Positions 1 through 64,000 of a stretch of DNA of 64,000 nucleotides are shown piece after piece. The notes under the pieces were generated by a model. The model was not told where the DNA came from. It saw only the letters and a list, made by a program, of their open reading frames with translations, and did no database searches. Each line of letters begins with the position of its first letter. Within the stretch, counting starts at the first letter, position 1. The position numbers and the translations under genes are program-made. Source of the stretch: Streptomyces corallincola (GTDB lineage Bacteria > Actinomycetota > Actinomycetes > Streptomycetales > Streptomycetaceae); assembly GCF_019104725.1 (NCBI RefSeq), contig NZ_JAHRXF010000001.1, forward strand, positions 248,001 to 312,000, written 5' to 3'.

Positions 1-120
1 TCCATCCTCGCGCATCCGCCCACCTGGGCGCGGACCCCGCACCTCGGCAAGGGTGGTACTGCGGGTCCTACCGTTCAGGCATCCCTGGCCGCCCCGGGCG
101 CATGGGCCAACAATGGTTCC

Positions 121-828
121 ATGACGATCACCTTTATCACCGGAGCCAACAAGGGACTCGGCTACGAGACGGCCCGCCGTCTGGTGGAGCAGGGCCACAC
201 CGTACTGGTCGGGGCGCGCGACGCCGAGCAGGGCGAGAAGGCCGCCACCGCGCTCGGCGCCCGCTTCGTGCGAATCGATGTCACCGACGATGCCTCGGTG
301 ACCGCCGCAGCCGCGGATGTCGCCGCGCACGAGGGGTCGATCGACGTCCTCATCAACAACGCCGGTATCGCCGGTCCCTGGGGCGTGGACGCCGCCACCT
401 ACAGCGCCGCCGACATCCAGGGCGTGCTGGACGTCAACCTCGTGGGCGTGGTCCGCACCACCACCGCGTTCATGCCCCTGCTGCGCCGCTCGTCCGACCC
501 CTCGGTCATCAACGTCACCAGCGGGCTGGGCTCGCTCGCCTTCACCCACGACCCCGACCGCGTCGAGTCCACCGTGGTCACCCCGCTGTACTGCGCGTCC
601 AAGGCCGCGCTGACCATGCTCACCACGCAGTACGCCAAGGCACTGCCGGACGTCCGCTTCAACGCGGCCGACCCCGGTTACACGGCCACCGATCTCAACG
701 CGCACTCAGGCCCGCAGACCGTCACCGAGGGCACCGACGCCGTCGTCGCGCTCGCCACCGAGGGCCCCGGAGCAGCCTCCGGTCGCTTCGTGGACCGCAG
801 CGGCGAGATCTCGTTCTCGGGAACCTGA
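121..828 (+). CDS. SDR family oxidoreductase
   Basis: Classical short-chain dehydrogenase/reductase of 235 aa, expected to be a cytosolic NAD(P)H-dependent oxidoreductase. The sequence shows the nucleotide-binding motif TGANKGLG (residues 7-14), the NNAG motif (79-82) and the catalytic YCASK (Tyr157, Lys161), so the active site looks intact. The length is usual for the family. The ATG at 121 places the Rossmann strand directly at the N terminus and is preferred over the upstream ATG at 102, which is in another frame. It stands alone; the next gene begins 200 bp downstream. The substrate cannot be inferred from sequence or neighbours. Confidence 0.93.
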   Translation: MTITFITGANKGLGYETARRLVEQGHTVLVGARDAEQGEKAATALGARFVRIDVTDDASVTAAAADVAAHEGSIDVLINNAGIAGPWGVDAATYSAADIQGVLDVNLVGVVRTTTAFMPLLRRSSDPSVINVTSGLGSLAFTHDPDRVESTVVTPLYCASKAALTMLTTQYAKALPDVRFNAADPGYTATDLNAHSGPQTVTEGTDAVVALATEGPGAASGRFVDRSGEISFSGT

Positions 829-938
829 GGACACGGGGACTTGATGGCCCGGGAACCCGATAACACCGGGACCTGACACCGGGCCCCACTCGGGTGCCCG
901 ACCGGCCGCCCCCGGACTGCCCTTTGCCCGGTCACCGG

Positions 939-960
939 TTATCCACAGGGTTTGTCCACA
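939..960 (+). promoter_or_regulatory. Two tandem DnaA-box-like 9-mers
   Basis: TTATCCACA at 939-947 and TTGTCCACA at 952-960 lie 4 bp apart in the same orientation. The first matches the general bacterial DnaA box and the second the Streptomyces-preferred form. They sit 68 bp upstream of the DUF397 gene, between two genes reading in the same direction. Binding is inferred from the motif only; there is no sign that this is oriC. Confidence 0.5.
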
Positions 961-1027
961 GGCCCTGTCGGCGTCCCCGCCCGCTCGCTAGGCTGGCCGG
1001 GGACGACGAACCGGGAGGAGCACGGAC

Positions 1028-1270
1028 GTGACCGAGAGCACCACCCAGCAGAGGCCGGTCATGGGCTGGGACAAGCCGGAGCTTGACCTCAGCGGAGCCG
1101 ATTGGCAGTCGAGCAGCAGAGGGCTGGGCGACGTCGAGATCGCCTTCGTCGAGGGCTTCATCGCCATGCGCAACGGTGACCGCCCCGACAACCCCTCGCT
1201 CATCTTCACCCCGGCGGAGTGGGGAGCTTTCGTCTCCGGCGCCCGCGAGGGCGAGTTCGACCTCACCTGA
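1028..1270 (+). CDS. DUF397 domain-containing protein
   Basis: Small acidic 80-aa protein of the DUF397 family, which is abundant in streptomycetes and often encoded beside XRE-type regulators. It shows the family pattern of W..SS, then EIAFVEGFIAMRNGD, then P.LIFTPAEWGAFVSGAREGEF at the C terminus. The GTG start at 1028 follows GGAG at a good distance (gggaGGAGcacggac). Unusually, no helix-turn-helix partner is adjacent; the flanks are an SDR and a universal stress protein. The molecular role of the family is not established. The tandem DnaA-box-like sites lie just upstream. Confidence 0.8.
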   Translation: MTESTTQQRPVMGWDKPELDLSGADWQSSSRGLGDVEIAFVEGFIAMRNGDRPDNPSLIFTPAEWGAFVSGAREGEFDLT

Positions 1271-1461
1271 GTCCCGCCGCGCGCCCGGTTCGCCGCGCGC
1301 CCGGTCCGCCTCCCGCCCGGTCCGGCGCACCCGCGCCGGGAGCCGACCGGGGGGAGTCGGACCCCCGATTCCGGACACGCGACCCGTGGCGCGGTGCCAG
1401 GGCCTCCGCCTGCGCGAGGCTGGCACCGCGACGCACAGGTCGTGACCCGGAGGTGAGGAAG

Positions 1462-2367
1462 ATGAGCAGCGCGCCGGTCATCGCCGCGGTGGACGGTTCC
1501 GACGACAGCGACCGCGCCCTGGACTGGGCCGTGGACGCGGCCCGCCGCCGCGCGGCACCGCTGCGGGTGGTGCACGTCCGCCAGTTCGCCGCCTGGGGGC
1601 AGGGCGACGTGATGATCGCGGACCTGCCCGAGGTGGAGGGCGATCCGGTGCTCGACCAGGCACGTGCCCGGATCGGGGACGCGACCGGACTCGCGGCCGT
1701 CGAGTACGTCGCCGTGGAGGGCGTACCCTCCGCCGTGCTGCCCGAACTCGGCCAGGACGCGGCCCTGTTGGTGCTCGGCTCGCGTGGCCGGGGTGGCTTC
1801 GCCAGCCTGCTGCTCGGCTCCAACGGCGTCGCCGCCGCGCGGGACGCCGACTGCCCGGTCGTCGTCGTACCGCGCCCCGACCGCCGGGCGACCGGCGACG
1901 GTACGAACGCGCCCGGACCCCGTGTCGTGCTCGGCGTGCACGTGGACAGCCCGGACGACGCGGCCCTGGACTTCGCGTTCGCCGAGGCCGCCGGAGAGGC
2001 GGCCCGCGTCGAGGTGATCGCCGCCTACCCGTGGCCGCAGCAGACGTGGTCGGCGCCCGGCCAGATGATGCCGGTGCCCGTGGAGCAGCAGTCGGTGGAG
2101 CAGGAGACCCGCACGCTGACCGAGCGGTTCCTCGCACCGCACCAGGAGCGGTATCCGGGCGTCCGCACCGAGATCCGCGTGCTGCCCGGTGACGCCGCCG
2201 GGCACCTCGTCGCCGCGTCCGGGGGCGCCCGCCTCGTGGTCGTCGGCCGCCACCGGCGCCGCCTGCTGGCTCCTGGCCGGATGACGGGCTCGGTCACCCA
2301 GGCGGTCCTGCTGCACGCCGCGAGCCCCATCGCCGTCGTACCGCCCGCGCCCGCCGGGGAGGAGTGA
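1462..2367 (+). CDS. Tandem-domain universal stress protein (UspA family)
   Basis: Cytosolic protein of 301 aa with two tandem UspA domains, roughly residues 4-140 and 150-298. The first carries the nucleotide-binding signature as GSRGRGGFASLLLGSNG. The second has a looser version around GRHRRRLLAPGRMTGSV, so ATP binding may be confined to the first half. Such proteins respond to stress, dormancy or hypoxia in actinobacteria; the partner here is unknown. The ATG at 1462, preceded by GGAGGTGAGGAAG, is chosen over the 5'-extended open frame, whose extra residues are Arg/Pro-rich and lack family similarity. The gene stands alone. Confidence 0.92.
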   Translation: MSSAPVIAAVDGSDDSDRALDWAVDAARRRAAPLRVVHVRQFAAWGQGDVMIADLPEVEGDPVLDQARARIGDATGLAAVEYVAVEGVPSAVLPELGQDAALLVLGSRGRGGFASLLLGSNGVAAARDADCPVVVVPRPDRRATGDGTNAPGPRVVLGVHVDSPDDAALDFAFAEAAGEAARVEVIAAYPWPQQTWSAPGQMMPVPVEQQSVEQETRTLTERFLAPHQERYPGVRTEIRVLPGDAAGHLVAASGGARLVVVGRHRRRLLAPGRMTGSVTQAVLLHAASPIAVVPPAPAGEE

Positions 2368-2478
2368 GACCCGCCGCCCGGAGCCCGGCCGGGGCGGGTT
2401 CCGGCGCGGCCGTACGACGGTGTCCTCCGGGCGGCGCCCGCGCGTCGCCGGACGCCCGCCTGCACGTACCATTGCGGC

Positions 2479-2976
2479 ATGTCGTTCCTCCGCCGCCGCA
2501 GCGCCACCCCCGCCGGACCCGACTTCGACGTGCTGGCAATGGATCCGGGTGACTGGCCCGGAAATCTCGGCGCCGGTCTGCTGCCCGCCGCCGACGGCAC
2601 CTGCCAGGGCGTGTTCCTGCGCTACGACCTCTTCGGCGGACGTGGCCCCGCCATGATCATCGGTAATCTGCCCGAGGGCTCCCCGGCCCGTGAGGTCGCC
2701 GAGGACGAGATCCCGTTCGAGGTCGGGCAACTGCTGGTCGCGCTGGAGAACGACGAGGAGATCACCGTCGTCGGCAGCGAGGACACCCCCGTCCTCCAGG
2801 GTGACAATCTGCTGATCGTGCGGAGGCTGAAGCTCTCCGAAAGCCGGATCTCCTGCGTCCAGTTCGACCGCAGCGACGGCGTCCTGGTCACCATCGCAGC
2901 CTGGGACCGCCCCATCACCGACGACCTGTACGCCCTGCTCAAGCCGCTTCCGGCGGAACTCTTCCAGCAGGGCTGA
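2479..2976 (+). CDS. Conserved hypothetical protein (165 aa)
   Basis: I do not recognise a domain. The 165-aa product has no signal peptide or membrane segment, is rich in acidic residues, and alternates short hydrophobic strands with polar turns, suggesting a compact beta-rich cytosolic fold. Codon use is typical of the neighbourhood, with high third-position GC throughout, which supports a real gene. The ATG at 2479 gives the N terminus MSFLRRRSATP. It converges on the amidase gene, with a strong hairpin between the two stop codons. Function unknown. Confidence 0.75.
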   Translation: MSFLRRRSATPAGPDFDVLAMDPGDWPGNLGAGLLPAADGTCQGVFLRYDLFGGRGPAMIIGNLPEGSPAREVAEDEIPFEVGQLLVALENDEEITVVGSEDTPVLQGDNLLIVRRLKLSESRISCVQFDRSDGVLVTIAAWDRPITDDLYALLKPLPAELFQQG

Positions 2977-2998
2977 CCACGGGACGGCCCACACGGAA

Positions 2999-3032
2999 GG
3001 GCGCCCGCGGGATCTCACTCCCGCGGGCGCCC
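2999..3032. terminator. Bidirectional terminator hairpin
   Basis: A perfect 13-bp inverted repeat, GGGCGCCCGCGGG / CCCGCGGGCGCCC, with an 8-nt loop lies between the convergent stop codons at 2976 and 3047. As usual for Streptomyces there is no long T tract, but position and stem strength fit a terminator for both genes. Confidence 0.8.
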
Positions 3033-3046
3033 GTCCGTCGTACCGC

Positions 3047-5029
3047 CTACTTCACCAGCCGCACGTCCGCCGCCCGTACGAACGCCACCCGGTGCCCGTA
3101 CTGGATCTCGTAGTACATGTCCTTGCCGGTCACCACCCGGTGCGAATCGGTGCTGAACGTCGCCGAATAGTCGTACTGCCCCGGCATCTCGTCACCGACG
3201 ACGTACTTCTGCCCCGCCGGGATCGTGTACGGCAGCGGGACCACGGACTGCACGGGTACGCCCGCCGGGTACGCCTCCTTCTCCGGGTAGGCGCGCCCGT
3301 AGACGGGGACGCTGGTCGCGCCGTCCTTCGGGGTGATCGTCAGCGTGGTCGCCGGGAGCGCGACGGGCTGCTTCGCCGGGTTCTGGAACCACGCCTTCTG
3401 GCCCAGGTACCAGATGGCGGTCCAGTCGCCCCAGTGGTCCGCGACCGCGTACTGCTGGCCCGTGGAGATCCGCGACGACAGGTCGTTCACGTCGGTCGTC
3501 GGGGTGGTGCCGAGGCCCGCGTCCTTGATCAGCGGCGCGTTGACGTCGTGGTCCGAGTACAGCCGCACCTCGCTGGAGCCGTGGGCCGCGCAGGGCTCGC
3601 CCTTGGTCGTGCAGCCCGTGTACACCGGCCGGTTGGCGGCGTAGTCCGGCATCACCGTCACCGCCGCCGCGTTGCGCAGCCCGGTCCGCTTGAAGGGGTG
3701 GCCCAGCAGCTCGAAGTAGTGCCGCCAGTCCCAGTACGGCCCCGGGTCGGTGTGCATGCCGGGGATCGTGGACGTGGTCGGTCCGGGCACGTTGTCATGG
3801 CCCAGGATGTGCTGCCGGTCCAGCGGAATGCCGTACGTCCGCGCCAGGTACGACACCAGCCGTGCCGACGAGCGGTACATCGCCTCCGTGTACCAGGCGT
3901 CCGGCGACACCAGGAAACCCTCGTGTTCGATGCCCACGGACCGGGCGTTGATGTCCCAGTTGCCCGCGTGCCAGGCCACGTCCTTCGCCTTGACGTGCTG
4001 GGCGATCAGCCCATCGGTCGAGCGGATCGTGTAGTTCCACGACACATAGGTGGGGTCCTGGACCAGGTTCAGTACGCCGTCCCAGGCACCCTCGGTGTCG
4101 TGGACGACGATGTACTTGATGCGCTGCGAGGTGGGCCGGTCGCCCAGGTCGTGGTTGCCGTAGTCGTCGTCCCCGAACTGGGAGTACGGCGCCGGAATCC
4201 ACTCGCAGGAGACGTTCGACGGGCACTCCGCGCCGTCCGCCTTCCGGGTGCGCAGCCCGGTCCGCTTCAACTGCCCGGTGTCCGGCGTCAGTCGGGGCAG
4301 CGCGGCCAGGGTGACCGTCTGCCCGGCGTCGGTGGTCCGGTGCTCGCCGGTGCGCAGTACGTCGAACACGTCGTCGGCGTACCGGGCGGCGGTCGCGGTG
4401 TCGTCGGCGCCGGAGAACCGGGCGATCGCGCCGTACCAGTCCGCCGGATCGGCGCTGGTCGGCTCGCCCAGCTCGTGCTGCGCGGCGGCGAGCAGCGCTG
4501 CGCCGCCCCGGATGTTCGCGGCGGCGTCGGTGCGCAGCGTCTTGGCGGACAGCCCGGTGAGTCCGGCCGCGCGGGGCAGCGTCCTGAGCCGGGCCGGGAG
4601 CGCCGACTCGGCGGGCACCTTCGCCTTCGGGTGCAGGGCGGGGCGGGAGCTGTCGCCGCGCGCGTCCTCACTGCCCTCGGCCAGGTGCTCGGTAGCGGCC
4701 AGCGCGGTACGGGCGTCGGTGAGGTGCATGGGGCCGTAGCCGCCGCTGACGCTGGGCGCCCCGGCGTGCGTGTCCCAGCGGGACTGGAGGTACGACACGG
4801 CGAGCAGCACGCTCTGCGGTACGTGGTACTGGCTCGCGGCGTCGGCGAAGGCGTGCTGGAGCCCCTGCGCGGGACCAGCGGCGCCGGGGGTCGCCGGGGC
4901 CGGGGCGCTCTGCGCCGGGGCGGCACCGAGCAGCGGGAGCAGCAGAGCCGCGCAGGCGAGCGGGCCTGCGGACCGCCGCAGGATTCTGCGGCCGGGCGGG
5001 GGCGTGGGGGCGGTGGCGAGTGCTCGCAA
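3047..5029 (-). CDS. Secreted N-acetylmuramoyl-L-alanine amidase (amidase_2 type)
   Basis: Exported peptidoglycan hydrolase of about 660 aa. The proposed TTG start at 5029 follows GGAGG and gives a signal peptide: Arg-rich n-region, hydrophobic stretch around LACAALLLPLLGAAPA, then an Ala-rich cleavage region. An N-terminal helical part (QYHVPQSVLLAVSYLQSRW) resembles lysozyme-like or lytic folds. The central catalytic domain contains YIVVHDTEGAW and HILGHDNVPG, matching the zinc His residues of the amidase_2/PGRP fold, with SVGIEHEGF between them. The C-terminal part contains repeated segments resembling SH3-like wall-binding modules. A longer in-frame form from 5146 is possible but lacks a clear ribosome site. 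It may act in cell wall turnover; no operon partner. Confidence 0.9.
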   Translation of the reverse strand: MRALATAPTPPPGRRILRRSAGPLACAALLLPLLGAAPAQSAPAPATPGAAGPAQGLQHAFADAASQYHVPQSVLLAVSYLQSRWDTHAGAPSVSGGYGPMHLTDARTALAATEHLAEGSEDARGDSSRPALHPKAKVPAESALPARLRTLPRAAGLTGLSAKTLRTDAAANIRGGAALLAAAQHELGEPTSADPADWYGAIARFSGADDTATAARYADDVFDVLRTGEHRTTDAGQTVTLAALPRLTPDTGQLKRTGLRTRKADGAECPSNVSCEWIPAPYSQFGDDDYGNHDLGDRPTSQRIKYIVVHDTEGAWDGVLNLVQDPTYVSWNYTIRSTDGLIAQHVKAKDVAWHAGNWDINARSVGIEHEGFLVSPDAWYTEAMYRSSARLVSYLARTYGIPLDRQHILGHDNVPGPTTSTIPGMHTDPGPYWDWRHYFELLGHPFKRTGLRNAAAVTVMPDYAANRPVYTGCTTKGEPCAAHGSSEVRLYSDHDVNAPLIKDAGLGTTPTTDVNDLSSRISTGQQYAVADHWGDWTAIWYLGQKAWFQNPAKQPVALPATTLTITPKDGATSVPVYGRAYPEKEAYPAGVPVQSVVPLPYTIPAGQKYVVGDEMPGQYDYSATFSTDSHRVVTGKDMYYEIQYGHRVAFVRAADVRLVK

Positions 5030-5215
5030 GATGCGGCCTCCTGTGACGGGTGGGCGGCGGGGGGTACGGCGCCGGAACGGATCAGTGGTACCGGCTGGCC
5101 GACGATCCGTCAATGATGCTCGGTGAAGCGCGATTTCCCATGTCACAGGGGGTCCGGCGAGTTTCCGCCCGGCAGCCCTCGGGCCTGCGGAGCGTCAGTG
5201 GAGTACACCAGTGGC

Positions 5216-5390
5216 CGCACCACATGTGCGGCGGTCATAGGGAAAGTGTCGATGTTGTGTGGGCCTCGTATACGGGTCCCCGTGCCTGTTTACACGGGGA
5301 CCCGTTCCCATGTCGGCGGTACTTGTGTGGGCCACACCTGTGTGGGTGGCGTCTATATGGGCTGGATCTATGTCGGCCGCGCCCGTCACG
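5216..5390 (+). repeat. Site A: 15-bp-periodic TGTGGG array with hairpin
   Basis: Intergenic repeat array between the phosphotransferase-like gene and the amidase gene. Core hexamers related to TGTGGG start at 5311, 5326, 5341, 5356 and 5371 (TGTCGG, TGTGGG, TGTGGG, TATGGG, TGTCGG), exactly 15 bp apart. Just upstream is a perfect 13-bp inverted repeat, ACGGGTCCCCGTG (5272-5284) and CACGGGGACCCGT (5293-5305), with an 8-nt loop. CACATGTG occurs at 5221-5228, and GTGTGGGCCACAC joins a unit to its inverted copy. The same kind of array occurs at four other places in this window. I see no coding role. Confidence 0.7.
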
Positions 5391-5407
5391 CCTGTCCCCG
5401 GACGCGC

Positions 5408-5452
5408 GAAGGTCCGCGGTGCGCCGCCGCTCAGGGCGCACCGCGGACCTTC
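5408..5452 (-). terminator. Terminator of the phosphotransferase-like gene
   Basis: A perfect 18-bp inverted repeat (5408-5425 and 5435-5452; arms begin GAAGGTCCGCGG and end CCGCGGACCTTC) with a 9-nt loop starts 8 bp past the stop codon of the minus-strand gene ending at 5460. It is one of the strongest simple stems in the window. Confidence 0.85.
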
Positions 5453-5459
5453 GCCCCCG

Positions 5460-6608
5460 TCAGCGGGTGCCGACGGCCGCTCGTACGGCCCGCCGGGCCA
5501 TCTGGCAGTCGTCGTGCAGCCGCCGCAGCAGGAGCCGCTGTTCCTCACCGGAGGGCGCGGCCGGACCGGTCTGCGTGCCGCCGCCCGCGACCGGAGCCGT
5601 CTCGTGCAGCGAACGCTGCACGGCCGTCTCGTACGTGCGGATCTCGCGGGTCAGGACGAGCATCAGGTTCACCAGGAAGGCGTCACGCGCGGCGGGCCCG
5701 CCCGACTGGGCGATCTGACTGATCTGACGGCGGCCCACCGGGTCCTCGCCGAGCACCATCCACAGGGTCGCCAGGTCGTAGCCCGGCAGATACCAACCGG
5801 CGTGCTCCCAGTCCACCAGTACCGGACCGGCGGGAGACAGCAGGATGTTGGAGAGCAGCGCGTCACCGTGACAGAACTGCCCCATGCCCTGGCGTCCGGC
5901 CGCGTGCGCGATGCCGTGCATCAGTTTCTGCAGGTCGCCCAGGTCCCGGTCGGTGAGCAGGCCCAGCTCGTGGAAGCGGTTGATGCGCCCCGCGTAGTCG
6001 AGCGGTGTGCCGAAGGTGCCCGCCGGGGGCCGCCAGGCGTTCAGCCGGCAGATCGCGCCGAGCGCGGTCCGGACGTCCGCGCGGGGCGGTGCCTCGCCGG
6101 GATGCCGCTGGAGCGCCGCCACCCGGCCGGGCATCCGCTCGATGACCAGGACGCCGTTGTCCGGGTCCGCCGCGATCAGCCGGGGCACCCGGACCGGCGG
6201 GCGGTGCCGGACGAACGAGCGGTACGCGGCTATCTCGTGCCGGATGCGGTCCGCCCGCGCGGGGGAGGGGTCGAGCAGGCACTTGGCGACGGCCGTGGCC
6301 CGGCCGGTCGTACCCACCAGGAGGACCGAGCGTCCGCCGCGGCGCAGTACCTGCACCGGAGCGAACTCCGGGCAGATGCGGTGCACCGAGGCGATGGCGG
6401 TGCGCAGTTGGGCGCCCTGCGGCCCGGAGAGGTCCAGCCGTCCGCTCAGCGGCTGGGTGCCGGGACGCCCCGGCACACGGCGTGTCCGGACCGTGCCCAG
6501 GAGGGGCGCTCCCGGCCGCGCCGCCGGTTCGAGGTAGGGTCCGCCGCCCGCGGTGCGGGTGCGCAGCGGCCGGGGCGGGGCGGACACGGAGGACGATGCT
6601 GCGTACAT
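5460..6608 (-). CDS. Aminoglycoside phosphotransferase-fold (APH) family protein
   Basis: Protein of 382 aa with an APH/choline-kinase-type kinase fold. The catalytic loop is [13 protein letters not shown], with Asp in HGD and the metal-binding Asn. It is followed by the metal-binding Asp in [20 protein letters not shown]. An upstream [17 protein letters not shown] probably corresponds to the ATP-binding strand and Lys. The substrate is unknown: such genes are common in Streptomyces and most are not known resistance enzymes. The ATG at 6608 is preferred because the N-terminal extension from 6785 is low-complexity and overlaps the site B repeats. It is single, followed directly by an 18-bp terminator stem, and flanked on both sides by TGTGGG arrays. 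Confidence 0.85.
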
Positions 6609-6671
6609 GGGAGATACAGATCCCTTCGTGTGCCTGCGATGCCTGACTGTCGGTGCTGTCGAAGCCGATAT

Positions 6672-6730
6672 GTGTGGTCCGGGACCATGTGGTCCGCCCC
6701 TGTGCGTACGAGGTGGTTGTGTGGTCCCGG
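6672..6730 (+). repeat. Site B: 15-bp-periodic TGTGGT array
   Basis: In the 332-bp gap between the divergent genes starting at 6608 and 6941, TGTGGT cores start at 6673 and 6688. Degenerate units follow near 6703 (TGCGTA) and 6718-6720 (TGTGTGGT). GGACCATGTGGTCC is an inverted pair inside a unit, and CCGGGACCA / TGGTCCCGG bracket the array. It is related to site A, with T in place of G at the last core position. The rest of the gap holds no recognisable gene. Confidence 0.6.
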
Positions 6731-6940
6731 TACACGCCCTCCCGGCCCGGTCGGCCGTCGCATCCTGGGGAAATGCTTCTGTCATATGAAGTGGTGACCG
6801 GGTCGGGGTGGCGCATTCCTACCTGACACCCGTTGACCAGTGGCACACCATCTGGCGCACCCTGGCGAACCCTGGCGAATAGTCGCTCGGCAACCTCCGC
6901 GGGGCTACTGTCAACTCAGCCGAGAACCTGGGGGCTTGAC

Positions 6941-8437
6941 GTGAGCGGACAACCCAACACCCGCCTCGCGGACCTGTTCGGCCTGGCCGGCTGGTCCAAG
7001 GGCGAACTCGCGAGGCAGGTCAACAAGCAGGCGGCGGCGATGGGCCACCCCCAGCTTTCGACCGACACCTCACGGGTGCGGCGGTGGATCGACATGGGAG
7101 AGATCCCGCGCGATCCGGTGCCGCGGGTGCTGGCAGCCCTGTTCACCGAGCGTCTCGGCCGTGTCGTGACCATCGAGGATCTCGGTCTGGTACGGCAAGG
7201 GCGCACGGGCAGACGGCGCGGCGACGGGAAAGAGGAACATCCCGACGGAGTGCCGTGGGCGCCCGAACGTACGGCCGCGGTCCTCACCGAATTCACGGGA
7301 ATGGACCTCATGCTCAACCGACGCGGCTTGGTGGGCGCGGGTGCCGCGCTCGCCGCGGGAAGCTCACTCAGCAGTGCCATGCACGACTGGCTGCACACCG
7401 ACCCCACCCTGAAGTCCGACGCACCTGTCCTCGACGACCCCCTGCACGCCGACCCCGCCGGATTCGACCGCTACGAAGCGGCCCCCGTCGGGTCCGAGGA
7501 GGTCGAGGAACTGGAGTGCTCCGTCGAGGTCTTCCGCGCCTGGGACGCCGCTCGTGGCGGCGGCCTGCAGCGCAAGGCCGTCGTGGGCCAGCTCAACGAG
7601 GTGGGCGGCATGCTCGCCTACCATCACCCGGCCCACCTCCAGCGGCGCCTGTGGGGCGTCGCCGCCAACCTCGCCGTCCTGGCGGGCTGGATGTCGCACG
7701 ACGTGGGCCTGGAACCCACCGCGCAGAAGTATTTCGTCATCGCCGCGCACGCGGCCCGCGAGGGCGGCGACCGGCCGCGCGCCGGGGAGGCGCTCTCCCG
7801 CGCGGCCCGGCAGATGGTGCACCTGGGCCGTCCCGACGAGGCCCTGCACCTGATGAAACTCGCCCAGTCCGGCTCGGGCGACGGACTCCAGCCGCGTACA
7901 CGGGCGATGTTCCACACCATCGAGGCGTGGGCACAGGCGTCGATGGGCAAGGGCCAGGCCATGCGCCGCACGCTCGGCCGGGCGGAGGACCTGTTCGTCT
8001 CCGACCGGCAGGACGAACGCACGCCGGACTGGATGCAGACCTTCAAGGACGAGGATCTGTACGGCATGCAGGCCCTGGCCTACCGCACGCTCGCGGAGTT
8101 CGACCCGGACGCGGCGGCGCAGGCCCAGCACTACGCCGAGAAGGCGCTCGCCCTGCGCGTGGACGGGCGCGAGCGGTCGAAGATCTTCGACCACCTGTCG
8201 ATGGCCTCGGCCTGCTTCATCGCCAACGACCCCGAACAGGCCGACCGCTACGCCCGGTTGGCACTGATGTCGATGGGCTCCAACTCCTCCCGCCGCACCT
8301 GGGACCGGCTCCGGCAGATGTACCGGCTCACCGCCGCGTACTCCGACTACCCGAGGATCAGCCAACTGCGGGAGGAGATCCAGCGGGCCCTGCCGAGGCC
8401 GAGGCGCGGCAAGGGAGGCAACACCGCGCAGGCATAG
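6941..8437 (+). CDS. NsdA-like TPR regulatory protein with N-terminal HTH
   Basis: Predicted cytosolic regulator of 498 aa. Residues 1-75 look like a helix-turn-helix region (RLADLFGLAGWSKGELARQV, then SRVRRWIDMGEIPRDPVPRVL). A hydrophobic segment, RRGLVGAGAALAAGSS, lies near residue 128. The rest is helical with TPR-like repeats, for example EALSRAARQMVHLGRPDEAL and AQHYAEKALALRVDGRE. This architecture and length match the streptomycete NsdA/NsdB family of negative regulators of sporulation and antibiotic production; which paralogue it is I cannot tell. The GTG at 6941 is preceded by GGGGGC. It converges on a PAS/PP2C-like gene 131 bp downstream. Confidence 0.7.
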   Translation: MSGQPNTRLADLFGLAGWSKGELARQVNKQAAAMGHPQLSTDTSRVRRWIDMGEIPRDPVPRVLAALFTERLGRVVTIEDLGLVRQGRTGRRRGDGKEEHPDGVPWAPERTAAVLTEFTGMDLMLNRRGLVGAGAALAAGSSLSSAMHDWLHTDPTLKSDAPVLDDPLHADPAGFDRYEAAPVGSEEVEELECSVEVFRAWDAARGGGLQRKAVVGQLNEVGGMLAYHHPAHLQRRLWGVAANLAVLAGWMSHDVGLEPTAQKYFVIAAHAAREGGDRPRAGEALSRAARQMVHLGRPDEALHLMKLAQSGSGDGLQPRTRAMFHTIEAWAQASMGKGQAMRRTLGRAEDLFVSDRQDERTPDWMQTFKDEDLYGMQALAYRTLAEFDPDAAAQAQHYAEKALALRVDGRERSKIFDHLSMASACFIANDPEQADRYARLALMSMGSNSSRRTWDRLRQMYRLTAAYSDYPRISQLREEIQRALPRPRRGKGGNTAQA

Positions 8438-8462
8438 GGCGGTTGAGCGGCACAGCGACGAT

Positions 8463-8484
8463 GCGCGGCGAACATCCGCCGCGC
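8463..8484. terminator. Hairpin between convergent genes
   Basis: GCGCGGCG (8463-8470), a 6-nt loop, then CGCCGCGC (8477-8484), located 26 bp past the stop of the NsdA-like gene and before the stop of the convergent PP2C-like gene at 8569. Confidence 0.55.
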
Positions 8485-8568
8485 GGTGCGCAGTTGGCTG
8501 ACGCGGTACGAGGTGGTCGGGCACGGTGTCCGGCGCGCTCGGGCCGACCGGTGGAGGGGCCGGTCGTC

Positions 8569-9957
8569 TCAGCCGGTGACCCGGGCGACGAGTATCCGCG
8601 CGTCCCGTTCGCGTGCCGCCGCGCCGAACTCCGCCGCTGTCGCACGCGCGCACTCCTGCGCGCTGCGGGCCGCGCTCAGGCGCGGGGCGAGGGCGAGTAG
8701 CCGGGCGACGGTGTCCGTCCGCCGCCCTGCGGCCGGTGACCCGGTGTGCAGCAGGAGCACATCGCCGGGTTCGAGGGTCGTCTCGGTCTGCGCGTAGGCG
8801 GTTCCGGGCAGCCCGCCGCCGCGCGCGCCCTCCGGTGCGGCCAGCACCCGCCCCGTCCCGCCGCGAAACAGCAGCGGGGCGGGGCCACCGCCGCACGCCC
8901 AGGTCAGGGTGCGGGTGGCGTGGTGGTAGCGACAGCAGACGGTGCTGTGCGACGCGGTTCGCGCGCCCGAGTCGGGCAGGTGGTCCAGCAGGCCGAGGAG
9001 GAGGCCCGGACCGGTGCCCGCGAGAGCCAGCCCGCGCACGGCGCCGAGCAGCATGTCGGCGCCGTACCCGGTGGTGGTTCTCTGTACGTCGGGGAAGTCG
9101 CCGGTGCTCAACAGAGCTGTCCCGTCCGGAAGTTCGAGCCCGTCACACCACTGCCAACCGCTCGAAACACCCGCCGTGGAGGGGAGTTGGCGGGTGGCGA
9201 GGTCCAGGGTGCGTGGGACGGCGTACCCGACGGCGTTCGGGGGCGTGGTCTCCCGGAACTGCCGCTGCGCGGAGTCGCGTGTCTCGCGCACCGTGCGCCG
9301 GTGGCGCCGCAGTTCGCTGACGTCGCGCACCACGGCCCACATGGAGAGGGCACTGCCGTCCGGGCCGAGCACGGGTTCGCCCATCAGATGCACGGTCCGT
9401 ACCGAGCCGTCGAGCCGGAGGGCGCGGAACTCGCCGTCGATGGGGCGTCCGTCCACCAGGCAGTCGGTGAGCATGGTGGTGAGCTTCGGACGGTCCTCCA
9501 GGGCTATCAGGGAGGGGAGTTCGTCCAGCGTGGGTGCCGGACGCGCGGGGTCCCGGCCGAGGATCTGGTACAGCTCGGCGGACCAACTCACCTCGGACGT
9601 GAGGAGGTTCCACTCCGCGCTGCCGACCCGGCTGAGCAGCGAACCGGTGGGTGGAGCCGCGGTCCCGGCCGGGAGTGCTCCTGCGTCGGCATCGGGGTGC
9701 TCCCGTGCGCCGCCCGCCTCCGGGCCGTCCCGCAGTTGTGCCAAGTGGGCGTCGAGGTCTTCGAGTTGGTGGAGGGCGAGGTCGTAGAGCGCTCGCTGCC
9801 AGCGCTCCTCGGGAGTCGTACCGCCACCGCCGCGTGTGTCCCGCCGTACCGCGTACACATCGCCCCGGAGCCGCCGCGTCTGGTGTATCAACGCCTCCAC
9901 CGGGCCGTGGCCCGATGGGTGGGCGGACGGGCGGTCCGCGGGGGTGGGGTACGACAT
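8569..9957 (-). CDS. PAS domain protein with degenerate SpoIIE/PP2C phosphatase domain
   Basis: Protein of 462 aa. A helical N-terminal region (about 1-100) is followed by a PAS-like domain (about 115-230, with SAELYQILGRDP and VHLMGEPVLGPDGSALSMWAVVRDV) and a SpoIIE/PP2C-like domain (about 235-460). The phosphatase domain keeps the fold (WQWCDGLELPDGTALLSTGDFPDV, LTWACGGGPAPLL, LEPGDVLLLHTGS). It has lost most metal-binding positions: only Asp287 of the GDxxGHG motif remains, the usual TDG Asp is Gly406 (HTGS), and the terminal DD pair is ERDARIL. It is therefore probably a pseudophosphatase or sensor. The ATG at 9957 follows GGAGTG. Two palindromes lie upstream. Confidence 0.8.
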   Translation of the reverse strand: MSYPTPADRPSAHPSGHGPVEALIHQTRRLRGDVYAVRRDTRGGGGTTPEERWQRALYDLALHQLEDLDAHLAQLRDGPEAGGAREHPDADAGALPAGTAAPPTGSLLSRVGSAEWNLLTSEVSWSAELYQILGRDPARPAPTLDELPSLIALEDRPKLTTMLTDCLVDGRPIDGEFRALRLDGSVRTVHLMGEPVLGPDGSALSMWAVVRDVSELRRHRRTVRETRDSAQRQFRETTPPNAVGYAVPRTLDLATRQLPSTAGVSSGWQWCDGLELPDGTALLSTGDFPDVQRTTTGYGADMLLGAVRGLALAGTGPGLLLGLLDHLPDSGARTASHSTVCCRYHHATRTLTWACGGGPAPLLFRGGTGRVLAAPEGARGGGLPGTAYAQTETTLEPGDVLLLHTGSPAAGRRTDTVARLLALAPRLSAARSAQECARATAAEFGAAARERDARILVARVTG

Positions 9958-10069
9958 GACGCACTCCGATGAGGACGGTACGGCCGGGGGAGAGGTGGGG
10001 GCCGCTACGACTGTGGCACAGGCCGCGAGGCCCCGTAAGGGATTTGGCAACACACGATACGGCGGTGCT

Positions 10070-10085
10070 TCTGGCATATGCCAGA
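10070..10085. promoter_or_regulatory. Perfect 16-bp operator-like palindrome
   Basis: TCTGGCATATGCCAGA is a perfect uninterrupted palindrome 113 bp upstream of the PAS/PP2C-like start (9957) and downstream of the dehydrogenase gene ending at 10211. Low-spacing palindromes of this type are typical dimeric-regulator sites. The cognate protein is unknown. Confidence 0.5.
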
Positions 10086-10103
10086 GTCTTCCCGGTGTGA
10101 ACC

Positions 10104-10124
10104 GGGTACGCGGACCGCGTACCC
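10104..10124. promoter_or_regulatory. 9+3+9 palindrome
   Basis: GGGTACGCG, gac, CGCGTACCC: perfect 9-bp arms around a 3-bp centre, 18 bp from the 16-bp palindrome. It could be a second operator or a hairpin terminator for the minus-strand dehydrogenase gene that ends at 10211; the short loop favours a DNA site. Confidence 0.45.
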
Positions 10125-10210
10125 GTCCGCATGGCCAAGTCGTAGAGAGAATAAGGGACTTGCGTCATGGCGGACGCCATCCGGGTCGCTCGCGGTCGCG
10201 TGTTCGACGG

Positions 10211-11245
10211 TCAGGTGTTCGCTATTCCGGGCTGGGCGAACAGGGCCGGTCGCTCGGCGAGTTCCACGGCGACCCGGCCGCCCTTCTCCAGTGAGCGGAC
10301 GCCCGCCTCCGCCACCGCCGAGGCCGCGTAGCCGTCCCAGGTGCTCGGACCGGTGACCCGGCCGGCCCGAGTGGCGTCCACCCACGACCGCACCTCACGG
10401 TCGTAGGCGTCCGCGAACCGGACGAGGTAGTCCTGCGGCACCTCGTGGGCAGCGCGCCCCGCGCCCGTGACCAGCATCCCGCCGTCCTCACCGATCCGGG
10501 CGCTGCCCGCCTCGCAGACGGCCTCGCAGCGCACCTGATAGCCGAAACCGCAGTTGACGAAGATCTCCACGTCCACGAGCGCGCCGCGCTCCGTCTCGAA
10601 CAGTGCGAACTGCGGATCGGTCAGCCCCTCGGGCGCGCCCGACGACGAGGTGGGCCGCAGCACGGTGACCGCCGTCAACTCCTGCCCGAGCAGCCAGCGG
10701 GCCGCGTCGATCTCGTGCGACACCGAGCTGTTGATCAGCATGGCGCTGGTGAAGTGGCCGGGGGAGGAGACGTTGCGATGCGTGCAGTGCAGCATTAGCG
10801 GGCGGCCCAGGGACCCACCGTCGAGCAGCGACTTCAGGCGCGTGTACTCCGTGTCGTACCGGCGCATGAAACCGACCTGGGCCAGCCGGTGGCCGAGCCT
10901 GGCTTCCGCCTCCACCACCCGCAGGGCACCGGTGGAGTCCGGCGACATGGGCTTCTCGCACAGGACGGGCAGCCCGCGCGCGAAGGCCGCGAGGAGTGCC
11001 TCCTCGTGAGCCGGACCGGGCGACGCGATCAGTACCGCCTCCACACCCGGGGCGTCCAGCGCCGCTGCCCAGTCCGTGTGCACCGAGGCCCCGTCGATAC
11101 CCGCCAGCGCGTCCCGGGCCCGCTCCCCGTCGGGGTCGGCCACGGCCACCACCCTGGCTCCGCCGACCACGGAATTCAGGCGCCGTATGTGGTCCGCACC
11201 CATGTGTCCGGCACCCAGTACGGCCACCCCGAGCAGGTCTCCCAC
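10211..11245 (-). CDS. Gfo/Idh/MocA family oxidoreductase
   Basis: NAD(P)-dependent sugar or cyclitol dehydrogenase-like protein of 344 aa. The N-terminal Rossmann domain begins [18 protein letters not shown], and the family motif CEKPMSPD (the Lys expected to be catalytic) occurs about one third of the way along. The C-terminal half is the alpha/beta substrate domain. Closest by feel to myo-inositol 2-dehydrogenase-like members, but no transport or inositol catabolic genes are adjacent, so the substrate is open. The start is a GTG at 11245 preceded by AGGAG. Probably monocistronic. Confidence 0.9.
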
Positions 11246-11461
11246 GCGCGTACTCCTCTTCCCGTTCTCCCACCGGACGGGCCCGCTGATCCGATCCGGT
11301 CCGGCCGGGGCCCGCCGCCGACGATCACGCCGTAGCGTACGCGGGGCGCGTTCGGGGGTGTGGTGGCGCGAGTGCGGCGGGGCGAGTACGGCGGAGTGTG
11401 GTGACGGGGCGCGGTGACGCGGGTGCGCCCTGGTGCGGTGACGTGGGTGTGGCGGCCGGTC

Positions 11462-12556
11462 TCAGTAGCGGAGCACTCCCGCCATTCCGCCCGCTTCGCC
11501 CAGCGTCCCGTCCGGTACGAAGCGCACGGCGGCGGCGGTCTCCAGGCACTGTTCGACGATTTCGTCCACGATGTCGTCCCGTGCGTCCAAGTCGCCCGGT
11601 GCGGCGGGCACCAGGTGGTCGCCGTCGTCACGGACGGCGGTGCGGTAGTTCTCCTCGACCGCGAGCAGCCGGACCCGGCCCTCCCGCGCGTTCTGCCACA
11701 GCTCGTCCACCCCGGCCGCGTAGGTGCGGTGCCCGCGCGCCGAGGTCAGCTCGCGCAGCACGGAGGCGACATCGGCACGGGCCTCCGCGGCCCGTATCGG
11801 CAGCAGCGCCTGCCACACGGCATCGGGTCCCGCGTCCGCGAGACCTCCGTGCGCCAGCTCCACTGCCGTACGCGCCGGGCCGCCGATCTCGTTCAGCAGG
11901 GCCAGCGCGGCCTGCTCGCCGGTGATGTAAAGGGGGCGGCGATGGGCACGCAGTAGATCCCGCGCGATCCCGTCCGCCTGGCGCAGAAACTGCCGGGTGT
12001 CCTCGTCGCGGAAGGTGCTCGGCTGGTCCCCGACCCGCTCCCGCCGCTCGGCGTCGAAGTTGTCCCGCCGCCGGAGCAGCGGGAACCCGTCGGCGCGGTG
12101 CTCCACCACCCGGTCGGGACCGCCGCTCCACAGCGTGACGCGGTCCGCGGCGAGCGACAGCACCCAGAACGGCCGCTCGGCCGCCTGTGCCGAGACGAGG
12201 TTGCGGGTGAGGAACGTGTCGGACAGCACCACCCGCTCGGGCACGCTGCGGCCCAGCGACCAGACCTGATGCTCACCCGGCGCCGCGAAGATCACCAAGC
12301 CGTCCTCGGCGTGCGCGAGATCGACCTCGGCCAGCGCCCGGTCCAGCTCCGCCTCCACCTCGGCGCGCCGTTCACGGGTGACGGCGGGGTCCGCCTCCAG
12401 GCGCTTGCGCGCCTCGTTCACCACATTGCGGAGCCGGACGGGGTCCTGGCCGTTGCCGCGCTCGCGGCGATGGGTCGGCGTCAGCACGGACACCGCCGGA
12501 TAGATGCGCGGACGCCGCAGTTCGGCGAGGACGGCGGGACTCAGTGCGTGCTCCAT
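11462..12556 (-). CDS. baeRF3-type (archaeo-eukaryotic release-factor-like) protein
   Basis: Protein of about 364 aa resembling the bacterial eRF1-related baeRF3 group, often labelled chemotaxis protein in databases without basis. It has PAVSVLTPTHR at the N terminus, a helical RLRNVVNEARKRLEADP segment, PERVVLSDTFLTRNLV and PLYITGEQAALALLNEIGG in the middle, and a C-terminal L7Ae/eRF1-like region ending DDIVDEIVEQCLETAAAVRFV. A ribosome-related role is suggested for the family but not shown. The ATG at 12556 is favoured over one at 12565; no clear ribosome site is seen for either, so it may be leaderless. It reads away from the site C repeats. Confidence 0.65.
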   Translation of the reverse strand: MEHALSPAVLAELRRPRIYPAVSVLTPTHRRERGNGQDPVRLRNVVNEARKRLEADPAVTRERRAEVEAELDRALAEVDLAHAEDGLVIFAAPGEHQVWSLGRSVPERVVLSDTFLTRNLVSAQAAERPFWVLSLAADRVTLWSGGPDRVVEHRADGFPLLRRRDNFDAERRERVGDQPSTFRDEDTRQFLRQADGIARDLLRAHRRPLYITGEQAALALLNEIGGPARTAVELAHGGLADAGPDAVWQALLPIRAAEARADVASVLRELTSARGHRTYAAGVDELWQNAREGRVRLLAVEENYRTAVRDDGDHLVPAAPGDLDARDDIVDEIVEQCLETAAAVRFVPDGTLGEAGGMAGVLRY

Positions 12557-12680
12557 GACAAGCACGATAGGTCGGAATCAGCGGCCCGGCATGCGGGGCG
12601 GAACGGGTCTTCTGGGCCGTAAGTGGCGCCTGTGGGTGGCTGTTTGGACACGTGAGGTGAGGGGCCGCGGTGCCGTGTGT

Positions 12681-12830
12681 GTGAGTGTGGGTGCGGGCGC
12701 CACGGGTGGGGGCCCAGTGTGCGTGGGACACGTGGGGTCGGGACACGCGTGGCGCCCGCACCGTATGTGGTCGCCGCATGTATGCCCCGCCCCCACGGGC
12801 GGGCGCACATGTGCCCCCGCCTGTGGGCGC
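12681..12830 (+). repeat. Site C: GTG-rich, partly 15-bp-periodic array with long inverted repeat
   Basis: Within the 614-bp gap between the divergent baeRF and asnB genes. TGTGGG at 12686 is followed at 15-bp steps by CACGGG (12701), AGTGTG (12716), CGTGGG (12731) and CGCGTG (12746). After a 5-bp phase shift come TGTGGT (12766), TGTATG (12779), CACGGG (12794) and TGTGCC (12810). A perfect 14-bp inverted repeat, GTGCGGGCGCCACG (12691-12704) and CGTGGCGCCCGCAC (12748-12761), brackets part of it. GCACATGTGC and CCCGCCC-ccac-GGGCGGG follow. This is the most degenerate of the five related sites. Confidence 0.5.
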
Positions 12831-13170
12831 TCCCCTCCGACGCGCCCCAGCCTCGTCCCTCCTCGCGCCTCGTCCCGCTTCGCTCCCCGCCCCGTCCGCC
12901 CGGTTTGGAGAAGTCTTTGCCCTTGGCCGGTTCCCGCCGCCGGGCCCCGAGCGGGCCGGGTCCGTGGTGGTTCCGGGCAGGCAAAGCGCGGCCGGAATCG
13001 TCGGGGCGCGCGCCCCGCGCGTGTTACGGCGATGTTGACCGCAGCCGTCGCCCGATGGACGCTCGACATATAGGTGCTCGATACAAATGGTTCTGCGGCC
13101 GGACCTCGCACACCTGGGAACGCGCAGGTGAACGGGGCGGTCGGCCGGGAGCCCGAGGCAGGAGGTACGC
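12831..13170. other. Non-coding remainder upstream of asnB
   Basis: About 340 bp without a supportable gene. Open frames here are Arg/Pro-rich shadows. It presumably holds the asnB promoter and leader, but I cannot identify convincing -35/-10 pairs. GGAGG at 13161-13165 serves asnB. Confidence 0.5.
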
Positions 13171-15012
13171 ATGTGCGGCATCACCGGATGGGTCTCCTTC
13201 GAGCGTGACCTGACCACCGAGTCCACCGCATTGCATGCGATGACCGAGACGATGGCCTGCCGAGGCCCGGACGACCGGGGTACCTGGGCGGAGGGCCCGG
13301 CCGCGCTCGGACACCGTCGGCTCGCCATCATCGACCTCCCCGGCGGGCGTCAGCCGATGTCGCTGAGCACCCCCGAGGGCAACCTCGCCCTCGTCTACTC
13401 GGGCGAGACCTACAACTTCACCGAACTCCGCCGCGAACTCACCGACCGGGGACACCGGTTCACCACCGACTCCGACACCGAGGTCGTCCTGCACGGATAC
13501 CTGGAGTGGGGCGAGGCCGTCGCGGAGCGGCTGAACGGCATGTACGCCTTCGCCGTGTGGGACGGTCGGCACGGCCGCCTGGTGATGATCCGCGACCGCA
13601 TGGGCATCAAGCCGTTCTACTACTACCCGACCTCCGACGGCGTGCTGTTCGGCTCCGAACCGAAGGCCATCCTCGCCAACCCGCTGGCCCGGCACCGCGT
13701 CACCCTCGACGGCCTCCGCGAGCTGTTCACCTTCGTCAAGACGCCCGGCCACGCGGTGTGGGACGGCATGCGCGAGGTCGAACCCGGCACCGTGGTCACC
13801 GTCGATCGCGCCGGGGTGCGCGCCCGCGCCTACTGGCGGCTGGAGACCCGGCCGCACACGGACGACAAGGACACCACGATCGCGTCCGTGCGCACGCTGC
13901 TCGACGACATCGTGCGCCGCCAACTCGTCGCGGACGTCCCCCGCTGCACCCTGCTCTCGGGCGGCCTCGACTCCTCCGCGCTCACCGCCATCGCCGCCCG
14001 CGAACTCGCCGCGAACGGCGACAAGGTGCGCAGCTTCGCCGTGGACTTCGCCGGACAGACGGAGAACTTCGTCGCCGACGAACTGCGCGGCACCCCCGAC
14101 ACGCCGTTCGTGCACGACGTGGCCGAACTCGCCCGCACCGACCACCAGGACATCGTGCTCGACGCCCAGTCGCTCGCGGACCCCGCCGTGCGCGAGCGGG
14201 TGATCCGTGCCCGCGACCTGCCCGCCGGGTTCGGGGACATGGACGCGTCCCTGCTGCTCCTCTTCCGCGCCATCCGCGACCAGTCCACGGTCGCCCTGTC
14301 CGGCGAGTCCGCCGACGAGGTGTTCGGCGGCTACCTCCAGTTCTTCGACGAGGAGGCACGCAACGCCGACACCTTCCCCTGGCTGGTGCGGTTCGGCCGC
14401 CACTTCGGCGACGACAATGGTGTGCTCCGCCGTGAGCTGGTCGATTCCCTCGATGTCGGCAGCTATGTGGCCGACAGCTACAAGAAGGCCGTTGCCGGTG
14501 TGGAGCGGCTGGAGGGCGAGAGCGACTTCGAGTTCCGGATGCGGCGCGTCTGCAATCTGCACCTCACCCGCTTCGTCCGCGTCCTGCTCGACCGCAAGGA
14601 CCGGATGAGCATGGCCGTCGGCCTGGAGGTCCGGGTCCCGTTCTGCGACCATCGCCTCGTGGAGTACGTCTACAACACCCCGTGGGCGCTGAAATCCTTC
14701 GACGGCCGGGAGAAGAGTCTGCTCCGGGAGGCCACCGCCGACGTCCTGCCCAAGTCCGTGTACGACAGGGTCAAGAGCCCCTATCCGTCCACCCAGGACC
14801 CCCGGTACGGGAGCGCTCTCCAGGACCAGGCGCGGGATCTGCTCGCGCAGCCGTCGCACCGCGTGTTCGACCTGGTGGACCGGGACCGGCTCAAGCGGGC
14901 CGCCGAGACCGACGCCCCGTCCGGCTCGCACGCGGTCCGCCGGGGCCTGGAACGCACCCTCGACCTGGCCCAGTGGCTGGACATGTACTCCCCGGAACTG
15001 GTGCTGGAGTAG
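13171..15012 (+). CDS. asnB: Glutamine-hydrolysing asparagine synthetase (AsnB type)
   Basis: Converts aspartate, glutamine and ATP to asparagine and glutamate in the cytosol; 613 aa, normal for the family. The N-terminal class II glutaminase domain begins M-C-G-I-T-G, with Cys2 as nucleophile. It includes YSGETYNFTELRREL, LHGYLEWGE and the RDRMGIKPFYYY segment. The synthetase domain has the PP-loop LLSGGLDSSALTAI and later GESADEVFGGY. ATG at 13171 follows GGAGG at ideal spacing. It is monocistronic. Related enzymes also act in antibiotic or lasso-peptide pathways, but nothing nearby suggests that here, so a primary-metabolic role is likely. Confidence 0.93.
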   Translation: MCGITGWVSFERDLTTESTALHAMTETMACRGPDDRGTWAEGPAALGHRRLAIIDLPGGRQPMSLSTPEGNLALVYSGETYNFTELRRELTDRGHRFTTDSDTEVVLHGYLEWGEAVAERLNGMYAFAVWDGRHGRLVMIRDRMGIKPFYYYPTSDGVLFGSEPKAILANPLARHRVTLDGLRELFTFVKTPGHAVWDGMREVEPGTVVTVDRAGVRARAYWRLETRPHTDDKDTTIASVRTLLDDIVRRQLVADVPRCTLLSGGLDSSALTAIAARELAANGDKVRSFAVDFAGQTENFVADELRGTPDTPFVHDVAELARTDHQDIVLDAQSLADPAVRERVIRARDLPAGFGDMDASLLLLFRAIRDQSTVALSGESADEVFGGYLQFFDEEARNADTFPWLVRFGRHFGDDNGVLRRELVDSLDVGSYVADSYKKAVAGVERLEGESDFEFRMRRVCNLHLTRFVRVLLDRKDRMSMAVGLEVRVPFCDHRLVEYVYNTPWALKSFDGREKSLLREATADVLPKSVYDRVKSPYPSTQDPRYGSALQDQARDLLAQPSHRVFDLVDRDRLKRAAETDAPSGSHAVRRGLERTLDLAQWLDMYSPELVLE

Positions 15013-15110
15013 GCCGGGAGGGCGAGCGGCAGCGGGACCCGGTGTCCGGTGGGGGGAGCGCGGCAGCAGCAACGGGCGGCCCGGAAGCCCCCCCCGGAAC
15101 CGAGGCCTCC

Positions 15111-16730
15111 TCAGCCCCCGAGTCCCGCGCTGGAACTCCAGTCCTTGCCGCTCGCCGGGCAGGAACTGCCGCTCGGGGGCAGCGTGCCGTAGAGCAGGAA
15201 GTCGTTCACCTTGTGGTGGACGCACAGGGAGGACGAGTAACCGGTGTGCCCGTCACCCTTGTTGTCCAGCACCACGGCCGCCGGGCCCAGACGGTCGGCG
15301 GTCTCCTGGGCCCACCGGTACGGCGTGGCGGGGTCGCCGCGCGTGCCGACGAGCAGAATCCGGGCCGAGGACAGGTTCTTGACCTCGGCCCGGATGTAGT
15401 CGGTGCCCTTGGGACGGCCGTAGCACATCAGGTTCTGGGTGAGCCGGTAGCGGCCGAAGACCGGTGACGCCTTCTCGTACGCGGCCCGTAGGTCCCGCAG
15501 GTCACGGGTGATCCGTGCGGCGGTCGGCCGGTCGGGGTCGTCCGCGCAGTTGATCGCCATGAGCGCCGCCGGGAGATTGTCGGCGGGCACGGCGTCGTCG
15601 TCCGCCGGACCGGCCTTCGCGTGACCGCCGGAGGACGGCACCGGCCGAGCCGGTCCGCTGACCCCGCCCGAGCTGAAGGCCAGCACCCGCCGGGTGTCAC
15701 CGTCCTCGACCAGCGCGGAGAGCGCCCGCTCCAGCGTGGGCCACAGCTCCTTGCTGTACAGCGCCTGCCCGATGGCACCGACGAGGTCCTGCCCGGTGAA
15801 GCCGCCGCCGAAGTCCGTCGGCATCGGGTTCTCGTCCAGCGACCGCACCAGCCGTACGACCTCGTCGCCCGCGCTCCGCCGGTCCTCGCCGAAGGGGCAG
15901 CCGATGTCCGTGACGCACCAGTCGAGGAAGTCGTCCAGCGCCGTCTGCTGCCCCTGTGCGCCCACCACCCCCTGCTGGGACAGCGGCTCGGTGAGGGTGT
16001 CCACGCCGTCCAGGGTCATCCGCCCCACGCGCTGCGGGAACTCCGCCGCGTAGACCGCGCCGAGTCGGCTGCCGTAGGAGAAGCCGAGGTAGTTCAGCCG
16101 CCGGTCGCCGAGCGCCTGGCGGATGACGTCCATGTCGCGGGCGGCGTCCACGGTGCCTATGTGGCGCAGCACCGGCCCGGAGTGCAGCGTGCACTGCTCG
16201 GCCGCCGCGCGCAGCTGGTCCAACGCGGCCCCGGGGCGGCCGAGGTCGGCGCTCGGGCTCAGCGCGTCCGCCGCCTGCTCGGTACCGTCGCCGCAGCTCA
16301 CGGGGGAGGAGTGGCCGACGCCGCGCGGATCGAAGCCGACCACGTCGTAGCCGTTGGTGAGGTCGAAGAAGTCCTTGCCGCTGGTGGCGAGCCCGTCCAC
16401 GCCGGAACCGCCCGGCCCGCCGAAGTTCAGCAGCAGCGAGCCGCGGGAGGCGCCGGTGGCGCGGTAGCGGGCGAGGGCCAGGGAGATCGATCCGGCGCGG
16501 GGATGGGCGTAGTCGAGCGGGACGGTGACCTTGCCGCACTGGAGGTCCCTGGGCCGGTCCTGGCCCGCGCAGGCCGTCCAGCTCACCCGCTGCCCGTAGA
16601 ACGCGGCCAGGTCCGGCCGCGCCGGTTGACCGGCCGCGCCGGGAAGCCCCGTGCCGAGGACGGCCAGGGCGAGCGCTCCCGCCCCCGCGCAGTGCCGCAC
16701 GGCTGGCCGGGTGGACAGCTTGACCAGCAT
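15111..16730 (-). CDS. Secreted alpha/beta hydrolase, tripeptidyl aminopeptidase (Tap/Slp) type
   Basis: Exported serine hydrolase of 539 aa. Residues 1-35 form a signal peptide (hydrophobic GAGALALAVLGTGLPGAAG); there is no clear lipobox. The domain shows LLNFGGPGGSGVDGL (oxyanion region), VVGFDPRGVGHSSPV, and the nucleophile elbow GFSYGS with Ser218. The C-terminal TAP-like region supplies RILLVGTRGDPATPY (Asp) and NKGDGHTGY (His). These features match Streptomyces secreted tripeptidyl aminopeptidases and Slp proteins, which remove N-terminal tripeptides from secreted proteins or peptides. It sits immediately downstream of, and convergent to, asnB. Monocistronic. Confidence 0.9.
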   Translation of the reverse strand: MLVKLSTRPAVRHCAGAGALALAVLGTGLPGAAGQPARPDLAAFYGQRVSWTACAGQDRPRDLQCGKVTVPLDYAHPRAGSISLALARYRATGASRGSLLLNFGGPGGSGVDGLATSGKDFFDLTNGYDVVGFDPRGVGHSSPVSCGDGTEQAADALSPSADLGRPGAALDQLRAAAEQCTLHSGPVLRHIGTVDAARDMDVIRQALGDRRLNYLGFSYGSRLGAVYAAEFPQRVGRMTLDGVDTLTEPLSQQGVVGAQGQQTALDDFLDWCVTDIGCPFGEDRRSAGDEVVRLVRSLDENPMPTDFGGGFTGQDLVGAIGQALYSKELWPTLERALSALVEDGDTRRVLAFSSGGVSGPARPVPSSGGHAKAGPADDDAVPADNLPAALMAINCADDPDRPTAARITRDLRDLRAAYEKASPVFGRYRLTQNLMCYGRPKGTDYIRAEVKNLSSARILLVGTRGDPATPYRWAQETADRLGPAAVVLDNKGDGHTGYSSSLCVHHKVNDFLLYGTLPPSGSSCPASGKDWSSSAGLGG

Positions 16731-16835
16731 CGTCGGCCTCCCTGGTACGGACCCGTCGCGGAGCGTGACGGCGCGCTCCCGCTCACCCTAAGCGGGCCTT
16801 TTCGGGGCCGCCTCCGGGCGTGATGCGGTCGAGGG

Positions 16836-16852
16836 TGATGATCGGATCATCA
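16836..16852. promoter_or_regulatory. 8+1+8 palindrome upstream of the chaplin gene
   Basis: TGATGATC G GATCATCA, a perfect 17-bp palindrome in the region between the divergent Tap-like gene (start 16730) and the chaplin gene (start 17029). It could serve either promoter. Confidence 0.5.
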
Positions 16853-16882
16853 TCCCCTTCACGTCTTGTGTGCCGTTCCCTC

Positions 16883-16916
16883 ATCATTCGACGACTTTGC
16901 GCGCGGTTCGAATGAT
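16883..16916. promoter_or_regulatory. Inverted repeat ATCATTCG-N18-CGAATGAT
   Basis: Perfect 8-bp arms 18 bp apart, 113 bp upstream of the chaplin start and 31 bp from the first palindrome. The two sites share the ATCAT element, so a common regulator is possible. Confidence 0.4.
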
Positions 16917-17028
16917 CATGCCACTCGATGGAGTGAAAGACGGATTAGCCATAACTCGGATGGTTCGCCCGCGTTCTCCGGTGGTGCGGGCGTGTGCCCG
17001 TGACGATGTCTGGAAGGCAGGCAAACCT

Positions 17029-17754
17029 ATGAAGCGGACTACCCGAAACGGTCTGATCGCCGCCGTCGCCGCCTCCGGCGCGATGGCCGTGGCGATGCCG
17101 GTGTCCGCCGCTTTCGCAGCCGACGGCGCGTCCGCCGACGGCGCGGCGGTCGGCTCGCCCGGAGTGGTCTCCGGCAACACGGTTCAGGTCCCCATCGATG
17201 TGCCGGTGAATGTGTGCGGCAACACCGTGGATGGGGTGGGGCTGCTCAACCCGGCTTCGGGCAACGCGTGCGCGAGCATCGGCGGCGCGGCGACCTCCGG
17301 CAAGGCGTCCTCGGGGCGTTCGGTCCCCGCGGGCGGATCGTCCGCGTCGCGCGCGGTGGGCGGATCGTCGTCCACGGGCGGCGCCCCGGCGCTCGGTGAC
17401 AGCGTCGGTTCGCCGGGCCTGCTGTCCGGCAACGGCATCAAGATCCCCGTGGAGGTGCCGGTCAATCTCGTCGGCAACTCGGTCAATGTCGTCGGCATCG
17501 GCAACCCCGCCACCGGCAACCAGGGCGGACGCACCCCCGGCAAGCCCGCCCAGCCGACCCCGGCCCCGAAGCCGCCCGCCCCGGTGAAGTCGCCCCCCGG
17601 CACCCGCGGCCTGGAACCGGCCCCGGTCGCCTCCGGTACGTCCCTGGCCCACACCGGGACCGACCTCACCACCCCCCTGGCAGCGGGCAGCGCCGCACTC
17701 CTCCTCACCGGCACGGTCCTCTACCGCCGCGCCCGGTCGGTGCGCCCGTACTGA
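17029..17754 (+). CDS. Long chaplin with two chaplin domains and sortase signal
   Basis: Surface-anchored hydrophobic coat protein of aerial hyphae, 241 aa. The Sec signal is residues 1-30 (MKRTTRNGL...VSAAFA). The first chaplin domain (about 40-85) carries the family Cys pair (Cys63, Cys81) in NVCGNTVDGVGLLNPASGNAC. After a Ser/Gly linker, the second domain (about 121-165, GSPGLLSGNGIKIPVEVPVN) lacks both cysteines. A Pro-rich wall-spanning segment precedes the sorting motif LAHTG (206-210), a hydrophobic helix and the positive tail YRRARSVRPY. This matches the ChpA-C class anchored by sortases. ATG at 17029 follows GGAAGG. It ends in a strong terminator stem. Confidence 0.95.
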   Translation: MKRTTRNGLIAAVAASGAMAVAMPVSAAFAADGASADGAAVGSPGVVSGNTVQVPIDVPVNVCGNTVDGVGLLNPASGNACASIGGAATSGKASSGRSVPAGGSSASRAVGGSSSTGGAPALGDSVGSPGLLSGNGIKIPVEVPVNLVGNSVNVVGIGNPATGNQGGRTPGKPAQPTPAPKPPAPVKSPPGTRGLEPAPVASGTSLAHTGTDLTTPLAAGSAALLLTGTVLYRRARSVRPY

Positions 17755-17775
17755 CGGCACCGCCCCCGCCCCGCA

Positions 17776-17808
17776 GAGGCCCCGCCGGCCACACACCGGC
17801 GGGGCCTC
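17776..17808 (+). terminator. Chaplin gene terminator
   Basis: Perfect 13-bp stem GAGGCCCCGCCGG (17776-17788) and CCGGCGGGGCCTC (17796-17808) with a 7-nt loop, 21 bp past the chaplin stop. Confidence 0.85.
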
Positions 17809-18013
17809 CGGCGTTGTACCGGCGACGACTTCGGCGTACGAGCACCAATGATGAGGTCAACCGGACTGGAAAACAGGCCACTTGAAGCGGCCAGGTACCG
17901 GCCTCCCGCCATTTCCGCATGACGCGAACCGTGTTGATCCGCGAGGATGCCGCCGACGCGGTCCCGTACCGCGCCGCCCGGCAGCAACGACCGTACGGAA
18001 CTGGAGCACACCG

Positions 18014-18868
18014 ATGACCCACCCGGACCCCTCGGCCCTCGTCGTCACCCGCGCCACCCGTGCCGACTGGCCGGTGATCAGCGGCTGGGCGGCGGCGGAG
18101 GGCTGGAATCCGGGAGTGTCGGACGGTGACGCGTTCTTCGCCCAGGACCCGCGGGGCTTCTTCCTCGGCCGGATCGACGGCGAGCCGGTCTCCGCGATCT
18201 CCGTGGTGAACCAGGGCGCCGACTACGCCTTCCTCGGCTGCTACCTTGTCCGCCCCGACCAGCGCGGCCGGGGCCACGGCATCGCCACCTGGAACGCCGG
18301 ACTCGCGCACGCCGGGACCCGGACCGTCGGCCTGGACGGAGTCGTCGCACAGCAGGACAACTACCGTATGTCCGGGTTCCGTTCGGTCCATCGCACGATC
18401 CGGTACGCGGGTACGGCCCCGGAGACGGCACCCGCTTCCGGTGTACGGCCCGTCGTACCCGGTGATCTCCCCGCGATCTTCGCCTACGACCGGGAGTGCG
18501 TCCCCGCCGACCGCCCCGGCTTCCTGACGGCGTGGTTCACCACCGAGGGACACCGGGCGTACGTCCGGCACGACGGGCACCGGGCCACCGGTGTCGGCGT
18601 ACTCCGCCCCGCGCTGGAGGGCCTGCGCGTCGGCCCCCTCTTCGCGGACACCGAAGCCGACGCCCGTGCCCTGTTCGCCGCGCTGCTCGACGGTGCGGCC
18701 GGGCAGCGGATCGCCATCGACGTACCCGAACCGAACGCGCTCGCGGTCAAGTTGGCGGAAGAAGCGGGACTCCAGCCGTGCTTCGAGACGGCGCGCATGT
18801 ACAGCGGGCCGGTACGGGAGCACGCGGGGGAGCGCGTGTTCGGATCGGCCACCCTCGAACTGGGCTGA
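18014..18868 (+). CDS. GNAT family N-acetyltransferase with C-terminal second domain
   Basis: Cytosolic acyl-CoA-dependent transferase of 284 aa. The N-terminal GNAT domain (about 8-130) has the pattern DYAFLGCYLVRPDQRGRGHG, whose RxxGxG-like acetyl-CoA loop is RGRGHG. The remaining 140 residues resemble the Acetyltransf_18-type C-terminal domain found in actinobacterial GNATs. ATG at 18014 is preceded by GGAG. A second, unrelated-looking GNAT gene follows 140 bp downstream in the same direction. The substrate is unknown. Confidence 0.88.
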   Translation: MTHPDPSALVVTRATRADWPVISGWAAAEGWNPGVSDGDAFFAQDPRGFFLGRIDGEPVSAISVVNQGADYAFLGCYLVRPDQRGRGHGIATWNAGLAHAGTRTVGLDGVVAQQDNYRMSGFRSVHRTIRYAGTAPETAPASGVRPVVPGDLPAIFAYDRECVPADRPGFLTAWFTTEGHRAYVRHDGHRATGVGVLRPALEGLRVGPLFADTEADARALFAALLDGAAGQRIAIDVPEPNALAVKLAEEAGLQPCFETARMYSGPVREHAGERVFGSATLELG

Positions 18869-19008
18869 ATCCAGGGACACTTAGGAGGAGGTGCGGCCGG
18901 GCGGCCGTGGATTCGAAGGGGCCTGATCGACGGCGGTTCCGGAAGAGGAACCGGCGGGGCGGGCGTAATTCCGTTGCCCGTCGTCGAGCCGGATGGTGGG
19001 GTGGCCGG

Positions 19009-19785
19009 ATGGATCACTCAGCCGTACTCGCCCTCTACGACCGTGACATGCGTCAGGGGGCCAAGCCCGACGATCCGGGGTCCCGTGTCGAGCGCACCGC
19101 CCACGTCGTACGCCACCTGTCCGACGCCCGGAGCTGGAACGGCATCCTGTGGTCCGCACTGGACGAGGGCGTGGCCGACCGGGTGATCGCCGGGGAGATC
19201 GCGTACTTCAGCGGGCTCGGCGTGGACTTCGAGTGGAAGCTGTACGGGCACGACCGGCCGCACGACCTCGGCGCGCGGCTGCTCGCGGCCGGTTTCCGGG
19301 CCGAGCCCGAGGAGACGCTGCTGATCGCCGAGACCGCCTCCCTCGACACCGACACGCCTCCGCCGCCGGGCATCCGCCTGCTGACCGCCGTCGATCCGGC
19401 GGGCGTGGACCTCGTCGTGCGCGTGCACGAGAAGGTGTTCGGCAGGGACGGCGACGGATTGCGGCACCGGCTGCTCGCCCAGTTGGCCGCCGCCCCGGAC
19501 ACCGTTGTCGCGGTCGTGGCGATGGACGGGGACGAGCCGGTCTGCGCGGCTCGGATGGAACTGGTGCCCGGCACCCGCTTCGCCGGACTGTGGGGCGGCG
19601 GCACCGTCGAGTCCTGGCGGGGCCGGGGCCTCTACCGCGCCCTCGTCGCCCACCGGGCCCGCGTCGCCGCCACCCGTGGTTACCGCTATCTCCAGGTCGA
19701 TGCCTCGGACCTGAGCCGCCCCATCCTGGAACGGCTCGGCTTCCATGCCCTGAGCACCACGACCCCTTATCTGTACGGCAGTTGA
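19009..19785 (+). CDS. GNAT family N-acetyltransferase
   Basis: 258-aa protein with an N-terminal region of unknown fold and a C-terminal GNAT domain (about 118-255). The acetyl-CoA-binding motif is in WGGGTVESWRGRGLYRALVAHRARVAATRGYRYL, broken here by residue limits: the RGRGLY loop is the key element. The C terminus has the usual PILERLGFHAL ending. ATG at 19009 is taken because it begins the region with typical codon use; upstream sequence is a different-frame shadow. It follows another GNAT gene but a 140-bp gap argues against strict coupling. Substrate unknown. Confidence 0.85.
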   Translation: MDHSAVLALYDRDMRQGAKPDDPGSRVERTAHVVRHLSDARSWNGILWSALDEGVADRVIAGEIAYFSGLGVDFEWKLYGHDRPHDLGARLLAAGFRAEPEETLLIAETASLDTDTPPPPGIRLLTAVDPAGVDLVVRVHEKVFGRDGDGLRHRLLAQLAAAPDTVVAVVAMDGDEPVCAARMELVPGTRFAGLWGGGTVESWRGRGLYRALVAHRARVAATRGYRYLQVDASDLSRPILERLGFHALSTTTPYLYGS

Positions 19786-19792
19786 TGCGAAC

Positions 19793-19987
19793 TCAACGGC
19801 GCCCGGTCCGGTCCAGCGCGGCCACGATGCCCACGAGGATCGTCCACAGAATCCCGATGTGCTGCCGCCCCGGCACCACCAGCCGCCCCAGCACCCCGAT
19901 GACGATGCCGATCACGATGGCGCTGACCCACCCTCTCCATGTCCACCTCCCCCGGTCCGTGTCCCCACTGAGGTGCCGTCCGCCCAC
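19793..19987 (-). CDS. GlsB/YeaQ-like small membrane protein, C-terminally short
   Basis: Predicted 64-aa membrane protein. The segments WVSAIVIGIVIGVLGRLVVPG and IGILWTILVGIVAALD reproduce the first two membrane segments of the GlsB/YeaQ/YmgE stress-associated family, including the LVVPGRQ turn. The family normally has a third hydrophobic segment and about 80-90 residues; here translation stops at DRTGRR directly after segment two. It may be truncated or frameshifted. The start is a GTG at 19987 without an obvious ribosome site. It lies tail-to-tail 7 bp from the GNAT stop. Confidence 0.5.
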   Translation of the reverse strand: MGGRHLSGDTDRGRWTWRGWVSAIVIGIVIGVLGRLVVPGRQHIGILWTILVGIVAALDRTGRR

Positions 19988-20050
19988 GCCGACCGGGCGC
20001 AGTCCGCACCGCTTACCGCTCCCCTCCGTTCGTTCACCCCGCCTCGGCGG

Positions 20051-22780
20051 TCAGGGCGCCGGAACCGTCCGCTGCGGGGTGTTCCAGCCCGACACCCGCA
20101 CCCGCGCCGGTGAGCCGTGCAGATCCGCCGTGCGGTACGTCGCGATCAGGGTGACCGTGTCGCCGGGCCACAGGCTGGTCTGGTTGTCCGACCAGATGAC
20201 GGGCAGCACCGGGGTGCCGCCCGCGTCCACGAGGTGGACATCCGTCAGCAGGGACGGGGCGCGGGTCGTGCCCGCGTGACGCAGGGTGACCGTCGTCGTG
20301 GACGTCGTCCCGGACGTCCGGGTGTGGGCTGTCGCGGTCACCGGCGCCTCGGGCATCGAGGACAGGCCGCGCAGGTTCGCGTAGGACGTGGTCGGGGTGT
20401 AGTACCAGTCCGACTTGGACCAGTCGAGGGTGTCGGGCTTCGAGGAGAGCCAGTAGACGTTGCGGCTCAGTTCGCGGCCCGCCGCGTCCGTCAGGGTCAG
20501 CCGGAGGAGGTGGGTCTCCGCGAGGCCCGGCACCGATGCCGGAAGGGTGAACGTGTCGGCGCGCGCGCCGTCCCCCGCCACCTGGACGCCGCTCTCCGCG
20601 CGGTCGTACTTCTGGGTGCCGTCCGGATTGAACAGCGTTGCCCGCACGGTGAGTTCATCCGCCGCGGCATGCCGGTTGTTGACCACCGTCACCGAGTGGT
20701 CGTCGTACGAATACTGCACGTGCAGCGGCTCGTTGGCCTTCTTCGCGCCGAAGTAGGCGCCGCCCTGGTCGAGATAGCGGTCGAAGAGCTGCCAGTGGAG
20801 GGAGGTCCAGCCGCTGTTGAACATCCAGTGGATGACGCCGGTCGCCGGTCGGTCCTGGTCGGACGCGTTGCGGCCGTACGCCTCGAACTGGGCGCGGACC
20901 GCCTCGTACTGGGCCAGCTGGGCCTTGCGGACGTAGTCGCCGAGGTCCTTCGGGGCGCCGTAGCGGCCGGTCAGGGCCTGGTCATAGATCTTCAGGGTGC
21001 CGAAGGTGGCCGACGGGGAGCGGTGGTACTGGCGGGCGTCCGGGTCCTTCCAGAGGGTCTCCAGCTCGGCCGGGGTCATCATCCGGCGCAGGGTGTCCAT
21101 CGTCGGGATGTCGGGGCCCGCGCTGGTCTCGGAGTTGAAGCCGGTCGCGCCGCCCTCGCGCTTGGCGTACCAGTAGTTCGGCGGCACCCATTCGTACGGC
21201 CCGGTCATCTTCACGCCCGAACTGCCGAGCTGGGGCGAGGACTTGTCCGAGGCGGCCGCCACAACGGGCACCGGCCAGTCGGCGGCCTCGAGTGCGTCGA
21301 GATAACCCTTCTCGATCTTCGCGTCCGGTGCGAAGTCGCTGCCGATCAGGAACGAGATCACACTCGGGTGGTCGCGCAGCCGGGCGGCCTCCGCCGCCAT
21401 CGACGCCCGGGCGACCGGGTAGTCCGCCTCGTTCCACTTCTCCCCGGCCTCGGTGCCGTTGACCTGGCCCTCCCACTTGTCGCAGCACTCCCAGCCGGGC
21501 AGCGTGAGAACGCCGTAGCGGTCGGCCAGGTCGAAGAACTCGTCCGGCTCCAAGTGCCCTTCCAGACGCAGGGTGTTGAGACCCAGATCCAGCGCGTACT
21601 TCAGCCGGTCCGCGACGTACGCCGTGTCCCAGCGCAGGAACTCGTCCGGCGACCAGCCGGCCCCCTTGATGAGCAGCCCGCGGCCGTTGATCCGGTACGA
21701 CCGTGCTCCGTCGGAGTTGAGCGGCGCCCGTACGTCACGGACGCCGAACCGCCGGTGGGCGGTGTCCGACACCGTTCCGTCGGCGGACGCGGTGAGATCC
21801 AGGCCGTAGAGCGGCTGGCCGCCCATCCCCGCCGGCCACCACACCTTCGGGGAGGTGAGGCGCAGACCCGGCACCTCGGCGGGCGTGAACTCCACACTCC
21901 GCGTCTCGTGCGCGGCCAGCGGTACCGAACGGGCCACCCGCACCCCGGCGACCGTCCCCGCGACCCGCGCCGTCACCGGCCGTGCCGTGTCGTTGCGGAC
22001 CCTGGCGCGGACCGTCAGGTCCGCCGTGGCGAGCGACGGGACCGCCAGGTCCGTCACCACATGGGCGTCCTCCAGCGCCACCGGGCCGCCCCGGTGGACC
22101 AGTACGTCCCGGACGAGCCCCATGTTGCGGTCGGGCGGCGGCTGGACCCAGTCGAGCCAGCCCGTGGTCAGCTGCTGGTTCGGGTCGTTGGGCCGCACCC
22201 GGAAGGCGACCGTGTTGGTACCGCGTCGCACCAGCGAGGTGATGTCCAGGGCGTGCCGGGTGTAGATGCCGGACACCTCGTCCGCACCGGCGACCTGGTG
22301 GCCGTTCACATAGATGTCGGCGGCGGAGACCACGCCACTGAAGTCCAGCCGGGTGCGCCGCGAGGTGTCGTCCAGGGTGAAGTCGGAGCGGTACCACCAG
22401 GGCACCTCGAAGTCGGCGCGGGGGATCTTCGCCAGGTTCGTGGAGCGGAACGGGTCCGGGTACACCCCGTCCGCGAGCAGCGCCGCCAGCACCGTGGACC
22501 GGGAGCCCGCCGGGTGCCAGCCGGGCGTGCCGTAGCCGGGGGAGGAGACGGTCGCGGGCGAGTCGGGCACCTTCGCCGTGGACTGGATCGCGTACCCGGT
22601 GAGCGGCGTGGCGGAGCCCGCCTCGGACGGCACATGGGTCACGCTGACCCGGCCGCCGTGCGTGGCGTCCGGCTCCCCGGCACCGGGGGCGCTCCAGGCG
22701 CCGGTGGTCAGCGCGCCCAGCAGACTCAGCAGCGTGGCGGTCGTGGTGAGGCGGCGGGCGCGGGCGGGGGGAGAGAACAC
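20051..22780 (-). CDS. csxA: Secreted GH2 exo-beta-D-glucosaminidase
   Basis: Exported glycosidase of 909 aa that would release D-glucosamine from the non-reducing ends of chitosan oligosaccharides. A signal peptide (1-35) precedes the GH2 jelly-roll (VPWWYRSDFTL), immunoglobulin-like and TIM-barrel domains. The barrel contains LEGHLEPDEFFDLADRYG, GWECCDKWEGQ, FLIGSDFAPD and GFNSETSAGP. The last two carry Asp482 and Glu551, corresponding to the acid/base Asp and nucleophile Glu of the Amycolatopsis CsxA group, where Asp replaces the usual GH2 Glu. C-terminal beta-sandwich domains follow. GTG start at 22780 has GGAG upstream. The promoter holds a repressor-type operator, and the ROK gene lies 228 bp upstream. 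Confidence 0.93.
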   Translation of the reverse strand: MFSPPARARRLTTTATLLSLLGALTTGAWSAPGAGEPDATHGGRVSVTHVPSEAGSATPLTGYAIQSTAKVPDSPATVSSPGYGTPGWHPAGSRSTVLAALLADGVYPDPFRSTNLAKIPRADFEVPWWYRSDFTLDDTSRRTRLDFSGVVSAADIYVNGHQVAGADEVSGIYTRHALDITSLVRRGTNTVAFRVRPNDPNQQLTTGWLDWVQPPPDRNMGLVRDVLVHRGGPVALEDAHVVTDLAVPSLATADLTVRARVRNDTARPVTARVAGTVAGVRVARSVPLAAHETRSVEFTPAEVPGLRLTSPKVWWPAGMGGQPLYGLDLTASADGTVSDTAHRRFGVRDVRAPLNSDGARSYRINGRGLLIKGAGWSPDEFLRWDTAYVADRLKYALDLGLNTLRLEGHLEPDEFFDLADRYGVLTLPGWECCDKWEGQVNGTEAGEKWNEADYPVARASMAAEAARLRDHPSVISFLIGSDFAPDAKIEKGYLDALEAADWPVPVVAAASDKSSPQLGSSGVKMTGPYEWVPPNYWYAKREGGATGFNSETSAGPDIPTMDTLRRMMTPAELETLWKDPDARQYHRSPSATFGTLKIYDQALTGRYGAPKDLGDYVRKAQLAQYEAVRAQFEAYGRNASDQDRPATGVIHWMFNSGWTSLHWQLFDRYLDQGGAYFGAKKANEPLHVQYSYDDHSVTVVNNRHAAADELTVRATLFNPDGTQKYDRAESGVQVAGDGARADTFTLPASVPGLAETHLLRLTLTDAAGRELSRNVYWLSSKPDTLDWSKSDWYYTPTTSYANLRGLSSMPEAPVTATAHTRTSGTTSTTTVTLRHAGTTRAPSLLTDVHLVDAGGTPVLPVIWSDNQTSLWPGDTVTLIATYRTADLHGSPARVRVSGWNTPQRTVPAP

Positions 22781-22799
22781 GGCGGGCTCCAGCCTCGTA

Positions 22800-22829
22800 A
22801 AGTTAGGAAACTTTACTAACCAGGCTCAA
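22800..22829 (-). promoter_or_regulatory. csxA promoter with ROK-type operator between -35 and -10
   Basis: On the minus strand, TTGAGC (22829-22824), an 18-bp spacer and TAACTT (22805-22800) form a good sigma-70 promoter 20 bp from the start codon. The spacer and -10 are covered by an imperfect palindrome, GTTAGGAAA C TTTACTAAC (22802-22820, plus strand). Its form fits the AGGAAA-type operator described for the ROK repressor CsnR of Streptomyces chitosanase genes. The permease promoter at 24236-24264 has a similar layout. Confidence 0.7.
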
Positions 22830-22950
22830 GGTAGGGCGAGGCCCAGGGCATGTCAACGACCGTCAGCACGGCGCGGCTTGAGGGGGGGCGGGGCGTGTCC
22901 GCGCGGCGCCGACCGGCCCGCCCGTCGCGTGGTGGGCGGTGCGTGGTGGG

Positions 22951-22996
22951 TCGTATGTGGGGTGCGGACATGTGGGCTCACCACATGGTTCGTGGG
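22951..22996 (+). repeat. Site D: short TGTGGG array
   Basis: TGTGGG at 22956 and 22971 (15 bp apart) and a partial third unit at 22986. CATGTGG-gctca-CCACATG (22969-22987) pairs a unit with its inverted copy. It lies just past the stop of the ROK gene (23009, minus strand), so it may also act as its transcription end. Confidence 0.6.
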
Positions 22997-23008
22997 TGCG
23001 TCGTCCGT

Positions 23009-24211
23009 TCAGCCCCCGCCCGTCCGCCGCTCGAACACCACGTCCCGTGCCGTCCCCAACGCCGTCGCCACCGCGCCCAGCAGTACCGCGTCCTCGCCCA
23101 GTCGGCCCGGGGCGATACGGGGCCGCAGCGGAGTGAGCGTGCGCAGGTGCCGCCGTACCGGACCGAGGAGGAGATCCACGCTGTGCCCCACCCCGCCGCC
23201 GAGGACCACCAGATCGGGATCGAGGACCGCCGCCGCTGCCGCCACGGTGTGCGCTATCCGCTCGCCCTCCAGCGCCACCGCCCGAACCGCAGCCGGATCG
23301 CCCCGGCGGGCCGCGTCGAACACCGACTTCGCCGTGAGCTGCCCGCTCATGCCGAAACCCCGGGCCGACTCCACCACGGCCTCGCCCGATACCGCGTCCT
23401 CCAGGTGCTCCGGCTTCCGGCGGCCGGGCCACGGCAGGAACCCGATCTCCCCGGCCAGTCCGCGCGCCCCCGTGAACAGGCGCCCCTCGCTGACCACGCC
23501 CATCCCGAGACCGGTGCCGATCAGGATGTACGCGAACAGGCGGCTGCCCGCGCCGACCCCGTGGGTGTACTCCCCGAGCGCGGCCAGGTTCGCGTCGTTG
23601 TGCACCGCCAGTTCCACGCCGAGCCGCTCGCTCAGCGCGGTCACCAGCCCGGCCCGCCCCCAGCCCGGGAGGTGCATGGCGTACCGCACCCGGTCGCGCT
23701 CCGCGTCGTACACCCCCGGCGTGCCCAGCACTCCGTGCGCCACCTCGGCCTGGTCCACCCCGGAGTCGCCGATGACCTGGCCGACCGTGGCGACGATCAG
23801 GTCCGTCAGCGCGGCCGAGGACCGGGCGCGGTTGCGCACGTCGGCGCGTGCGACCACCGTGCCGTCCAGATCCACCACCGCGACCCGCAGCCGGCCGCGC
23901 CCCACGTCCACGCCGAGCGCGTACCCGGCGGCCGGGTCGGGGGCGTACAGCACGGCGGTCCTGCCCCGCTCCGGAGCGTGGGTGCCGGCCTCGCGGACCA
24001 GGCCCGCCGCCTCCAGGGAGGCCAGCGCGCTGGACACGGTCGGCTTCGACAGGCCGGTGTCACGGGCGAGTTGGGCACGTGAGGCGGCACCCGAGTCGCG
24101 CAGCCGGTCCAGCAGCAGCCGCTCGTTCGTACTGCGCAGGCGTCGGTGGTTCCAGGGCCGATCGGGGGACGTCACGGCGTCGCGGGCGGGCATCGCACCA
24201 TTCTCGTCCAC
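23009..24211 (-). CDS. ROK family transcriptional repressor (CsnR-like)
   Basis: Predicted DNA-binding repressor of about 400 aa. The N-terminal winged helix (about 25-85) has LLLDRLRDSGAASRAQLARD and GLSKPTVSSALASLEAAGLV. The ROK sugar-kinase-like domain follows, with GVDVGRGRLRVAVVDLDG and HNDANLAALGEY. The usual zinc motif CxCGxxGC is replaced by GFLPWPGRRKPEHLEDAVSG, so this is a zinc-less ROK variant. Its place between the exo-glucosaminidase and permease genes, and the operator-like sites in both promoters, suggest it represses both and is released by glucosamine or chitobiose-type sugars. The start is uncertain (GTG 24211, or ATG at MPARDAV slightly inside). Confidence 0.85.
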   Translation of the reverse strand: MDENGAMPARDAVTSPDRPWNHRRLRSTNERLLLDRLRDSGAASRAQLARDTGLSKPTVSSALASLEAAGLVREAGTHAPERGRTAVLYAPDPAAGYALGVDVGRGRLRVAVVDLDGTVVARADVRNRARSSAALTDLIVATVGQVIGDSGVDQAEVAHGVLGTPGVYDAERDRVRYAMHLPGWGRAGLVTALSERLGVELAVHNDANLAALGEYTHGVGAGSRLFAYILIGTGLGMGVVSEGRLFTGARGLAGEIGFLPWPGRRKPEHLEDAVSGEAVVESARGFGMSGQLTAKSVFDAARRGDPAAVRAVALEGERIAHTVAAAAAVLDPDLVVLGGGVGHSVDLLLGPVRRHLRTLTPLRPRIAPGRLGEDAVLLGAVATALGTARDVVFERRTGGG

Positions 24212-24235
24212 TTCCCGTCCGCTTTCGACGGGTAC

Positions 24236-24264
24236 TTGACGCCTCTAGTCAGGATCCTTAACTT
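24236..24264 (+). promoter_or_regulatory. Permease promoter with operator-like spacer
   Basis: TTGACG (24236-24241), a 17-bp spacer and TAACTT (24259-24264). The spacer contains GTCAGGATCCTTAAC, an imperfect palindrome centred on BamHI-like GGATCC. The run CCTTAACTTTA matches CCTAACTTTA of the csxA promoter strand, both covering the -10 box. It lies between the divergent ROK and permease genes. Confidence 0.6.
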
Positions 24265-24328
24265 TATCGGCCGGTACCGGCACCCCCCCACCCGCGGCGA
24301 GACCCCGCCCCGCCCTCCAGGAGGCTCC

Positions 24329-25786
24329 ATGTCCGGTAGTCCGCCGCCGTCGGGCGGCTTCGTCCGCCGAGTCGGTCTGTTCCAGGCCACGGCCATCAAC
24401 ATGAGCCAGATGTGCGGCATCGGGCCGTTCGTGACCATCCCGCTGATGGTCGCCGCGTTCGGCGGTCCGCAGGCGGCCGTGGGCTTCGTCGCGGGCGCGC
24501 TGCTCGCGCTGTGCGACGGGCTGGTGTGGGCCGAACTGGGCGCCGCGATGCCCGGCTCCGGCGGGAGTTACGTCTATCTGCGCCAGGCGTTCCAGTACCG
24601 CACCGGGCGTCTGATGCCGTTCCTGTTCGTGTGGACGGCGATGCTGTTCATTCCGCTGATCATGTCCACCGGCGTGGTCGGCTTCGTGCAGTACCTCGGG
24701 TATCTCGCTCCCGGACTGGGCCGTACCGAGGGCGACTTGATCGGTCTCGGGGTGATCGTGCTCGTCGTGCTGCTGCTCTGGCGCGGGGTCGAGCACATCG
24801 CGCGGATCACCGCCGTGATGTGGGCGGTGATGATCGCCTCGGTGGTGCTGGTGATCGCCGCCGCCGCGACCGCGTTCAGTCCGCACCTGGCGTTCACCTA
24901 CCCCGCGCACGCCTTCGACCTGGCGACCGGTCACTTCTGGCTCGGCTTCGCCGCCGGTCTGACCATCGGCATCTACGACTACCTCGGCTACAACACGACC
25001 GCCTACATGGGCGCCGAGATCAAGGATCCCGGTCGCACCCTGCCCCGGTCCATCCTGTTCTCCATCGTCGGCATCATGGTCATCTACCTGCTGCTCCAGA
25101 TCGGCACGCTCGGTGTGATCGACTGGCACCGGATGACCGACCCGGCGGACATCGCCTCCACCTCCGTCGCCTCGGCGGTGCTGGAGACGACGTGGGGGAC
25201 GACGGCCGCCGACATCGTCACCGTCCTCATCCTGGTCACCGCGTTCGCCTCCGTCTTCACCGGCCTGCTCGGCGGCTCGCGCGTCCCCTACGACGCCGCC
25301 CGCGACCGCGTGTTCTTCCGGCCGTACGAGAAGCTGCACCCCCGGCACCGGTTCCCCACGGTCGGGCTCGCCACGATGGGGGTGATCACCGCCGTCGGGT
25401 TCCTGATCGGACGGCACACGGACCTCGCCACGCTGATCCAGCTGCTCACCACCGTCATGGTGATCGTCCAGGCGCTGGCGCAGATCATCGCGCTCACCGT
25501 GCTGCGCGCACGGCAGCCGACGCTGAAACGCCCGTACCGGATGTGGCTCTACCCGTTGCCCAGCGTCGTCGCCTTCGTGGGCTGGTGCGTGATCTACGGC
25601 TTCGCGGACCGCAATTCGCCGGGCCGTCACCCCATCGAGTGGTCCCTCGCCTGGGTCCTGCTCGGCTGTGCGGCCTTCCTGGTGTGGGCGCGGCGCGAGC
25701 GGGTGTGGCCGTTCGGCCCGAAGGAGATCAGCGAGGAGTACGCGGCCGGACGCGACCCCGACACGGCACCGGCGCCCACCGGCTGA
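24329..25786 (+). CDS. APC superfamily permease
   Basis: Integral membrane transporter of 485 aa with about 12 hydrophobic segments, of the amino acid-polyamine-organocation superfamily (amino acid permease 2-like). The first segment carries INMSQMCGIGPFVTIPL, the broken-helix pattern of the family, followed by GLVWAELGAAMPGSGGSYVYL. The C terminus is cytosolic and charged. ATG at 24329 has GGAGG in front. It is divergent from the ROK regulator and shares an operator-like promoter with the glucosaminidase. I infer import of a chitosan breakdown product, perhaps cationic glucosamine, although the superfamily typically carries amino acids or amines. That assignment is a hypothesis. Confidence 0.88.
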   Translation: MSGSPPPSGGFVRRVGLFQATAINMSQMCGIGPFVTIPLMVAAFGGPQAAVGFVAGALLALCDGLVWAELGAAMPGSGGSYVYLRQAFQYRTGRLMPFLFVWTAMLFIPLIMSTGVVGFVQYLGYLAPGLGRTEGDLIGLGVIVLVVLLLWRGVEHIARITAVMWAVMIASVVLVIAAAATAFSPHLAFTYPAHAFDLATGHFWLGFAAGLTIGIYDYLGYNTTAYMGAEIKDPGRTLPRSILFSIVGIMVIYLLLQIGTLGVIDWHRMTDPADIASTSVASAVLETTWGTTAADIVTVLILVTAFASVFTGLLGGSRVPYDAARDRVFFRPYEKLHPRHRFPTVGLATMGVITAVGFLIGRHTDLATLIQLLTTVMVIVQALAQIIALTVLRARQPTLKRPYRMWLYPLPSVVAFVGWCVIYGFADRNSPGRHPIEWSLAWVLLGCAAFLVWARRERVWPFGPKEISEEYAAGRDPDTAPAPTG

Positions 25787-25799
25787 GGAGGTGTGGTCC

Positions 25800-25824
25800 G
25801 GTCGGCCTGCCGTGGTGGCCGACC
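25800..25824 (+). terminator. Permease terminator
   Basis: GGTCGGCC (25800-25807), 9-nt loop, GGCCGACC (25817-25824), 13 bp past the permease stop. Confidence 0.65.
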
Positions 25825-26261
25825 TGAAGTCGCCGCGGGAGACCGGGCGGTGCGGCCGTGGACGCCGGGCGTGGGGCGGGCTCGGAGCCGAAGGCGCGTA
25901 CCGCGCCGCCGCACGGCGCGTGGGGTCAGGGAGAGGCCGGCCCGCCAGAACGGACCGGCCTCGGATCTTCCTTCTGTGTGGCCTTCACTGTTTTCGCCCG
26001 GTCCTCCCTTCCTGGTCTCTCCGGATGAGGCCGTGGAATGCTCTCGCCGTAGTACCGGTACGTGCCGACCCAGGGGACGAGCCCGTGCTCGGACGGCGGG
26101 GCCGCGATGGTGGGCCGACTCAGCGTGAGGCGTTGGCCATCGCGTCCATTTTGCTCCTGTTTGTGCTGGATGCATAGGGCTGAGGTTGATCGACACCGGC
26201 GCGGGGGCGCATCGTTCGTGCAGCGGATCGGCCCGTACGACTCCTCGGGTGGCGCCGTCCC
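25825..26261. other. Gene-free spacer between permease and litS
   Basis: About 437 bp with no supportable gene. Lower-GC patches and a stem, GAGGCCGG (25933-25940) / CCGGCCTC (25955-25962), are visible. The stem could end a transcript from the minus-strand sigma gene. A nine-codon minus-strand frame at 26120-26149 with GGAG upstream is noted but not supported. Confidence 0.5.
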
Positions 26262-26933
26262 TCACACGGCCGCGGGCTCCGGGGCGCGGGCGAACTCCGC
26301 CTCCCGTTCCAGTCGGCCACGCAGTTGGCGCAGGCCCCGGCGGGCGTGGCTCTTGACCGTGCCGAGCGGCCAGCCCGTGCGCGCGGCGATCTGGGTCTGC
26401 GTCAGGTCCTCGTAGAACGCCAGCCAGAGGACGCGCCGTTGGGCTTCCGGGAGCCGGTCCAGCTCGCGGTGGACGACGATCCGGTCGAGGGCCGACTCGG
26501 GCTGTGGGGTGCGCGGCTCGGCCCACGTCATCGCCGTACCGGCGGCATGGGCGAGGTCGCCGCGCCGGGTCCGCGCGGACAGCGCGTCGGCGATCTTGCG
26601 GCGGGTGATGCCGACGATCCAGCCGGGCAGCGGGCCGCGCTCCGGCCGGTAGCCGTGCCGTCCCCGCCACACCCCGAGGAACACCTGCTGGGTCACGTCC
26701 TCGGACTCCGCCGCGTCCCCCAGGGAACGCCAGGCCAGCGTGTAGACGAGCGTGGACCAGCGGCGGTAGGCCGCGGTCAGGCAGGCGTCGTCGCCGGCGA
26801 CCAGGCCGCGCGCCAGCTCGTCGTCCTGGAACGCCTCCTCCGCGGGCGCCCACAGCGGCACCTGGCGGACCGGGCCCGCCTGGTCCGGAGTGCCCGCCGC
26901 ACGGGTGACGGCGACGGCCGGATGCGGGGTCAT
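26262..26933 (-). CDS. litS: ECF sigma factor, LitS-like
   Basis: RNA polymerase sigma-70 factor of the extracytoplasmic-function type, 223 aa. Sigma region 2 spans about 40-110 (AAYRRWSTLVYTLAWRSLGD, then EDVTQQVFLGVWRG). Region 4 spans about 150-205 (LDRLPEAQRRVLWLAFYEDL, then TQIAARTGWPLGTVKSHARRG). No anti-sigma gene is adjacent. It is divergent from the MerR/B12 regulator with 143 bp between starts, the arrangement of the light-induced litS/litR pair of Streptomyces carotenoid clusters, so light-dependent expression under LitR is inferred. ATG 26933 has GAGGAGG upstream. The longer open frame to 27509 is a shadow. Confidence 0.82.
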   Translation of the reverse strand: MTPHPAVAVTRAAGTPDQAGPVRQVPLWAPAEEAFQDDELARGLVAGDDACLTAAYRRWSTLVYTLAWRSLGDAAESEDVTQQVFLGVWRGRHGYRPERGPLPGWIVGITRRKIADALSARTRRGDLAHAAGTAMTWAEPRTPQPESALDRIVVHRELDRLPEAQRRVLWLAFYEDLTQTQIAARTGWPLGTVKSHARRGLRQLRGRLEREAEFARAPEPAAV

Positions 26934-27063
26934 GGGCGCGCCTCCTCGTGGGCTGGAGCATCGTCGCGGGACAGGGGGACCGGCTCTGGAACTGCTCCCG
27001 GCCCAGTACCCCCATCGTGCGGACCCCCAAGGTCCCGACTCAACTTGCATCGGTTCTGCGTCG

Positions 27064-27076
27064 TATAGTCGGGAAC
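27064..27076 (+). promoter_or_regulatory. Possible -10 box giving a leaderless litR mRNA
   Basis: TATAGT at 27064-27069 lies 7 bp before the litR ATG at 27077. If used, transcription would start at or next to the A of the start codon. No ribosome binding site is seen. TTGCAT at 27045 has a 13-bp spacer, too short for standard sigma-70 but not excluded for a MerR- or ECF-controlled promoter. Confidence 0.3.
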
Positions 27077-28255
27077 ATGGGTGAGCCTCAGGACACGGGC
27101 GGACGCACCGGAACGGCGCGCGGGAGCGGACCCGGACCGGCGGGCGGCGGGCCGCCGCAGACCGGGTCGTGGGCGGGCGGTCCGCCGGAGGCCAGGGCGT
27201 CCGAGACCGCCGGATCGTCTCGGACCGGTGTGCCGGGCGCGGAGGCCGGACTGACCACCGGCGCCCTCGCCCGCCGCCTGGGCGTGTCGCCCACCACGCT
27301 CCGCTCCTGGGACCGCCGCTACGGCATCGGCACCACCGTCCGCACCGACGGCCGACACCGCCGCTGGACCCCCGACGACGTGGCGATGCTGACCACCATG
27401 TGCCGTCTGACCTCGTCCGGGGTCCCACCCGCCGAAGCCGCCCGCGCGGCCCAGCAGACGGCCCGTGCGGCGAAGGGGGCCCCGGCGGACGAACCCCCGC
27501 CTCCGGCACCTCCGTCCTCCGCCCCGGAACCGGCCCCGGACCCCGGGCCCGCCCCCGTCGCGGGTCGTTCCCACGCCGCCGGTGCGCTTCCGCTCGGCGA
27601 CGTGCGCCAGGAGTGCCGGGGTCTCGCGCGGGCCGCGGTACGGCTCGACGCGGTCGCCGTGGAGGAGCAACTGACCGGTGCGGTGAGGGAGTACGGTGTC
27701 GATGTCGCCTGGCAGGACGTCATGGTGCCGACGTTGCACGCGGTCGGGCGCAAGTGGGCTTCCTCCGGAGACCGTTACGTCGAGGTGGAGCACCTGCTGT
27801 CCTGGCACGTGTCCACCGTGCTCCGCCGCAGCACCCGTGCGCTCACCCCGGCGGGCGGCACCGGTCCGGGCCCCGTCGTCCTTGCCTGTGTACCCGGCGA
27901 GCAGCACACGCTCCCGCTGGAGGCGTTGAACGCCGCGCTCAGCCAACTCGGCGTCCCCACGCGGATGTTCGGTGCCGCCGTCCCCGTGGAGGCCCTGACC
28001 GCCTCCGTGCGGCGGCTGGGCCCGGCGGCCGTGGTGCTGTGGGCGCAGTCCCGCTCGGCGGCCAGCCTGCCCCTCGCCCAGCACATCGCCGCCACCGAGT
28101 GGGGCGTCAAGGGCGCCCGCCGCCAGCCCCTCGTCGCCCTCGGCGGTCCCGGCTGGGCGGGCCGACCGCTGCGGGGCATGGTCCGGCCGGGCAGCCTCCG
28201 CGACGCGCTCGACACGCTGGCCAGGGCGTACGGCGGCGGGGGCGTACCGGCGTAG
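27077..28255 (+). CDS. litR: LitR/CarH-like MerR regulator with B12-binding domain
   Basis: Likely light-sensing repressor of 392 aa that uses adenosylcobalamin. A MerR-type winged helix is at about 58-128 (GLTTGALARRLGVSPTTLRS, then GRHRRWTPDDVAML). A Pro/Ala-rich linker (130-165) is followed by the helical bundle and cobalamin domain (175-390). A Trp/Glu-His cap motif is present as W227-x10-E238-H239; Thermus CarH has x9. GEQHTLP places His277 where the axial cobalt ligand is expected. In this family, darkness favours the DNA-bound tetramer and light breaks it. The start at 27077 lacks a ribosome site. Neighbouring photolyase, flavoprotein and sigma genes support a light-response role. Confidence 0.85.
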   Translation: MGEPQDTGGRTGTARGSGPGPAGGGPPQTGSWAGGPPEARASETAGSSRTGVPGAEAGLTTGALARRLGVSPTTLRSWDRRYGIGTTVRTDGRHRRWTPDDVAMLTTMCRLTSSGVPPAEAARAAQQTARAAKGAPADEPPPPAPPSSAPEPAPDPGPAPVAGRSHAAGALPLGDVRQECRGLARAAVRLDAVAVEEQLTGAVREYGVDVAWQDVMVPTLHAVGRKWASSGDRYVEVEHLLSWHVSTVLRRSTRALTPAGGTGPGPVVLACVPGEQHTLPLEALNAALSQLGVPTRMFGAAVPVEALTASVRRLGPAAVVLWAQSRSAASLPLAQHIAATEWGVKGARRQPLVALGGPGWAGRPLRGMVRPGSLRDALDTLARAYGGGGVPA

Positions 28256-28528
28256 GGGGCGGCGAGGTCGCGGACCACGCGACCAGGAGGACGTGCACCG
28301 GGGGCGTACGGGCGCAGGGGGCGCGGCGGCCACGTCCACCCTTCCTTGGGCCGACCGGGTGCCGGTGCATCCGCCGGGGTACGCGGCGGGGAAGAGCTTC
28401 GACAGGTGTCCGTCCGCGCGTGGCGGGCGCCGTCCCCTCGGGCCGGGCGGGCGAGCCGCACAGGGTGCGGGCACCGCTCCGTCCGTCCCCGCGCGGGCCC
28501 CGTCGTCGGGGTCCGGGAAGGAGTTGCC

Positions 28529-29785
28529 GTGTCCGCGACCTCCGCGGTCCCCGACGTCCTGGTGATCGGCGCCGGTGCCGCCGGACTCGCCTGTGCCCAC
28601 GACCTGCTGGACGCGGGGCTCGACGTACGGCTGGTCGAGGCGTCCGACGACGTCGGCGGCCGGATGCGCACCGACCGGGTGGGCGGTTTCGTGATCGACC
28701 GGGGTTTCCAGGTGTTCAACACCTCGTATCCACAGGTCCGCGGGCGGCTCGCGCTGAGCGAGCTGTGGCTGCGCCCCTTCACCCCCGGCGTCCTCGTCCA
28801 CACCGAGGACGGCCGCCGCCGCTTCACCGACCCCACCCGGCGCCCCGGCACGCTGCCCGACCTGCTGCCCGGACGGCTCGCCGGTCCCCGCGACCTGCTC
28901 GCGCTCGGCGCGCTCTCCGCCCGCGACCTGCTGGCCCCGGTCCGCCGGATCAAGCGCGGAGGCGACCGCACCACCCGCACCGAACTGGCCGCCGCCGGGA
29001 TCTCCGACGATCTCGTGGAACGCTTCTTCCGGCCGTTCCTCTCCGGGGTGTTCCTGGAGGACGAGCTGGAGACCTCCGGCCGGTTCTTCCACCTCGTCTG
29101 GCGCAGCATGCTGCGCGGCACCCTCTGCCTGCCCGCCGACGGCATCCAGGCCGTCCCCCGCGCCCTCGCCGCCCGCCTCCCGACCGGCACGACGACACTG
29201 GAGACGCCCGTCGCCCGGCTCACCGACGACGGCGCCGAGGCGGCCGACGGGACCGCGCTCCCCGCCCGCGCCGTCGTCGTCGCCACCGGCCCCGGACCCG
29301 CCGCCGAGCTCCTCCCCGGCCTCGACACCCCCGCCCGCCGGACCGTCACCACCTACTACCACGCGGCCTCCCGCTCACCGCTCGGCGAGTCCACCCTGCT
29401 GGTCGATCACCGCCGCCGGGTCCTCAACACCGTGGTGCTCAGCGAGGTCCACTCCGGCTACGCGCCCTCGGGAACGGCCCTGATCGCCAGCTCCGTGCTC
29501 GGACAGGACACCGTGGGCAGGGAGGTGACCGTCAAGGAGGCGCTGGCCGAGCTGTACGACACCGACACCTCGGGCTGGGAGACGGTCGCCGTCCGCACGA
29601 TCCCCGACGCCCTCCCCGCCATGCCCCCGCCGCTGCCGCTCAGCCGCACCACCCGTGTCGCGCCCGGCCGTTACGTGTGCGGCGACCACCGCGCCACCGG
29701 CTCGGTGCAGGGGGCGCTGGCGTCCGGTGCGCGGGCCGCGCGGGAGGTGCTGGCGGATCTGGGGACATCCGGGGCCCGGCCCTGA
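28529..29785 (+). CDS. FAD-dependent amine oxidase/desaturase-like oxidoreductase
   Basis: Flavoprotein of 418 aa. The N-terminal dinucleotide motif is VLVIGAGAAGLACAHDLLDA, followed by LVEASDDVGGRMRTD. The C-terminal FAD-contact region is RYVCGDHRATGSVQGALASG. It belongs to the broad family of amine oxidases, protoporphyrinogen oxidases and carotenoid desaturases. No crt genes are nearby, so carotenoid work is not supported; similar flavoproteins accompany LitR-type regulators. The GTG at 28529 follows AGGAG and is preferred over the low-complexity extension. It is 273 bp downstream of litR in the same direction and converges on the photolyase. Confidence 0.85.
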   Translation: MSATSAVPDVLVIGAGAAGLACAHDLLDAGLDVRLVEASDDVGGRMRTDRVGGFVIDRGFQVFNTSYPQVRGRLALSELWLRPFTPGVLVHTEDGRRRFTDPTRRPGTLPDLLPGRLAGPRDLLALGALSARDLLAPVRRIKRGGDRTTRTELAAAGISDDLVERFFRPFLSGVFLEDELETSGRFFHLVWRSMLRGTLCLPADGIQAVPRALAARLPTGTTTLETPVARLTDDGAEAADGTALPARAVVVATGPGPAAELLPGLDTPARRTVTTYYHAASRSPLGESTLLVDHRRRVLNTVVLSEVHSGYAPSGTALIASSVLGQDTVGREVTVKEALAELYDTDTSGWETVAVRTIPDALPAMPPPLPLSRTTRVAPGRYVCGDHRATGSVQGALASGARAAREVLADLGTSGARP

Positions 29786-29905
29786 GCGAGGGGAGTGCGG
29801 CGGGCCGCCCCCGGGCAAGCGGTGGGCGGCCCCGCGCGTGCGGCAGGCGGTGCCGGGAGGGGCGGGGTGCTGCGCGCACTCCCGGGAGCGCCAAGTGCCC
29901 CTACC

Positions 29906-31285
29906 TCACTTGTCCTTGTCCCGCGCAGCCTTGAACCGGTCCAGTCCTTCCGACAGTTCGACGATCGGCTCCGGGTAGTCCAGCCCGGAGCGTTCGGCGC
30001 GGCCCAGCTTCCACGGCTCGTGGACGGCGGGGCCCTCCACCCCGGCCAACTCCGGTACCCAGCGGCGTACATAGGTGCCGTCGGGGTCGTACCGCCTGGC
30101 CTGGGTGATCGGGTTGAGGACGCGGTTGGGGCGGGTGTCGGTACCGGTTCCGGCCATCCACTGCCAGTTCATCTGGTTGTTGGCCATGTCCCCGTCCACC
30201 AGCAGGTCCAGGAAGTGCCGGGCGCCCACCCGCCAGTCCACGTACAGCGTCTTGGCGAGGAAGCACGCCGTCAGCAGCCGGGCCCGGTTGTGCATCCAGC
30301 CCTCGTGCCGCAGCTGGCGCATCCCCGCGTCCACGACCGGATATCCGGTACGGCCCGCCCGCCACGCCTCGATGTCCGCGTCCGCCGACTTCCCGGTGCG
30401 CCAACGGTCGTTCTTCGTACGGTAGTCGGCGGTGGACGCCGTCGGCCGGGCCGCGAGGACCTGACGGTGGAAGTCCCGCCAGGCGAGCTGCCGTACGAAC
30501 GCCTCCGCGCCCGGACCGCCCGCCTTGCGGGAGCGGTGGACCAGCTCGACGGGGGAGAGCGTGCCGAAGTGCAGATGCGGGGAGAGCCTGGAGGTGGCGT
30601 CACCGGGGAGATCGTCGTGCCGGTCCTCGTACGCCCCGATGCCGCCGCGCAGCCAGGCGGCGAACCGGTCGCGGCCCTCCGTCTCGCCGCCCGCCATCAG
30701 CCCCTCGGAGACGCCCGACAGGCCGGAACGGGACGGCAGTTCCTCCGAGCCGACGCCCTCGGGCACCCGGACGGTGCGCGGTGCGGCGAGCGCGTCGCGC
30801 AGATGCTGCTGCGACCACTGGCGGAAGTACGGGGTGAACACCGCGAAGTGGTCCTTGGCCGAGGGGGTCACCGCGCCGGGGGTGAGCGCCGAGGTCACCG
30901 TGTCGTGGACGTGCAGCCGCCGCCCGTCCGCCTCCAGCGCGTGACGCAGCCGGGCCTCGCGGTGGTGGGCGTAACCGCTCACGTCGGAGGCCATGTGCAC
31001 CTCGTCGGCGTCCGCCTCCGCGACCACCTTGCAGACCTCCTCCACCGGGTCGCCCGACCGGATCACCAGTCGTCCACCGCGCTCCCGCAGTCCCGCGTCC
31101 AGATCGCGCAGGCTGTCCGCGAGGAAGGCCAGCCGGTTGGGCACCGCGAACCCGGCCCTGTCCATCGCCGTGTCGCGCACGAACAGGGGCACCACCTCCC
31201 GCGCGCCCTCCAGCGCGGCCCGCAGCGGTGGGTGGTCGTGCAGGCGCAGGTCGGCGGTGAAGAGGACGACCGAGACGACGTTCAT
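29906..31285 (-). CDS. phr: Deoxyribodipyrimidine photolyase (class I type)
   Basis: Light-driven DNA repair enzyme of 459 aa that splits cyclobutane pyrimidine dimers using FAD. The N-terminal antenna domain (1-130) starts VVSVVLFTADLRLHDHPPLR. The FAD/DNA-binding domain includes TSRLSPHLHFGTLSPVEL, FVRQLAWRDFHRQVL, GYPVVDAGMRQL, GWMHNRARLLTACFLAK and DLLVDGDMANNQMNWQW, all hallmark segments. The C terminus has NPITQARRYDPDGTYVRRW. ATG at 31285 follows GGAG. Placement beside litR/litS fits light-induced repair. Site E repeats lie 100-230 bp upstream, between this gene and the SDR-DUF2867 gene. Confidence 0.95.
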   Translation of the reverse strand: MNVVSVVLFTADLRLHDHPPLRAALEGAREVVPLFVRDTAMDRAGFAVPNRLAFLADSLRDLDAGLRERGGRLVIRSGDPVEEVCKVVAEADADEVHMASDVSGYAHHREARLRHALEADGRRLHVHDTVTSALTPGAVTPSAKDHFAVFTPYFRQWSQQHLRDALAAPRTVRVPEGVGSEELPSRSGLSGVSEGLMAGGETEGRDRFAAWLRGGIGAYEDRHDDLPGDATSRLSPHLHFGTLSPVELVHRSRKAGGPGAEAFVRQLAWRDFHRQVLAARPTASTADYRTKNDRWRTGKSADADIEAWRAGRTGYPVVDAGMRQLRHEGWMHNRARLLTACFLAKTLYVDWRVGARHFLDLLVDGDMANNQMNWQWMAGTGTDTRPNRVLNPITQARRYDPDGTYVRRWVPELAGVEGPAVHEPWKLGRAERSGLDYPEPIVELSEGLDRFKAARDKDK

Positions 31286-31391
31286 GGTGCGGCTCCGGGG
31301 AGGGGAGGGCGGGGGGTGGTTCGGGGGAGACGGGGAGTGAGGGGGAGCGAGGAGGGGTGGGGAAGGCTGACGGGGGTGTGGTGTCCGGCTA

Positions 31392-31505
31392 TGTGGTTCG
31401 GCACCATGTGGGCGGTCGGATGCGGGTGGGGGGTGCGTCTCTGGGCGTGCGCCATGTGGGCCGCGTACATGTGGGCCGCGTACATGTGGGCGGCCCACAT
31501 GTGCC
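31392..31505 (+). repeat. Site E: densest 15-bp-periodic TGTGGG array
   Basis: TGTGG(G/T) cores start at 31392, 31407, 31455, 31470, 31485 and 31500, with degenerate units at 31421 (TGCGGG) and 31440 (TCTGGG); steps are 15 bp except around 31421. The unit CATGTGGGCCGCGTA occurs twice without change (31453-31467, 31468-31482) and a third copy is partial. ACATGTGGGC G GCCCACATGT (31482-31502) is a perfect 21-bp palindrome ending the array. The surrounding 311-bp gap has no gene. Confidence 0.8.
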
Positions 31506-31596
31506 TTCGCCCCATAGACCCAGCCGCATGCCCCGCCCCGGCGCGGCCCCCGGCACCTGACCCTCCGCCGCCCACCCCCGCAGCGCACCCAACCCC

Positions 31597-33126
31597 TCAC
31601 CGCACCCCCACCCGTTCCGGTCGCGGCACCCCCCGCCCGCTCTCCGCCGCGCGCGCGATGTTGCGGGCCATACCGCCGAACACCACGGCGTGGAACGGCG
31701 CGACGCTCCACCAGTACGCCTGCCCGAGCAGCCCGTGCGGATGGAACAGGGCGCGCTGGTGGTAGCGGCTGCGGCCGGGCCCCGCCTCCTCCACCCGCAT
31801 CTCCAGCCAGGCCAGACCGGGCAGCCGCATCTCCGCCCGTAGCCGCAGCAGGCGCCCCGGCTCGATCTCCTCCACCCGCCAGAAGTCCAGCGAGTCGCCC
31901 ACCCGCAGCCGCTGGGCGTCCCGTCGCCCCCGGCGCAGTCCTACCCCGCCCACCAGCCGGTCCAGCCAGCCGCGCAGCGCCCAGGCCAGGGGGAAGGAGT
32001 ACCAGCCGTTGTCGCCGCCGACCCCCTCCACCACTCGCCACAGGGAGTCGGCGGGCGCGTTCACCTCGGTCTCCCGCTCGTCGGTGTAGAGGCTGCCGCC
32101 CGCCCAGTCCGGATCGGTGGGCAGCGGGTCGCTCGGCGCACCCGGCACCGCCGCCGACGACCAGCGGGTGACGACCTGAGCGTCCCGGATGCGCTGGAGC
32201 GCCAGTCGTACCGCCTCGTCGAAGGAGAACGGATGACCGGGCGGGCTCGGCAGATACTCCTCGATGTCGTGCTCGTGGCAGACCACCTCGTGCCGCAGCG
32301 ACTCGGTGAGCGGCCGGGCGATCGACGCGGGCACCGGCGTCACCACCCCCACCCAGTGACTCGAAAGACCCGGTGTGAGCACCGGCACCGGCAGGATGAT
32401 CCGCCGGGGCAGCTCGGCCACCTTCGCGTAGCGGAGCATCATCTCCTGGTACGTCAGCACGTCGGGGCCGCCGATGTCGAAGCCCCGGTTCACGTCCGTC
32501 GGCAGCGTCGCGGCGCCGACCAGGACACGCAGCACGTCCCGCACCCCGATGGGCTGGATACGGGTGTGCACCCAGCTCGGTGTCACCATCACCGGCAGCC
32601 GCTCGGTGAGGTAGCGGAGCATCTCGAACGACGCCGAACCGGACCCGATGATGACCGCGGCCCGCAGCACCGCCGTGGGCACACCGGACGCCAGCAGGAT
32701 GCGCCCGACCTCCGCGCGGGAACGCAGATGCGGGGAGAGTTCGTGCTCGGGCACGTGCAGCGGGGTGAGACCGCCGAGGTAGACGATCCGGCGCACCCCG
32801 GCGGCCTTGGCCCGTTCCCCGAAGATGCGGGCCGCCCGCCGGTCCGTCGCCTCGAAGTCGTCGCCGCTGCCCAGGGCGTGCACGAGGTAGTAGGCCACGT
32901 CCACGTCCCGCATCGCCTCCGCGACCGAGTCCGCGTCCGTGACGTCCCCGCGCACCACCTCCACGTCCCCGACCCACGGGTGGTCACGGAGCTTGCCGGG
33001 GGAGCGGGCGAGGCAGCGCACCCGGTGCCCCGCCTCCAGCAGCTCCGGGACGAGACGGCCCCCGATGTATCCCGTACCGCCCGTCACGAGGCAGCGCAGT
33101 CCGCCCTGGGTGTCGTCGTCGCGCAT
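31597..33126 (-). CDS. NAD(P)-binding SDR with C-terminal DUF2867
   Basis: Two-domain protein of 509 aa. The N-terminal extended-SDR/NmrA-like domain (about 8-300) starts LRCLVTGGTGYIGGRLVPEL and contains DVAYYLVHALGSGDDF. The C-terminal 170 residues match DUF2867, a START-like fold, with GWYSFPLAWALRGWLDRLVG and SRYHQRALFHPHGLLGQAYW. The reaction is unknown. ATG 33126 is preferred over the Arg/Pro-rich extension. It is in the same orientation as the photolyase, with 311 bp between them. Related genes are frequently seen in light- or stress-response clusters next to photolyases, which is consistent here. Confidence 0.88.
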   Translation of the reverse strand: MRDDDTQGGLRCLVTGGTGYIGGRLVPELLEAGHRVRCLARSPGKLRDHPWVGDVEVVRGDVTDADSVAEAMRDVDVAYYLVHALGSGDDFEATDRRAARIFGERAKAAGVRRIVYLGGLTPLHVPEHELSPHLRSRAEVGRILLASGVPTAVLRAAVIIGSGSASFEMLRYLTERLPVMVTPSWVHTRIQPIGVRDVLRVLVGAATLPTDVNRGFDIGGPDVLTYQEMMLRYAKVAELPRRIILPVPVLTPGLSSHWVGVVTPVPASIARPLTESLRHEVVCHEHDIEEYLPSPPGHPFSFDEAVRLALQRIRDAQVVTRWSSAAVPGAPSDPLPTDPDWAGGSLYTDERETEVNAPADSLWRVVEGVGGDNGWYSFPLAWALRGWLDRLVGGVGLRRGRRDAQRLRVGDSLDFWRVEEIEPGRLLRLRAEMRLPGLAWLEMRVEEAGPGRSRYHQRALFHPHGLLGQAYWWSVAPFHAVVFGGMARNIARAAESGRGVPRPERVGVR

Positions 33127-33464
33127 CGGTCCCGCCCTTCGTCGTCGTACGTCCCCGTCCTGCCGGTGGGGAAGGCTGTCCGGAGAGGTCTCCGGAGCGG
33201 TGTCCGGGGAGTGTGTCCGGGTTTCTCCCGCCCATGTCTTCCCGCCGGGGACGCCGTACGGATGCGCGCCCCTCCGATGGCCCACACGCCGGGGCGCACT
33301 CCGTCACCCGACGCGACGAAGCCCGTACCGCGCGGACATGTCAGCGCCGGACCAGGGCAGACGGAACGTACGGGCCGGTACGACGGCTCGGTGGACACGA
33401 GCGGGGCGGGGACCCGGAGACGGGTCCGGTCCGGTCGGCTCCGGACGCAGGAGGTGCGGTCGGC
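33127..33464. other. Divergent promoter region, no gene seen
   Basis: 338 bp between the divergent SDR-DUF2867 gene and the 56-aa protein gene. Frames here have poor codon use. I see no convincing promoter consensus or repeat. Confidence 0.4.
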
Positions 33465-33635
33465 ATGGGTGAGAAGGTGCTGGAGCGGTTCCCGGCGGGT
33501 TCTCCGCGCGGTTCGTGGCCCGCCGAGGAGTACGCGGCGGCGCGGCGCGCGGCGGGCGAACCCGCGACGGTGGTCATGGATCTGCGGTCGGACGCGTTCC
33601 TGGTCGTGGTACCCGCGCAGGACATCGACAGTTGA
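33465..33635 (+). CDS. Small conserved-looking hypothetical protein (56 aa)
   Basis: Short soluble protein: MGEKVLERFPAGSPRGSWPA at the N terminus, a helical EEYAAARRAAGE region and a beta-rich hydrophobic end, FLVVVPAQDIDS. ATG at 33465 is preceded by an ideal GGAGG, and third positions are strongly G/C, which together support a real gene. I do not recognise a domain. It lies at the edge of the light-response island, but any connection is speculative. Confidence 0.6.
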   Translation: MGEKVLERFPAGSPRGSWPAEEYAAARRAAGEPATVVMDLRSDAFLVVVPAQDIDS

Positions 33636-33767
33636 CGGCAGTGGGCTGAACGCGGGCCGCACGGAGACGGGTTGAGAGCGGTCCGCGTCAACTCGACTCA
33701 TGTGAAAGCGGGTTGAGCTCCCCGCCGTGTCGCGCCGCACTACGTCGCGCCGCGTCCCAATCCGCTC

Positions 33768-34802
33768 TCAGACCCTTCCCAGTGCCCCCAGATGCGCGCG
33801 CCGGGTCTCCGCCGTCTGGCCCTGCACCAGCAGGAACAGCCCTTCGCGGGCGAGTCGCTGGGCGCGGCTGCGCAGGGACACGGCCCGGCCGCCGCCCGCC
33901 ACCACGGCCGCGGTGGTGGCCGCGCCGAGTACGGCGTAGGCGTCGGCGCGCACGGCGAGCCGCTCCTCGATGCGGGCCAGGGGTTCCGAGTGGTCGGCGA
34001 GGTCGTAGGTGTGCCGTCGTACCCCGTCCAGGCGGGCGCGCAGCGGGGTGGCGGACTCCTCGTCCAGCAGGTCGAGCGCGGCGACGGCGATCCCGAAGAC
34101 CGCCGGGTTGGCGTTCAGGGTGCGCGCCCGGTCGCCCGGCGCCCAGTGCTCGTACGGGGTGCGCAGCGCGACGGCCTCCTCGGGGACCCGGAGACCGTCG
34201 AGTTCCAGCGAGACGGTGCGGGCGGCGGTGAGCGCGGCGAGGCGCATCGGCGGCGACGCGGTGAGGCCCGGCTGCTCACGGGCCGGTACGAAGGCGAACA
34301 CGACGTCCCCGCCGTCCTCGACACCGGCCAGCAGCATCACGTCGTTCAGCCCCCAGCCGGTGTACCAGGGCACCGTTCCGTCGAAGCGCAGGTCCCCGCC
34401 CGCACGCCGGACGCGTACCGGTGCGCGCGGGTGGGCACGCAGATGCGCGTACGCCACGCCCGACAGCAGCTCCCCACGCGCCAGCGGGCCCAACAGCCGC
34501 TCGCGCACTGGGAGTTCACTCTTGGCGAGGGTCTGGACGGGCGTGTGGTGCTGGGTCTGCACGAACCAGGTCGAGCAGCACGCCCCGGACAGGATCTCCG
34601 CCGTCTCGCGCAGTACGGCCGGGGGTGCGCCGGAGCCGCCGTACGCCTCCGGTGCCACGACCCCGAGCAACCCCGACCGCTTCACCGCCTCGATGTGCGC
34701 GGCGGGCACCTCCCCCTGGTCCACCCGCTCCGCCTCCGGGGCGAGCAGATCGGCGGCGAGCCGACGGGCCTGGACGACGAGGGGGTGCTCGGTGAGGTTC
34801 AT
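33768..34802 (-). CDS. Acyl-CoA dehydrogenase-like flavoprotein
   Basis: 344-aa member of the acyl-CoA dehydrogenase/flavin hydroxylase fold. It has an N-terminal helical domain (VKRSGLLGVVAPEAYGGSGA), a middle beta domain (DGTVPWYTGWGLNDVMLLAG) and a C-terminal helical bundle. At 344 aa it is a little shorter than typical 380-aa dehydrogenases, and the usual catalytic Glu segment is not evident. It may be a monooxygenase-type or degenerate member. ATG is at 34802. It is divergent from an aldo/keto reductase, with the 8-copy tandem repeat filling the promoter space. Confidence 0.8.
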   Translation of the reverse strand: MNLTEHPLVVQARRLAADLLAPEAERVDQGEVPAAHIEAVKRSGLLGVVAPEAYGGSGAPPAVLRETAEILSGACCSTWFVQTQHHTPVQTLAKSELPVRERLLGPLARGELLSGVAYAHLRAHPRAPVRVRRAGGDLRFDGTVPWYTGWGLNDVMLLAGVEDGGDVVFAFVPAREQPGLTASPPMRLAALTAARTVSLELDGLRVPEEAVALRTPYEHWAPGDRARTLNANPAVFGIAVAALDLLDEESATPLRARLDGVRRHTYDLADHSEPLARIEERLAVRADAYAVLGAATTAAVVAGGGRAVSLRSRAQRLAREGLFLLVQGQTAETRRAHLGALGRV

Positions 34803-34839
34803 GGGGTCGATTCTGACCTCGGACGGGACAAGGGCGCAG

Positions 34840-34959
34840 ACGGGCCCCTACGGGACGGGCCCCTACGGGACGGGCCCCTACGGGACGGGCCCCTACGGGA
34901 CGGGCCCCTACGGGACGGGCCCCTACGGGACGGGCCCCTACGGGACGGGCCCCTACGGG
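34840..34959 (+). repeat. Tandem repeat, 8 x 15 bp
   Basis: Eight consecutive identical copies of ACGGGCCCCTACGGG (120 bp) between the divergent starts at 34802 and 34997. Each unit contains the self-complementary GGGCCC, so neighbouring units can pair. The 15-bp unit would read YGTGP in one plus frame, but no start and ribosome site support translation. Probably a variable-number repeat in a shared promoter region. Confidence 0.95.
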
Positions 34960-34996
34960 GCGGTGACCCGGCCGCGCGCTGTGTCATCATCCGCCG

Positions 34997-35908
34997 ATGA
35001 CCTCCGAAACGATCACCGCCGCCGCCTCCGGCACTGTCCGGCTCGGCGATCTCCCCGTCCACCGTCTCGGCTTCGGCGCGATGCGGCTGACCGGCAGTGC
35101 CGCCTTCCACCTCGGTACGCCCAGCGACCGCGAGCGGTCCACGGCCGTGCTGCGCCGGGCCGTGGAGCTGGGGGTGAACCACATCGACACCGCCGCCTTC
35201 TACTTCTCCTCGCTGCGCTCCGCGAACGAGCTGATCAACACCACGCTCGCGCCGTACGCCGACGATCTGGTGATCGCCACCAAGGTCGGCCCGTTCCGGG
35301 AGTGGTCCGGTGAGTGGGGTACGTCGGCACGGCCCGAGGACCTGCGCGCGCACGTCGAGGAGAACCTGCGCCAGCTCGGCCGGGACCATCTCGACCTCGT
35401 CTATCTGCGCCGGATGCGGCAGGACTCCGTCGCGGAGCACTTCGGGGCGCTCGCGGAACTGCGGCAGGCGGGTCTGATCCGGCACCTCGGCATCTCCGAG
35501 GTACAGCCCCGGCATCTGGCCGAGGCCCTGGAGATCGCGCCCGTGGTCGCGGTGCAGAACCGGTTCGGGCTGGACGAGCACATCCCGGCGAGCGACGAAC
35601 TGCTCCGGATCTGCGGGGAGTCGGGCATCGCCTTCGTGCCGTACTACTCCCTCGCGGGCCAGGGCGGCGAGCGCGGCCCGCAGGCCGCCCGCCTCGACGC
35701 AGAGGTGGCCGCCGTGGCGCGGCGGCTGGACGCGACCCCGATGCAGGTCCGCACCGCCTGGACCCTCCACCAGGGCCCGCACGTCCTCGCCATTCCGGGC
35801 ACCGGCGATCCCGGCCACCTGACCGAGAACGTCGCCGCCGGTGCGCTGCGGCTCCCGCCGGAGGAACTGGACCTGCTGAACCGGCTGCACGCACCGGCGG
35901 CCGACTGA
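34997..35908 (+). CDS. Aldo/keto reductase, pyridoxal-reductase-like
   Basis: NADPH-dependent reductase of 303 aa with a TIM barrel. HIDTAAFYFSS supplies the catalytic Asp and Tyr and IATKVGP the Lys. The fourth residue, usually His in QLH, is replaced in LDLVYLRRM. Loss of that His is typical of the PdxI/AKR8-type pyridoxal reductases, which have NLR there, so that assignment is plausible though unproven. The C-terminal nucleotide site reads IPGTGDPGHLTENV. The ATG at 34997 has no good ribosome site. The 15-bp tandem repeat ends 37 bp upstream. Probably monocistronic. Confidence 0.85.
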   Translation: MTSETITAAASGTVRLGDLPVHRLGFGAMRLTGSAAFHLGTPSDRERSTAVLRRAVELGVNHIDTAAFYFSSLRSANELINTTLAPYADDLVIATKVGPFREWSGEWGTSARPEDLRAHVEENLRQLGRDHLDLVYLRRMRQDSVAEHFGALAELRQAGLIRHLGISEVQPRHLAEALEIAPVVAVQNRFGLDEHIPASDELLRICGESGIAFVPYYSLAGQGGERGPQAARLDAEVAAVARRLDATPMQVRTAWTLHQGPHVLAIPGTGDPGHLTENVAAGALRLPPEELDLLNRLHAPAAD

Positions 35909-36015
35909 GGCAACGGGGCCCCAGGGGCCGGAGTCCGCGCCGCCCGCGTCCTGCCGCGCCGCCCGACTACACTCGCGTAGACGGTCCGTCGTGCGGCGGT
36001 GCCGACGAGGACGGG

Positions 36016-36402
36016 ATGAGGGACGTTCCCATGAGCGAGGCCAAGGACGAGCGGCGGCCGGCCGGTGAGCTGGAGGCGAGTGTCCTGGCCGCGCTGTGGG
36101 CGGCGGGCGGCCCCCAGACGGTCGGCCAGGTCCGGAAGAGCCTCGGCACCGGTCTGGCCCGTACGACGGTGACCACCATCCTGACCCGGCTGCACGACAA
36201 GGGCATGGTCGAGCGCAGCCGCGAGGGGCGCGGGTTCGCCTACGCCCCGCTCCAGGACGCGCAGGGCATCACCGCCCGCCGGATGCACACCGAACTCGAC
36301 CGGGACAGCGACCGCGAGACCGTCCTCGCCCGCTTCGTCGCCCAGCTCAGCCCCGACGACGAACGCGTGCTCCGGGACCTCCTCGAAGCGGACGGCGCAT
36401 GA
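36016..36402 (+). CDS. BlaI/MecI/CopY family repressor
   Basis: Winged-helix repressor of about 128 aa. The HTH region (about 25-85) reads GPQTVGQVRKSLGTGLARTT, followed by ILTRLHDKGMVERSREGRG. The C-terminal dimer helix includes FVAQLSPDDERVLRDLLEA. Start is either ATG 36016 (GAGGA upstream) or ATG 36031. It overlaps the following M56 protease gene by 4 bp (ATGA), so the pair is translationally coupled. In the BlaI/BlaR1 scheme the protease cleaves the repressor upon a signal; here the partner lacks a penicillin-binding sensor domain. Confidence 0.9.
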   Translation: MRDVPMSEAKDERRPAGELEASVLAALWAAGGPQTVGQVRKSLGTGLARTTVTTILTRLHDKGMVERSREGRGFAYAPLQDAQGITARRMHTELDRDSDRETVLARFVAQLSPDDERVLRDLLEADGA

Positions 36403-37331
36403 CCGCCCTGCTGGTGCTGCCGCTGCTGCTGCCGTTCGCCCTGCCCGCGCTGGCCCGGCGGGCGCTCGGCCGACTCGCCCCCGCCACCGCGCTGTGGGCG
36501 GTCACCGGGTGCGCGGTCGCGCTGGCCTGCTGCTCGCTCGCCGCGTTCGGCGCGCTCGCCCTGGTCGGCCTGCTGAAACTGCCCGTGCTCGCCTCGCTCG
36601 GCGAACTCACGCACCCGCTGCGCACCGCCTCCGGCCTCGTCGTCCTGCCCACGGCCGTGACCGGCGCGGCCATGCTCGCGCTGAGCTGCGGAACCCTCCT
36701 CCGCTCGGTCGTGCGCCAGGCCCGCGCGCTGCGTGCCGCCCGCGCCGAGGCCGGGGGCGCGGCCGTCGCCGGGGACCTGTGCGTGGTGGACGCGCCCGGC
36801 GCCGACGCCTACGCGCTGCCCGGCCGTCCGCACCGCGTGGTCGTCACCACCGGCATGCTGCGCGCCCTGGACGGCCCCGAGCGCGAGGCGCTGTTCGCCC
36901 ACGAACGCGCCCACAACGCGGGCGGTCACCACTGGTTCCTGGCCGCCGCCGAACTCGCCGCCCACTGCCATCCGGCGCTCCGCCCGGTCCGCGCCACCGT
37001 CCGGCTCGCGGCCGAACGCGCCGCCGACGAGGCCGCCGCCCGGCGCACCGGGGACCGGCGGGTACTGGCCCGTGCCATCGCCCGTGCCGCACTGGCCGCC
37101 CCGTCGAGCCCCGGAGCACGCCCCGGCTTCGCCGCCGCCGCGACCACCGGGCCCGTTCCGGCCCGTGTCCACGCCCTCCTTGAGGCCCCCGGGCCGCCCG
37201 CCCGCGCCGGGCGCCGCGCCGCCACGGCCCTGCTGGTCGTCTGCGCGGCCGTCTCGGGGTTCGCTGCCGTGTCCGGTACCGCCGACTTCCACCACCGGGT
37301 CGAGGTGGCCCAGGGGGAAGCGCGGCCCTGA
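36399..37331 (+). CDS. M56 family membrane metalloprotease
   Basis: BlaR1-type integral membrane zinc protease of 310 aa. There are about four hydrophobic segments (LLVLPLLLPFALPALA; ALWAVTGCAVALACCSLAAF; SGLVVLPTAVTGAAMLAL; ATALLVVCAAVSGFAAV). The zinc motif is HERAH in LFAHERAHNAGGHHW, and downstream EAAADEAAA-like RAADEAAARR gives the third ligand region. The protein ends after the last membrane helix with a short tail, so the extracellular beta-lactam sensor of true BlaR1 is absent. Coupled to the BlaI-type gene by an ATGA overlap. The signal is unknown; such pairs in Streptomyces often control copper or wall genes. Confidence 0.88.
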   Translation: MTALLVLPLLLPFALPALARRALGRLAPATALWAVTGCAVALACCSLAAFGALALVGLLKLPVLASLGELTHPLRTASGLVVLPTAVTGAAMLALSCGTLLRSVVRQARALRAARAEAGGAAVAGDLCVVDAPGADAYALPGRPHRVVVTTGMLRALDGPEREALFAHERAHNAGGHHWFLAAAELAAHCHPALRPVRATVRLAAERAADEAAARRTGDRRVLARAIARAALAAPSSPGARPGFAAAATTGPVPARVHALLEAPGPPARAGRRAATALLVVCAAVSGFAAVSGTADFHHRVEVAQGEARP

Positions 37332-37575
37332 GGCCAGGCCGGTGCGAGCGGGGCCCGGGCGTGCCGGGTGGTGTCGGTGTGGCTGGTGCGGTCGCGCCGC
37401 CGACGCCGTTCCCCGAAGCGCCGGTGTGCCGTGGATCGTTCCGCGCACACCGCACGCCCGGAACGTGGCCCTGGACACCGCCGGTGCGCGGAGCCGTCGT
37501 ACGCCCGCGGTGACCCTTCGTCCCCGCGCCACCCACCCGTCATCCCCGTCTCGGCGGAGGGGACTGGCATCCGTC

Positions 37576-37593
37576 AGGTTTTACGTATAACCT
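37576..37593. promoter_or_regulatory. 18-bp near-perfect palindrome
   Basis: AGGTTTTACGTATAACCT, symmetrical except for one T/T pair, 33 bp upstream of the GTG start of the glyoxalase-like gene. The A/T-rich content stands out from the background. Likely operator overlapping a promoter; TATAAC within it could be a -10 box. Confidence 0.55.
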
Positions 37594-37626
37594 CACCCGC
37601 TAACCGCCCACCGGAAGGCCCTCCCC

Positions 37627-38022
37627 GTGCGTCGCATCCCCCTGGTCACCCTCCTCGTCAGCGAGTACGACGAGGCCGTCCGCTTCTACACCGAGGCCCT
37701 CGGGTTCCGGCTCGCGGCGGACGAGACGCGGGCGGACGGGACGCGGTGGGTCGTGGTGGAACCCGGACCGGAGCAGGGCGGGACCGGGCTGCTGCTGGCC
37801 CGCGCGAAGAACGACGACCAGCGCGCCCGCGTCGGGGACCAGACCGGCGGCCGGGTCGGGTTCTTCCTGCACACCGACGACTTCGCCCGCGACCACGCCC
37901 GGATGACCGCCGCCGGTGTGACCTTCCTGGAGGCACCGCGCCACGAGCCGTACGGCTCCGTCGCCGTCTTCGAGGACCTCTACGGCAACCGCTGGGACCT
38001 GCTCCAGCCCGCCGACCGCTGA
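37627..38022 (+). CDS. VOC/glyoxalase family protein
   Basis: 131-aa vicinal-oxygen-chelate fold protein: paired beta-alpha-beta-beta-beta units with [20 protein letters not shown] at the start and the typical ending [14 protein letters not shown]. Candidate metal ligands include His near HTDD and Glu in VFED. The GTG start at 37627 is preceded by GGAAGG. It is 40 bp upstream of the adenosine deaminase gene and likely co-transcribed. No substrate can be given. An 18-bp palindrome in the promoter suggests dedicated control. Confidence 0.88.
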
Positions 38023-38062
38023 CCCGCACCACGCCCGACGACCGCCGAGGAACGACACACAC

Positions 38063-39127
38063 ATGACCGCGCCCCGTATCGACACCGAGACCCTCCGCCG
38101 ACTGCCCAAGGCCGTCCTGCACGACCACCTCGACGGCGGGCTGCGCCCCGCGACCGTGGTGGAACTGTCCGCGGAGATCGGGCACACCCTGCCGACCACC
38201 GACCCCGACGCGCTCGCCGCGTGGTATGTCGAGGCCGCCAACTCCGGCGACCTGGTCCGCTACATAGCCACCTTCGAGCACACCCTCGCCGTCATGCAGT
38301 CCCGCGAGGGCCTGCTGCGCACCGCCGAGGAGTACGTCCTCGACCTCGCCGCCGACGGGGTCGTCTACGCCGAGACGCGCTACGCCCCCGAGCTGATGGT
38401 GAACGGCGGGCTGACGCTGAACGAGGTCGTGGAGACCGTGCAGGAGGGGCTGGCCGCCGGTATGGCCAAGGCCGCCGCCGCGGGCACCCCCGTCCGGGTG
38501 GGCACCCTGCTCTGCGGGATGCGGATGTTCGACCGGGTCGGTGAGGCCGCCGGGCTCGCCGTGACGTACCGGGACTCCGGTGTCGTCGGCTTCGACATCG
38601 CGGGCGCCGAGGACGGGTTCCCGCCCGCCGACCACCTCGCCGCGTTCGAGCACCTGCGCCGCGAGAGCGTTCCGTTCACCATCCACGCGGGGGAGGCGCA
38701 CGGCCTGCCCAGCATCCACCAGGCGCTCCAGGTCTGCGGCGCCCAGCGGATCGGCCACGGCGTCCGCATCACCGAGGACATCGTGGACGGCAAGCTCGGG
38801 CGGCTCGCCGGGTGGGTCCGCGACCGCCGGGTCCCGCTGGAGATGTGCCCCACCTCCAACCTCCAGACCGGCTGCGCCACCTCCATCGCCGAGCACCCCA
38901 TCACCGCGCTGAAGGACCTCGGCTTCCGGGTCACCCTCAACACCGACAACCGGCTGGTGTCCGGCACCACCATGACCCGCGAGATGTCCCTGCTGGTCGA
39001 GGAGGCCGGCTGGACCCTGGACGACCTGCGCACGGTCACACTGAACGCCGTCAAGAGCGCGTTCATCCCCTTCGACGAGCGCAACGCCCTCGTCGCGGAC
39101 GTGATCCTGCCCGGTTACGCGGGCTGA
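38063..39127 (+). CDS. add: Adenosine deaminase
   Basis: Purine salvage enzyme converting adenosine to inosine in the cytosol; 354 aa. Zinc-binding [10 protein letters not shown] (His20, His22) at the N terminus, TIHAGEAHG in the middle, [20 protein letters not shown], and the terminal metal-binding Asp in [10 protein letters not shown]. The last motif reads NTDNR instead of the commoner NTDDP, as in several actinobacterial enzymes. ATG 38063 is preceded by GAGG. Second gene after the VOC protein with a 40-bp gap. All catalytic elements look intact. Confidence 0.95.
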
Positions 39128-39172
39128 GTCCGCTCCGCGCGGTATGTACGGGGCTTGTGGTGCGGGCCCGCC

Positions 39173-39682
39173 TCAGGCGTTCTGCACCAGTCCCCGTACG
39201 TACGCCGCCTGGCCCGCGTGCTGGAGGTCGTCGGACAGGACGCTGACCAGGCGGACGCCCAGGGTGACCGGGGGGTCCCAGCGGTCGTCCACGATCTTGT
39301 CCAGGTCCTGCGCGGTGAGGGTGCGCAGGGCGCCGAGTGTCTGCTCGTGCACGGCGTCGTAGTACCCCGTCAGCAGGTCCGCCGAGGCGACGCGGACCTT
39401 GGCGACCTGGGCGGGGGAGTGACCGTAGCCGGTGTCGTCGGGGGGCAGGTCCAGGGCGAAACGCTGCTGCCATCCGCCGGTGTGCCAGATCTGGTCCAGA
39501 CCGAAGGCGTCCGCGACGTGGTCGTCCTGGACGCGGGTCAGATGCCAGATCAGCCAGGCGGGGGAGTTCGCCTCCGGCAGGGGGCGGTGGTGGAGGCCGT
39601 CCGGGTCCAGGTCGTCCAGGGCCGCGTGGACCTCTTCCTGGACGCGGCCGAAGCCGTCGATGAGGATGTCCTTTTCTCGCAT
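39173..39682 (-). CDS. DinB/mycothiol transferase family protein
   Basis: 169-aa four-helix-bundle protein of the DinB (DUF664) family, which includes mycothiol-dependent maleylpyruvate isomerases and S-transferases of actinobacteria. Metal-binding histidines fit WLIWHLTRVQDDH and SDDLQHAGQAAYVRGL. It is cytosolic and convergent with the adenosine deaminase gene (45 bp between stops). The ATG at 39682 begins MREKDILIDGFGRV. Function beyond possible thiol-dependent detoxification is not known. Confidence 0.87.
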   Translation of the reverse strand: MREKDILIDGFGRVQEEVHAALDDLDPDGLHHRPLPEANSPAWLIWHLTRVQDDHVADAFGLDQIWHTGGWQQRFALDLPPDDTGYGHSPAQVAKVRVASADLLTGYYDAVHEQTLGALRTLTAQDLDKIVDDRWDPPVTLGVRLVSVLSDDLQHAGQAAYVRGLVQNA

Positions 39683-39760
39683 GGGGTCACTCTCGCGTAT
39701 CGCCTGCGGCGGCGCTCGGAGAATCGGGGGCGGGGCGTCCGGGGGCGTGGTCGTCCGCCG

Positions 39761-39957
39761 GTGCGTGGTGGTTGGCCGCGCCGTTCCCCGCGCCTCTTCG
39801 GGGAGTCTGTGCGGGGCACTGTGCCGGGTGGACCTTGGCTTTTGCTGGTCGCGCGGTTCCCCGCGCCCCTTCGGGGAGTCTTCGTCCGGCCCCGGCCCCA
39901 GCCCCGTGACACCTTGACCTGGCTTTTGCTCGGCACGCCGTTCCCCGTGGTCACCTT
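39761..39957. repeat. Three copies of a Streptomyces-type intergenic repeat
   Basis: Three related segments share GTTCCCCG: copy 1 at about 39761-39815 (GCGCCGTTCCCCGCGCC, TCTTCGGGGAGTC), copy 2 at 39837-39889 (TTTTGCTGGTCGCGCGGTTC, then CCCCTTCGGGGAG), and partial copy 3 at 39921-39957. The CCCCGCGCCCC-TTC-GGGG part forms a hairpin. Elements of the type GGTCGCGCGGTTCCCCGCGC are scattered through many Streptomyces genomes. It lies between the DinB and LysR genes. Confidence 0.8.
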
Positions 39958-40831
39958 ATGGGGTCAGGAGGTCCACCAGGGCTCGGGCCGCGGGGCTGGT
40001 GGCGCGGTCGGGGGGGAGGAGGACGACGGTCTCGTAGTCGGCCTCGGGGGACTCCTTGATGGGGAGGGCGGTCAGGGAGGGCCGCTTGTGGCGGAAGTGG
40101 CGGGGGACGACGGCGATCCCGAGGTTCTCGTCCACCAGGTCCAGGAGGCTGTGGACGTCGTTGACCTCCAGGGCGACGGTGCGGCGGATTCCGGCGGCGT
40201 CGAAGGCCGCGTCGGTCGCGCGGCGAGGCCCCCAGTCGGGGTGGAAGTCCACGAAGACCTCGCCCGCCAGGTCCTCCGGGGTGAGTACCGCGCCGGTGGC
40301 CGCCAGCCGGTGGCTGGGGTGGCAGAGGACCGTCATCGGCTCGCCCGTCAGCGGCACCGTGCGCAACTGGTCCCCGTCGGCCGGGATGCGGTAGGCGAAC
40401 GCCAGGTCCAGCCGTCCGGCCGCGACCTCCTCCGCGAGCGCCCCCGAACCCGCCTGGCGCAGCCGGATCTCCACGTCCGGATGGCGTCGCCGGAACGCCG
40501 CGAGCAGCCGGGCCACGTTCACCCCGGCGATGCACTGCTCGGTGCCCACCGCCAGGGTGCCGCGCAGGACGCCCTGCACCGCCGCCACCGCCTCGTGCGC
40601 CGACCTGACCTGGGCCAGGATGCGCTCCGCCTCCGCCAGCAGCGCCCGGCCCGCCTCGGTGAGCGTCACCCGCCGGGTCGTCCGCACGAACAGCGGCGCC
40701 CGCAGCTCCCGCTCCAGCGCGCGGATCGACGCCGACAGACCCGACTGGGACACCATCAGCCGCTCGGCGGCCCGGGTGAAGTGCTGGTCCTCGGCGACGG
40801 CGACGAAGTGCTGGAGATGACGCAGTTCCAT
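39956..40831 (-). CDS. LysR family transcriptional regulator
   Basis: 291-aa LysR-type regulator. The N-terminal winged HTH (1-60) reads MELRHLQHFVAVAEDQHFTR then LMVSQSGLSASIRALERELR. A linker helix and the periplasmic-binding-protein-like effector domain (about 90-290) follow. It is divergent from the aldo/keto reductase starting at 40989, with 157 bp between starts. By the usual LysR arrangement it is the likely regulator of that gene. The ATG at 40831 starts exactly at the conserved N terminus. Confidence 0.93.
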   Translation of the reverse strand: MELRHLQHFVAVAEDQHFTRAAERLMVSQSGLSASIRALERELRAPLFVRTTRRVTLTEAGRALLAEAERILAQVRSAHEAVAAVQGVLRGTLAVGTEQCIAGVNVARLLAAFRRRHPDVEIRLRQAGSGALAEEVAAGRLDLAFAYRIPADGDQLRTVPLTGEPMTVLCHPSHRLAATGAVLTPEDLAGEVFVDFHPDWGPRRATDAAFDAAGIRRTVALEVNDVHSLLDLVDENLGIAVVPRHFRHKRPSLTALPIKESPEADYETVVLLPPDRATSPAARALVDLLTP

Positions 40832-40988
40832 GATTCAGCAGCCTATCCGCACAATCGCATCGGATTCTCCTGTTGGACCACTGCACCCCGCCCGGTGAAG
40901 AGTGGGGTCGGTGCTCCTGTGGCCGTGTGCCGTATGACGTATGCGGCCGGGAGCCTGGACTGCCTGTGCCAACCCCTCTGGAGTCGCG

Positions 40989-41981
40989 TTGTACACCGCA
41001 CACACCGACCGCTACGCCGACATGCCCTACCGGCGCACCGGAAACAGCGGACTGAAGCTCCCCGCGCTGTCGCTCGGCCTGTGGCACAACTTCGGCCCCG
41101 ACCGCTCGGTCGAGACCCAGCGCGCCATCCTGCGCCGCGCCTTCGACCTCGGGGTCACCCACTTCGACCTGGCCAACAACTACGGCCCGCCGCCCGGCGC
41201 CGCCGAGTCCGCGCTCGGTGAGTTCCTGAAGTCCGACTTCGCCGCCTACCGCGACGAACTGGTCATCTCCACCAAGGCCGGCTACCTGATGTGGCCCGGC
41301 CCGTACGGCGAATGGGGCTCGCGCAAGTACGTCCTCTCCTCGCTGGACCAGAGCCTGAGCCGCATGGGCCTGGACTACGTGGACGTCTTCTACTCGCACC
41401 GCTTCGACCCGGACACTCCCCTTGAGGAGACGATGGGCGCGCTGCACACGGCCGTACAGCAGGGCAAGGCGCTCTACGTCGGCGTCTCCAACTACTCCGC
41501 CGAGCAGACCCGCGAGGCCGCCCGCATCCTCGCCGAGCTGGGCACCCCGCTCCTCATCCACCAGCCCCGCTACTCGATGCTGGACCGCCGCCCCGAGGAC
41601 GAGGGTGTGCTCGACGCGCTGGACGAGCTGAAGGTCGGCTCCATCGCGTACTCCCCGCTGGAGCAGGGTCTGCTCACCGGGCGCTACCTCGACGGCATCC
41701 CGGAGGACTCCCGCGCCGCCGGTGACAGCCCCTTCCTCAAGTCGGAGGCGGTCACCGAGGAACTGGTCGGCCGGCTCCGCGCGCTCAACGACATCGCCGT
41801 CGAGCGCGGCCAGAGCCTCGCGCAGATGGCGCTGGCCTGGGTGCTGCGCGGAGGCAGGGTCACCTCCGCCCTGATCGGCGCGAGCAGCGCCCGGCAGGTC
41901 GAGGACAGCGTCGGCGCCATCCGGAACCTCGACTTCGACACCGACGAACTGGCCCGCATCGACGCGATCGTGAAGGGCTGA
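40989..41981 (+). CDS. Aldo/keto reductase (YghZ/glyceraldehyde-3-phosphate reductase-like)
   Basis: 330-aa NADPH-dependent reductase. The N-terminal MPYRRTGNSGLKLPALSLGL, catalytic HFDLANNYGPP (Asp, Tyr), ISTKAGY (Lys) and VFYSHRFD (His) are present. The bulge LMWPGPYGEWGSRKY is typical of the YghZ/AKR14 group, which acts on L-glyceraldehyde 3-phosphate or methylglyoxal. The TTG start at 40989, with GGAG five bases before it, is chosen because it yields the common N terminus LYTAHTDRYADMPYRRTG. It is divergent from the LysR gene. Two tandem hairpins follow the stop. Confidence 0.9.
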   Translation: MYTAHTDRYADMPYRRTGNSGLKLPALSLGLWHNFGPDRSVETQRAILRRAFDLGVTHFDLANNYGPPPGAAESALGEFLKSDFAAYRDELVISTKAGYLMWPGPYGEWGSRKYVLSSLDQSLSRMGLDYVDVFYSHRFDPDTPLEETMGALHTAVQQGKALYVGVSNYSAEQTREAARILAELGTPLLIHQPRYSMLDRRPEDEGVLDALDELKVGSIAYSPLEQGLLTGRYLDGIPEDSRAAGDSPFLKSEAVTEELVGRLRALNDIAVERGQSLAQMALAWVLRGGRVTSALIGASSARQVEDSVGAIRNLDFDTDELARIDAIVKG

Positions 41982-42006
41982 CTTTCGGCGACTGCCGGAA
42001 TGTCAA

Positions 42007-42096
42007 GGGCGCATTGACGCACACCGTGAATGCGCCCGCGTGAAAAAGTGCGCCGGTCGCCCCGAGGTGGTCAACCCACCTCCGGGCGACCGGCGC
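42007..42096 (+). terminator. Two consecutive terminator hairpins
   Basis: First stem GGGCGCATT (42007-42015) / AATGCGCCC (42029-42037). Second stem GCGCCGGTCGCCC (42050-42062) / GGGCGACCGGCGC (42084-42096), extended inside by GAGGTGG / CCCACCTC around a TCAA-centred loop. The AAAAA run before the second stem reads as a T-run on the opposite strand, so the second stem may also end minus-strand transcripts from the gene ending at 42290. The remaining spacer to 42289 carries short direct repeats of CGTGTTCGTCAGG and no gene. Confidence 0.8.
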
Positions 42097-42289
42097 TTCC
42101 CGTTTCCCCGATGCCCGAAACTCCGGGTGCGGAATTCACCACGCCCATGCCGTCGCCCGCCTCTCCCGCAATTCCGTGAGAGGGAACGATCAATTCCGCG
42201 CCGGCGGCCGTGTTCCGTGCGGCCTCGTTCCGTACCGGCGCGTTCCGTCCGCCGTGTTCGGTCCCGCCGTGTTCGTCAGGCCGTGTTCG

Positions 42290-42670
42290 TCAGGCGGGCG
42301 GCATCCGGTCGAGGAAACCGAAGACCGAGCGGATGCGGTCCCCGTCGTCCAGCACGATGACGTCCGAACCCGCGACCGGCGCCGAACCGTCCGCGTCGTT
42401 GACCAGCTCCCAGCCGAAGCGTGCGATGTCGTGGTGGCCGTCCACCGTGCCCCGCGGCCGGAAGGAGAAGCCGGGGAACTGCTGGTGCACGGCCGTGATC
42501 ACCGCCGCGATCCCGGCGTGGCCGCGTACGTCGGCCAGCGGGTCGGTATAGCCCCCGTCCGGCGTCCAGGCGGCGGCCACCGCCTTCTCCAGCGCCTCCG
42601 GCTCCGCCGCGTTCCACGCCTCCAGGTAGCGGGCGACGGCGGCCTCGTAGCGGTTCGTGTTCTCGGACAT
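42290..42670 (-). CDS. SnoaL/NTF2-like protein
   Basis: 126-aa protein with the nuclear transport factor 2-like alpha+beta barrel fold. YLEAWNAAEPEALEKAVAAA forms the N-terminal helices, PDGGYTDPLADVRGHAGIAA the strand-turn that lines the pocket, and FRPRGTVDGHHDIARFGWEL and GSDVIVLDDGDRIRSVFGFL the sheet. Family members are isomerases, cyclases or ligand-binding proteins; none can be chosen here. ATG 42670 has GGAGG upstream. Alone. Confidence 0.85.
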   Translation of the reverse strand: MSENTNRYEAAVARYLEAWNAAEPEALEKAVAAAWTPDGGYTDPLADVRGHAGIAAVITAVHQQFPGFSFRPRGTVDGHHDIARFGWELVNDADGSAPVAGSDVIVLDDGDRIRSVFGFLDRMPPA

Positions 42671-42782
42671 GGCGAATCAGCCTCCATCGGGAGTATCTGC
42701 CGGTGAATCTGCTGGTCAGCTACCGGAAAGCGGGTTTCCCCGGCCGGTGGCACCACCCTGCCCGAGCGGAGCGGCGGAGGTC

Positions 42783-42801
42783 GATTACCTCACGGGTAAT
42801 C
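42783..42801. promoter_or_regulatory. GATTACC-N5-GGTAATC operator-like palindrome
   Basis: Perfect 7-bp arms separated by TCACG, located between the divergent SnoaL-like gene (start 42670) and the 136-aa protein gene (start 42985). Its A/T-rich arms are unusual in this genome. The rest of this 314-bp gap shows nothing else I can assign. Confidence 0.55.
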
Positions 42802-42984
42802 ACCCCTTTCCCGCCCGCCGTTCATTTTCGGCCAATGGCGAGGGTGAATATGCCAGGAGAGTGGCTAAAAAGTCATGGTGACAGTGTTTCCCGAGTGGCG
42901 ATACTCGAAGTCGGGGGCACTTCTCACCGCAGCGGAGCCGCAACAATTAAAGGGGGCACCAGCGATGCGTTCGGGGGAGTGATC

Positions 42985-43395
42985 GTGCACGACGAATTCC
43001 TGTGCCATGTCACCGCGTACGGCACCTGCGACGGCCGCCGGATCGGCGTGCCGCTCGGGACGTACCGGGCGCCCACCCTGGCGCTCGCCCTGTGGTGGCT
43101 GCGCGACCGCGCCTCCTGGATCGCGGAGCGGCTGGACCCGGTGCCCGAGCGGCCCGCCTTCCCCGCCGGGGCGCTGGTGCCCGTGGCGGCGGGTGTGGCC
43201 GACGTACCCGCGCTGCTGCGCGCCTGGTGCGCCGACACCGCCCGGCAGGACCTGGTCGCGGAGGAACTCGCCGGGGGGCGGCTGGTGCGGATCGCGGCGT
43301 GCGACGACACCACCGAGTACGAACTGCTCGCGGAGTCCATCGACGCCCTGCGGATGCAGCGCACGGTGCCCGCCCTCGTCGTCCCCGTCGCCTGA
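42985..43395 (+). CDS. Hypothetical protein (136 aa)
   Basis: I do not recognise a domain. The soluble product begins VHDEFLCHVTAYGTCDGRRI. It has a helical tryptophan-containing segment (ALALWWLRDRASWIAERL), contains four cysteines across its length and ends LRMQRTVPALVVPVA. Codon use is typical of real genes from the GTG at 42985 onward, and GGGGGA lies in front; an in-frame GTG at 42979 is an alternative. It precedes the 54-bp perfect palindrome and then the HATPase-type gene. Function unknown. Confidence 0.65.
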   Translation: MHDEFLCHVTAYGTCDGRRIGVPLGTYRAPTLALALWWLRDRASWIAERLDPVPERPAFPAGALVPVAAGVADVPALLRAWCADTARQDLVAEELAGGRLVRIAACDDTTEYELLAESIDALRMQRTVPALVVPVA

Positions 43396-43517
43396 CACGT
43401 GTCGGCACCCGGCCCGGCCGTGCTCCGGGTGGCCGGTATTCGTCTTCGGCCACGGCCCCGGCCCTCCCGTGACCAGCCCGATGCGGCATCCGGGGACGGG
43501 CTGGGGGACGATGGGAG

Positions 43518-43571
43518 CCGTACGGCCCTGCGCGAGCGGGCGGGCCCGCCCGCTCGCGCAGGGCCGTACGG
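43518..43571. repeat. 54-bp perfect palindrome
   Basis: Two 27-bp arms, 43518-43544 and 43545-43571, are exact reverse complements with no spacer. The outer ends read CCGTACGGCCCTGCGCGAGC and the centre CGGGCGGGCCCGCCCG. It lies 123 bp past the stop at 43395 and 86 bp before the next start at 43657. As RNA it would form a stem of about 25 bp with a tiny loop, and as DNA a cruciform. Terminator for the upstream gene is the simplest reading. Confidence 0.9.
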
Positions 43572-43656
43572 ACCGGATGGACTGCGGACCGCCGTCCGGG
43601 GTACGAGGACAGGTGCAACAGCGACCGGGTTGACCGGGCCTTCGAGAGAGACACGT

Positions 43657-44106
43657 ATGACCGAGTACCTGGGCGAGGCAGTGATACCTACTGGTTTCGA
43701 CATACCCGTGGAACCGCTGCGACGCGCGGCGCACTACACCGGTGAGCCCGGCTGCATCGCCGAGGCCCGTGCCTTCGCCGACCAGTTCCTGAGCCGACTG
43801 AGCACCGAGTGGTGCGCCACCATCGACGACCGCACGGTCGGCGATCTGATGCTCGTGGTCAGCGAGCTGGTCACCAACGCCGACCAGCACAGCAGCGGCC
43901 CGTACATCCTGGAGCTCGAAGGCACCGACGCGCTGGTCCGGGTCGCGGTCTACGACAGCAGCTCGGCGCTGCCCCGGCGGTTCCCGAAGAACCCCGAGCG
44001 GATCGGGCGGCACGGTCTGGAGATCGTGCACGCGGTGGCCGCCGAGGTCACCGTGGAGCGGGTGCCGGTGGGCAAGCGGGTCAGCGCCCGCGTCGCCCTG
44101 CGCTGA
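43657..44106 (+). CDS. HATPase_c domain protein, anti-sigma/RsbW-like candidate
   Basis: 149-aa GHKL-fold ATP-binding protein without other domains. N box: LMLVVSELVTNADQHSSGPY. G1/G2 region: VAVYDSSSALPRRF and ERIGRHGLEIVHAVA. This single-domain form is the anti-sigma or switch-kinase type very common in Streptomyces, which binds a SigB/SigF-type sigma factor or phosphorylates its antagonist. A sigma gene of exactly that type converges on it (105 bp between stops), making it a candidate partner, though many paralogues exist. ATG 43657 is preceded by GAGAGAG. Confidence 0.85.
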   Translation: MTEYLGEAVIPTGFDIPVEPLRRAAHYTGEPGCIAEARAFADQFLSRLSTEWCATIDDRTVGDLMLVVSELVTNADQHSSGPYILELEGTDALVRVAVYDSSSALPRRFPKNPERIGRHGLEIVHAVAAEVTVERVPVGKRVSARVALR

Positions 44107-44144
44107 GCCCCACCGCCGGGCACGGCGGGCGACGGCATGACGAA

Positions 44145-44171
44145 GGCCCGGACGGGAGAACCGTCCGGGCC
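44145..44171. terminator. Bidirectional terminator
   Basis: GGCCCGGACGG (44145-44155), loop GAGAA, CCGTCCGGGCC (44161-44171): a perfect 11-bp stem between the convergent HATPase and sigma factor genes. Confidence 0.85.
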
Positions 44172-44210
44172 CTGTGTGTCACCCGGCGCACCCGGCCGTA
44201 CCGCCCTGGA

Positions 44211-45101
44211 TCAGGCGCAGCCGAGTTCGCCCAGCATGCCCGTGCGCAGGCGCAGGATGATCCGCTTGATCAGCCGGGAGACGTGCATCTGCGAGCAGCC
44301 CAGCCGCTCACCGATCTCCGCCTGGGTGGCCTCCTCCACGAACCGCAGGTGCAGGATCTCGCGGTCGCGGTCGCTCAGCTCGGCCATCAGCGGGGCCAGC
44401 GCGTGGAAGTCTTCCACCAGCAGCAGGCGCTCCTCCTCGACCCCGATGAAGTCCGCGAGCACCGCCTCGCCGTCCTCCCGGCCGTCACCGGTGAGCGCGG
44501 CATCGAGGGAGGCCGAGTTGTAGCCGTTCGAGGCGAGCCGGGCCTCGACCACCTCGTCCTGGCTGACGTTCATCAGCGTCGCCAGTTCCGCGAGCGTCGG
44601 CTCACGGTCCAGACGGCTGGACAGCTCCTCGCGGGCCCGCGCCAGCTCCACCCGCATCTCCTGGAGCCGCCGGGGCACGTGCACCGCCCAGGTGGTGTCC
44701 CGGAAGAACCGCTTGATCTCACCGACGATGTAGGGCAGCGCGAAGGAGGTGAACTCGACCTCACGGGCCAGCTCGAAGCGGTCGATCGCCTTGATCAAAC
44801 CGATCATGCCGGTCTGGACGATGTCCTCCATGTCGTCCCCGCGATTGCGGAAGCGTCCGGCGGCGAAGCGGACCAGCGACATGTTCATCTCGATGAGGGT
44901 GTTGCGCGCGTACTGGTACTCCCGCGTGCCCTCCTCCAGCTCGGTCAGCCGCCGGAAGAACTGGCGGGACAGCTCCCGCGCGTCGCGCGGCGCGACCGCT
45001 GCCGGGTCCGCGATGCCCGGCAGGCCCGCGTGGCCCGCCCGGTCGTACTCGCTCTGTTCCTCGACCCCTGCCTGTGACCGGTACGTCCCGGCGGTCTTCA
45101 T
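44211..45101 (-). CDS. SigB/SigF/SigG-type RNA polymerase sigma factor
   Basis: Alternative sigma-70 factor of 296 aa of the stress/sporulation class. Region 2: LVRFAAGRFRNRGDDMEDIV, QTGMIGLIKAIDRFELAREV, then FTSFALPYIVGEIKRFFRD. Region 3: VPRRLQEMRVELARAREELS and PTLAELATLMNVSQDEVVEA. Region 4: LSDRDREILHLRFVEEATQA, then IGERLGCSQMHVSRLIKRII. Activity in this class is controlled by RsbW-type anti-sigma proteins; a candidate lies tail-to-tail. The ATG at 45101 (GGAGAGG upstream) is favoured; in-frame GTGs slightly upstream would add 4-6 residues. Confidence 0.93.
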   Translation of the reverse strand: MKTAGTYRSQAGVEEQSEYDRAGHAGLPGIADPAAVAPRDARELSRQFFRRLTELEEGTREYQYARNTLIEMNMSLVRFAAGRFRNRGDDMEDIVQTGMIGLIKAIDRFELAREVEFTSFALPYIVGEIKRFFRDTTWAVHVPRRLQEMRVELARAREELSSRLDREPTLAELATLMNVSQDEVVEARLASNGYNSASLDAALTGDGREDGEAVLADFIGVEEERLLLVEDFHALAPLMAELSDRDREILHLRFVEEATQAEIGERLGCSQMHVSRLIKRIILRLRTGMLGELGCA

Positions 45102-45402
45102 TGCCTCTCCCACGTGAGTCACGGTGCTGCGTTCGGCCTTCTGTGGCCTCTGTCTACCCGATCGTGCCGACCTCCCGGCCCGCACGAGTGGCCCCCGAAT
45201 ACCCGGATCGCGCGCTTCCACTCCTGCCGGGCACCCTCCGGACGCTCTGCTCACGGGGCGAGTACCCGCCGTTACGCCTCGCATACGTCGAATTCCGGCC
45301 GTACCCGTGCGTTGACCCGTACGGGTGACGGGCCGATGAGTTCCGCGGGCCGGCCCGGTCTGCAGGGGTGACCGTGTTCCACGTCCCGCTGGGAGGCCCC
45401 GC
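45102..45402. other. Divergent promoter region with GTAC-centred palindrome
   Basis: 301 bp between the sigma factor start and the VOC gene start. ACCCGTACGGGT (45315-45326) is a perfect 12-bp palindrome. Its CGGGT element resembles part of SigB-type -10 sequences, but no complete promoter is evident. No gene seen. Confidence 0.4.
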
Positions 45403-45885
45403 ATGAGCACCGACGGATTCACGACCTGCCTCTGGTTCGACGGGCGCGCGCAGGAGGCCGCCGAGTTCTACGTCTCGGTCTTCAAGGACTCCTCGCTCGG
45501 CCGGATCAGCCACTACACCGAGGAGGGGCCCGGAGAGCCCGGTTCCGTGCTGGGGGTGGAGTTCACCGCCAACGGCCAGCGGTTCTTCGCCCTCAACGGC
45601 GGCCCCCAGTTCACCTTCGACGAGGCCGTCTCCTTCCAGATCCACTGCGCCGACCAGCGGGAGATCGACCACTACTGGAGCAGGCTCACCGAGGGCGGCG
45701 GCGCGGGCGGGCACTGCGGCTGGCTGACCGACCGGTTCGGGCTCAGCTGGCAGGTCGTCTACGCCCCGGTCGTCGAGATGATCACCGACCCGGACCCGGA
45801 GCGCGCCTCCCGCACCGTCCGGGCCCTGTACGGCATGCGCAAGCTGGACGCCGCCGCGCTGGAGCGGGCGTACGCGGGGGAGTGA
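45403..45885 (+). CDS. VOC family protein (PhnB-like)
   Basis: 160-aa protein of the PhnB/3-demethylubiquinone-methyltransferase-like branch of the VOC superfamily. It shows FTTCLWFDGRAQEAAEFYVS, VEFTANGQRFFALNGGP, FQIHCADQREIDHYWSRLTE and CGWLTDRFGLSWQVV in the expected order. Its C terminus has GMRKLDAAALERAY. The true methyltransferase function is not implied by the fold. ATG 45403. Divergent from the sigma factor gene and followed 140 bp later by another VOC gene. Confidence 0.88.
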   Translation: MSTDGFTTCLWFDGRAQEAAEFYVSVFKDSSLGRISHYTEEGPGEPGSVLGVEFTANGQRFFALNGGPQFTFDEAVSFQIHCADQREIDHYWSRLTEGGGAGGHCGWLTDRFGLSWQVVYAPVVEMITDPDPERASRTVRALYGMRKLDAAALERAYAGE

Positions 45886-46025
45886 GCGGGCGTACGGCCG
45901 GGAGCGGCGGCACCTCCCGCGCCGCGCTCCCGGCCCGGCCGGGTGGGCGAGCGGGGCGGGCGCGGGTTGGCTAGCGTGAAGTGCGGGACCGACCACCGTC
46001 TGACCGAACCGAGAGGGCCGCGGAC

Positions 46026-46820
46026 ATGGCCGTGCAACCTGAGGGAACCCCCATCTGGGCGGACGCGATGTTCACCGACCTGGAGGGCGCCAAACGCTTC
46101 TACGGCGAGGTGCTCGGCTGGACGTTCGGCGAGTCCGCCGCGGAGTACGGCAGCTACACGCAGGCGTACGCCGACGGCAGGGCGGTCGCCGCCGTCGTGC
46201 CGCCGATGCCCGGCCAGGAGGGGCAGTCCCGGTGGTGCCTGTACTTCGCCTCCCCGGACGCCTCCGCCGCCGCCGCGCGGGTCACGGAGGCGGGCGGCGA
46301 GGTGCTGTTGGAACCCATGCGCGTCGGTGACTTCGGCACCATGTGCCTGGCCCGCGAGCCCGGCGGCGCGGTCTTCGGCATCTGGCAGGGCGGCGTCCAC
46401 GAGGGCTTCGAGGCCGTCGCCGTCCCCGGCGCCTACTGCTGGGCCGAGGTGTACACACGCGACCCGGAGCGCACGGACCCCTTCCTGACCTCACTCTTTC
46501 CCTACCGGATGAAGCGGATGGACGACGAGGGCGTGGACTTCGCGGTCTTCGACCTCGGCCAGGACCCCGTCCTCGGCCGGATGCGGATGACCGGAGAGTT
46601 CCCGCCCGAGGTGCCCTCGTACGTCAACGTGTACTTCACCGTGCCCGACTGCGACGTGGCGGTGGCACGGGCCGTCGAACTCGGCGCCGTTCTCCGCTTC
46701 GGCCCCATGACCAGCCCGTTCGGCCGGTTCGCCGCGCTCAGCGACCCGCAGGGGGCCAACTTCTCCGTCATCGACGTCACCACCACCGAGGGGGACGGCC
46801 CCGCGCTCACGGAGGTCTGA
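46026..46820 (+). CDS. Two-domain VOC family protein
   Basis: 264-aa protein made of two tandem glyoxalase/VOC units. The first (about 8-120) contains FTDLEGAKRFYGEVLGWTFG and LAREPGGAVFGIWQ. The second (about 130-255) contains CWAEVYTRDPERTDPFLTSL and FGRFAALSDPQGANFSVIDV. This arrangement matches the Streptomyces hydroxylase-like or bleomycin-resistance-fold proteins of unknown substrate. The ATG at 46026 follows GAGAGG. It is 56 bp ahead of the RNase H gene, so the two may share a transcript. Confidence 0.88.
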   Translation: MAVQPEGTPIWADAMFTDLEGAKRFYGEVLGWTFGESAAEYGSYTQAYADGRAVAAVVPPMPGQEGQSRWCLYFASPDASAAAARVTEAGGEVLLEPMRVGDFGTMCLAREPGGAVFGIWQGGVHEGFEAVAVPGAYCWAEVYTRDPERTDPFLTSLFPYRMKRMDDEGVDFAVFDLGQDPVLGRMRMTGEFPPEVPSYVNVYFTVPDCDVAVARAVELGAVLRFGPMTSPFGRFAALSDPQGANFSVIDVTTTEGDGPALTEV

Positions 46821-46876
46821 CCCGGAGCCGCGCCCGCCCGTCCGCCGGTCCGGGCGGGCGTGGCATGATCGGGCGC

Positions 46877-47578
46877 ATGCGTGAACGAGTGGTGGCCGCG
46901 TGCGACGGGGCTTCGAAGGGGAACCCCGGACCGGCCGGATGGGCGTGGGTGGTCTCGGACGACGACGAGCGGACCGCCGCCCGCTGGGAGGCCGGGCCGC
47001 TGGGCCGGGCCACCAACAACGTGGCCGAACTCACCGCCCTGGAACGGCTGCTCACCGCCGTCGATCCGGACGTGCCGCTGGAGATCCGGATGGACTCCCA
47101 GTACGCCATGAAGGCCGTCACCACCTGGCTGCCCGGCTGGAAGCGCAACGGCTGGCGGACCTCCGGCGGCAAGCCGGTCGCCAACCAGGAACTCGTGGTC
47201 CGCATCGACGCCCTGCTCGACGGCCGCACCGTGGACTTCCGCTACGTCCCCGCCCACCAGGTGGACGGCGACCCGCTGAACGACTTCGCCGACCGCGCCG
47301 CCAGCCAGGCCGCCGTCGCCCAGGAACCCGCGGGCAGCGCACTCGACTCCCCGGAGCCGCCGCCGTCCCCCGACACCCCCAGGTCCAAGCCGTCCGGCGC
47401 GGCGCGCCGCAAGCCGTCCGGCGGCGGCACGGGTACGGCCTCCACCGGCTCCGCGCGCACCATCAAGGCGAAGTTCCCCGGCCACTGCCTGTGCGGGCGC
47501 TCCTACGCGGCGGGTGAGCCCATCGCCAAGAACGCGCAGGGGTGGGGACACCCCGAGTGCCGGTCCACCGGGGCCTGA
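46877..47578 (+). CDS. rnhA: Ribonuclease HI with Cys/His-containing C-terminal tail
   Basis: Degrades RNA in RNA-DNA hybrids; 233 aa. The catalytic domain (1-140) shows AACDGASKGNPGPAGWAW (Asp), NNVAELTALERLL (Glu), IRMDSQYAMKAV (Asp) and LNDFADRAA (Asp). After a Pro/Ser-rich linker (145-190) comes an extra basic module, KAKFPGHCLCGRSYAAGEPI, ending GWGHPEC. Its C-x-C and H-x-x-C arrangement could bind zinc and contact nucleic acid. The start could also be the ATG at 46865; 46877 gives the common N terminus MRERVVAACDG. Confidence 0.92.
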   Translation: MRERVVAACDGASKGNPGPAGWAWVVSDDDERTAARWEAGPLGRATNNVAELTALERLLTAVDPDVPLEIRMDSQYAMKAVTTWLPGWKRNGWRTSGGKPVANQELVVRIDALLDGRTVDFRYVPAHQVDGDPLNDFADRAASQAAVAQEPAGSALDSPEPPPSPDTPRSKPSGAARRKPSGGGTGTASTGSARTIKAKFPGHCLCGRSYAAGEPIAKNAQGWGHPECRSTGA

Positions 47579-47711
47579 GCACCGGCCCGCCGGGTCCCCC
47601 TCCGGCCGCGTCAACCCGCTGAACCACCGCGCCGCGCGCGGTCGTTCGGCACACCCCCGTCCTGCTACCGTGCGGCGCCGAACAATCACTTCGAGTCACT
47701 GGGGCGCGCGC

Positions 47712-48974
47712 GTGAAGGTCGTCTGTGTCGGAGGCGGGCCGGGCGGCCTGTACCTCGCCATCCTGCTCAAGCGGCAGGACCCGTCCCACGACATCACCGT
47801 CCACGAGCGCTGCGCCGAGGGCGCCACGTACGGCTGGGGCGTGACCTACTGGCGCGGTCTGCTGGACCGGCTGCACGCCCTCGACCCCGAGTCGGCCCGC
47901 GCCGTCGAGGACGCCTCGGTGCGCTGGGACCAGGGTGTCGCCCACATCGGGGACCGGCTCACCCGGCAGCCCGGCGACACCGGCCACGGCATCGGCCGGC
48001 ACCGGCTGCTGAAGATCCTCGCCGACCGCGCCCGCGAGCTGGGCGTCCGTGTCGAGTTCGAGAGCGGCGTCGGCGCGGACGCCGTGCCGGACGCGGATCT
48101 GGTCGTCGCCGCCGACGGGGTGCACAGCGCCCTGCGCACCGCGCACGCCGACCACCACGGCACCCGGCTCACCGAGGGGCGCAACCCCTACATCTGGCTC
48201 GGCACCACCAAGGTCTTCGACGCGTTCACCTTCGCCTTCGCGGAGACGGAGCACGGCTGGATCTGGGCCTACGGCTACCCCTACGACGACGAGCACAGCA
48301 CCTGCGTCGTGGAGTGCGCCCCCGGGACACTCGCCGGACTCGGCCTGGACGCCGCCGACGAGGGCGAGGGGCTCGCCCTGCTGGAGAAGCTGTTCGCCGG
48401 GATTCTGGACGGACATCCCCTGCTCGCGGGGTCCTCCGCCGGGGCTCCCTCGGCCGGGTCCGCCTCGGCCTCCTCCGCAGGGTCCGCTTCGGCCGCGTCC
48501 TCCGGCGCCGGAGCCCGCTGGCTGCGGTTCCGCACGGTCACCAACCGCTCCTGGCACCACGGCAACACCGTCCTGCTCGGGGACGCCGCCCACACCACGC
48601 ACTACTCCATCGGCGCCGGTACCACCCTCGCCCTGGAGGACGCCATGTGCCTCGCGGACGCCCTCGGCACCCACTCCTCGGTGCCCGCCGCGCTGGCCGA
48701 CTACGGGGCCCGGCGCCGTGCGGAACTGCTCTCCGCGCAGAGCGCCGCCCGGCACAGCGCCCAGTGGTACGAACACCTGCCCCGCTACATCGGCCTGCCC
48801 CCGCACCGCATGTTCGCCCTGCTCGGCCAGCGCCACTCGCCCCTGCTGCCGTACGTCCCGCCGCAGCTCTACTACGGCCTCGACCGGGCCGTGGGACGCC
48901 TTGAGGTGCTGCGCCGCCTCAAGCGCTGGGCGGGACCCCGCGCGGCCCGCGCCCTTCAGGGGCGCCGGAGCTAG
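47712..48974 (+). CDS. FAD-dependent aromatic monooxygenase-like protein
   Basis: Flavoprotein hydroxylase-type protein of 420 aa. FAD motif VVCVGGGPGGLYLAILLKRQ is followed by VHERCAEGATYGWGV. DADLVVAADGVHSALR is the DG-type NAD(P)H/FAD motif, and NTVLLGDAAHTTHYSIGAGT is the GD motif. The ATYGWGV region resembles salicylyl-CoA 5-hydroxylase N-terminal halves, although here the C-terminal partner domain is absent. Residues about 239-268 are an Ala/Ser/Gly repeat tract that interrupts the fold and is probably an expandable insertion. GTG at 47712. The substrate is unknown. Confidence 0.85.
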   Translation: MKVVCVGGGPGGLYLAILLKRQDPSHDITVHERCAEGATYGWGVTYWRGLLDRLHALDPESARAVEDASVRWDQGVAHIGDRLTRQPGDTGHGIGRHRLLKILADRARELGVRVEFESGVGADAVPDADLVVAADGVHSALRTAHADHHGTRLTEGRNPYIWLGTTKVFDAFTFAFAETEHGWIWAYGYPYDDEHSTCVVECAPGTLAGLGLDAADEGEGLALLEKLFAGILDGHPLLAGSSAGAPSAGSASASSAGSASAASSGAGARWLRFRTVTNRSWHHGNTVLLGDAAHTTHYSIGAGTTLALEDAMCLADALGTHSSVPAALADYGARRRAELLSAQSAARHSAQWYEHLPRYIGLPPHRMFALLGQRHSPLLPYVPPQLYYGLDRAVGRLEVLRRLKRWAGPRAARALQGRRS

Positions 48975-48992
48975 GACCTCGGGTCCGCCGCG

Positions 48993-49022
48993 GCGCACGC
49001 CCCCCGCGCTCCGGGCGTGCGC
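48993..49022 (+). terminator. Monooxygenase terminator
   Basis: GCGCACGCCC (48993-49002) and GGGCGTGCGC (49013-49022) form a perfect 10-bp stem with a 10-nt loop, 19 bp past the stop. Confidence 0.75.
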
Positions 49023-49045
49023 GAGGTCACGGAATCCCCGCTTTG

Positions 49046-49085
49046 GTGAAAGGGTATTCACTCGTTAGGGTGAATGGTCATTCAC
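49046..49085. promoter_or_regulatory. Four-half-site TetR-type operator upstream of the MFS gene
   Basis: GTGAA (49046), ATTCAC (49056), GTGAAT (49070) and ATTCAC (49080) alternate in orientation. The last two form GTGAATG-GT-CATTCAC, a perfect 7+2+7 palindrome at 49070-49085, ending 27 bp before the MFS start. The downstream TetR gene is the obvious candidate binder. Confidence 0.75.
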
Positions 49086-49112
49086 CTCAGCAGAGAGTCC
49101 GCAGGAGCGCCG

Positions 49113-50606
49113 ATGGACCAGCCCGCCCCCGCAACCCCGCAGTCCGGCCCACCGGACACCGCGCCCCGGCTGCGGGACCGCCTCACCATCCCGGTGCTGG
49201 CGTCGGGCGGCATCCTGATGGCCGTCATGCAGACGGTCGTCGTCCCGCTGCTCCCGGACCTGCCCCGGCTCACCCACTCGTCGGCCGCGGCCGTCTCCTG
49301 GATGGTGACGGCGACCCTGCTCTCCGGCGCGGTGCTCACCCCGGTGCTGGGCCGGGCCGGAGACATGTACGGCAAGCGCCGGGTGCTGACCTCCGCGCTC
49401 GTCCTGATGACGGTCGGCTCGGTGCTGTGCGCCCTGTCGTCCGACATCCGGGTGCTCATCGCCGCCCGCGCCCTCCAGGGCGCCGCCGCCTCCGTGGTCC
49501 CGCTGTCCATCAGCATCCTGCGTGACGAACTCCCGCCCGAGCGGCGGGGGTCGGCGGTCGCCTTCATGAGCTCCACCGTCGGCATCGGAGCGGCGCTCGG
49601 TTTGCCGCTGGCCGCGCTGGTCGTGCAGTACGCCGACTGGCACACCATGTTCTGGCTGACCAGCCTGCTCGGGGCGGTCGTCGCCGGGGCCACCTGGTGG
49701 GCCGTCAGGGAGTCCCCGGTGCGCGAGCCCGGCCGGTTCGACGTGGTCGGCGCCCTCGGGATCGCGGTCGGACTGGTCTGCCTGCTGATGGGCGTCTCGC
49801 AGGGCGGCCAGTGGGGCTGGACCAGCCCCGCGGTCCTCGGGCTGTTCGCCGCCTCCGTCGTCGTCCTCGCCCTGTGGTGGTGGCACCAACTGCGCACCGA
49901 GCGGCCCCTGGTGGACCTCCGCCTGGTCACCCGGCCGCGTGTCGGCCTCTCCCATGTGGCCGCGCTGCTCACCGGGTTCGCGTTCTACGCCAACTCGCTG
50001 GTCACCGCGCAGCTCGTCCAGGAGCCGAGAGCCAGCGGCTACGGACTCGGCCTGTCCATCGTCGCCACCGGTCTGTGCCTGCTGCCCGGCGGGGTGACCA
50101 TGCTGCTCTTCTCGCCGCTGTCCGCCCGGATCTCCGCCCGCCGCGGCCCGCGGGTCACCCTGGCGCTCGGCGCCGCCGTCATCGCCTGCGGCTACGCGCT
50201 GCGCATCGTGGACAGCCGCGACCTGTGGATGATCATCCTGGGCGCCACCGTGGTCGCCACCGGCACCACGCTCGCCTACTCCGCGCTGCCCACCCTGATC
50301 CTGCGCGCCGTCCCCGCGGCCCAGACCGCCTCCTCCAACGGCGTCAACGTCCTGATGCGCACCATCGGCCAGGCCGCCTCCAGCGCTGTCGTCGCCGCCG
50401 TGCTCGTCCACCACACCAGCCTGGTCGGCGGTGCCCCGGTGGCCACGCTGCACGGATACCTGCTCGCCTTCGGCATCGCCGGTGCGGTCGCGCTGTTCGC
50501 CTGTGCCGCCGCGCTGTCCATCCCCGGTGACGGACCCGCGCGCGGCATCCGGCGCGCCGGGGGCGGCGACCGCGTGGTCCGGGACGAGGCACTGGAAGGA
50601 GCGTGA
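49113..50606 (+). CDS. MFS drug-efflux transporter (DHA2, 14-TMS type)
   Basis: Proton-driven efflux protein of 497 aa with about 14 hydrophobic segments. The loop 2-3 motif A is GRAGDMYGKRRVL; motif C-like GIGAALGLPLAALVV is in segment 5. This fits the DHA2 drug:H+ antiporter group. ATG at 49113 is preceded by AGGAG. The TetR gene begins at 50603, overlapping the stop (GTGA), so the two are translationally coupled and presumably autoregulated through the four-half-site operator upstream. The exported compound is unknown; it may be a local metabolite or an external antibiotic. Confidence 0.92.
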   Translation: MDQPAPATPQSGPPDTAPRLRDRLTIPVLASGGILMAVMQTVVVPLLPDLPRLTHSSAAAVSWMVTATLLSGAVLTPVLGRAGDMYGKRRVLTSALVLMTVGSVLCALSSDIRVLIAARALQGAAASVVPLSISILRDELPPERRGSAVAFMSSTVGIGAALGLPLAALVVQYADWHTMFWLTSLLGAVVAGATWWAVRESPVREPGRFDVVGALGIAVGLVCLLMGVSQGGQWGWTSPAVLGLFAASVVVLALWWWHQLRTERPLVDLRLVTRPRVGLSHVAALLTGFAFYANSLVTAQLVQEPRASGYGLGLSIVATGLCLLPGGVTMLLFSPLSARISARRGPRVTLALGAAVIACGYALRIVDSRDLWMIILGATVVATGTTLAYSALPTLILRAVPAAQTASSNGVNVLMRTIGQAASSAVVAAVLVHHTSLVGGAPVATLHGYLLAFGIAGAVALFACAAALSIPGDGPARGIRRAGGGDRVVRDEALEGA

Positions 50607-51301
50607 GCGCCGTGCCCGTCCCCGCCGGACACCCCGAAGCCCCCGGGCCCGCCCCGGCCGGACGGCCCGAGGCCCCCGGGCCCACCGCGACCGCCCCCGC
50701 CGGACGGTCCGCCTCCGCCGCCGAGGAGGCGGGGGCGCCGGTCCGCCGGGACGCCGAGGCCACCCGGACGGCGATCCTGCGCGCCGCCCGGCACCTGCTG
50801 GCCCGGCACGCGCACGCCGACATCACCCTGAAGGCCGTGGCCGAGCGCGCCGGGGTCAGCCCGCCGCTGATCCTCAAGTACTTCGGCAACAAGGACGCCC
50901 TGTTCGCCCGTGTCATGTCCTTCGACACCGACGCCGACGACCTGCTCGACGCGCCCCTGGACCGCCTCGGCCGCCACATGGTCCGCCATGTGCTGGCCAG
51001 CCAGCGCGACCGGGGCACCGACCCGTTGCTGCGCATCGCCTTCGCCCCGCTGCACGGCGACCACGGCGACATCCTGCGCGCCAACTTCCGCGCCCAGGTC
51101 ACCGACCGGCTCGCCGCCCGCCTCACCGGCCCGGAACCCGGTCTGCGCGCCGAACTCGCCGTGGCCGCCCTGCTCGGACTCGGCGTCATGTACGGCGTGG
51201 CGCGCGGCCCGCACCTGCGCGCCACCGGCCTCGACGCCGTCGTGGACCGCTGTGGACCGCTCGTACAGCGGTATCTGACGCCCGGCGCGCCGGGGGAGTG
51301 A
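50603..51301 (+). CDS. TetR family regulator with repetitive N-terminal tail
   Basis: 232-aa repressor-type protein. The HTH lies at about 52-98 (TRTAILRAARHLLARHAHAD, then GVSPPLILKYFGNKDALF), with a helical ligand-binding domain after it (the pattern of TetR_C_33-like proteins, GVMYGVARGPHLRATG). The first 47 residues are a Pro/Ala/Gly tail with the decapeptide PAGHPEAPGP almost repeated as PAGRPEAPGP, so the true start may be internal, although GTG at 50603 gives a coupled overlap with the MFS stop. Probable local regulator of the efflux operon. Confidence 0.9.
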   Translation: MSAVPVPAGHPEAPGPAPAGRPEAPGPTATAPAGRSASAAEEAGAPVRRDAEATRTAILRAARHLLARHAHADITLKAVAERAGVSPPLILKYFGNKDALFARVMSFDTDADDLLDAPLDRLGRHMVRHVLASQRDRGTDPLLRIAFAPLHGDHGDILRANFRAQVTDRLAARLTGPEPGLRAELAVAALLGLGVMYGVARGPHLRATGLDAVVDRCGPLVQRYLTPGAPGE

Positions 51302-51305
51302 GCGG

Positions 51306-51338
51306 GGAACCGGTCCCCCTGCCGGAGGGACCGGTTCC
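51306..51338 (+). terminator. Efflux operon terminator
   Basis: GGAACCGGTCCC (51306-51317) and GGGACCGGTTCC (51327-51338), a perfect 12-bp stem with a 9-nt loop, just past the TetR stop at 51301. Confidence 0.85.
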
Positions 51339-51371
51339 ACACCGGGCGCCCCCTGATGACACACTGACCGC

Positions 51372-52355
51372 ATGGACGAACGTGTGATGGACAGGTCGGG
51401 TCAGTGGGCGTCGGTCGTCGGGCTCGGCACCTGGCAGCTCGGCGCCGACTGGGGCGAGGTGGACGACAAGGAAGCCCTGTCGGTGCTGGAGGCGGCGGCC
51501 GAGTCCGGGGTGACCTTCTTCGACACCGCCGACGTGTACGGCGACGGACGCAGCGAGTCCACCATCGCCTCCTTCCTCAGCGGGCGCCCCGACCAGCACG
51601 TGCTGGTCGCCACCAAGATGGGCCGCCGTGTCGAGCAGCTCCCGGAGAACTACGTCCTCGCCAACTTCCGCGAGTGGAACGACCGTTCGCGCCGCAACCT
51701 CGGTGTGGACCGGATCGACCTGGTGCAGTTGCACTGCCCGCCCACCCCGGTCTACTCCTCGGACGCGGTGTTCGACGCGCTCGACACCCTGGTCGAGGAG
51801 GAGCGGATCGCCGCGTACGGCGTCAGCGTCGAGACCTGCGCGGAGGCGCTGACCGCCATCGCCCGCCCGAACGTGGCGAGCGTGCAGATCATCCTCAACC
51901 CGTTCCGGATGAAGCCGCTGCTGGAGGTGCTGCCCGCCGCGCGCGCCGCCGGGGTCGGCATCATCGCCCGCGTTCCGCTCGCCTCCGGCCTGCTGTCCGG
52001 CAAGTACACCAAGGACACGGTGTTCGCGGCCGACGACCACCGCACCTACAACCGGCACGGCGAGGCGTTCGACCAGGGCGAGACCTTCTCCGGCGTGGAC
52101 TACGCGACCGGGGTGGAGGCCGCCGCCGAGTTCGCCGCGCTCGCCCCCGAGGGCTACACCCCGGCGCAGCTCGCCCTGCGCTGGATCATCGAGCAGCCCG
52201 GCGTGACCACGGTCATCCCCGGCGCCCGCAACCCCGCGCAGGCCCGCGCCAACGCCGAGGCGGCCAAGCTGCCCGCGCTGTCCGCCGAGACCCACGCGGC
52301 GATCCGCGACCTCTACGACCGCCGTATCAAGTCCCAGGTCGAGAACCGCTGGTGA
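51372..52355 (+). CDS. Aldo/keto reductase
   Basis: 327-aa TIM-barrel reductase. ASVVGLGTWQLGADWGEVDD, FFDTADVYGDGRSESTIASF (Asp and Tyr), LVATKMGRR (Lys) and DLVQLHCPPTP (His) give a complete catalytic tetrad. The C-terminal cofactor-binding part reads TTVIPGARNPAQARANAEA. ATG 51372; an internal ATG at MDRSGQ is less likely. It stands between two strong hairpins, so it is monocistronic. The substrate is unknown. This is the third AKR in the window and resembles the YajO/PhlD-type group. Confidence 0.9.
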   Translation: MDERVMDRSGQWASVVGLGTWQLGADWGEVDDKEALSVLEAAAESGVTFFDTADVYGDGRSESTIASFLSGRPDQHVLVATKMGRRVEQLPENYVLANFREWNDRSRRNLGVDRIDLVQLHCPPTPVYSSDAVFDALDTLVEEERIAAYGVSVETCAEALTAIARPNVASVQIILNPFRMKPLLEVLPAARAAGVGIIARVPLASGLLSGKYTKDTVFAADDHRTYNRHGEAFDQGETFSGVDYATGVEAAAEFAALAPEGYTPAQLALRWIIEQPGVTTVIPGARNPAQARANAEAAKLPALSAETHAAIRDLYDRRIKSQVENRW

Positions 52356-52363
52356 CCTCCCGG

Positions 52364-52390
52364 CCGGGCGCCCGTTTGAAGGGCGCCCGG
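52364..52390 (+). terminator. Aldo/keto reductase terminator
   Basis: CCGGGCGCCC (52364-52373), loop GTTTGAA, GGGCGCCCGG (52381-52390), 8 bp past the stop. The following DUF6328 gene starts only 18 bp later, so some read-through may occur. Confidence 0.8.
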
Positions 52391-52408
52391 CGGGTAATCC
52401 AGTACCGC

Positions 52409-52909
52409 ATGACGCAGCAGGAGCCGCACCGGGGGCGGGACGAGACGGCGGAGGAACAGGCCGACCGCAAGTGGGGTGAGCTGATCCAGGAGGTCCGGGT
52501 CGCGCAGACCGGGGTGCAGATCCTCTTCGCCTTCCTGCTGACGGTCGTCTTCCAGCAGAAGTACGCCGACCTCGGCACCACCGACCGGACCATCCACCTG
52601 GTCACCGTGGTCCTCGGCGCCTTTACCACCGGTGCCCTGATCGGCCCGGTCTCCCTGCACCGGCTGGTCTCCGGCCACCGGGTGAAGCCGCAGGCGGTGC
52701 GGCTGGCGTCCGCGCTCACCTTCGTCGGCCTGGTCCTGCTGCTCCTCACCATGACCTCGGCCCTGCTGCTGATCCTGCGCGTGGCCACCCACAACGCCTA
52801 CGTGCCGTATCTGGTGAGCGGGGTCGTCGCCTGGTATCTGCTCTGCTGGTACGGGCTGCCGCTGTGGGCGCGCCGCCGGAACACCGGCCCGACCGCCGAG
52901 GACGGCTGA
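52409..52909 (+). CDS. DUF6328 family membrane protein
   Basis: 166-aa integral membrane protein with four hydrophobic helices: VAQTGVQILFAFLLTVVF, RTIHLVTVVLGAFTTGALIG, ALTFVGLVLLLLTMTSALLL and YVPYLVSGVVAWYLLCWYGL. The hydrophilic N terminus contains RDETAEEQADRKWGELIQEV, which is characteristic of this actinobacterial family. The role is unknown. ATG 52409 lies directly behind the terminator stem of the preceding gene, without a clear ribosome site. It converges with the DUF2238 gene (7 bp between stops). Confidence 0.8.
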   Translation: MTQQEPHRGRDETAEEQADRKWGELIQEVRVAQTGVQILFAFLLTVVFQQKYADLGTTDRTIHLVTVVLGAFTTGALIGPVSLHRLVSGHRVKPQAVRLASALTFVGLVLLLLTMTSALLLILRVATHNAYVPYLVSGVVAWYLLCWYGLPLWARRRNTGPTAEDG

Positions 52910-52916
52910 CGCGAGC

Positions 52917-53576
52917 TCATCCGCGGGCCGCCGTACGGGCCTCCAGCGCCGTGAGCTGCCGGTCGTGCACCCTGCTCAGCAGCAGCACGGACACCACCGC
53001 GCCGATCAGCGCGCAGAACATGTCCCACTGGGTGTCCCACACGTCCCCCTGGGTGGCGAGAAAGGCGTCCGCGCCGTGCCCGCCGATCAACGCGGCGGCC
53101 CACTCCAGGAGTTCGAAGCAGGCGCTGAACGCCAGGCAGGCGCAGACCGTGAGCGGTGCCAGCCAGCGGCTGCCCCGCAACGGCGAGGTCCGGCAGAGGA
53201 GTTCACGCACCAGGATCGCCGGGACGAAGCCCTGCACCAGGTGGCCGAAGCGGTCGTAGGGGTTGCGGGACAGGTGCAGCGCGTCCCGCACCCAGTCGCC
53301 CGCCGGGACCTGCGCGTACGTCCAGTGGCCGCCCGCCGCGAGGACCAGAGTGTGCGCGGCGAGCAGCCCGCACAGCAGCCCCGTCAGCGGGAAGCGGCGC
53401 CACAGCAGCAGCACCAGCGGCAGCCCGGCCAGCGCCCAGAACGTCTCCAGCAGCCAGGTCGTACGGTCACGCACGTCCCACGCGGACAGCGCGAGACCCC
53501 CGGCCGCCACCGCCGCGTAGACGACGGGCGGCACACGGCGCGGCAGGGGCGCGGGGGAGCGGAGTGCGGTGGTCAT
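52917..53576 (-). CDS. DUF2238/YjdF-like membrane protein
   Basis: 219-aa multi-spanning membrane protein, about six hydrophobic segments. The conserved family stretch LHLSRNPYDRFGHLVQGFVP, then AFSACFELLEWAAALIGG and GDVWDTQWDMFCALIGAV, identifies it as DUF2238. Several charged residues lie inside membrane segments, suggesting an enzymatic or transport function, but none is known. ATG 53576 follows AGGAG and is preferred over the 5' extension to 53660, which is Arg/Pro-rich. Confidence 0.88.
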   Translation of the reverse strand: MTTALRSPAPLPRRVPPVVYAAVAAGGLALSAWDVRDRTTWLLETFWALAGLPLVLLLWRRFPLTGLLCGLLAAHTLVLAAGGHWTYAQVPAGDWVRDALHLSRNPYDRFGHLVQGFVPAILVRELLCRTSPLRGSRWLAPLTVCACLAFSACFELLEWAAALIGGHGADAFLATQGDVWDTQWDMFCALIGAVVSVLLLSRVHDRQLTALEARTAARG

Positions 53577-53672
53577 CGGAAGACTCCTCGGTGTCCGGCC
53601 CGGACCCGGTGTCCGGCTGGAACGGGCCCCATCGTCGCCCCGTCCGGCGGGCGCCCGCATGAGTAGCCCGAC

Positions 53673-54098
53673 TCAGCCCGTGCTGAGGATGTCCGCCAGG
53701 AGTTCGTCCACCGGCACCTCTTCCCGGCCGGGCCGGACCACCTCGTGGGTCTCGCGCAGGAACGACTCCACGGCGGACGCCCACGCGAACACCACCGCGT
53801 GGTGGCGGCTGCCGTCCGGGCGGGCCCGCCCCAGGAACTCCATCCGCAGCTCCTGCCAGAGCCCGGTGCTCTCCGGGCGCAGCCGTACGTCCCCGATGCC
53901 GACCGGGCGGGTCAGTCCCTCGGCGAGCATCTCCCGGTCCAGCCGCCACTGGGCCAGCACCTGCCCGTCGTGCCCGAAGACGGCATTCACGGCGAACGGG
54001 TCGTCCACGTCGTAACTGAGGTGGGCGAGCACCGGGCAACGGCCGGTACCCTCCGTGCGGAGCTGGACCACCAGGGTCCTGTGCACGAATGCGTTCAC
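53673..54098 (-). CDS. SsgA-like protein (SALP), sporulation/cell division regulator
   Basis: 141-aa member of the actinomycete-specific SsgA-like family, small whirly-like-fold proteins guiding septum placement and wall remodelling during sporulation. It shows LAHLSYDVDDPFAVNAVFGH, VLAQWRLDREMLAEGLTRPV and GIGDVRLRP in the conserved order. The C terminus is divergent, as is normal. Which SALP (SsgA to SsgG) it is cannot be decided from sequence alone. GTG 54098 with GGAAGG upstream. It lies 96 bp upstream of the DUF2238 gene in the same direction. Confidence 0.9.
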   Translation of the reverse strand: MNAFVHRTLVVQLRTEGTGRCPVLAHLSYDVDDPFAVNAVFGHDGQVLAQWRLDREMLAEGLTRPVGIGDVRLRPESTGLWQELRMEFLGRARPDGSRHHAVVFAWASAVESFLRETHEVVRPGREEVPVDELLADILSTG

Positions 54099-54445
54099 GC
54101 GGGGGCCTTCCAGAGCGTCGGGGCGTAGAGGGCCCTAGTACCCGCTTCCGGCACAGGATGCTCACCCGTGCGAATGAATCCGAGGGCGATGGCGCCGACG
54201 ATGGCGGAGGTCACAGCGCGTCCGGTGTGATGAACTGCGCGGCGGCGAACGATCCGGTCGGGGCGGTCCGGCGTGCACACCGGCCGCCGCCCGGCCCGGC
54301 TCCCGCCGGTGCCGCCGTGCCGGTCGAAGGGGCGGGCGGGCTCTTCCTCGGCTCGGTGACGATCACGGGGTCCGCGTACCGTACGTCCGCCGGGGGGCCG
54401 GACTCTGTGCCCCCCCGGAATCCTGCCGTCGGCCCCGGCCGGGAC
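54099..54445. other. Intergenic region without a gene
   Basis: 347 bp between the minus-strand SsgA-like gene and the stop of the minus-strand dehydratase gene. It should contain the SsgA-like promoter; GGGTACT on the minus strand near 54137 resembles a SigB/SigF-type -10 element, without a clear -35. No repeats or genes recognised. Confidence 0.4.
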
Positions 54446-55405
54446 TTATAGCAGGCCGAACCCCTCCGCCCAGCCGAACAGTTCGGCGGGCGCGCTGTTG
54501 CCTCCGCAGACCACCAGGCCCAGGCGGGCGTCCTCGCCCACTCGGGCCAGTACCTGGCGGGCGGCGGGCAGGAGGCAGCCTGCCGCCGGTTCGGCCCAGA
54601 GCTTCGCGCGGTCCGCCAGGTCCAGGCAGCCCTGGACGGCGTCGCGGTCGGACACCACCAGGACCTCCTCGACGAGGGCCGAGACATGGGCGTAGGTCAG
54701 CGGGGCGACGGACGGCGCGCTGAGTGTCGTCACCAGGGAGGACACCGGCACGGGCCGTGGGCCGCCCGCGCGCAGGGCCGCCGACATGGCCTCGGCGCCC
54801 TCCGTCTCCACGCCCCACACCCGCACTCCGGGCCGCAGCGCGCGCAGCGCGGTCGCCACCCCGGCGATCAGACCGCCGCCGCCGACACTGACCAGGACAT
54901 CGGTCAACTCTCCCGCGTCCTCGGCCAGTTCCAGGCCGACCGTGCCCTGACCGGCGACCACCACCGGGTCGTCGAAGGGGTGCACCAGGGTCAGCCCCTC
55001 GTCCCGGAGCCGCAGGACGAGTTCGAAGGCGCTGTCCATGCCGTCGGTCAGCCGCACCGACGCGCCCGCCGCCTCGGTGAGTTCGCGGGAGCGGGCCGGG
55101 GCGGTGCGCGGCATCACCACGGTGGCCTTGACGTCCAGGGCCGCCGCCATTTCCGCGACGGCGACGGCGTGGTTGCCGCCACTGACCGCGACCACCCCGG
55201 CCGCCCGCTCGGCCCCGCTGAGCCCCAGCAGCGCGGCGACCGCGCCCCGCGCCTTGAACGAGCCGGTGCGCTGGAGGAGTTCGAGCTTGGCGGTGACCGG
55301 GACACCGAGCAGGCCGGTGAGACCGGGGCTCGGCACGGTCGGGGTGCGGACCACGTGCGGGGCGATGAGCGCGGCGGCGGTCCGGATGTCGGCGAGCGTG
55401 ATCAA
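54446..55405 (-). CDS. Threonine/serine dehydratase-like PLP enzyme
   Basis: 319-aa fold type II PLP enzyme. The Schiff-base Lys is in LLQRTGSFKARGA, SGGNHAVAVA contacts the cofactor, and VLVSVGGGGLIAGVATALRA is the Gly-rich phosphate loop. There is no C-terminal ACT domain, so it resembles catabolic threonine dehydratase or serine racemase rather than the isoleucine-inhibited IlvA. The TTG at 55405, with GGAAGG eight bases before it, is preferred; the extension to 55510 is Arg/Ser-rich. The AIM24 gene ends 43 bp upstream in the same direction, so they could be co-transcribed. Confidence 0.9.
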   Translation of the reverse strand: MITLADIRTAAALIAPHVVRTPTVPSPGLTGLLGVPVTAKLELLQRTGSFKARGAVAALLGLSGAERAAGVVAVSGGNHAVAVAEMAAALDVKATVVMPRTAPARSRELTEAAGASVRLTDGMDSAFELVLRLRDEGLTLVHPFDDPVVVAGQGTVGLELAEDAGELTDVLVSVGGGGLIAGVATALRALRPGVRVWGVETEGAEAMSAALRAGGPRPVPVSSLVTTLSAPSVAPLTYAHVSALVEEVLVVSDRDAVQGCLDLADRAKLWAEPAAGCLLPAARQVLARVGEDARLGLVVCGGNSAPAELFGWAEGFGLL

Positions 55406-55448
55406 CAGGTCGGCCTTCCGGGGGAGTTCAGGTCGTACGGGCGGGCTC

Positions 55449-56141
55449 TCAATGCTGCTGGACCTTCTGCGGGGTCGCCTCGCTCGGGCGGACCACGACG
55501 ACGCCCTCACCCCTGAGCGCGAGCTGCACGGCCTCCCCGGAGCCGCCGCGCAGCATCGACCCGAACGACTGCGAGCGGTGCAGCGACGTCTCCAGCGCCG
55601 CCGTCCAGCCGACCACCGCGTCCGTGTCCACGTACACCGGGTTCTCCGGCGAGACGGGTATCACCAGCGGGTTGCCCTCACAGGCCAGGCCGAGCCTGCC
55701 GTGCCCGCTGAACACGCTGTTGAACAGCCCGCCGCCCGCGACACCGGACCCCTTCACGGTCCTGATCTCGTACGACAGCGTGGCGTCGAAGCAGAGGACG
55801 TTGCGGCCGTTGACGGTGAACCGGTCGCCGGGCTCGACCTCGACGATGAAGCAGTTCTGCGCCTCGTGCGCGAACCACGCCTCGCCCTGCCCGCTGACCG
55901 TCATCAGCGGCAGCCCCTCACCGGTGACCGCCCGCTTGAGCATCCCGCCCACGCCCTGGCCCTTGCGCTCGAACCGCAGACCGCCCCGGAACGCGATCAT
56001 CGCGCCCTGCCGGGCGTACATCTCGCCGTTCACCACGTACCGCACGCACTTGGCGTTCTCGACGCTCATCCCGGCCTCGACGGCCGGACGGACCATGTAC
56101 TCGCTGGAGAAAAGATCACCCTTCATGCCGGGCATGGTCAC
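55449..56141 (-). CDS. AIM24 family protein
   Basis: 230-aa protein of the AIM24 (TRAP-like beta-barrel) family. It shows VVNGEMYARQGAMIAFRGGL, FVEVEPGD-type FIVEVEPGDRFTVNGRNVLC, GLFNSVFSGHGRLGLACEGN and AALETSLHRSQSFGSMLRGG in the standard order. The bacterial role is unknown; the family is named after a yeast mitochondrial protein. GTG at 56141 with GGGAGG at ideal spacing. Followed 43 bp later by the dehydratase gene. Confidence 0.9.
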   Translation of the reverse strand: MTMPGMKGDLFSSEYMVRPAVEAGMSVENAKCVRYVVNGEMYARQGAMIAFRGGLRFERKGQGVGGMLKRAVTGEGLPLMTVSGQGEAWFAHEAQNCFIVEVEPGDRFTVNGRNVLCFDATLSYEIRTVKGSGVAGGGLFNSVFSGHGRLGLACEGNPLVIPVSPENPVYVDTDAVVGWTAALETSLHRSQSFGSMLRGGSGEAVQLALRGEGVVVVRPSEATPQKVQQH

Positions 56142-56209
56142 CCGGAACCTCCCGCTCCGCCAAGCGGGTGACGCGTCGGCGGCAGCGGGGGTGCCGGGGT
56201 GCGGGGCGG

Positions 56210-57592
<1,383 letters not shown>

Positions 57593-57775
57593 TCACCCTC
57601 AGGCGGGCATCGTAAAGATTCGGCCTCCTCCGGCCGAAATCGATCATTCCGGGTTTACGTGGGCATGACCGGTCCGTCAAGGTGGCGCGGGGGGCCCGAC
57701 CAGCCTCCGGGCTGCCCAAGGGCGCCCAGTGCCAAGGCGGTTGGATCCCGACCGCTTTTTCCTCTAAGGACCATC

Positions 57776-59590
57776 TTGCGCAGACCGCACATACGTACCG
57801 TGGCGGTTGCCGTCGCGGTGACGACGGCCGCCACGGGGCTGGCCGGCACCGCGTTCGCCGGGCCCGCCGCGGGGGCGGGCCAGCGAGCTTCCGCGTCCGT
57901 CTCCGCCACGGCCGCCGTGGTGGACGCGGCACGGACCGCCGCCTTCGCCCACGCCGCGCAGACCGGCGTGACCAAGGGCGAGGACCTGCACGCCGAGGAC
58001 GTCATGATCGACCCCGAGGGCGCGCGGCACGTCCGCTTCGCCCGCTCGCACGGCGGACTGCCGGTGCTCGGCGGCGACCTCGTGGTCCACCTCGACCACG
58101 CCCTCGCGTACACCGGGGTGACCCGCGCGGCCGGACGGGCCGTCAAGCCGGTCACCGCCACGGCGAAGCTGAGCGCCGCGCGCGCCGCCGCCACCGCCGC
58201 CGAGGCGGCCGGGGGCCGGGCGGGCACCGCCACCCTGGTCGTGGACGCCCGCGACGGCGCCTCCGCCCTCGCCTACCGGGTGACCGTCACCGGCGGCGAC
58301 AGCGCCGACGGCGGCAGCAGCACGGTGATCGTGGACGCCGTCACCGGCGAGGTGCGCAGCAACACGCCCGTCGCCGACGAGTTCGTCTCGCCCCGCCTGC
58401 GCGCCGCCATGCGCGAGCACGGCGAGACCGCGTCCCCGGCCGCCGGTGTCGCCACCGGCACCGGCGGCGCCTCCCCGGCGGCGCACGGCCTGATGTCCAC
58501 CGGCACCAACGCCGCCGCGCGCTACCCGGCGACGGCGCAGGGCACCGGCAAGACCCTCTTCGACGGCACCGTCTCCCTCACCACCACGGAGACCTCGCGC
58601 GGGCACTTCCAGCTCAAGGACCCGACGCGGTACGGCACCGAGGTGCGCGACGCCAAGGGGTCCGAGACCGAGCGGTTCGGCTCCGGCGCCCCGTTCACCG
58701 CGACCACCAACACCTGGGGCACCGGGGCGACCGGCAGCCGGGTCACGGCCGCCGCCGACGCGCAGTACGGCGTCACCAAGACCCTGGACTTCTACCTCAA
58801 GACCTTCGGCCGCAAGGGCATCGCGGGCAACAGCAAGCCCGCGCAGGCGATGGTCCACTGGGGCAGCGAGGTCGGCAACGCCTTCTGGGACCCCACCTGC
58901 GGCTGCATGCTGTACGGCGACGGCGACGGCGTGGATTTCAAGAAGCCGCTCGTCATGATCGACGTCACCGGGCACGAGCTGACCCACGGCGTGGTGGACG
59001 CCACCGCCAAGCTGGAGCCCACCTTCATGGACGAGTACGGCAACCAGTACGGCGAACCCGGCGCCCTGAACGAGTCGCTGGCGGACATCTTCGGCTCCAA
59101 CGTCGAGTTCTACGCCAACAACAAGCAGGACACCCCGGACTACCTGATCGGCGAGAAGCTCGGGCTGAAGCAGAAGTTCCTGCGGCGCCTCGACCACCCC
59201 TCGCTGGACAAGCTGGAACGCGCCATCGACTACTGGTCGCCCAGCATGTACGACGTCGAGGTGCACGCCGGTTCCGGTGTCTCCTCGCACGCCTACTACC
59301 TCCTCGCGGAGGGCAGCGGCAAGAAGACGATCAATGGCGTCGCCTACGACTCCCCGACCTACCGCGGCGTCACGGTCAAGGGCATCGGCCGCACCAAGGC
59401 GACCGCGATCTTCTACCGGGCGCTCACCCGCTACATGGTCTCCACCACCGACTTCCACGACGCCCGCGTGGCGACGCTGAAGGCGGCCAAGGACCTGTAC
59501 GGCGCGAGCGGCACCGAGTACAGGACGGTGGACCAGGCGTGGGCGGCGGTCAACGTGACCTCCGCCAACACCCCCTCCGTGCGCCGCTGA
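57776..59590 (+). CDS. Secreted M4 (thermolysin-family) metalloprotease
   Basis: 604-aa zinc endopeptidase precursor. TTG 57776 behind AAGGA yields the signal peptide RTVAVAVAVTTAATGLAGTA, an FTP/PepSY-type propeptide (residues about 45-200) and the catalytic domain. GHELTHGVVD supplies His400, Glu401 and His404; ALNESLADIFG supplies the third ligand, Glu433. Thermolysin has this Glu 20 residues after the second His; here the distance is 29 because of an insertion (EYGNQYGE region). WDPTCGCMLYGDGDGVDF also carries two extra cysteines. The terminal active-site His is in GSGVSSHAYYLLAEG. Divergent from the serine hydrolase. Confidence 0.92.
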   Translation: MRRPHIRTVAVAVAVTTAATGLAGTAFAGPAAGAGQRASASVSATAAVVDAARTAAFAHAAQTGVTKGEDLHAEDVMIDPEGARHVRFARSHGGLPVLGGDLVVHLDHALAYTGVTRAAGRAVKPVTATAKLSAARAAATAAEAAGGRAGTATLVVDARDGASALAYRVTVTGGDSADGGSSTVIVDAVTGEVRSNTPVADEFVSPRLRAAMREHGETASPAAGVATGTGGASPAAHGLMSTGTNAAARYPATAQGTGKTLFDGTVSLTTTETSRGHFQLKDPTRYGTEVRDAKGSETERFGSGAPFTATTNTWGTGATGSRVTAAADAQYGVTKTLDFYLKTFGRKGIAGNSKPAQAMVHWGSEVGNAFWDPTCGCMLYGDGDGVDFKKPLVMIDVTGHELTHGVVDATAKLEPTFMDEYGNQYGEPGALNESLADIFGSNVEFYANNKQDTPDYLIGEKLGLKQKFLRRLDHPSLDKLERAIDYWSPSMYDVEVHAGSGVSSHAYYLLAEGSGKKTINGVAYDSPTYRGVTVKGIGRTKATAIFYRALTRYMVSTTDFHDARVATLKAAKDLYGASGTEYRTVDQAWAAVNVTSANTPSVRR

Positions 59591-59619
59591 TCCCCTCCGG
59601 CCCCGCCGGACCGCCCGAC

Positions 59620-59649
59620 CGGATGCCCCGCCCCCGTGCGGGGCATCCG
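59620..59649 (+). terminator. Metalloprotease terminator
   Basis: CGGATGCCCCGC (59620-59631) and GCGGGGCATCCG (59638-59649), perfect 12-bp stem with a 6-nt loop, 29 bp past the stop. Confidence 0.85.
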
Positions 59650-59798
59650 CGTGCCCGGAGCCGGAGGACACGCCCGGAGCAGCAGAAACGTGCCCCGCAC
59701 ACGCATCGGCGGCGGACCGCCGGGTTCCACAACCGCCCCGGAAACAAGCGCTGTTCCTTTTATTGACAGCGGAAAATAATGGCCATAGGTTCCCGGCC

Positions 59799-60983
59799 AT
59801 GCGCTCGATCACCGGCGCCGAGATCTTCCCGGCGCAGACGCCGGCCGTCTCCCAGGTCTTCACCACGGTCCTGTCCCACGGGCCGCTGACCCGCCTGGAG
59901 GCAGGCCGCCGCGCCCAGTTGTCCCCGGCCGCGGTCACCAAGGCCGTACGCCCTCTGCTGGAGGCGGGCTATCTGCTGGAGGACGCGGACGAGGATTCCC
60001 GGCCCGCCGTCGGGCGGCCCGCCACCCTGGTCCGGGTCAACGGCGCCCGCGCCCTGTTCGCCGGGGTCAAGGTCACCGGCGACAAGCTGATCGGCGTCCT
60101 CACCGACCTGTGCTGCCGGGTCCGGCTCGCCCGCCGCGTCCCGCTGCCCGACCCCTCGCCCCGCGCCGTCCTCGCCGCGCTCGCCGCACTCGTCCGCGAA
60201 CTCATCGACGAGACGCGGGACCTGGGGCCCGCCGTCGGACTGGGCATCGCCGTCTCCGGTGACGTGGACCGTGCCGAGGGGATCGTGACGTACTCGCCGT
60301 TCCTCGGCTGGCGGGACCTGCCGCTGGCGGAACTCGCCTCCGCCGCGACCGGGTTGCCGGTCACCGTGGACAACGACGTGCGCGCGCTCACCGCCGCCGA
60401 GCAGTGGTTCGGCGCGGGCGCGGGCCTGGACTCCTTCGCCGTGGTCACCGTCGGCACCGGCATCGGCTGCGGACTCGTCGTGCACGGCCGGGTGGTGTCC
60501 GGCGCGCACGGCGTGGCGGGCGAGATCGGCCATGTCGTCGTGGACCCGGCCGGACCCGCCTGCCCGTGCGGCAGCCGGGGGTGTGTCGAGGCCGTCGCCG
60601 GGGAGGCCGCGATCCTCACCGCGATGCGCGCCGCCACCGGCCGCCCCGTCCCCGACAGCGCCGCCGCCGCGGACCTCGCCCGCCAGGGCGTCCCCGGCGC
60701 CCGCGAGGTCTACGAACGGGCGGGCACCGCCATCGGCCGGGGCATCGCCGCCGTCGCCAACCTGCTCGGACCCGAACGGGTCGTCATCTCCGGCGAGGGC
60801 CTCACCGCCCACGACCTCTTCGCCGGTCACGTCCGCCGCGCGTTCACCGAGGCGGCCTTCGGGTCCGCCGCCCGGTGCGACGTACGGTTCCGCCCGCTCC
60901 CCTTCGAGGAGTGGGCACGCGGTGCCTCGGCAGCCGCCATCCGGTCCTTCATCACCTCGGCTCCCGGCAGCGGAAAGGGCTGA
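59799..60983 (+). CDS. ROK family transcriptional regulator
   Basis: 394-aa regulator. Winged helix at about 10-70 (VFTTVLSHGPLTRLEAGRRA, LSPAAVTKAVRPLLEAGYL). ROK domain from about 75, with AVVTVGTGIGCGLVVHGRVV, GVAGEIGHVVVD and the zinc motif CPCGSRGCVE intact, unlike the ROK protein at 23 kb. It is 41 bp upstream of the alpha-galactosidase gene in the same direction, so it probably controls that gene and itself in response to galactosides. The ATG at 59799 is chosen; an in-frame TTG at 59763 is possible. The A/T-rich stretch around 59755-59785 may hold the promoter. Confidence 0.9.
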   Translation: MRSITGAEIFPAQTPAVSQVFTTVLSHGPLTRLEAGRRAQLSPAAVTKAVRPLLEAGYLLEDADEDSRPAVGRPATLVRVNGARALFAGVKVTGDKLIGVLTDLCCRVRLARRVPLPDPSPRAVLAALAALVRELIDETRDLGPAVGLGIAVSGDVDRAEGIVTYSPFLGWRDLPLAELASAATGLPVTVDNDVRALTAAEQWFGAGAGLDSFAVVTVGTGIGCGLVVHGRVVSGAHGVAGEIGHVVVDPAGPACPCGSRGCVEAVAGEAAILTAMRAATGRPVPDSAAAADLARQGVPGAREVYERAGTAIGRGIAAVANLLGPERVVISGEGLTAHDLFAGHVRRAFTEAAFGSAARCDVRFRPLPFEEWARGASAAAIRSFITSAPGSGKG

Positions 60984-61024
60984 GCCGCCCCGAACCCTCA
61001 TCCATCCTGGAGGTAAGCCCCACC

Positions 61025-62845
61025 ATGTGGTCACCCCCGAAGTCCCGCATGACCGCGCGCGGTCTGACGGCCGCCGTGGCACTGGCGCTGTGCGCCGGTC
61101 TCGCCACCTCGGCCCCGGCCGCCGCGGACAACACCCACGCCACCCTGGCCGCGGCGCACACCAAGCTCGCCGCCAAGCCCTACATGGGCTGGTCGAGCTG
61201 GAGCATGCAGTCGTCGAAGTACCCGGGTCTCAACCCGAACGGCGACTACAGCTGGCTCACCGAGGCCAACGTCCTCAAGCAGACCGACGCGCTGGCCGCC
61301 AAGCTGAAGAAGTACGGCTACAACTACGTCAACATCGACGCCGGTTGGTGGCGCGACTGGACGTGGAAGCCCGAGTTCGACAAGTACGCCCGCCAGACCA
61401 ACGACCCGGTGCGCTTCCCGCGCGGCATGAAGGCCGTCGCCGACCACATCCACGCCAAGGGTCTCAAGGCCGGCATCTACCTCCCGGTCGGTCTGGAGAA
61501 GGAGGCGTACAACGAGGGCAAGTCCCCGATCTGGCACGCCCCCGGCTGCACCACCGCCGACATCGTCTACAGCGACCTGCGCACCACCAACGGCTGGGAC
61601 AGCGCCTACAAGCTGAACTTCGCCAACCCCTGCACCCAGAAGTTCGTGGACTCCCAGGCGCAGTCCCTGGCCGACTGGGGCTACGACTTCCTGAAGTTCG
61701 ACGGCGTCGGCCCCGGATCGTTCAAGACCGGTGAGAACTATGACAACGTTGCCGACGTCGCCGCCTGGCAGAAGGCGATAGCCCGTACCGGACGCCCCAT
61801 CCACCTGGAGCTGTCCTGGTCGCTGGCGATCGACCACGTCGCCGACTGGAAGAAGTACAGCCAGGGGTGGCGCGTGGACACCGACGTCGAGTGCTACTGC
61901 GAGAGCCTGGTCTCCTGGGAGAACTCCCTCAACGACCGCTTCGACGACACCCCCGGCTGGACCCGGCACGCCGGACCCGGCGGCTGGAACGACCTCGACT
62001 CCCTCGACGTCGGCAGCGGCGCGATGGACGGCCTGACCAAGGCCGAGCGGCAGACCTACGCCACCCTGTGGTCCATCGCCAAGTCCCCGCTGTACACCGG
62101 TGACGACCTCACCAAGCTGGACGACTACGGCATCTCGCTGCTCACCAACCGCGAGGCCCTCGCCATCGACCAGGGCCCCAACCCGCCCGCCCGTCCGGTG
62201 ACCGCCGCCGACCCGCAGCAGGTGTGGGCCGCGAAGAACCACGACGGCACCTACACCGTCGCCCTGTTCAACCTCGGTGAGTCCCCGGCCTCCGTCACCG
62301 CCGACTACTCCGCCCTCGGCTTCACCGGCTCCGCCTCCGTGCGCGACGTCTGGGCCAAGCGCGGCATCGGCGTCCGCGCCGACCACATCACCGAGAAGCT
62401 CCCCGCCCACGGCTCCCGCCTCTTCACCGTCACCCCGCACGGCACCACCGTGCGCACCACCGGCTACGAGGCCGAGTCCGCCCGCAACACCCTCGGCGGC
62501 AACGCCTCGATCGCCGACTGCGCGGCCTGCTCCGGCGGCAAGAAGGTCGGCAACCTCTACACCGGTGGCACCCTCCGCTTCAACGACGTCAAGGTGGACC
62601 GCGCGGGCACCTATCTGCTCCGTGTCTCCTACGTCAGCGGCGACCCCCGCTCGGTGAACGTCTACGCCAACTCCGGTACCGCGACCGCCCACAAGTTCGC
62701 CTCTACCGGCGACTGGGGCACCGCCGAGACCGCGAGCATCCCCGTCACCCTGAAGGCCGGGACCAACACCGTCACCTTCGACAGCGGCAGCGGCTACGCC
62801 CCGGACATCGACCGGATCGACGTGCCCCGGAGCCCGCGCCGATGA
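61025..62845 (+). CDS. Secreted GH27 alpha-galactosidase with C-terminal CBM35-like domain
   Basis: 606-aa exported glycosidase. Signal peptide 1-35. The (beta/alpha)8 barrel contains KPYMGWSSWSMQSSKYPG, YNYVNIDAGWWRDW, FLKFDGVGPG with nucleophile Asp226, and WRVDTDVE with acid/base Asp287. A beta-sandwich domain follows, then a CBM35/CBM6-type module (about 480-606) beginning TGYEAESARNTLGGNASIAD. It would cleave terminal alpha-galactose or related sugars from plant polysaccharides. ATG 61025 follows GGAGG. Likely co-transcribed with the ROK gene. Confidence 0.93.
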   Translation: MWSPPKSRMTARGLTAAVALALCAGLATSAPAAADNTHATLAAAHTKLAAKPYMGWSSWSMQSSKYPGLNPNGDYSWLTEANVLKQTDALAAKLKKYGYNYVNIDAGWWRDWTWKPEFDKYARQTNDPVRFPRGMKAVADHIHAKGLKAGIYLPVGLEKEAYNEGKSPIWHAPGCTTADIVYSDLRTTNGWDSAYKLNFANPCTQKFVDSQAQSLADWGYDFLKFDGVGPGSFKTGENYDNVADVAAWQKAIARTGRPIHLELSWSLAIDHVADWKKYSQGWRVDTDVECYCESLVSWENSLNDRFDDTPGWTRHAGPGGWNDLDSLDVGSGAMDGLTKAERQTYATLWSIAKSPLYTGDDLTKLDDYGISLLTNREALAIDQGPNPPARPVTAADPQQVWAAKNHDGTYTVALFNLGESPASVTADYSALGFTGSASVRDVWAKRGIGVRADHITEKLPAHGSRLFTVTPHGTTVRTTGYEAESARNTLGGNASIADCAACSGGKKVGNLYTGGTLRFNDVKVDRAGTYLLRVSYVSGDPRSVNVYANSGTATAHKFASTGDWGTAETASIPVTLKAGTNTVTFDSGSGYAPDIDRIDVPRSPRR

Positions 62846-62981
62846 CCCACTCCGGCACGGGCACCCCGCCGAACGGACGCGGTCCGCTCCTCCGGCCAGC
62901 CGCGACGGCGACCCCTGCCGCACTGCCGACGTTCCCGGTCCGGGCCGCCTCCGCGCGGCCGGCCGGGGCGTCGGCGCCGGA

Positions 62982-63009
62982 CGCCCGCCACCAGCGGTGG
63001 TGGCGGGCG
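62982..63009 (+). terminator. Alpha-galactosidase terminator
   Basis: CGCCCGCCACCA (62982-62993), loop GCGG, TGGTGGCGGGCG (62998-63009): a perfect 12-bp stem 137 bp past the stop. A second stem, CCCGCCGAGG (63070-63079) / CCTCGGCGGG (63093-63102), follows. Both lie inside the 343-bp gap before the SGNH hydrolase gene. Confidence 0.75.
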
Positions 63010-63188
63010 CCCGCAGGCGAGGGCTCGCCCGAAAGACAGGCACCGCAGGTCCCCCGGCGGGCCGGGAGACCCGCCGAGGTGCGCGTACGCGGCCTCGGCG
63101 GGACGATGGCGACCGTGGCACACACAGGCACCCCGACCACGGTGCGTCTGAGGCCCCACGGCTCCGTCACACCGAAGGACTCCGCCCG

Positions 63189-64000
63189 GTGACCGGCCGG
63201 CTCGCGCGCATGTGCGCCGCCTCGGCCGCACTGCTCCTGGGCCTCGCCTGGCAGCAGACCCCGGCCCGCGCGGCGGGCCCGCCCGCCGCGTCCACCGGCT
63301 CGGGGGTCGTCACCTGGGCGGCGAGCGCCGACCGCCTCGGCGAGGGCGTGCCCGGCCGCGCCTACCGGCTCGTCGTGCGCACCAGCGTCGGCGGCGACCG
63401 GGTACGCCTGCGGATATCCAACGCCTTCGGGGACCGCCCCCTCACCCTGGACGCGGTACGCGCCGGGCTGCAGAGCGAGGGAGCGGCGCTTCGGCCCGGC
63501 AGCAACCGGCGGGTCACCTTCGACGGCGCCGCCGCCGTCACCGTCCCGGCCGGGGCCACCGCGTGGAGCGATCCGGTGCCGCTGCGCCTCCCGGCCCGGG
63601 CCTCCCTGGCCGTCAGCCTGCACAGCCCCGACGCGGCCGGACCGGCCACCGGTCACGGACTGGCGCTGCAGACCTCGTACACCGCCGAGCAGGACCGCAC
63701 AGCGGACGAGTCGGGGGCCGGCTGGACCGGTGTCACCGAGGCCTGGTGGTACCTCGACGCGGTCTCCGTACGGCCCGCGGGCCGGGCCGCCGGGGCGGTG
63801 GTGGCGCTCGGCGACTCCATCACCGACGGGTGGCAGAGCCCCACCGACGGCGACCAGCGCTGGCCCGACCACCTGGCGGACCGGCTCCACCGCGCGGACG
63901 GCACCGTCCAGGGCGTCGCCAACGCCGGTATCTCCGGCAACCGCGTGCTCAGCGACTCGGGCGGCGTCAGCGCCCTCGCACGGCTGGACCGGGACGTGCT
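63189..64000 (+). CDS. Secreted SGNH/GDSL hydrolase (partial, runs off window)
   Basis: At least 270 aa are visible before the window ends. The GTG at 63189 (GGA upstream) starts a signal peptide with ASAALLLGLAWQQTPARAA. An N-terminal beta-sandwich region (RAYRLVVRTSVGGDRVRLRI and onward) precedes block I of the SGNH fold, VVALGDSITDGW, with the nucleophile Ser, and NAGISGNRVL supplies the block II/III Gly-Asn region. This resembles secreted GDSL esterases acting on acylated polysaccharides or lipids. Placement after alpha-galactosidase suggests polysaccharide deacetylation, but the strong hairpins between them argue for separate transcripts. Confidence 0.88.
   Translation, partial: MTGRLARMCAASAALLLGLAWQQTPARAAGPPAASTGSGVVTWAASADRLGEGVPGRAYRLVVRTSVGGDRVRLRISNAFGDRPLTLDAVRAGLQSEGAALRPGSNRRVTFDGAAAVTVPAGATAWSDPVPLRLPARASLAVSLHSPDAAGPATGHGLALQTSYTAEQDRTADESGAGWTGVTEAWWYLDAVSVRPAGRAAGAVVALGDSITDGWQSPTDGDQRWPDHLADRLHRADGTVQGVANAGISGNRVLSDSGGVSALARLDRDV

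Follow-up and report, generated by a model that had tools for sequence, protein, structure and literature searches.

A clade-amplified, mostly non-coding family of 15-bp tandem repeats with a common core word in Streptomyces

Filamentous cyanobacteria carry STRR, lineage-restricted short tandem repeats of heptamer units that lie at many intergenic places, and Rickettsia palindromic elements, which are longer single insertions, lie both between genes and, in frame, within ordinary protein-coding genes. In bacterial VNTRs, or minisatellites, lineages differ in how many tandem units they carry and in what those units contain. The usual view is that a bacterial tandem repeat grows from any sequence that happens to slip, and we know of no ordinary minisatellites in which a single core word recurs at dozens of unrelated loci. 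CRISPR repeats are roughly 23-47 bp long and are separated by unique spacers of similar length. REP and BIME repeats are described in PMC2817692 as high-copy, dispersed, palindrome-related and intergenic, with the units of BIMEs alternating in orientation.

Here we describe a family of 15-bp tandem repeats in Streptomyces that is real, clade-amplified and mostly non-coding; its arrays grow locally, keep the core better than the spacer and have been gained in unconstrained DNA. The unit has a consensus of about CCYATGTGGK-N5. Like STRR, the family is a lineage-restricted set of short tandem repeats found between genes at many sites, but its units are 15 bp rather than heptamers, with a fixed core and a free spacer, and it has also grown in frame inside genes. 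Its presence both between genes and, in frame, within ordinary protein-coding genes recalls the Rickettsia palindromic elements, which are single longer insertions, whereas the copies described here form tandem arrays and give no clear sign of long-stretch copying between loci. As in VNTRs, the tandem units differ in number and content between lineages, yet here one core word is common to dozens of unrelated loci. An initial annotation of this DNA had taken the 15-bp period to fit neither CRISPR nor REP, and both exclusions stand: a 15-bp period with 8-9 variable bases between cores does not fit CRISPR, and we found neither a link to RAYT transposases nor a stable palindrome in the unit, some single arrays being good palindromes. 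The family thus resembles the REP/BIME repeats of PMC2817692 in being high-copy, dispersed, intergenic and related to palindromes, but differs in its one-way units at 15-bp steps and in the missing RAYT link. The literature searched, in which subscription journals and preprints are thinly covered, held no description of such a family, and absence from that sample is not absence from print.

The window, by which we mean the whole 64,000-bp stretch of DNA analysed, is positions 248001-312000 of contig 1 in a genome of 6.39 Mb and 111 contigs (G000). Within it, TGTGGK-N9-TGTGGK occurs seven times, against a mean of 0.04 in 100 dinucleotide shuffles, none of which reached seven; the pattern is thus commoner than in shuffled sequence. 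All seven pairs are on the plus strand and between genes, as predicted by our own codon-usage finder. Pairs of ATGTGGG with at most one mismatch peak on the plus strand at spacings of 15, 30 and 45 bp (8, 4 and 3 pairs), with smaller counts at 63 and 78 bp, and on the minus strand no spacing up to 80 bp recurs. What the initial annotation had observed was largely real and was partly confirmed. Sites B (6669..6698, cores 6673 and 6688) and D (22952..22981, cores 22956 and 22971) are, as claimed, exact two-unit pairs at 15 bp. Site A (5307..5381) had been described as five exact 15-bp steps; the spacing is right, but its five in-phase units at 5311, 5326, 5341, 5356 and 5371 make four steps, and only those at 5326 and 5341 carry the core TGTGGG, the others reading TGTCGG (5311 and 5371) or TATGGG (5356). 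At site E the spacing and cores had been listed correctly apart from the last unit, at 31500, which reads TGTGCC, off the consensus; a core at 31377 had been missed, and the site is two blocks 48 bp apart, one with cores at 31377, 31392 and 31407 (31375..31417) and the other, out of the 15-bp phase of the first, with units at 31455, 31470, 31485 and 31500 (31451..31518). Site C (12686-12810) did not hold up as a degraded 15-bp series: none of its units follow one another at 15 bp, 44 bp separate its best cores (12766 and 12810), and a few weak units fall into common phase (12686/12731 and 12631/12676/12766), perhaps by chance. A further in-phase pair, 11188/11203 (11187..11217), lies inside a predicted minus-strand gene and below the 24-bit unit-profile threshold at which arrays were called. 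Sites A, B, D and E and this pair are all on the plus strand. The window also holds two intergenic arrays outside the family. One is a near-perfect 8.3-copy array of another 15-bp unit, GACGGGCCCCTACGG (99% matches), which lacks the TGTGG core and lies at 34839-34963 in the divergent gap of two predicted genes; the other, with GCCGTGTTCCGTC-like units and a 14-15-bp period, lies at 42207-42295 and adjoins a small predicted gene.

A genome-wide search of the kind proposed in the initial annotation showed the family to be dispersed over the genome and on both strands. Strict pairs number 41 (22 forward and 19 reverse), against none for the reversed pattern, and the single orientation reported at first is a property of the window but not of the genome. 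Using the unit profile, we called 57 arrays in 537 kb of stretches chosen for having matches and none in three order-2 resamples. Control DNA of 560 kb (28 stretches of 20 kb from eight contigs without a match among the matches listed) held no array, a contrast that overstates the unevenness because these contigs were picked for missing matches; gaps of at least 100 bp are similarly many in the array and control samples (276 and 278). The placement of arrays in the core or arms of the chromosome is a trend only; one control piece could not be mapped, and several array pieces mapped ambiguously or not at all. Neither tRNA genes nor short protein motifs gave a lead. A general excess of period-15 repeats was rejected as an explanation: the hit-bearing stretches contain 49 non-coding arrays of period 15, most of them members of the family, and the remainder is about as numerous as arrays of periods 14 and 16 (14 and 12).

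Scoring of coding against intergenic position, also proposed at the outset, placed 43 of the 57 arrays between genes and 14 in genes, in sampled DNA that is 82% coding and 18% non-coding (p 4e-21). The initial annotation had put all arrays between genes and had treated a position inside a translated gene as counting against the pattern; its placement is right for the seven strict pairs and for all five above-threshold arrays of the window, but not for the 14 genic arrays, which lie in frame in linkers and tails. In three relatives, in stretches chosen for matches, the ratios of intergenic to genic arrays were 17:3 (G222), 4:6 (G385) and 7:5 (G192). Pooled over the four species, 71 of 99 sampled arrays are non-coding, with only 4 of 10 in G385.

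The arrays have the head-to-tail units and local homogenisation of minisatellites. In intergenic arrays spacer similarity is 0.58 between neighbouring units, 0.51 between units seven apart (13 comparisons) and 0.36 between arrays; units resemble those of their own array more than others, which argues for local growth. The core is better kept than the spacer: among 33 indel-free self-similarity arrays overlapping the family, pair identity is 0.89 at TGTG and 0.71 at positions 7-12, and among 23 intergenic ones 0.87 and 0.70, a difference that is partly ascertainment since arrays were required to overlap core matches.

We then scanned array-carrying genes of the four species with Pfam, covering 20 of 26 and leaving out 3 of 14 in this genome and 3 of 12 elsewhere. 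Seventeen proteins had a match, one of them (DsbD_2) below the Pfam cut-off, and in 15 of the 17 the array lies outside the matched stretch, between or beyond domains. These carriers include two double ABC ATPases, CPT, GNAT, a kinase, a histidine phosphatase, a polysaccharide deacetylase, AtuA, MelC1, TetR, a methyltransferase and a universal stress protein, among others, the arrays of MelC1 and the universal stress protein overlapping the domain edge by one or two residues. The other two arrays fall within a domain, one in an alpha/beta hydrolase and one in a molybdopterin oxidoreductase; both were called on two units and may be due to chance. Together with the excess in gaps, these positions point to a preference for spare DNA. 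In AtuA, the linker has 76 residues here and 39-41 in all 11 orthologs; the additional 35-37 residues are largely an HVxxx repeat, and none of the 11 ortholog linkers contains an HM or HV repeat.

Comparison with relatives was possible over most of the window for G385 and G222 and from site D onward for G192. The initial annotation had suggested aligning orthologous gaps between strains; run between species, this alignment showed no array wherever a syntenic gap was available, which was the case in two relatives for A and B, in three for E and in none for D. At site A both gap flanks are well conserved, and an extra array-bearing block of ~180 bp present here is missing in both relatives. This block also contains a perfect 13-bp inverted repeat (stem-loop) at 5272-5305. 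The gap at site E measures 311 bp here, and in three syntenic relatives the ends of the tblastn matches are about 165-200 bp apart; conservation within the gap is too weak to place the edges of the extra sequence. The gap sizes at site B differ little between G000 and G385. Thus, at both places compared closely, site A and the AtuA linker, the array is extra sequence between conserved flanks, which argues for array birth in place. Some orthologous gaps and genes, the tail of a sensor kinase among them, bear arrays in two or three species with differing spacers. Such common places count against pure turnover; neutral turnover does not require them.

To place the family in the genus, we searched 392 Streptomyces genomes, one per species, for a three-unit pattern with at most two mismatches, using the reversed pattern as control. 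At least one match was found in 217 genomes. The highest counts (control in brackets) were 169 (2) in G000, 116 (3) in G192, 62 (0) in G222 and 45 (1) in G385, followed by G100 with 34 (9; pattern matches only) and G268 with 32 (2). The first four, which are small genomes among Streptomyces, group together in a two-gene tree of 12 genomes (support 0.88; 1.00 for G385, G192 and G222), and the array-poor G298, G016 and G309 fall outside this group. Beyond the clade, 18 of 20 longer array loci picked among the matches listed are genic and two are intergenic (G268 and G350). Of the 18, eleven match a single sensor kinase that has a tail of HMxxx repeats, five encode small proteins rich in HM whose likeness to each other was judged by eye, and two are other genes. 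Shorter pair loci of other Streptomyces that exceed the array threshold are intergenic in 5 of 10 cases, mostly with two or three units and partly at the same places; L199 (G268) has two further intergenic arrays, and L200 (G213) is genic. In many Streptomyces the orthologous sensor histidine kinase carries a tail of HMxxx pentapeptides that is hypervariable (L173:16950-19124, L285:2-2209, L201:6026-8041; further loci L302, L305, L306, L309, L313, L314, L315 and L318-L321), with HATPase_c in both proteins scanned. A viral collection gave a single three-unit match, at L239:7077-7113 (contig IMGVR_UViG_3300029822_000049).

We read the sites, with moderate confidence, as a dispersed, core-specific minisatellite family that was born and is growing in place and has been amplified in one lineage. 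According to this reading, arrays would start in place at new loci and lengthen by 15-bp tandem duplication, through slippage or unequal exchange. The word CATGTG(G) would be needed for duplication or would favour it, and may be recognised by something in the cell. The repeat, which other Streptomyces also carry, chiefly within genes, would be older than the clade, and in one small-genome clade its growth would have become frequent. That arrays appear and grow in spare DNA, even in the linkers of enzymes, suggests that the core word is recognised and multiplied by something. A stronger version, that some Streptomyces possess a trans-acting system which recognises CATGTG(G) and builds 15-bp arrays de novo, with unrelated spacers, between genes and in frame within genes, is one we consider unlikely. 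Among three explanations offered in the initial annotation, fossils of an expanding minisatellite-like element come closest, except that the element looks recently active rather than fossil; the structured RNA fell away and the binding array is retained as a rival. Some further observations count against the reading we favour. Within arrays, spacer position 13 varies as little as the core does (0.89-0.90). Arrays in tandem gaps have their core pointing against the genes in 30 cases and with them in 12 (p 0.008), which, with a deficit in divergent gaps, indicates that the arrays are not blind to transcription. Finally, in G405 the reversed control matches 44 times and the pattern itself not once, so tandem repeats of another word can reach such counts too.

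The main rival is that a clade-specific DNA-binding or nucleoid protein occupies CATGTGG sites at 15-bp steps and that the arrays are held by selection, a possibility we take seriously but think rather unlikely. It would account for the better conservation of TGTG over spacer positions 7-12, for the regional occurrence of arrays (57 in the array stretches and none in contigs picked for missing matches) and for their retention at some orthologous places in several species. It would also fit the spacing, as 188 of 286 intergenic core-to-core distances of up to 100 bp are exactly 15 bp though no frame forces it, a count biased by the detection of arrays through 15-bp steps. A selected platform is harder to reconcile with array-free syntenic gaps at A, B and E, with arrays in the linkers of ordinary enzymes and with single CATGTGG words that are at most slightly enriched outside arrays (100 observed against 80 expected in array-bearing stretches; 42 against 46 Markov-expected in the 560 kb elsewhere). 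Nor did promoter-bearing gaps attract arrays: of the 71 pooled intergenic arrays, 67 could be assigned to a gap type, with 42 in tandem, 15 in convergent and 10 in divergent gaps against 33.4, 10.3 and 23.4 expected by gap length (p 0.065 in this genome alone). A promoter or operator reading was rejected as the main explanation, since arrays lie in every gap type and divergent gaps have fewer than expected. That the core is avoided elsewhere, as a restriction or polarity site, was likewise rejected; a deficit of coding CATGTGG hinted at in 160 kb of control DNA was gone at 560 kb. The 6-mers most under-represented against Markov expectation in the G000 samples (the window, L163-L190 and L203-L279) are GCCGGC, CCGCGG, CCCGGG and GTCGAC, for which restriction-site avoidance is one possible reason.

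A second rival, which we regard as quite improbable, is that the repeats are primarily HMxxx pentapeptides, perhaps metal-binding, and that the intergenic arrays are decayed or frame-shifted coding repeats. On the strand opposite the core the unit reads CAC ATG Gxx xxx xxC, which gives HMxxx. Genic arrays mostly use this frame and less often the HVxxx frame of the core strand, not the MWAAY frame proposed in the initial annotation, and the core points against the gene in 20 of 28 rows. A coding origin would explain why 18 of the 20 loci in other Streptomyces are genic, 11 in one sensor kinase, and why intergenic arrays favour the HM-sense orientation (30:12). For arrays in tandem gaps, the stop upstream is also closer than the start that follows in this genome (medians 73 and 162 bp) and in G385 (19 and 83 bp), but not in G222 (57 and 50 bp) or G192 (34 and 16 bp). 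However, where the spacing in intergenic arrays departs from a multiple of 15, the three frames are represented 21/17/26, whereas genic arrays stay in frame at 11 of 13, and the third base of the Met position is relaxed (intergenic C.76 and T.19; genic C.93 and T.02). We conclude that intergenic arrays generally go untranslated, in agreement with the initial annotation, which had seen no support for their translation. The 11 AtuA ortholog linkers offer no HM or HV repeat as a source, and the intergenic pair loci and arrays in other Streptomyces, including those of G268, also speak against a coding origin. Some carriers are copper-related, but a metal link is missing for most of the Pfam-matched ones. 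Repeats of the HM or related type occur in the family in the tyrosinase cofactor MelC1 and at the C-terminus of a CopA-like P-type ATPase (L187:2291-2980, L311:5755-8271), and a copper link of these two carriers is possible.

That a mobile repeat of REP/BIME or MITE type was spread by a transposase and later extended in place appears very improbable: the units are dispersed, mostly intergenic and partly palindromic, and the site A block missing from two relatives holds an inverted repeat, but the arrays inspected have no common flanking sequence by eye and block copying between loci left no clear sign. The longest substring common to different loci is 20 bases, within null maxima of 16-25 (ten replicates), and 5 substrings of at least 17 bases are shared where the null gives about 1.5, which hints weakly at some copying. 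Y1/RAYT transposases, the sole enzyme family compared with the arrays, do not track them; PF01797 is present in 4 of 10 genomes (G000, G192, G312 and G016) and absent from the array-rich G222 and G385, and RAYT was rejected as the spreading agent. The structured 3' RNA of the initial annotation was rejected, as was a hairpin: the window has no Rfam match at gathering thresholds, arrays also lie in divergent gaps and genes, and the position that needs A for pairing is occupied by it in just.27-.43 of units, C being commoner.

The recurrence of one core word at dozens of unrelated loci implies either that the arrays grow by a sequence-specific mechanism or that a binding code is under selection. 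Four array-rich species have draft or complete genomes, which makes the family testable. Because the repeat adds residues to the linkers of enzymes, it offers a tractable view of the birth of new protein segments in bacteria.
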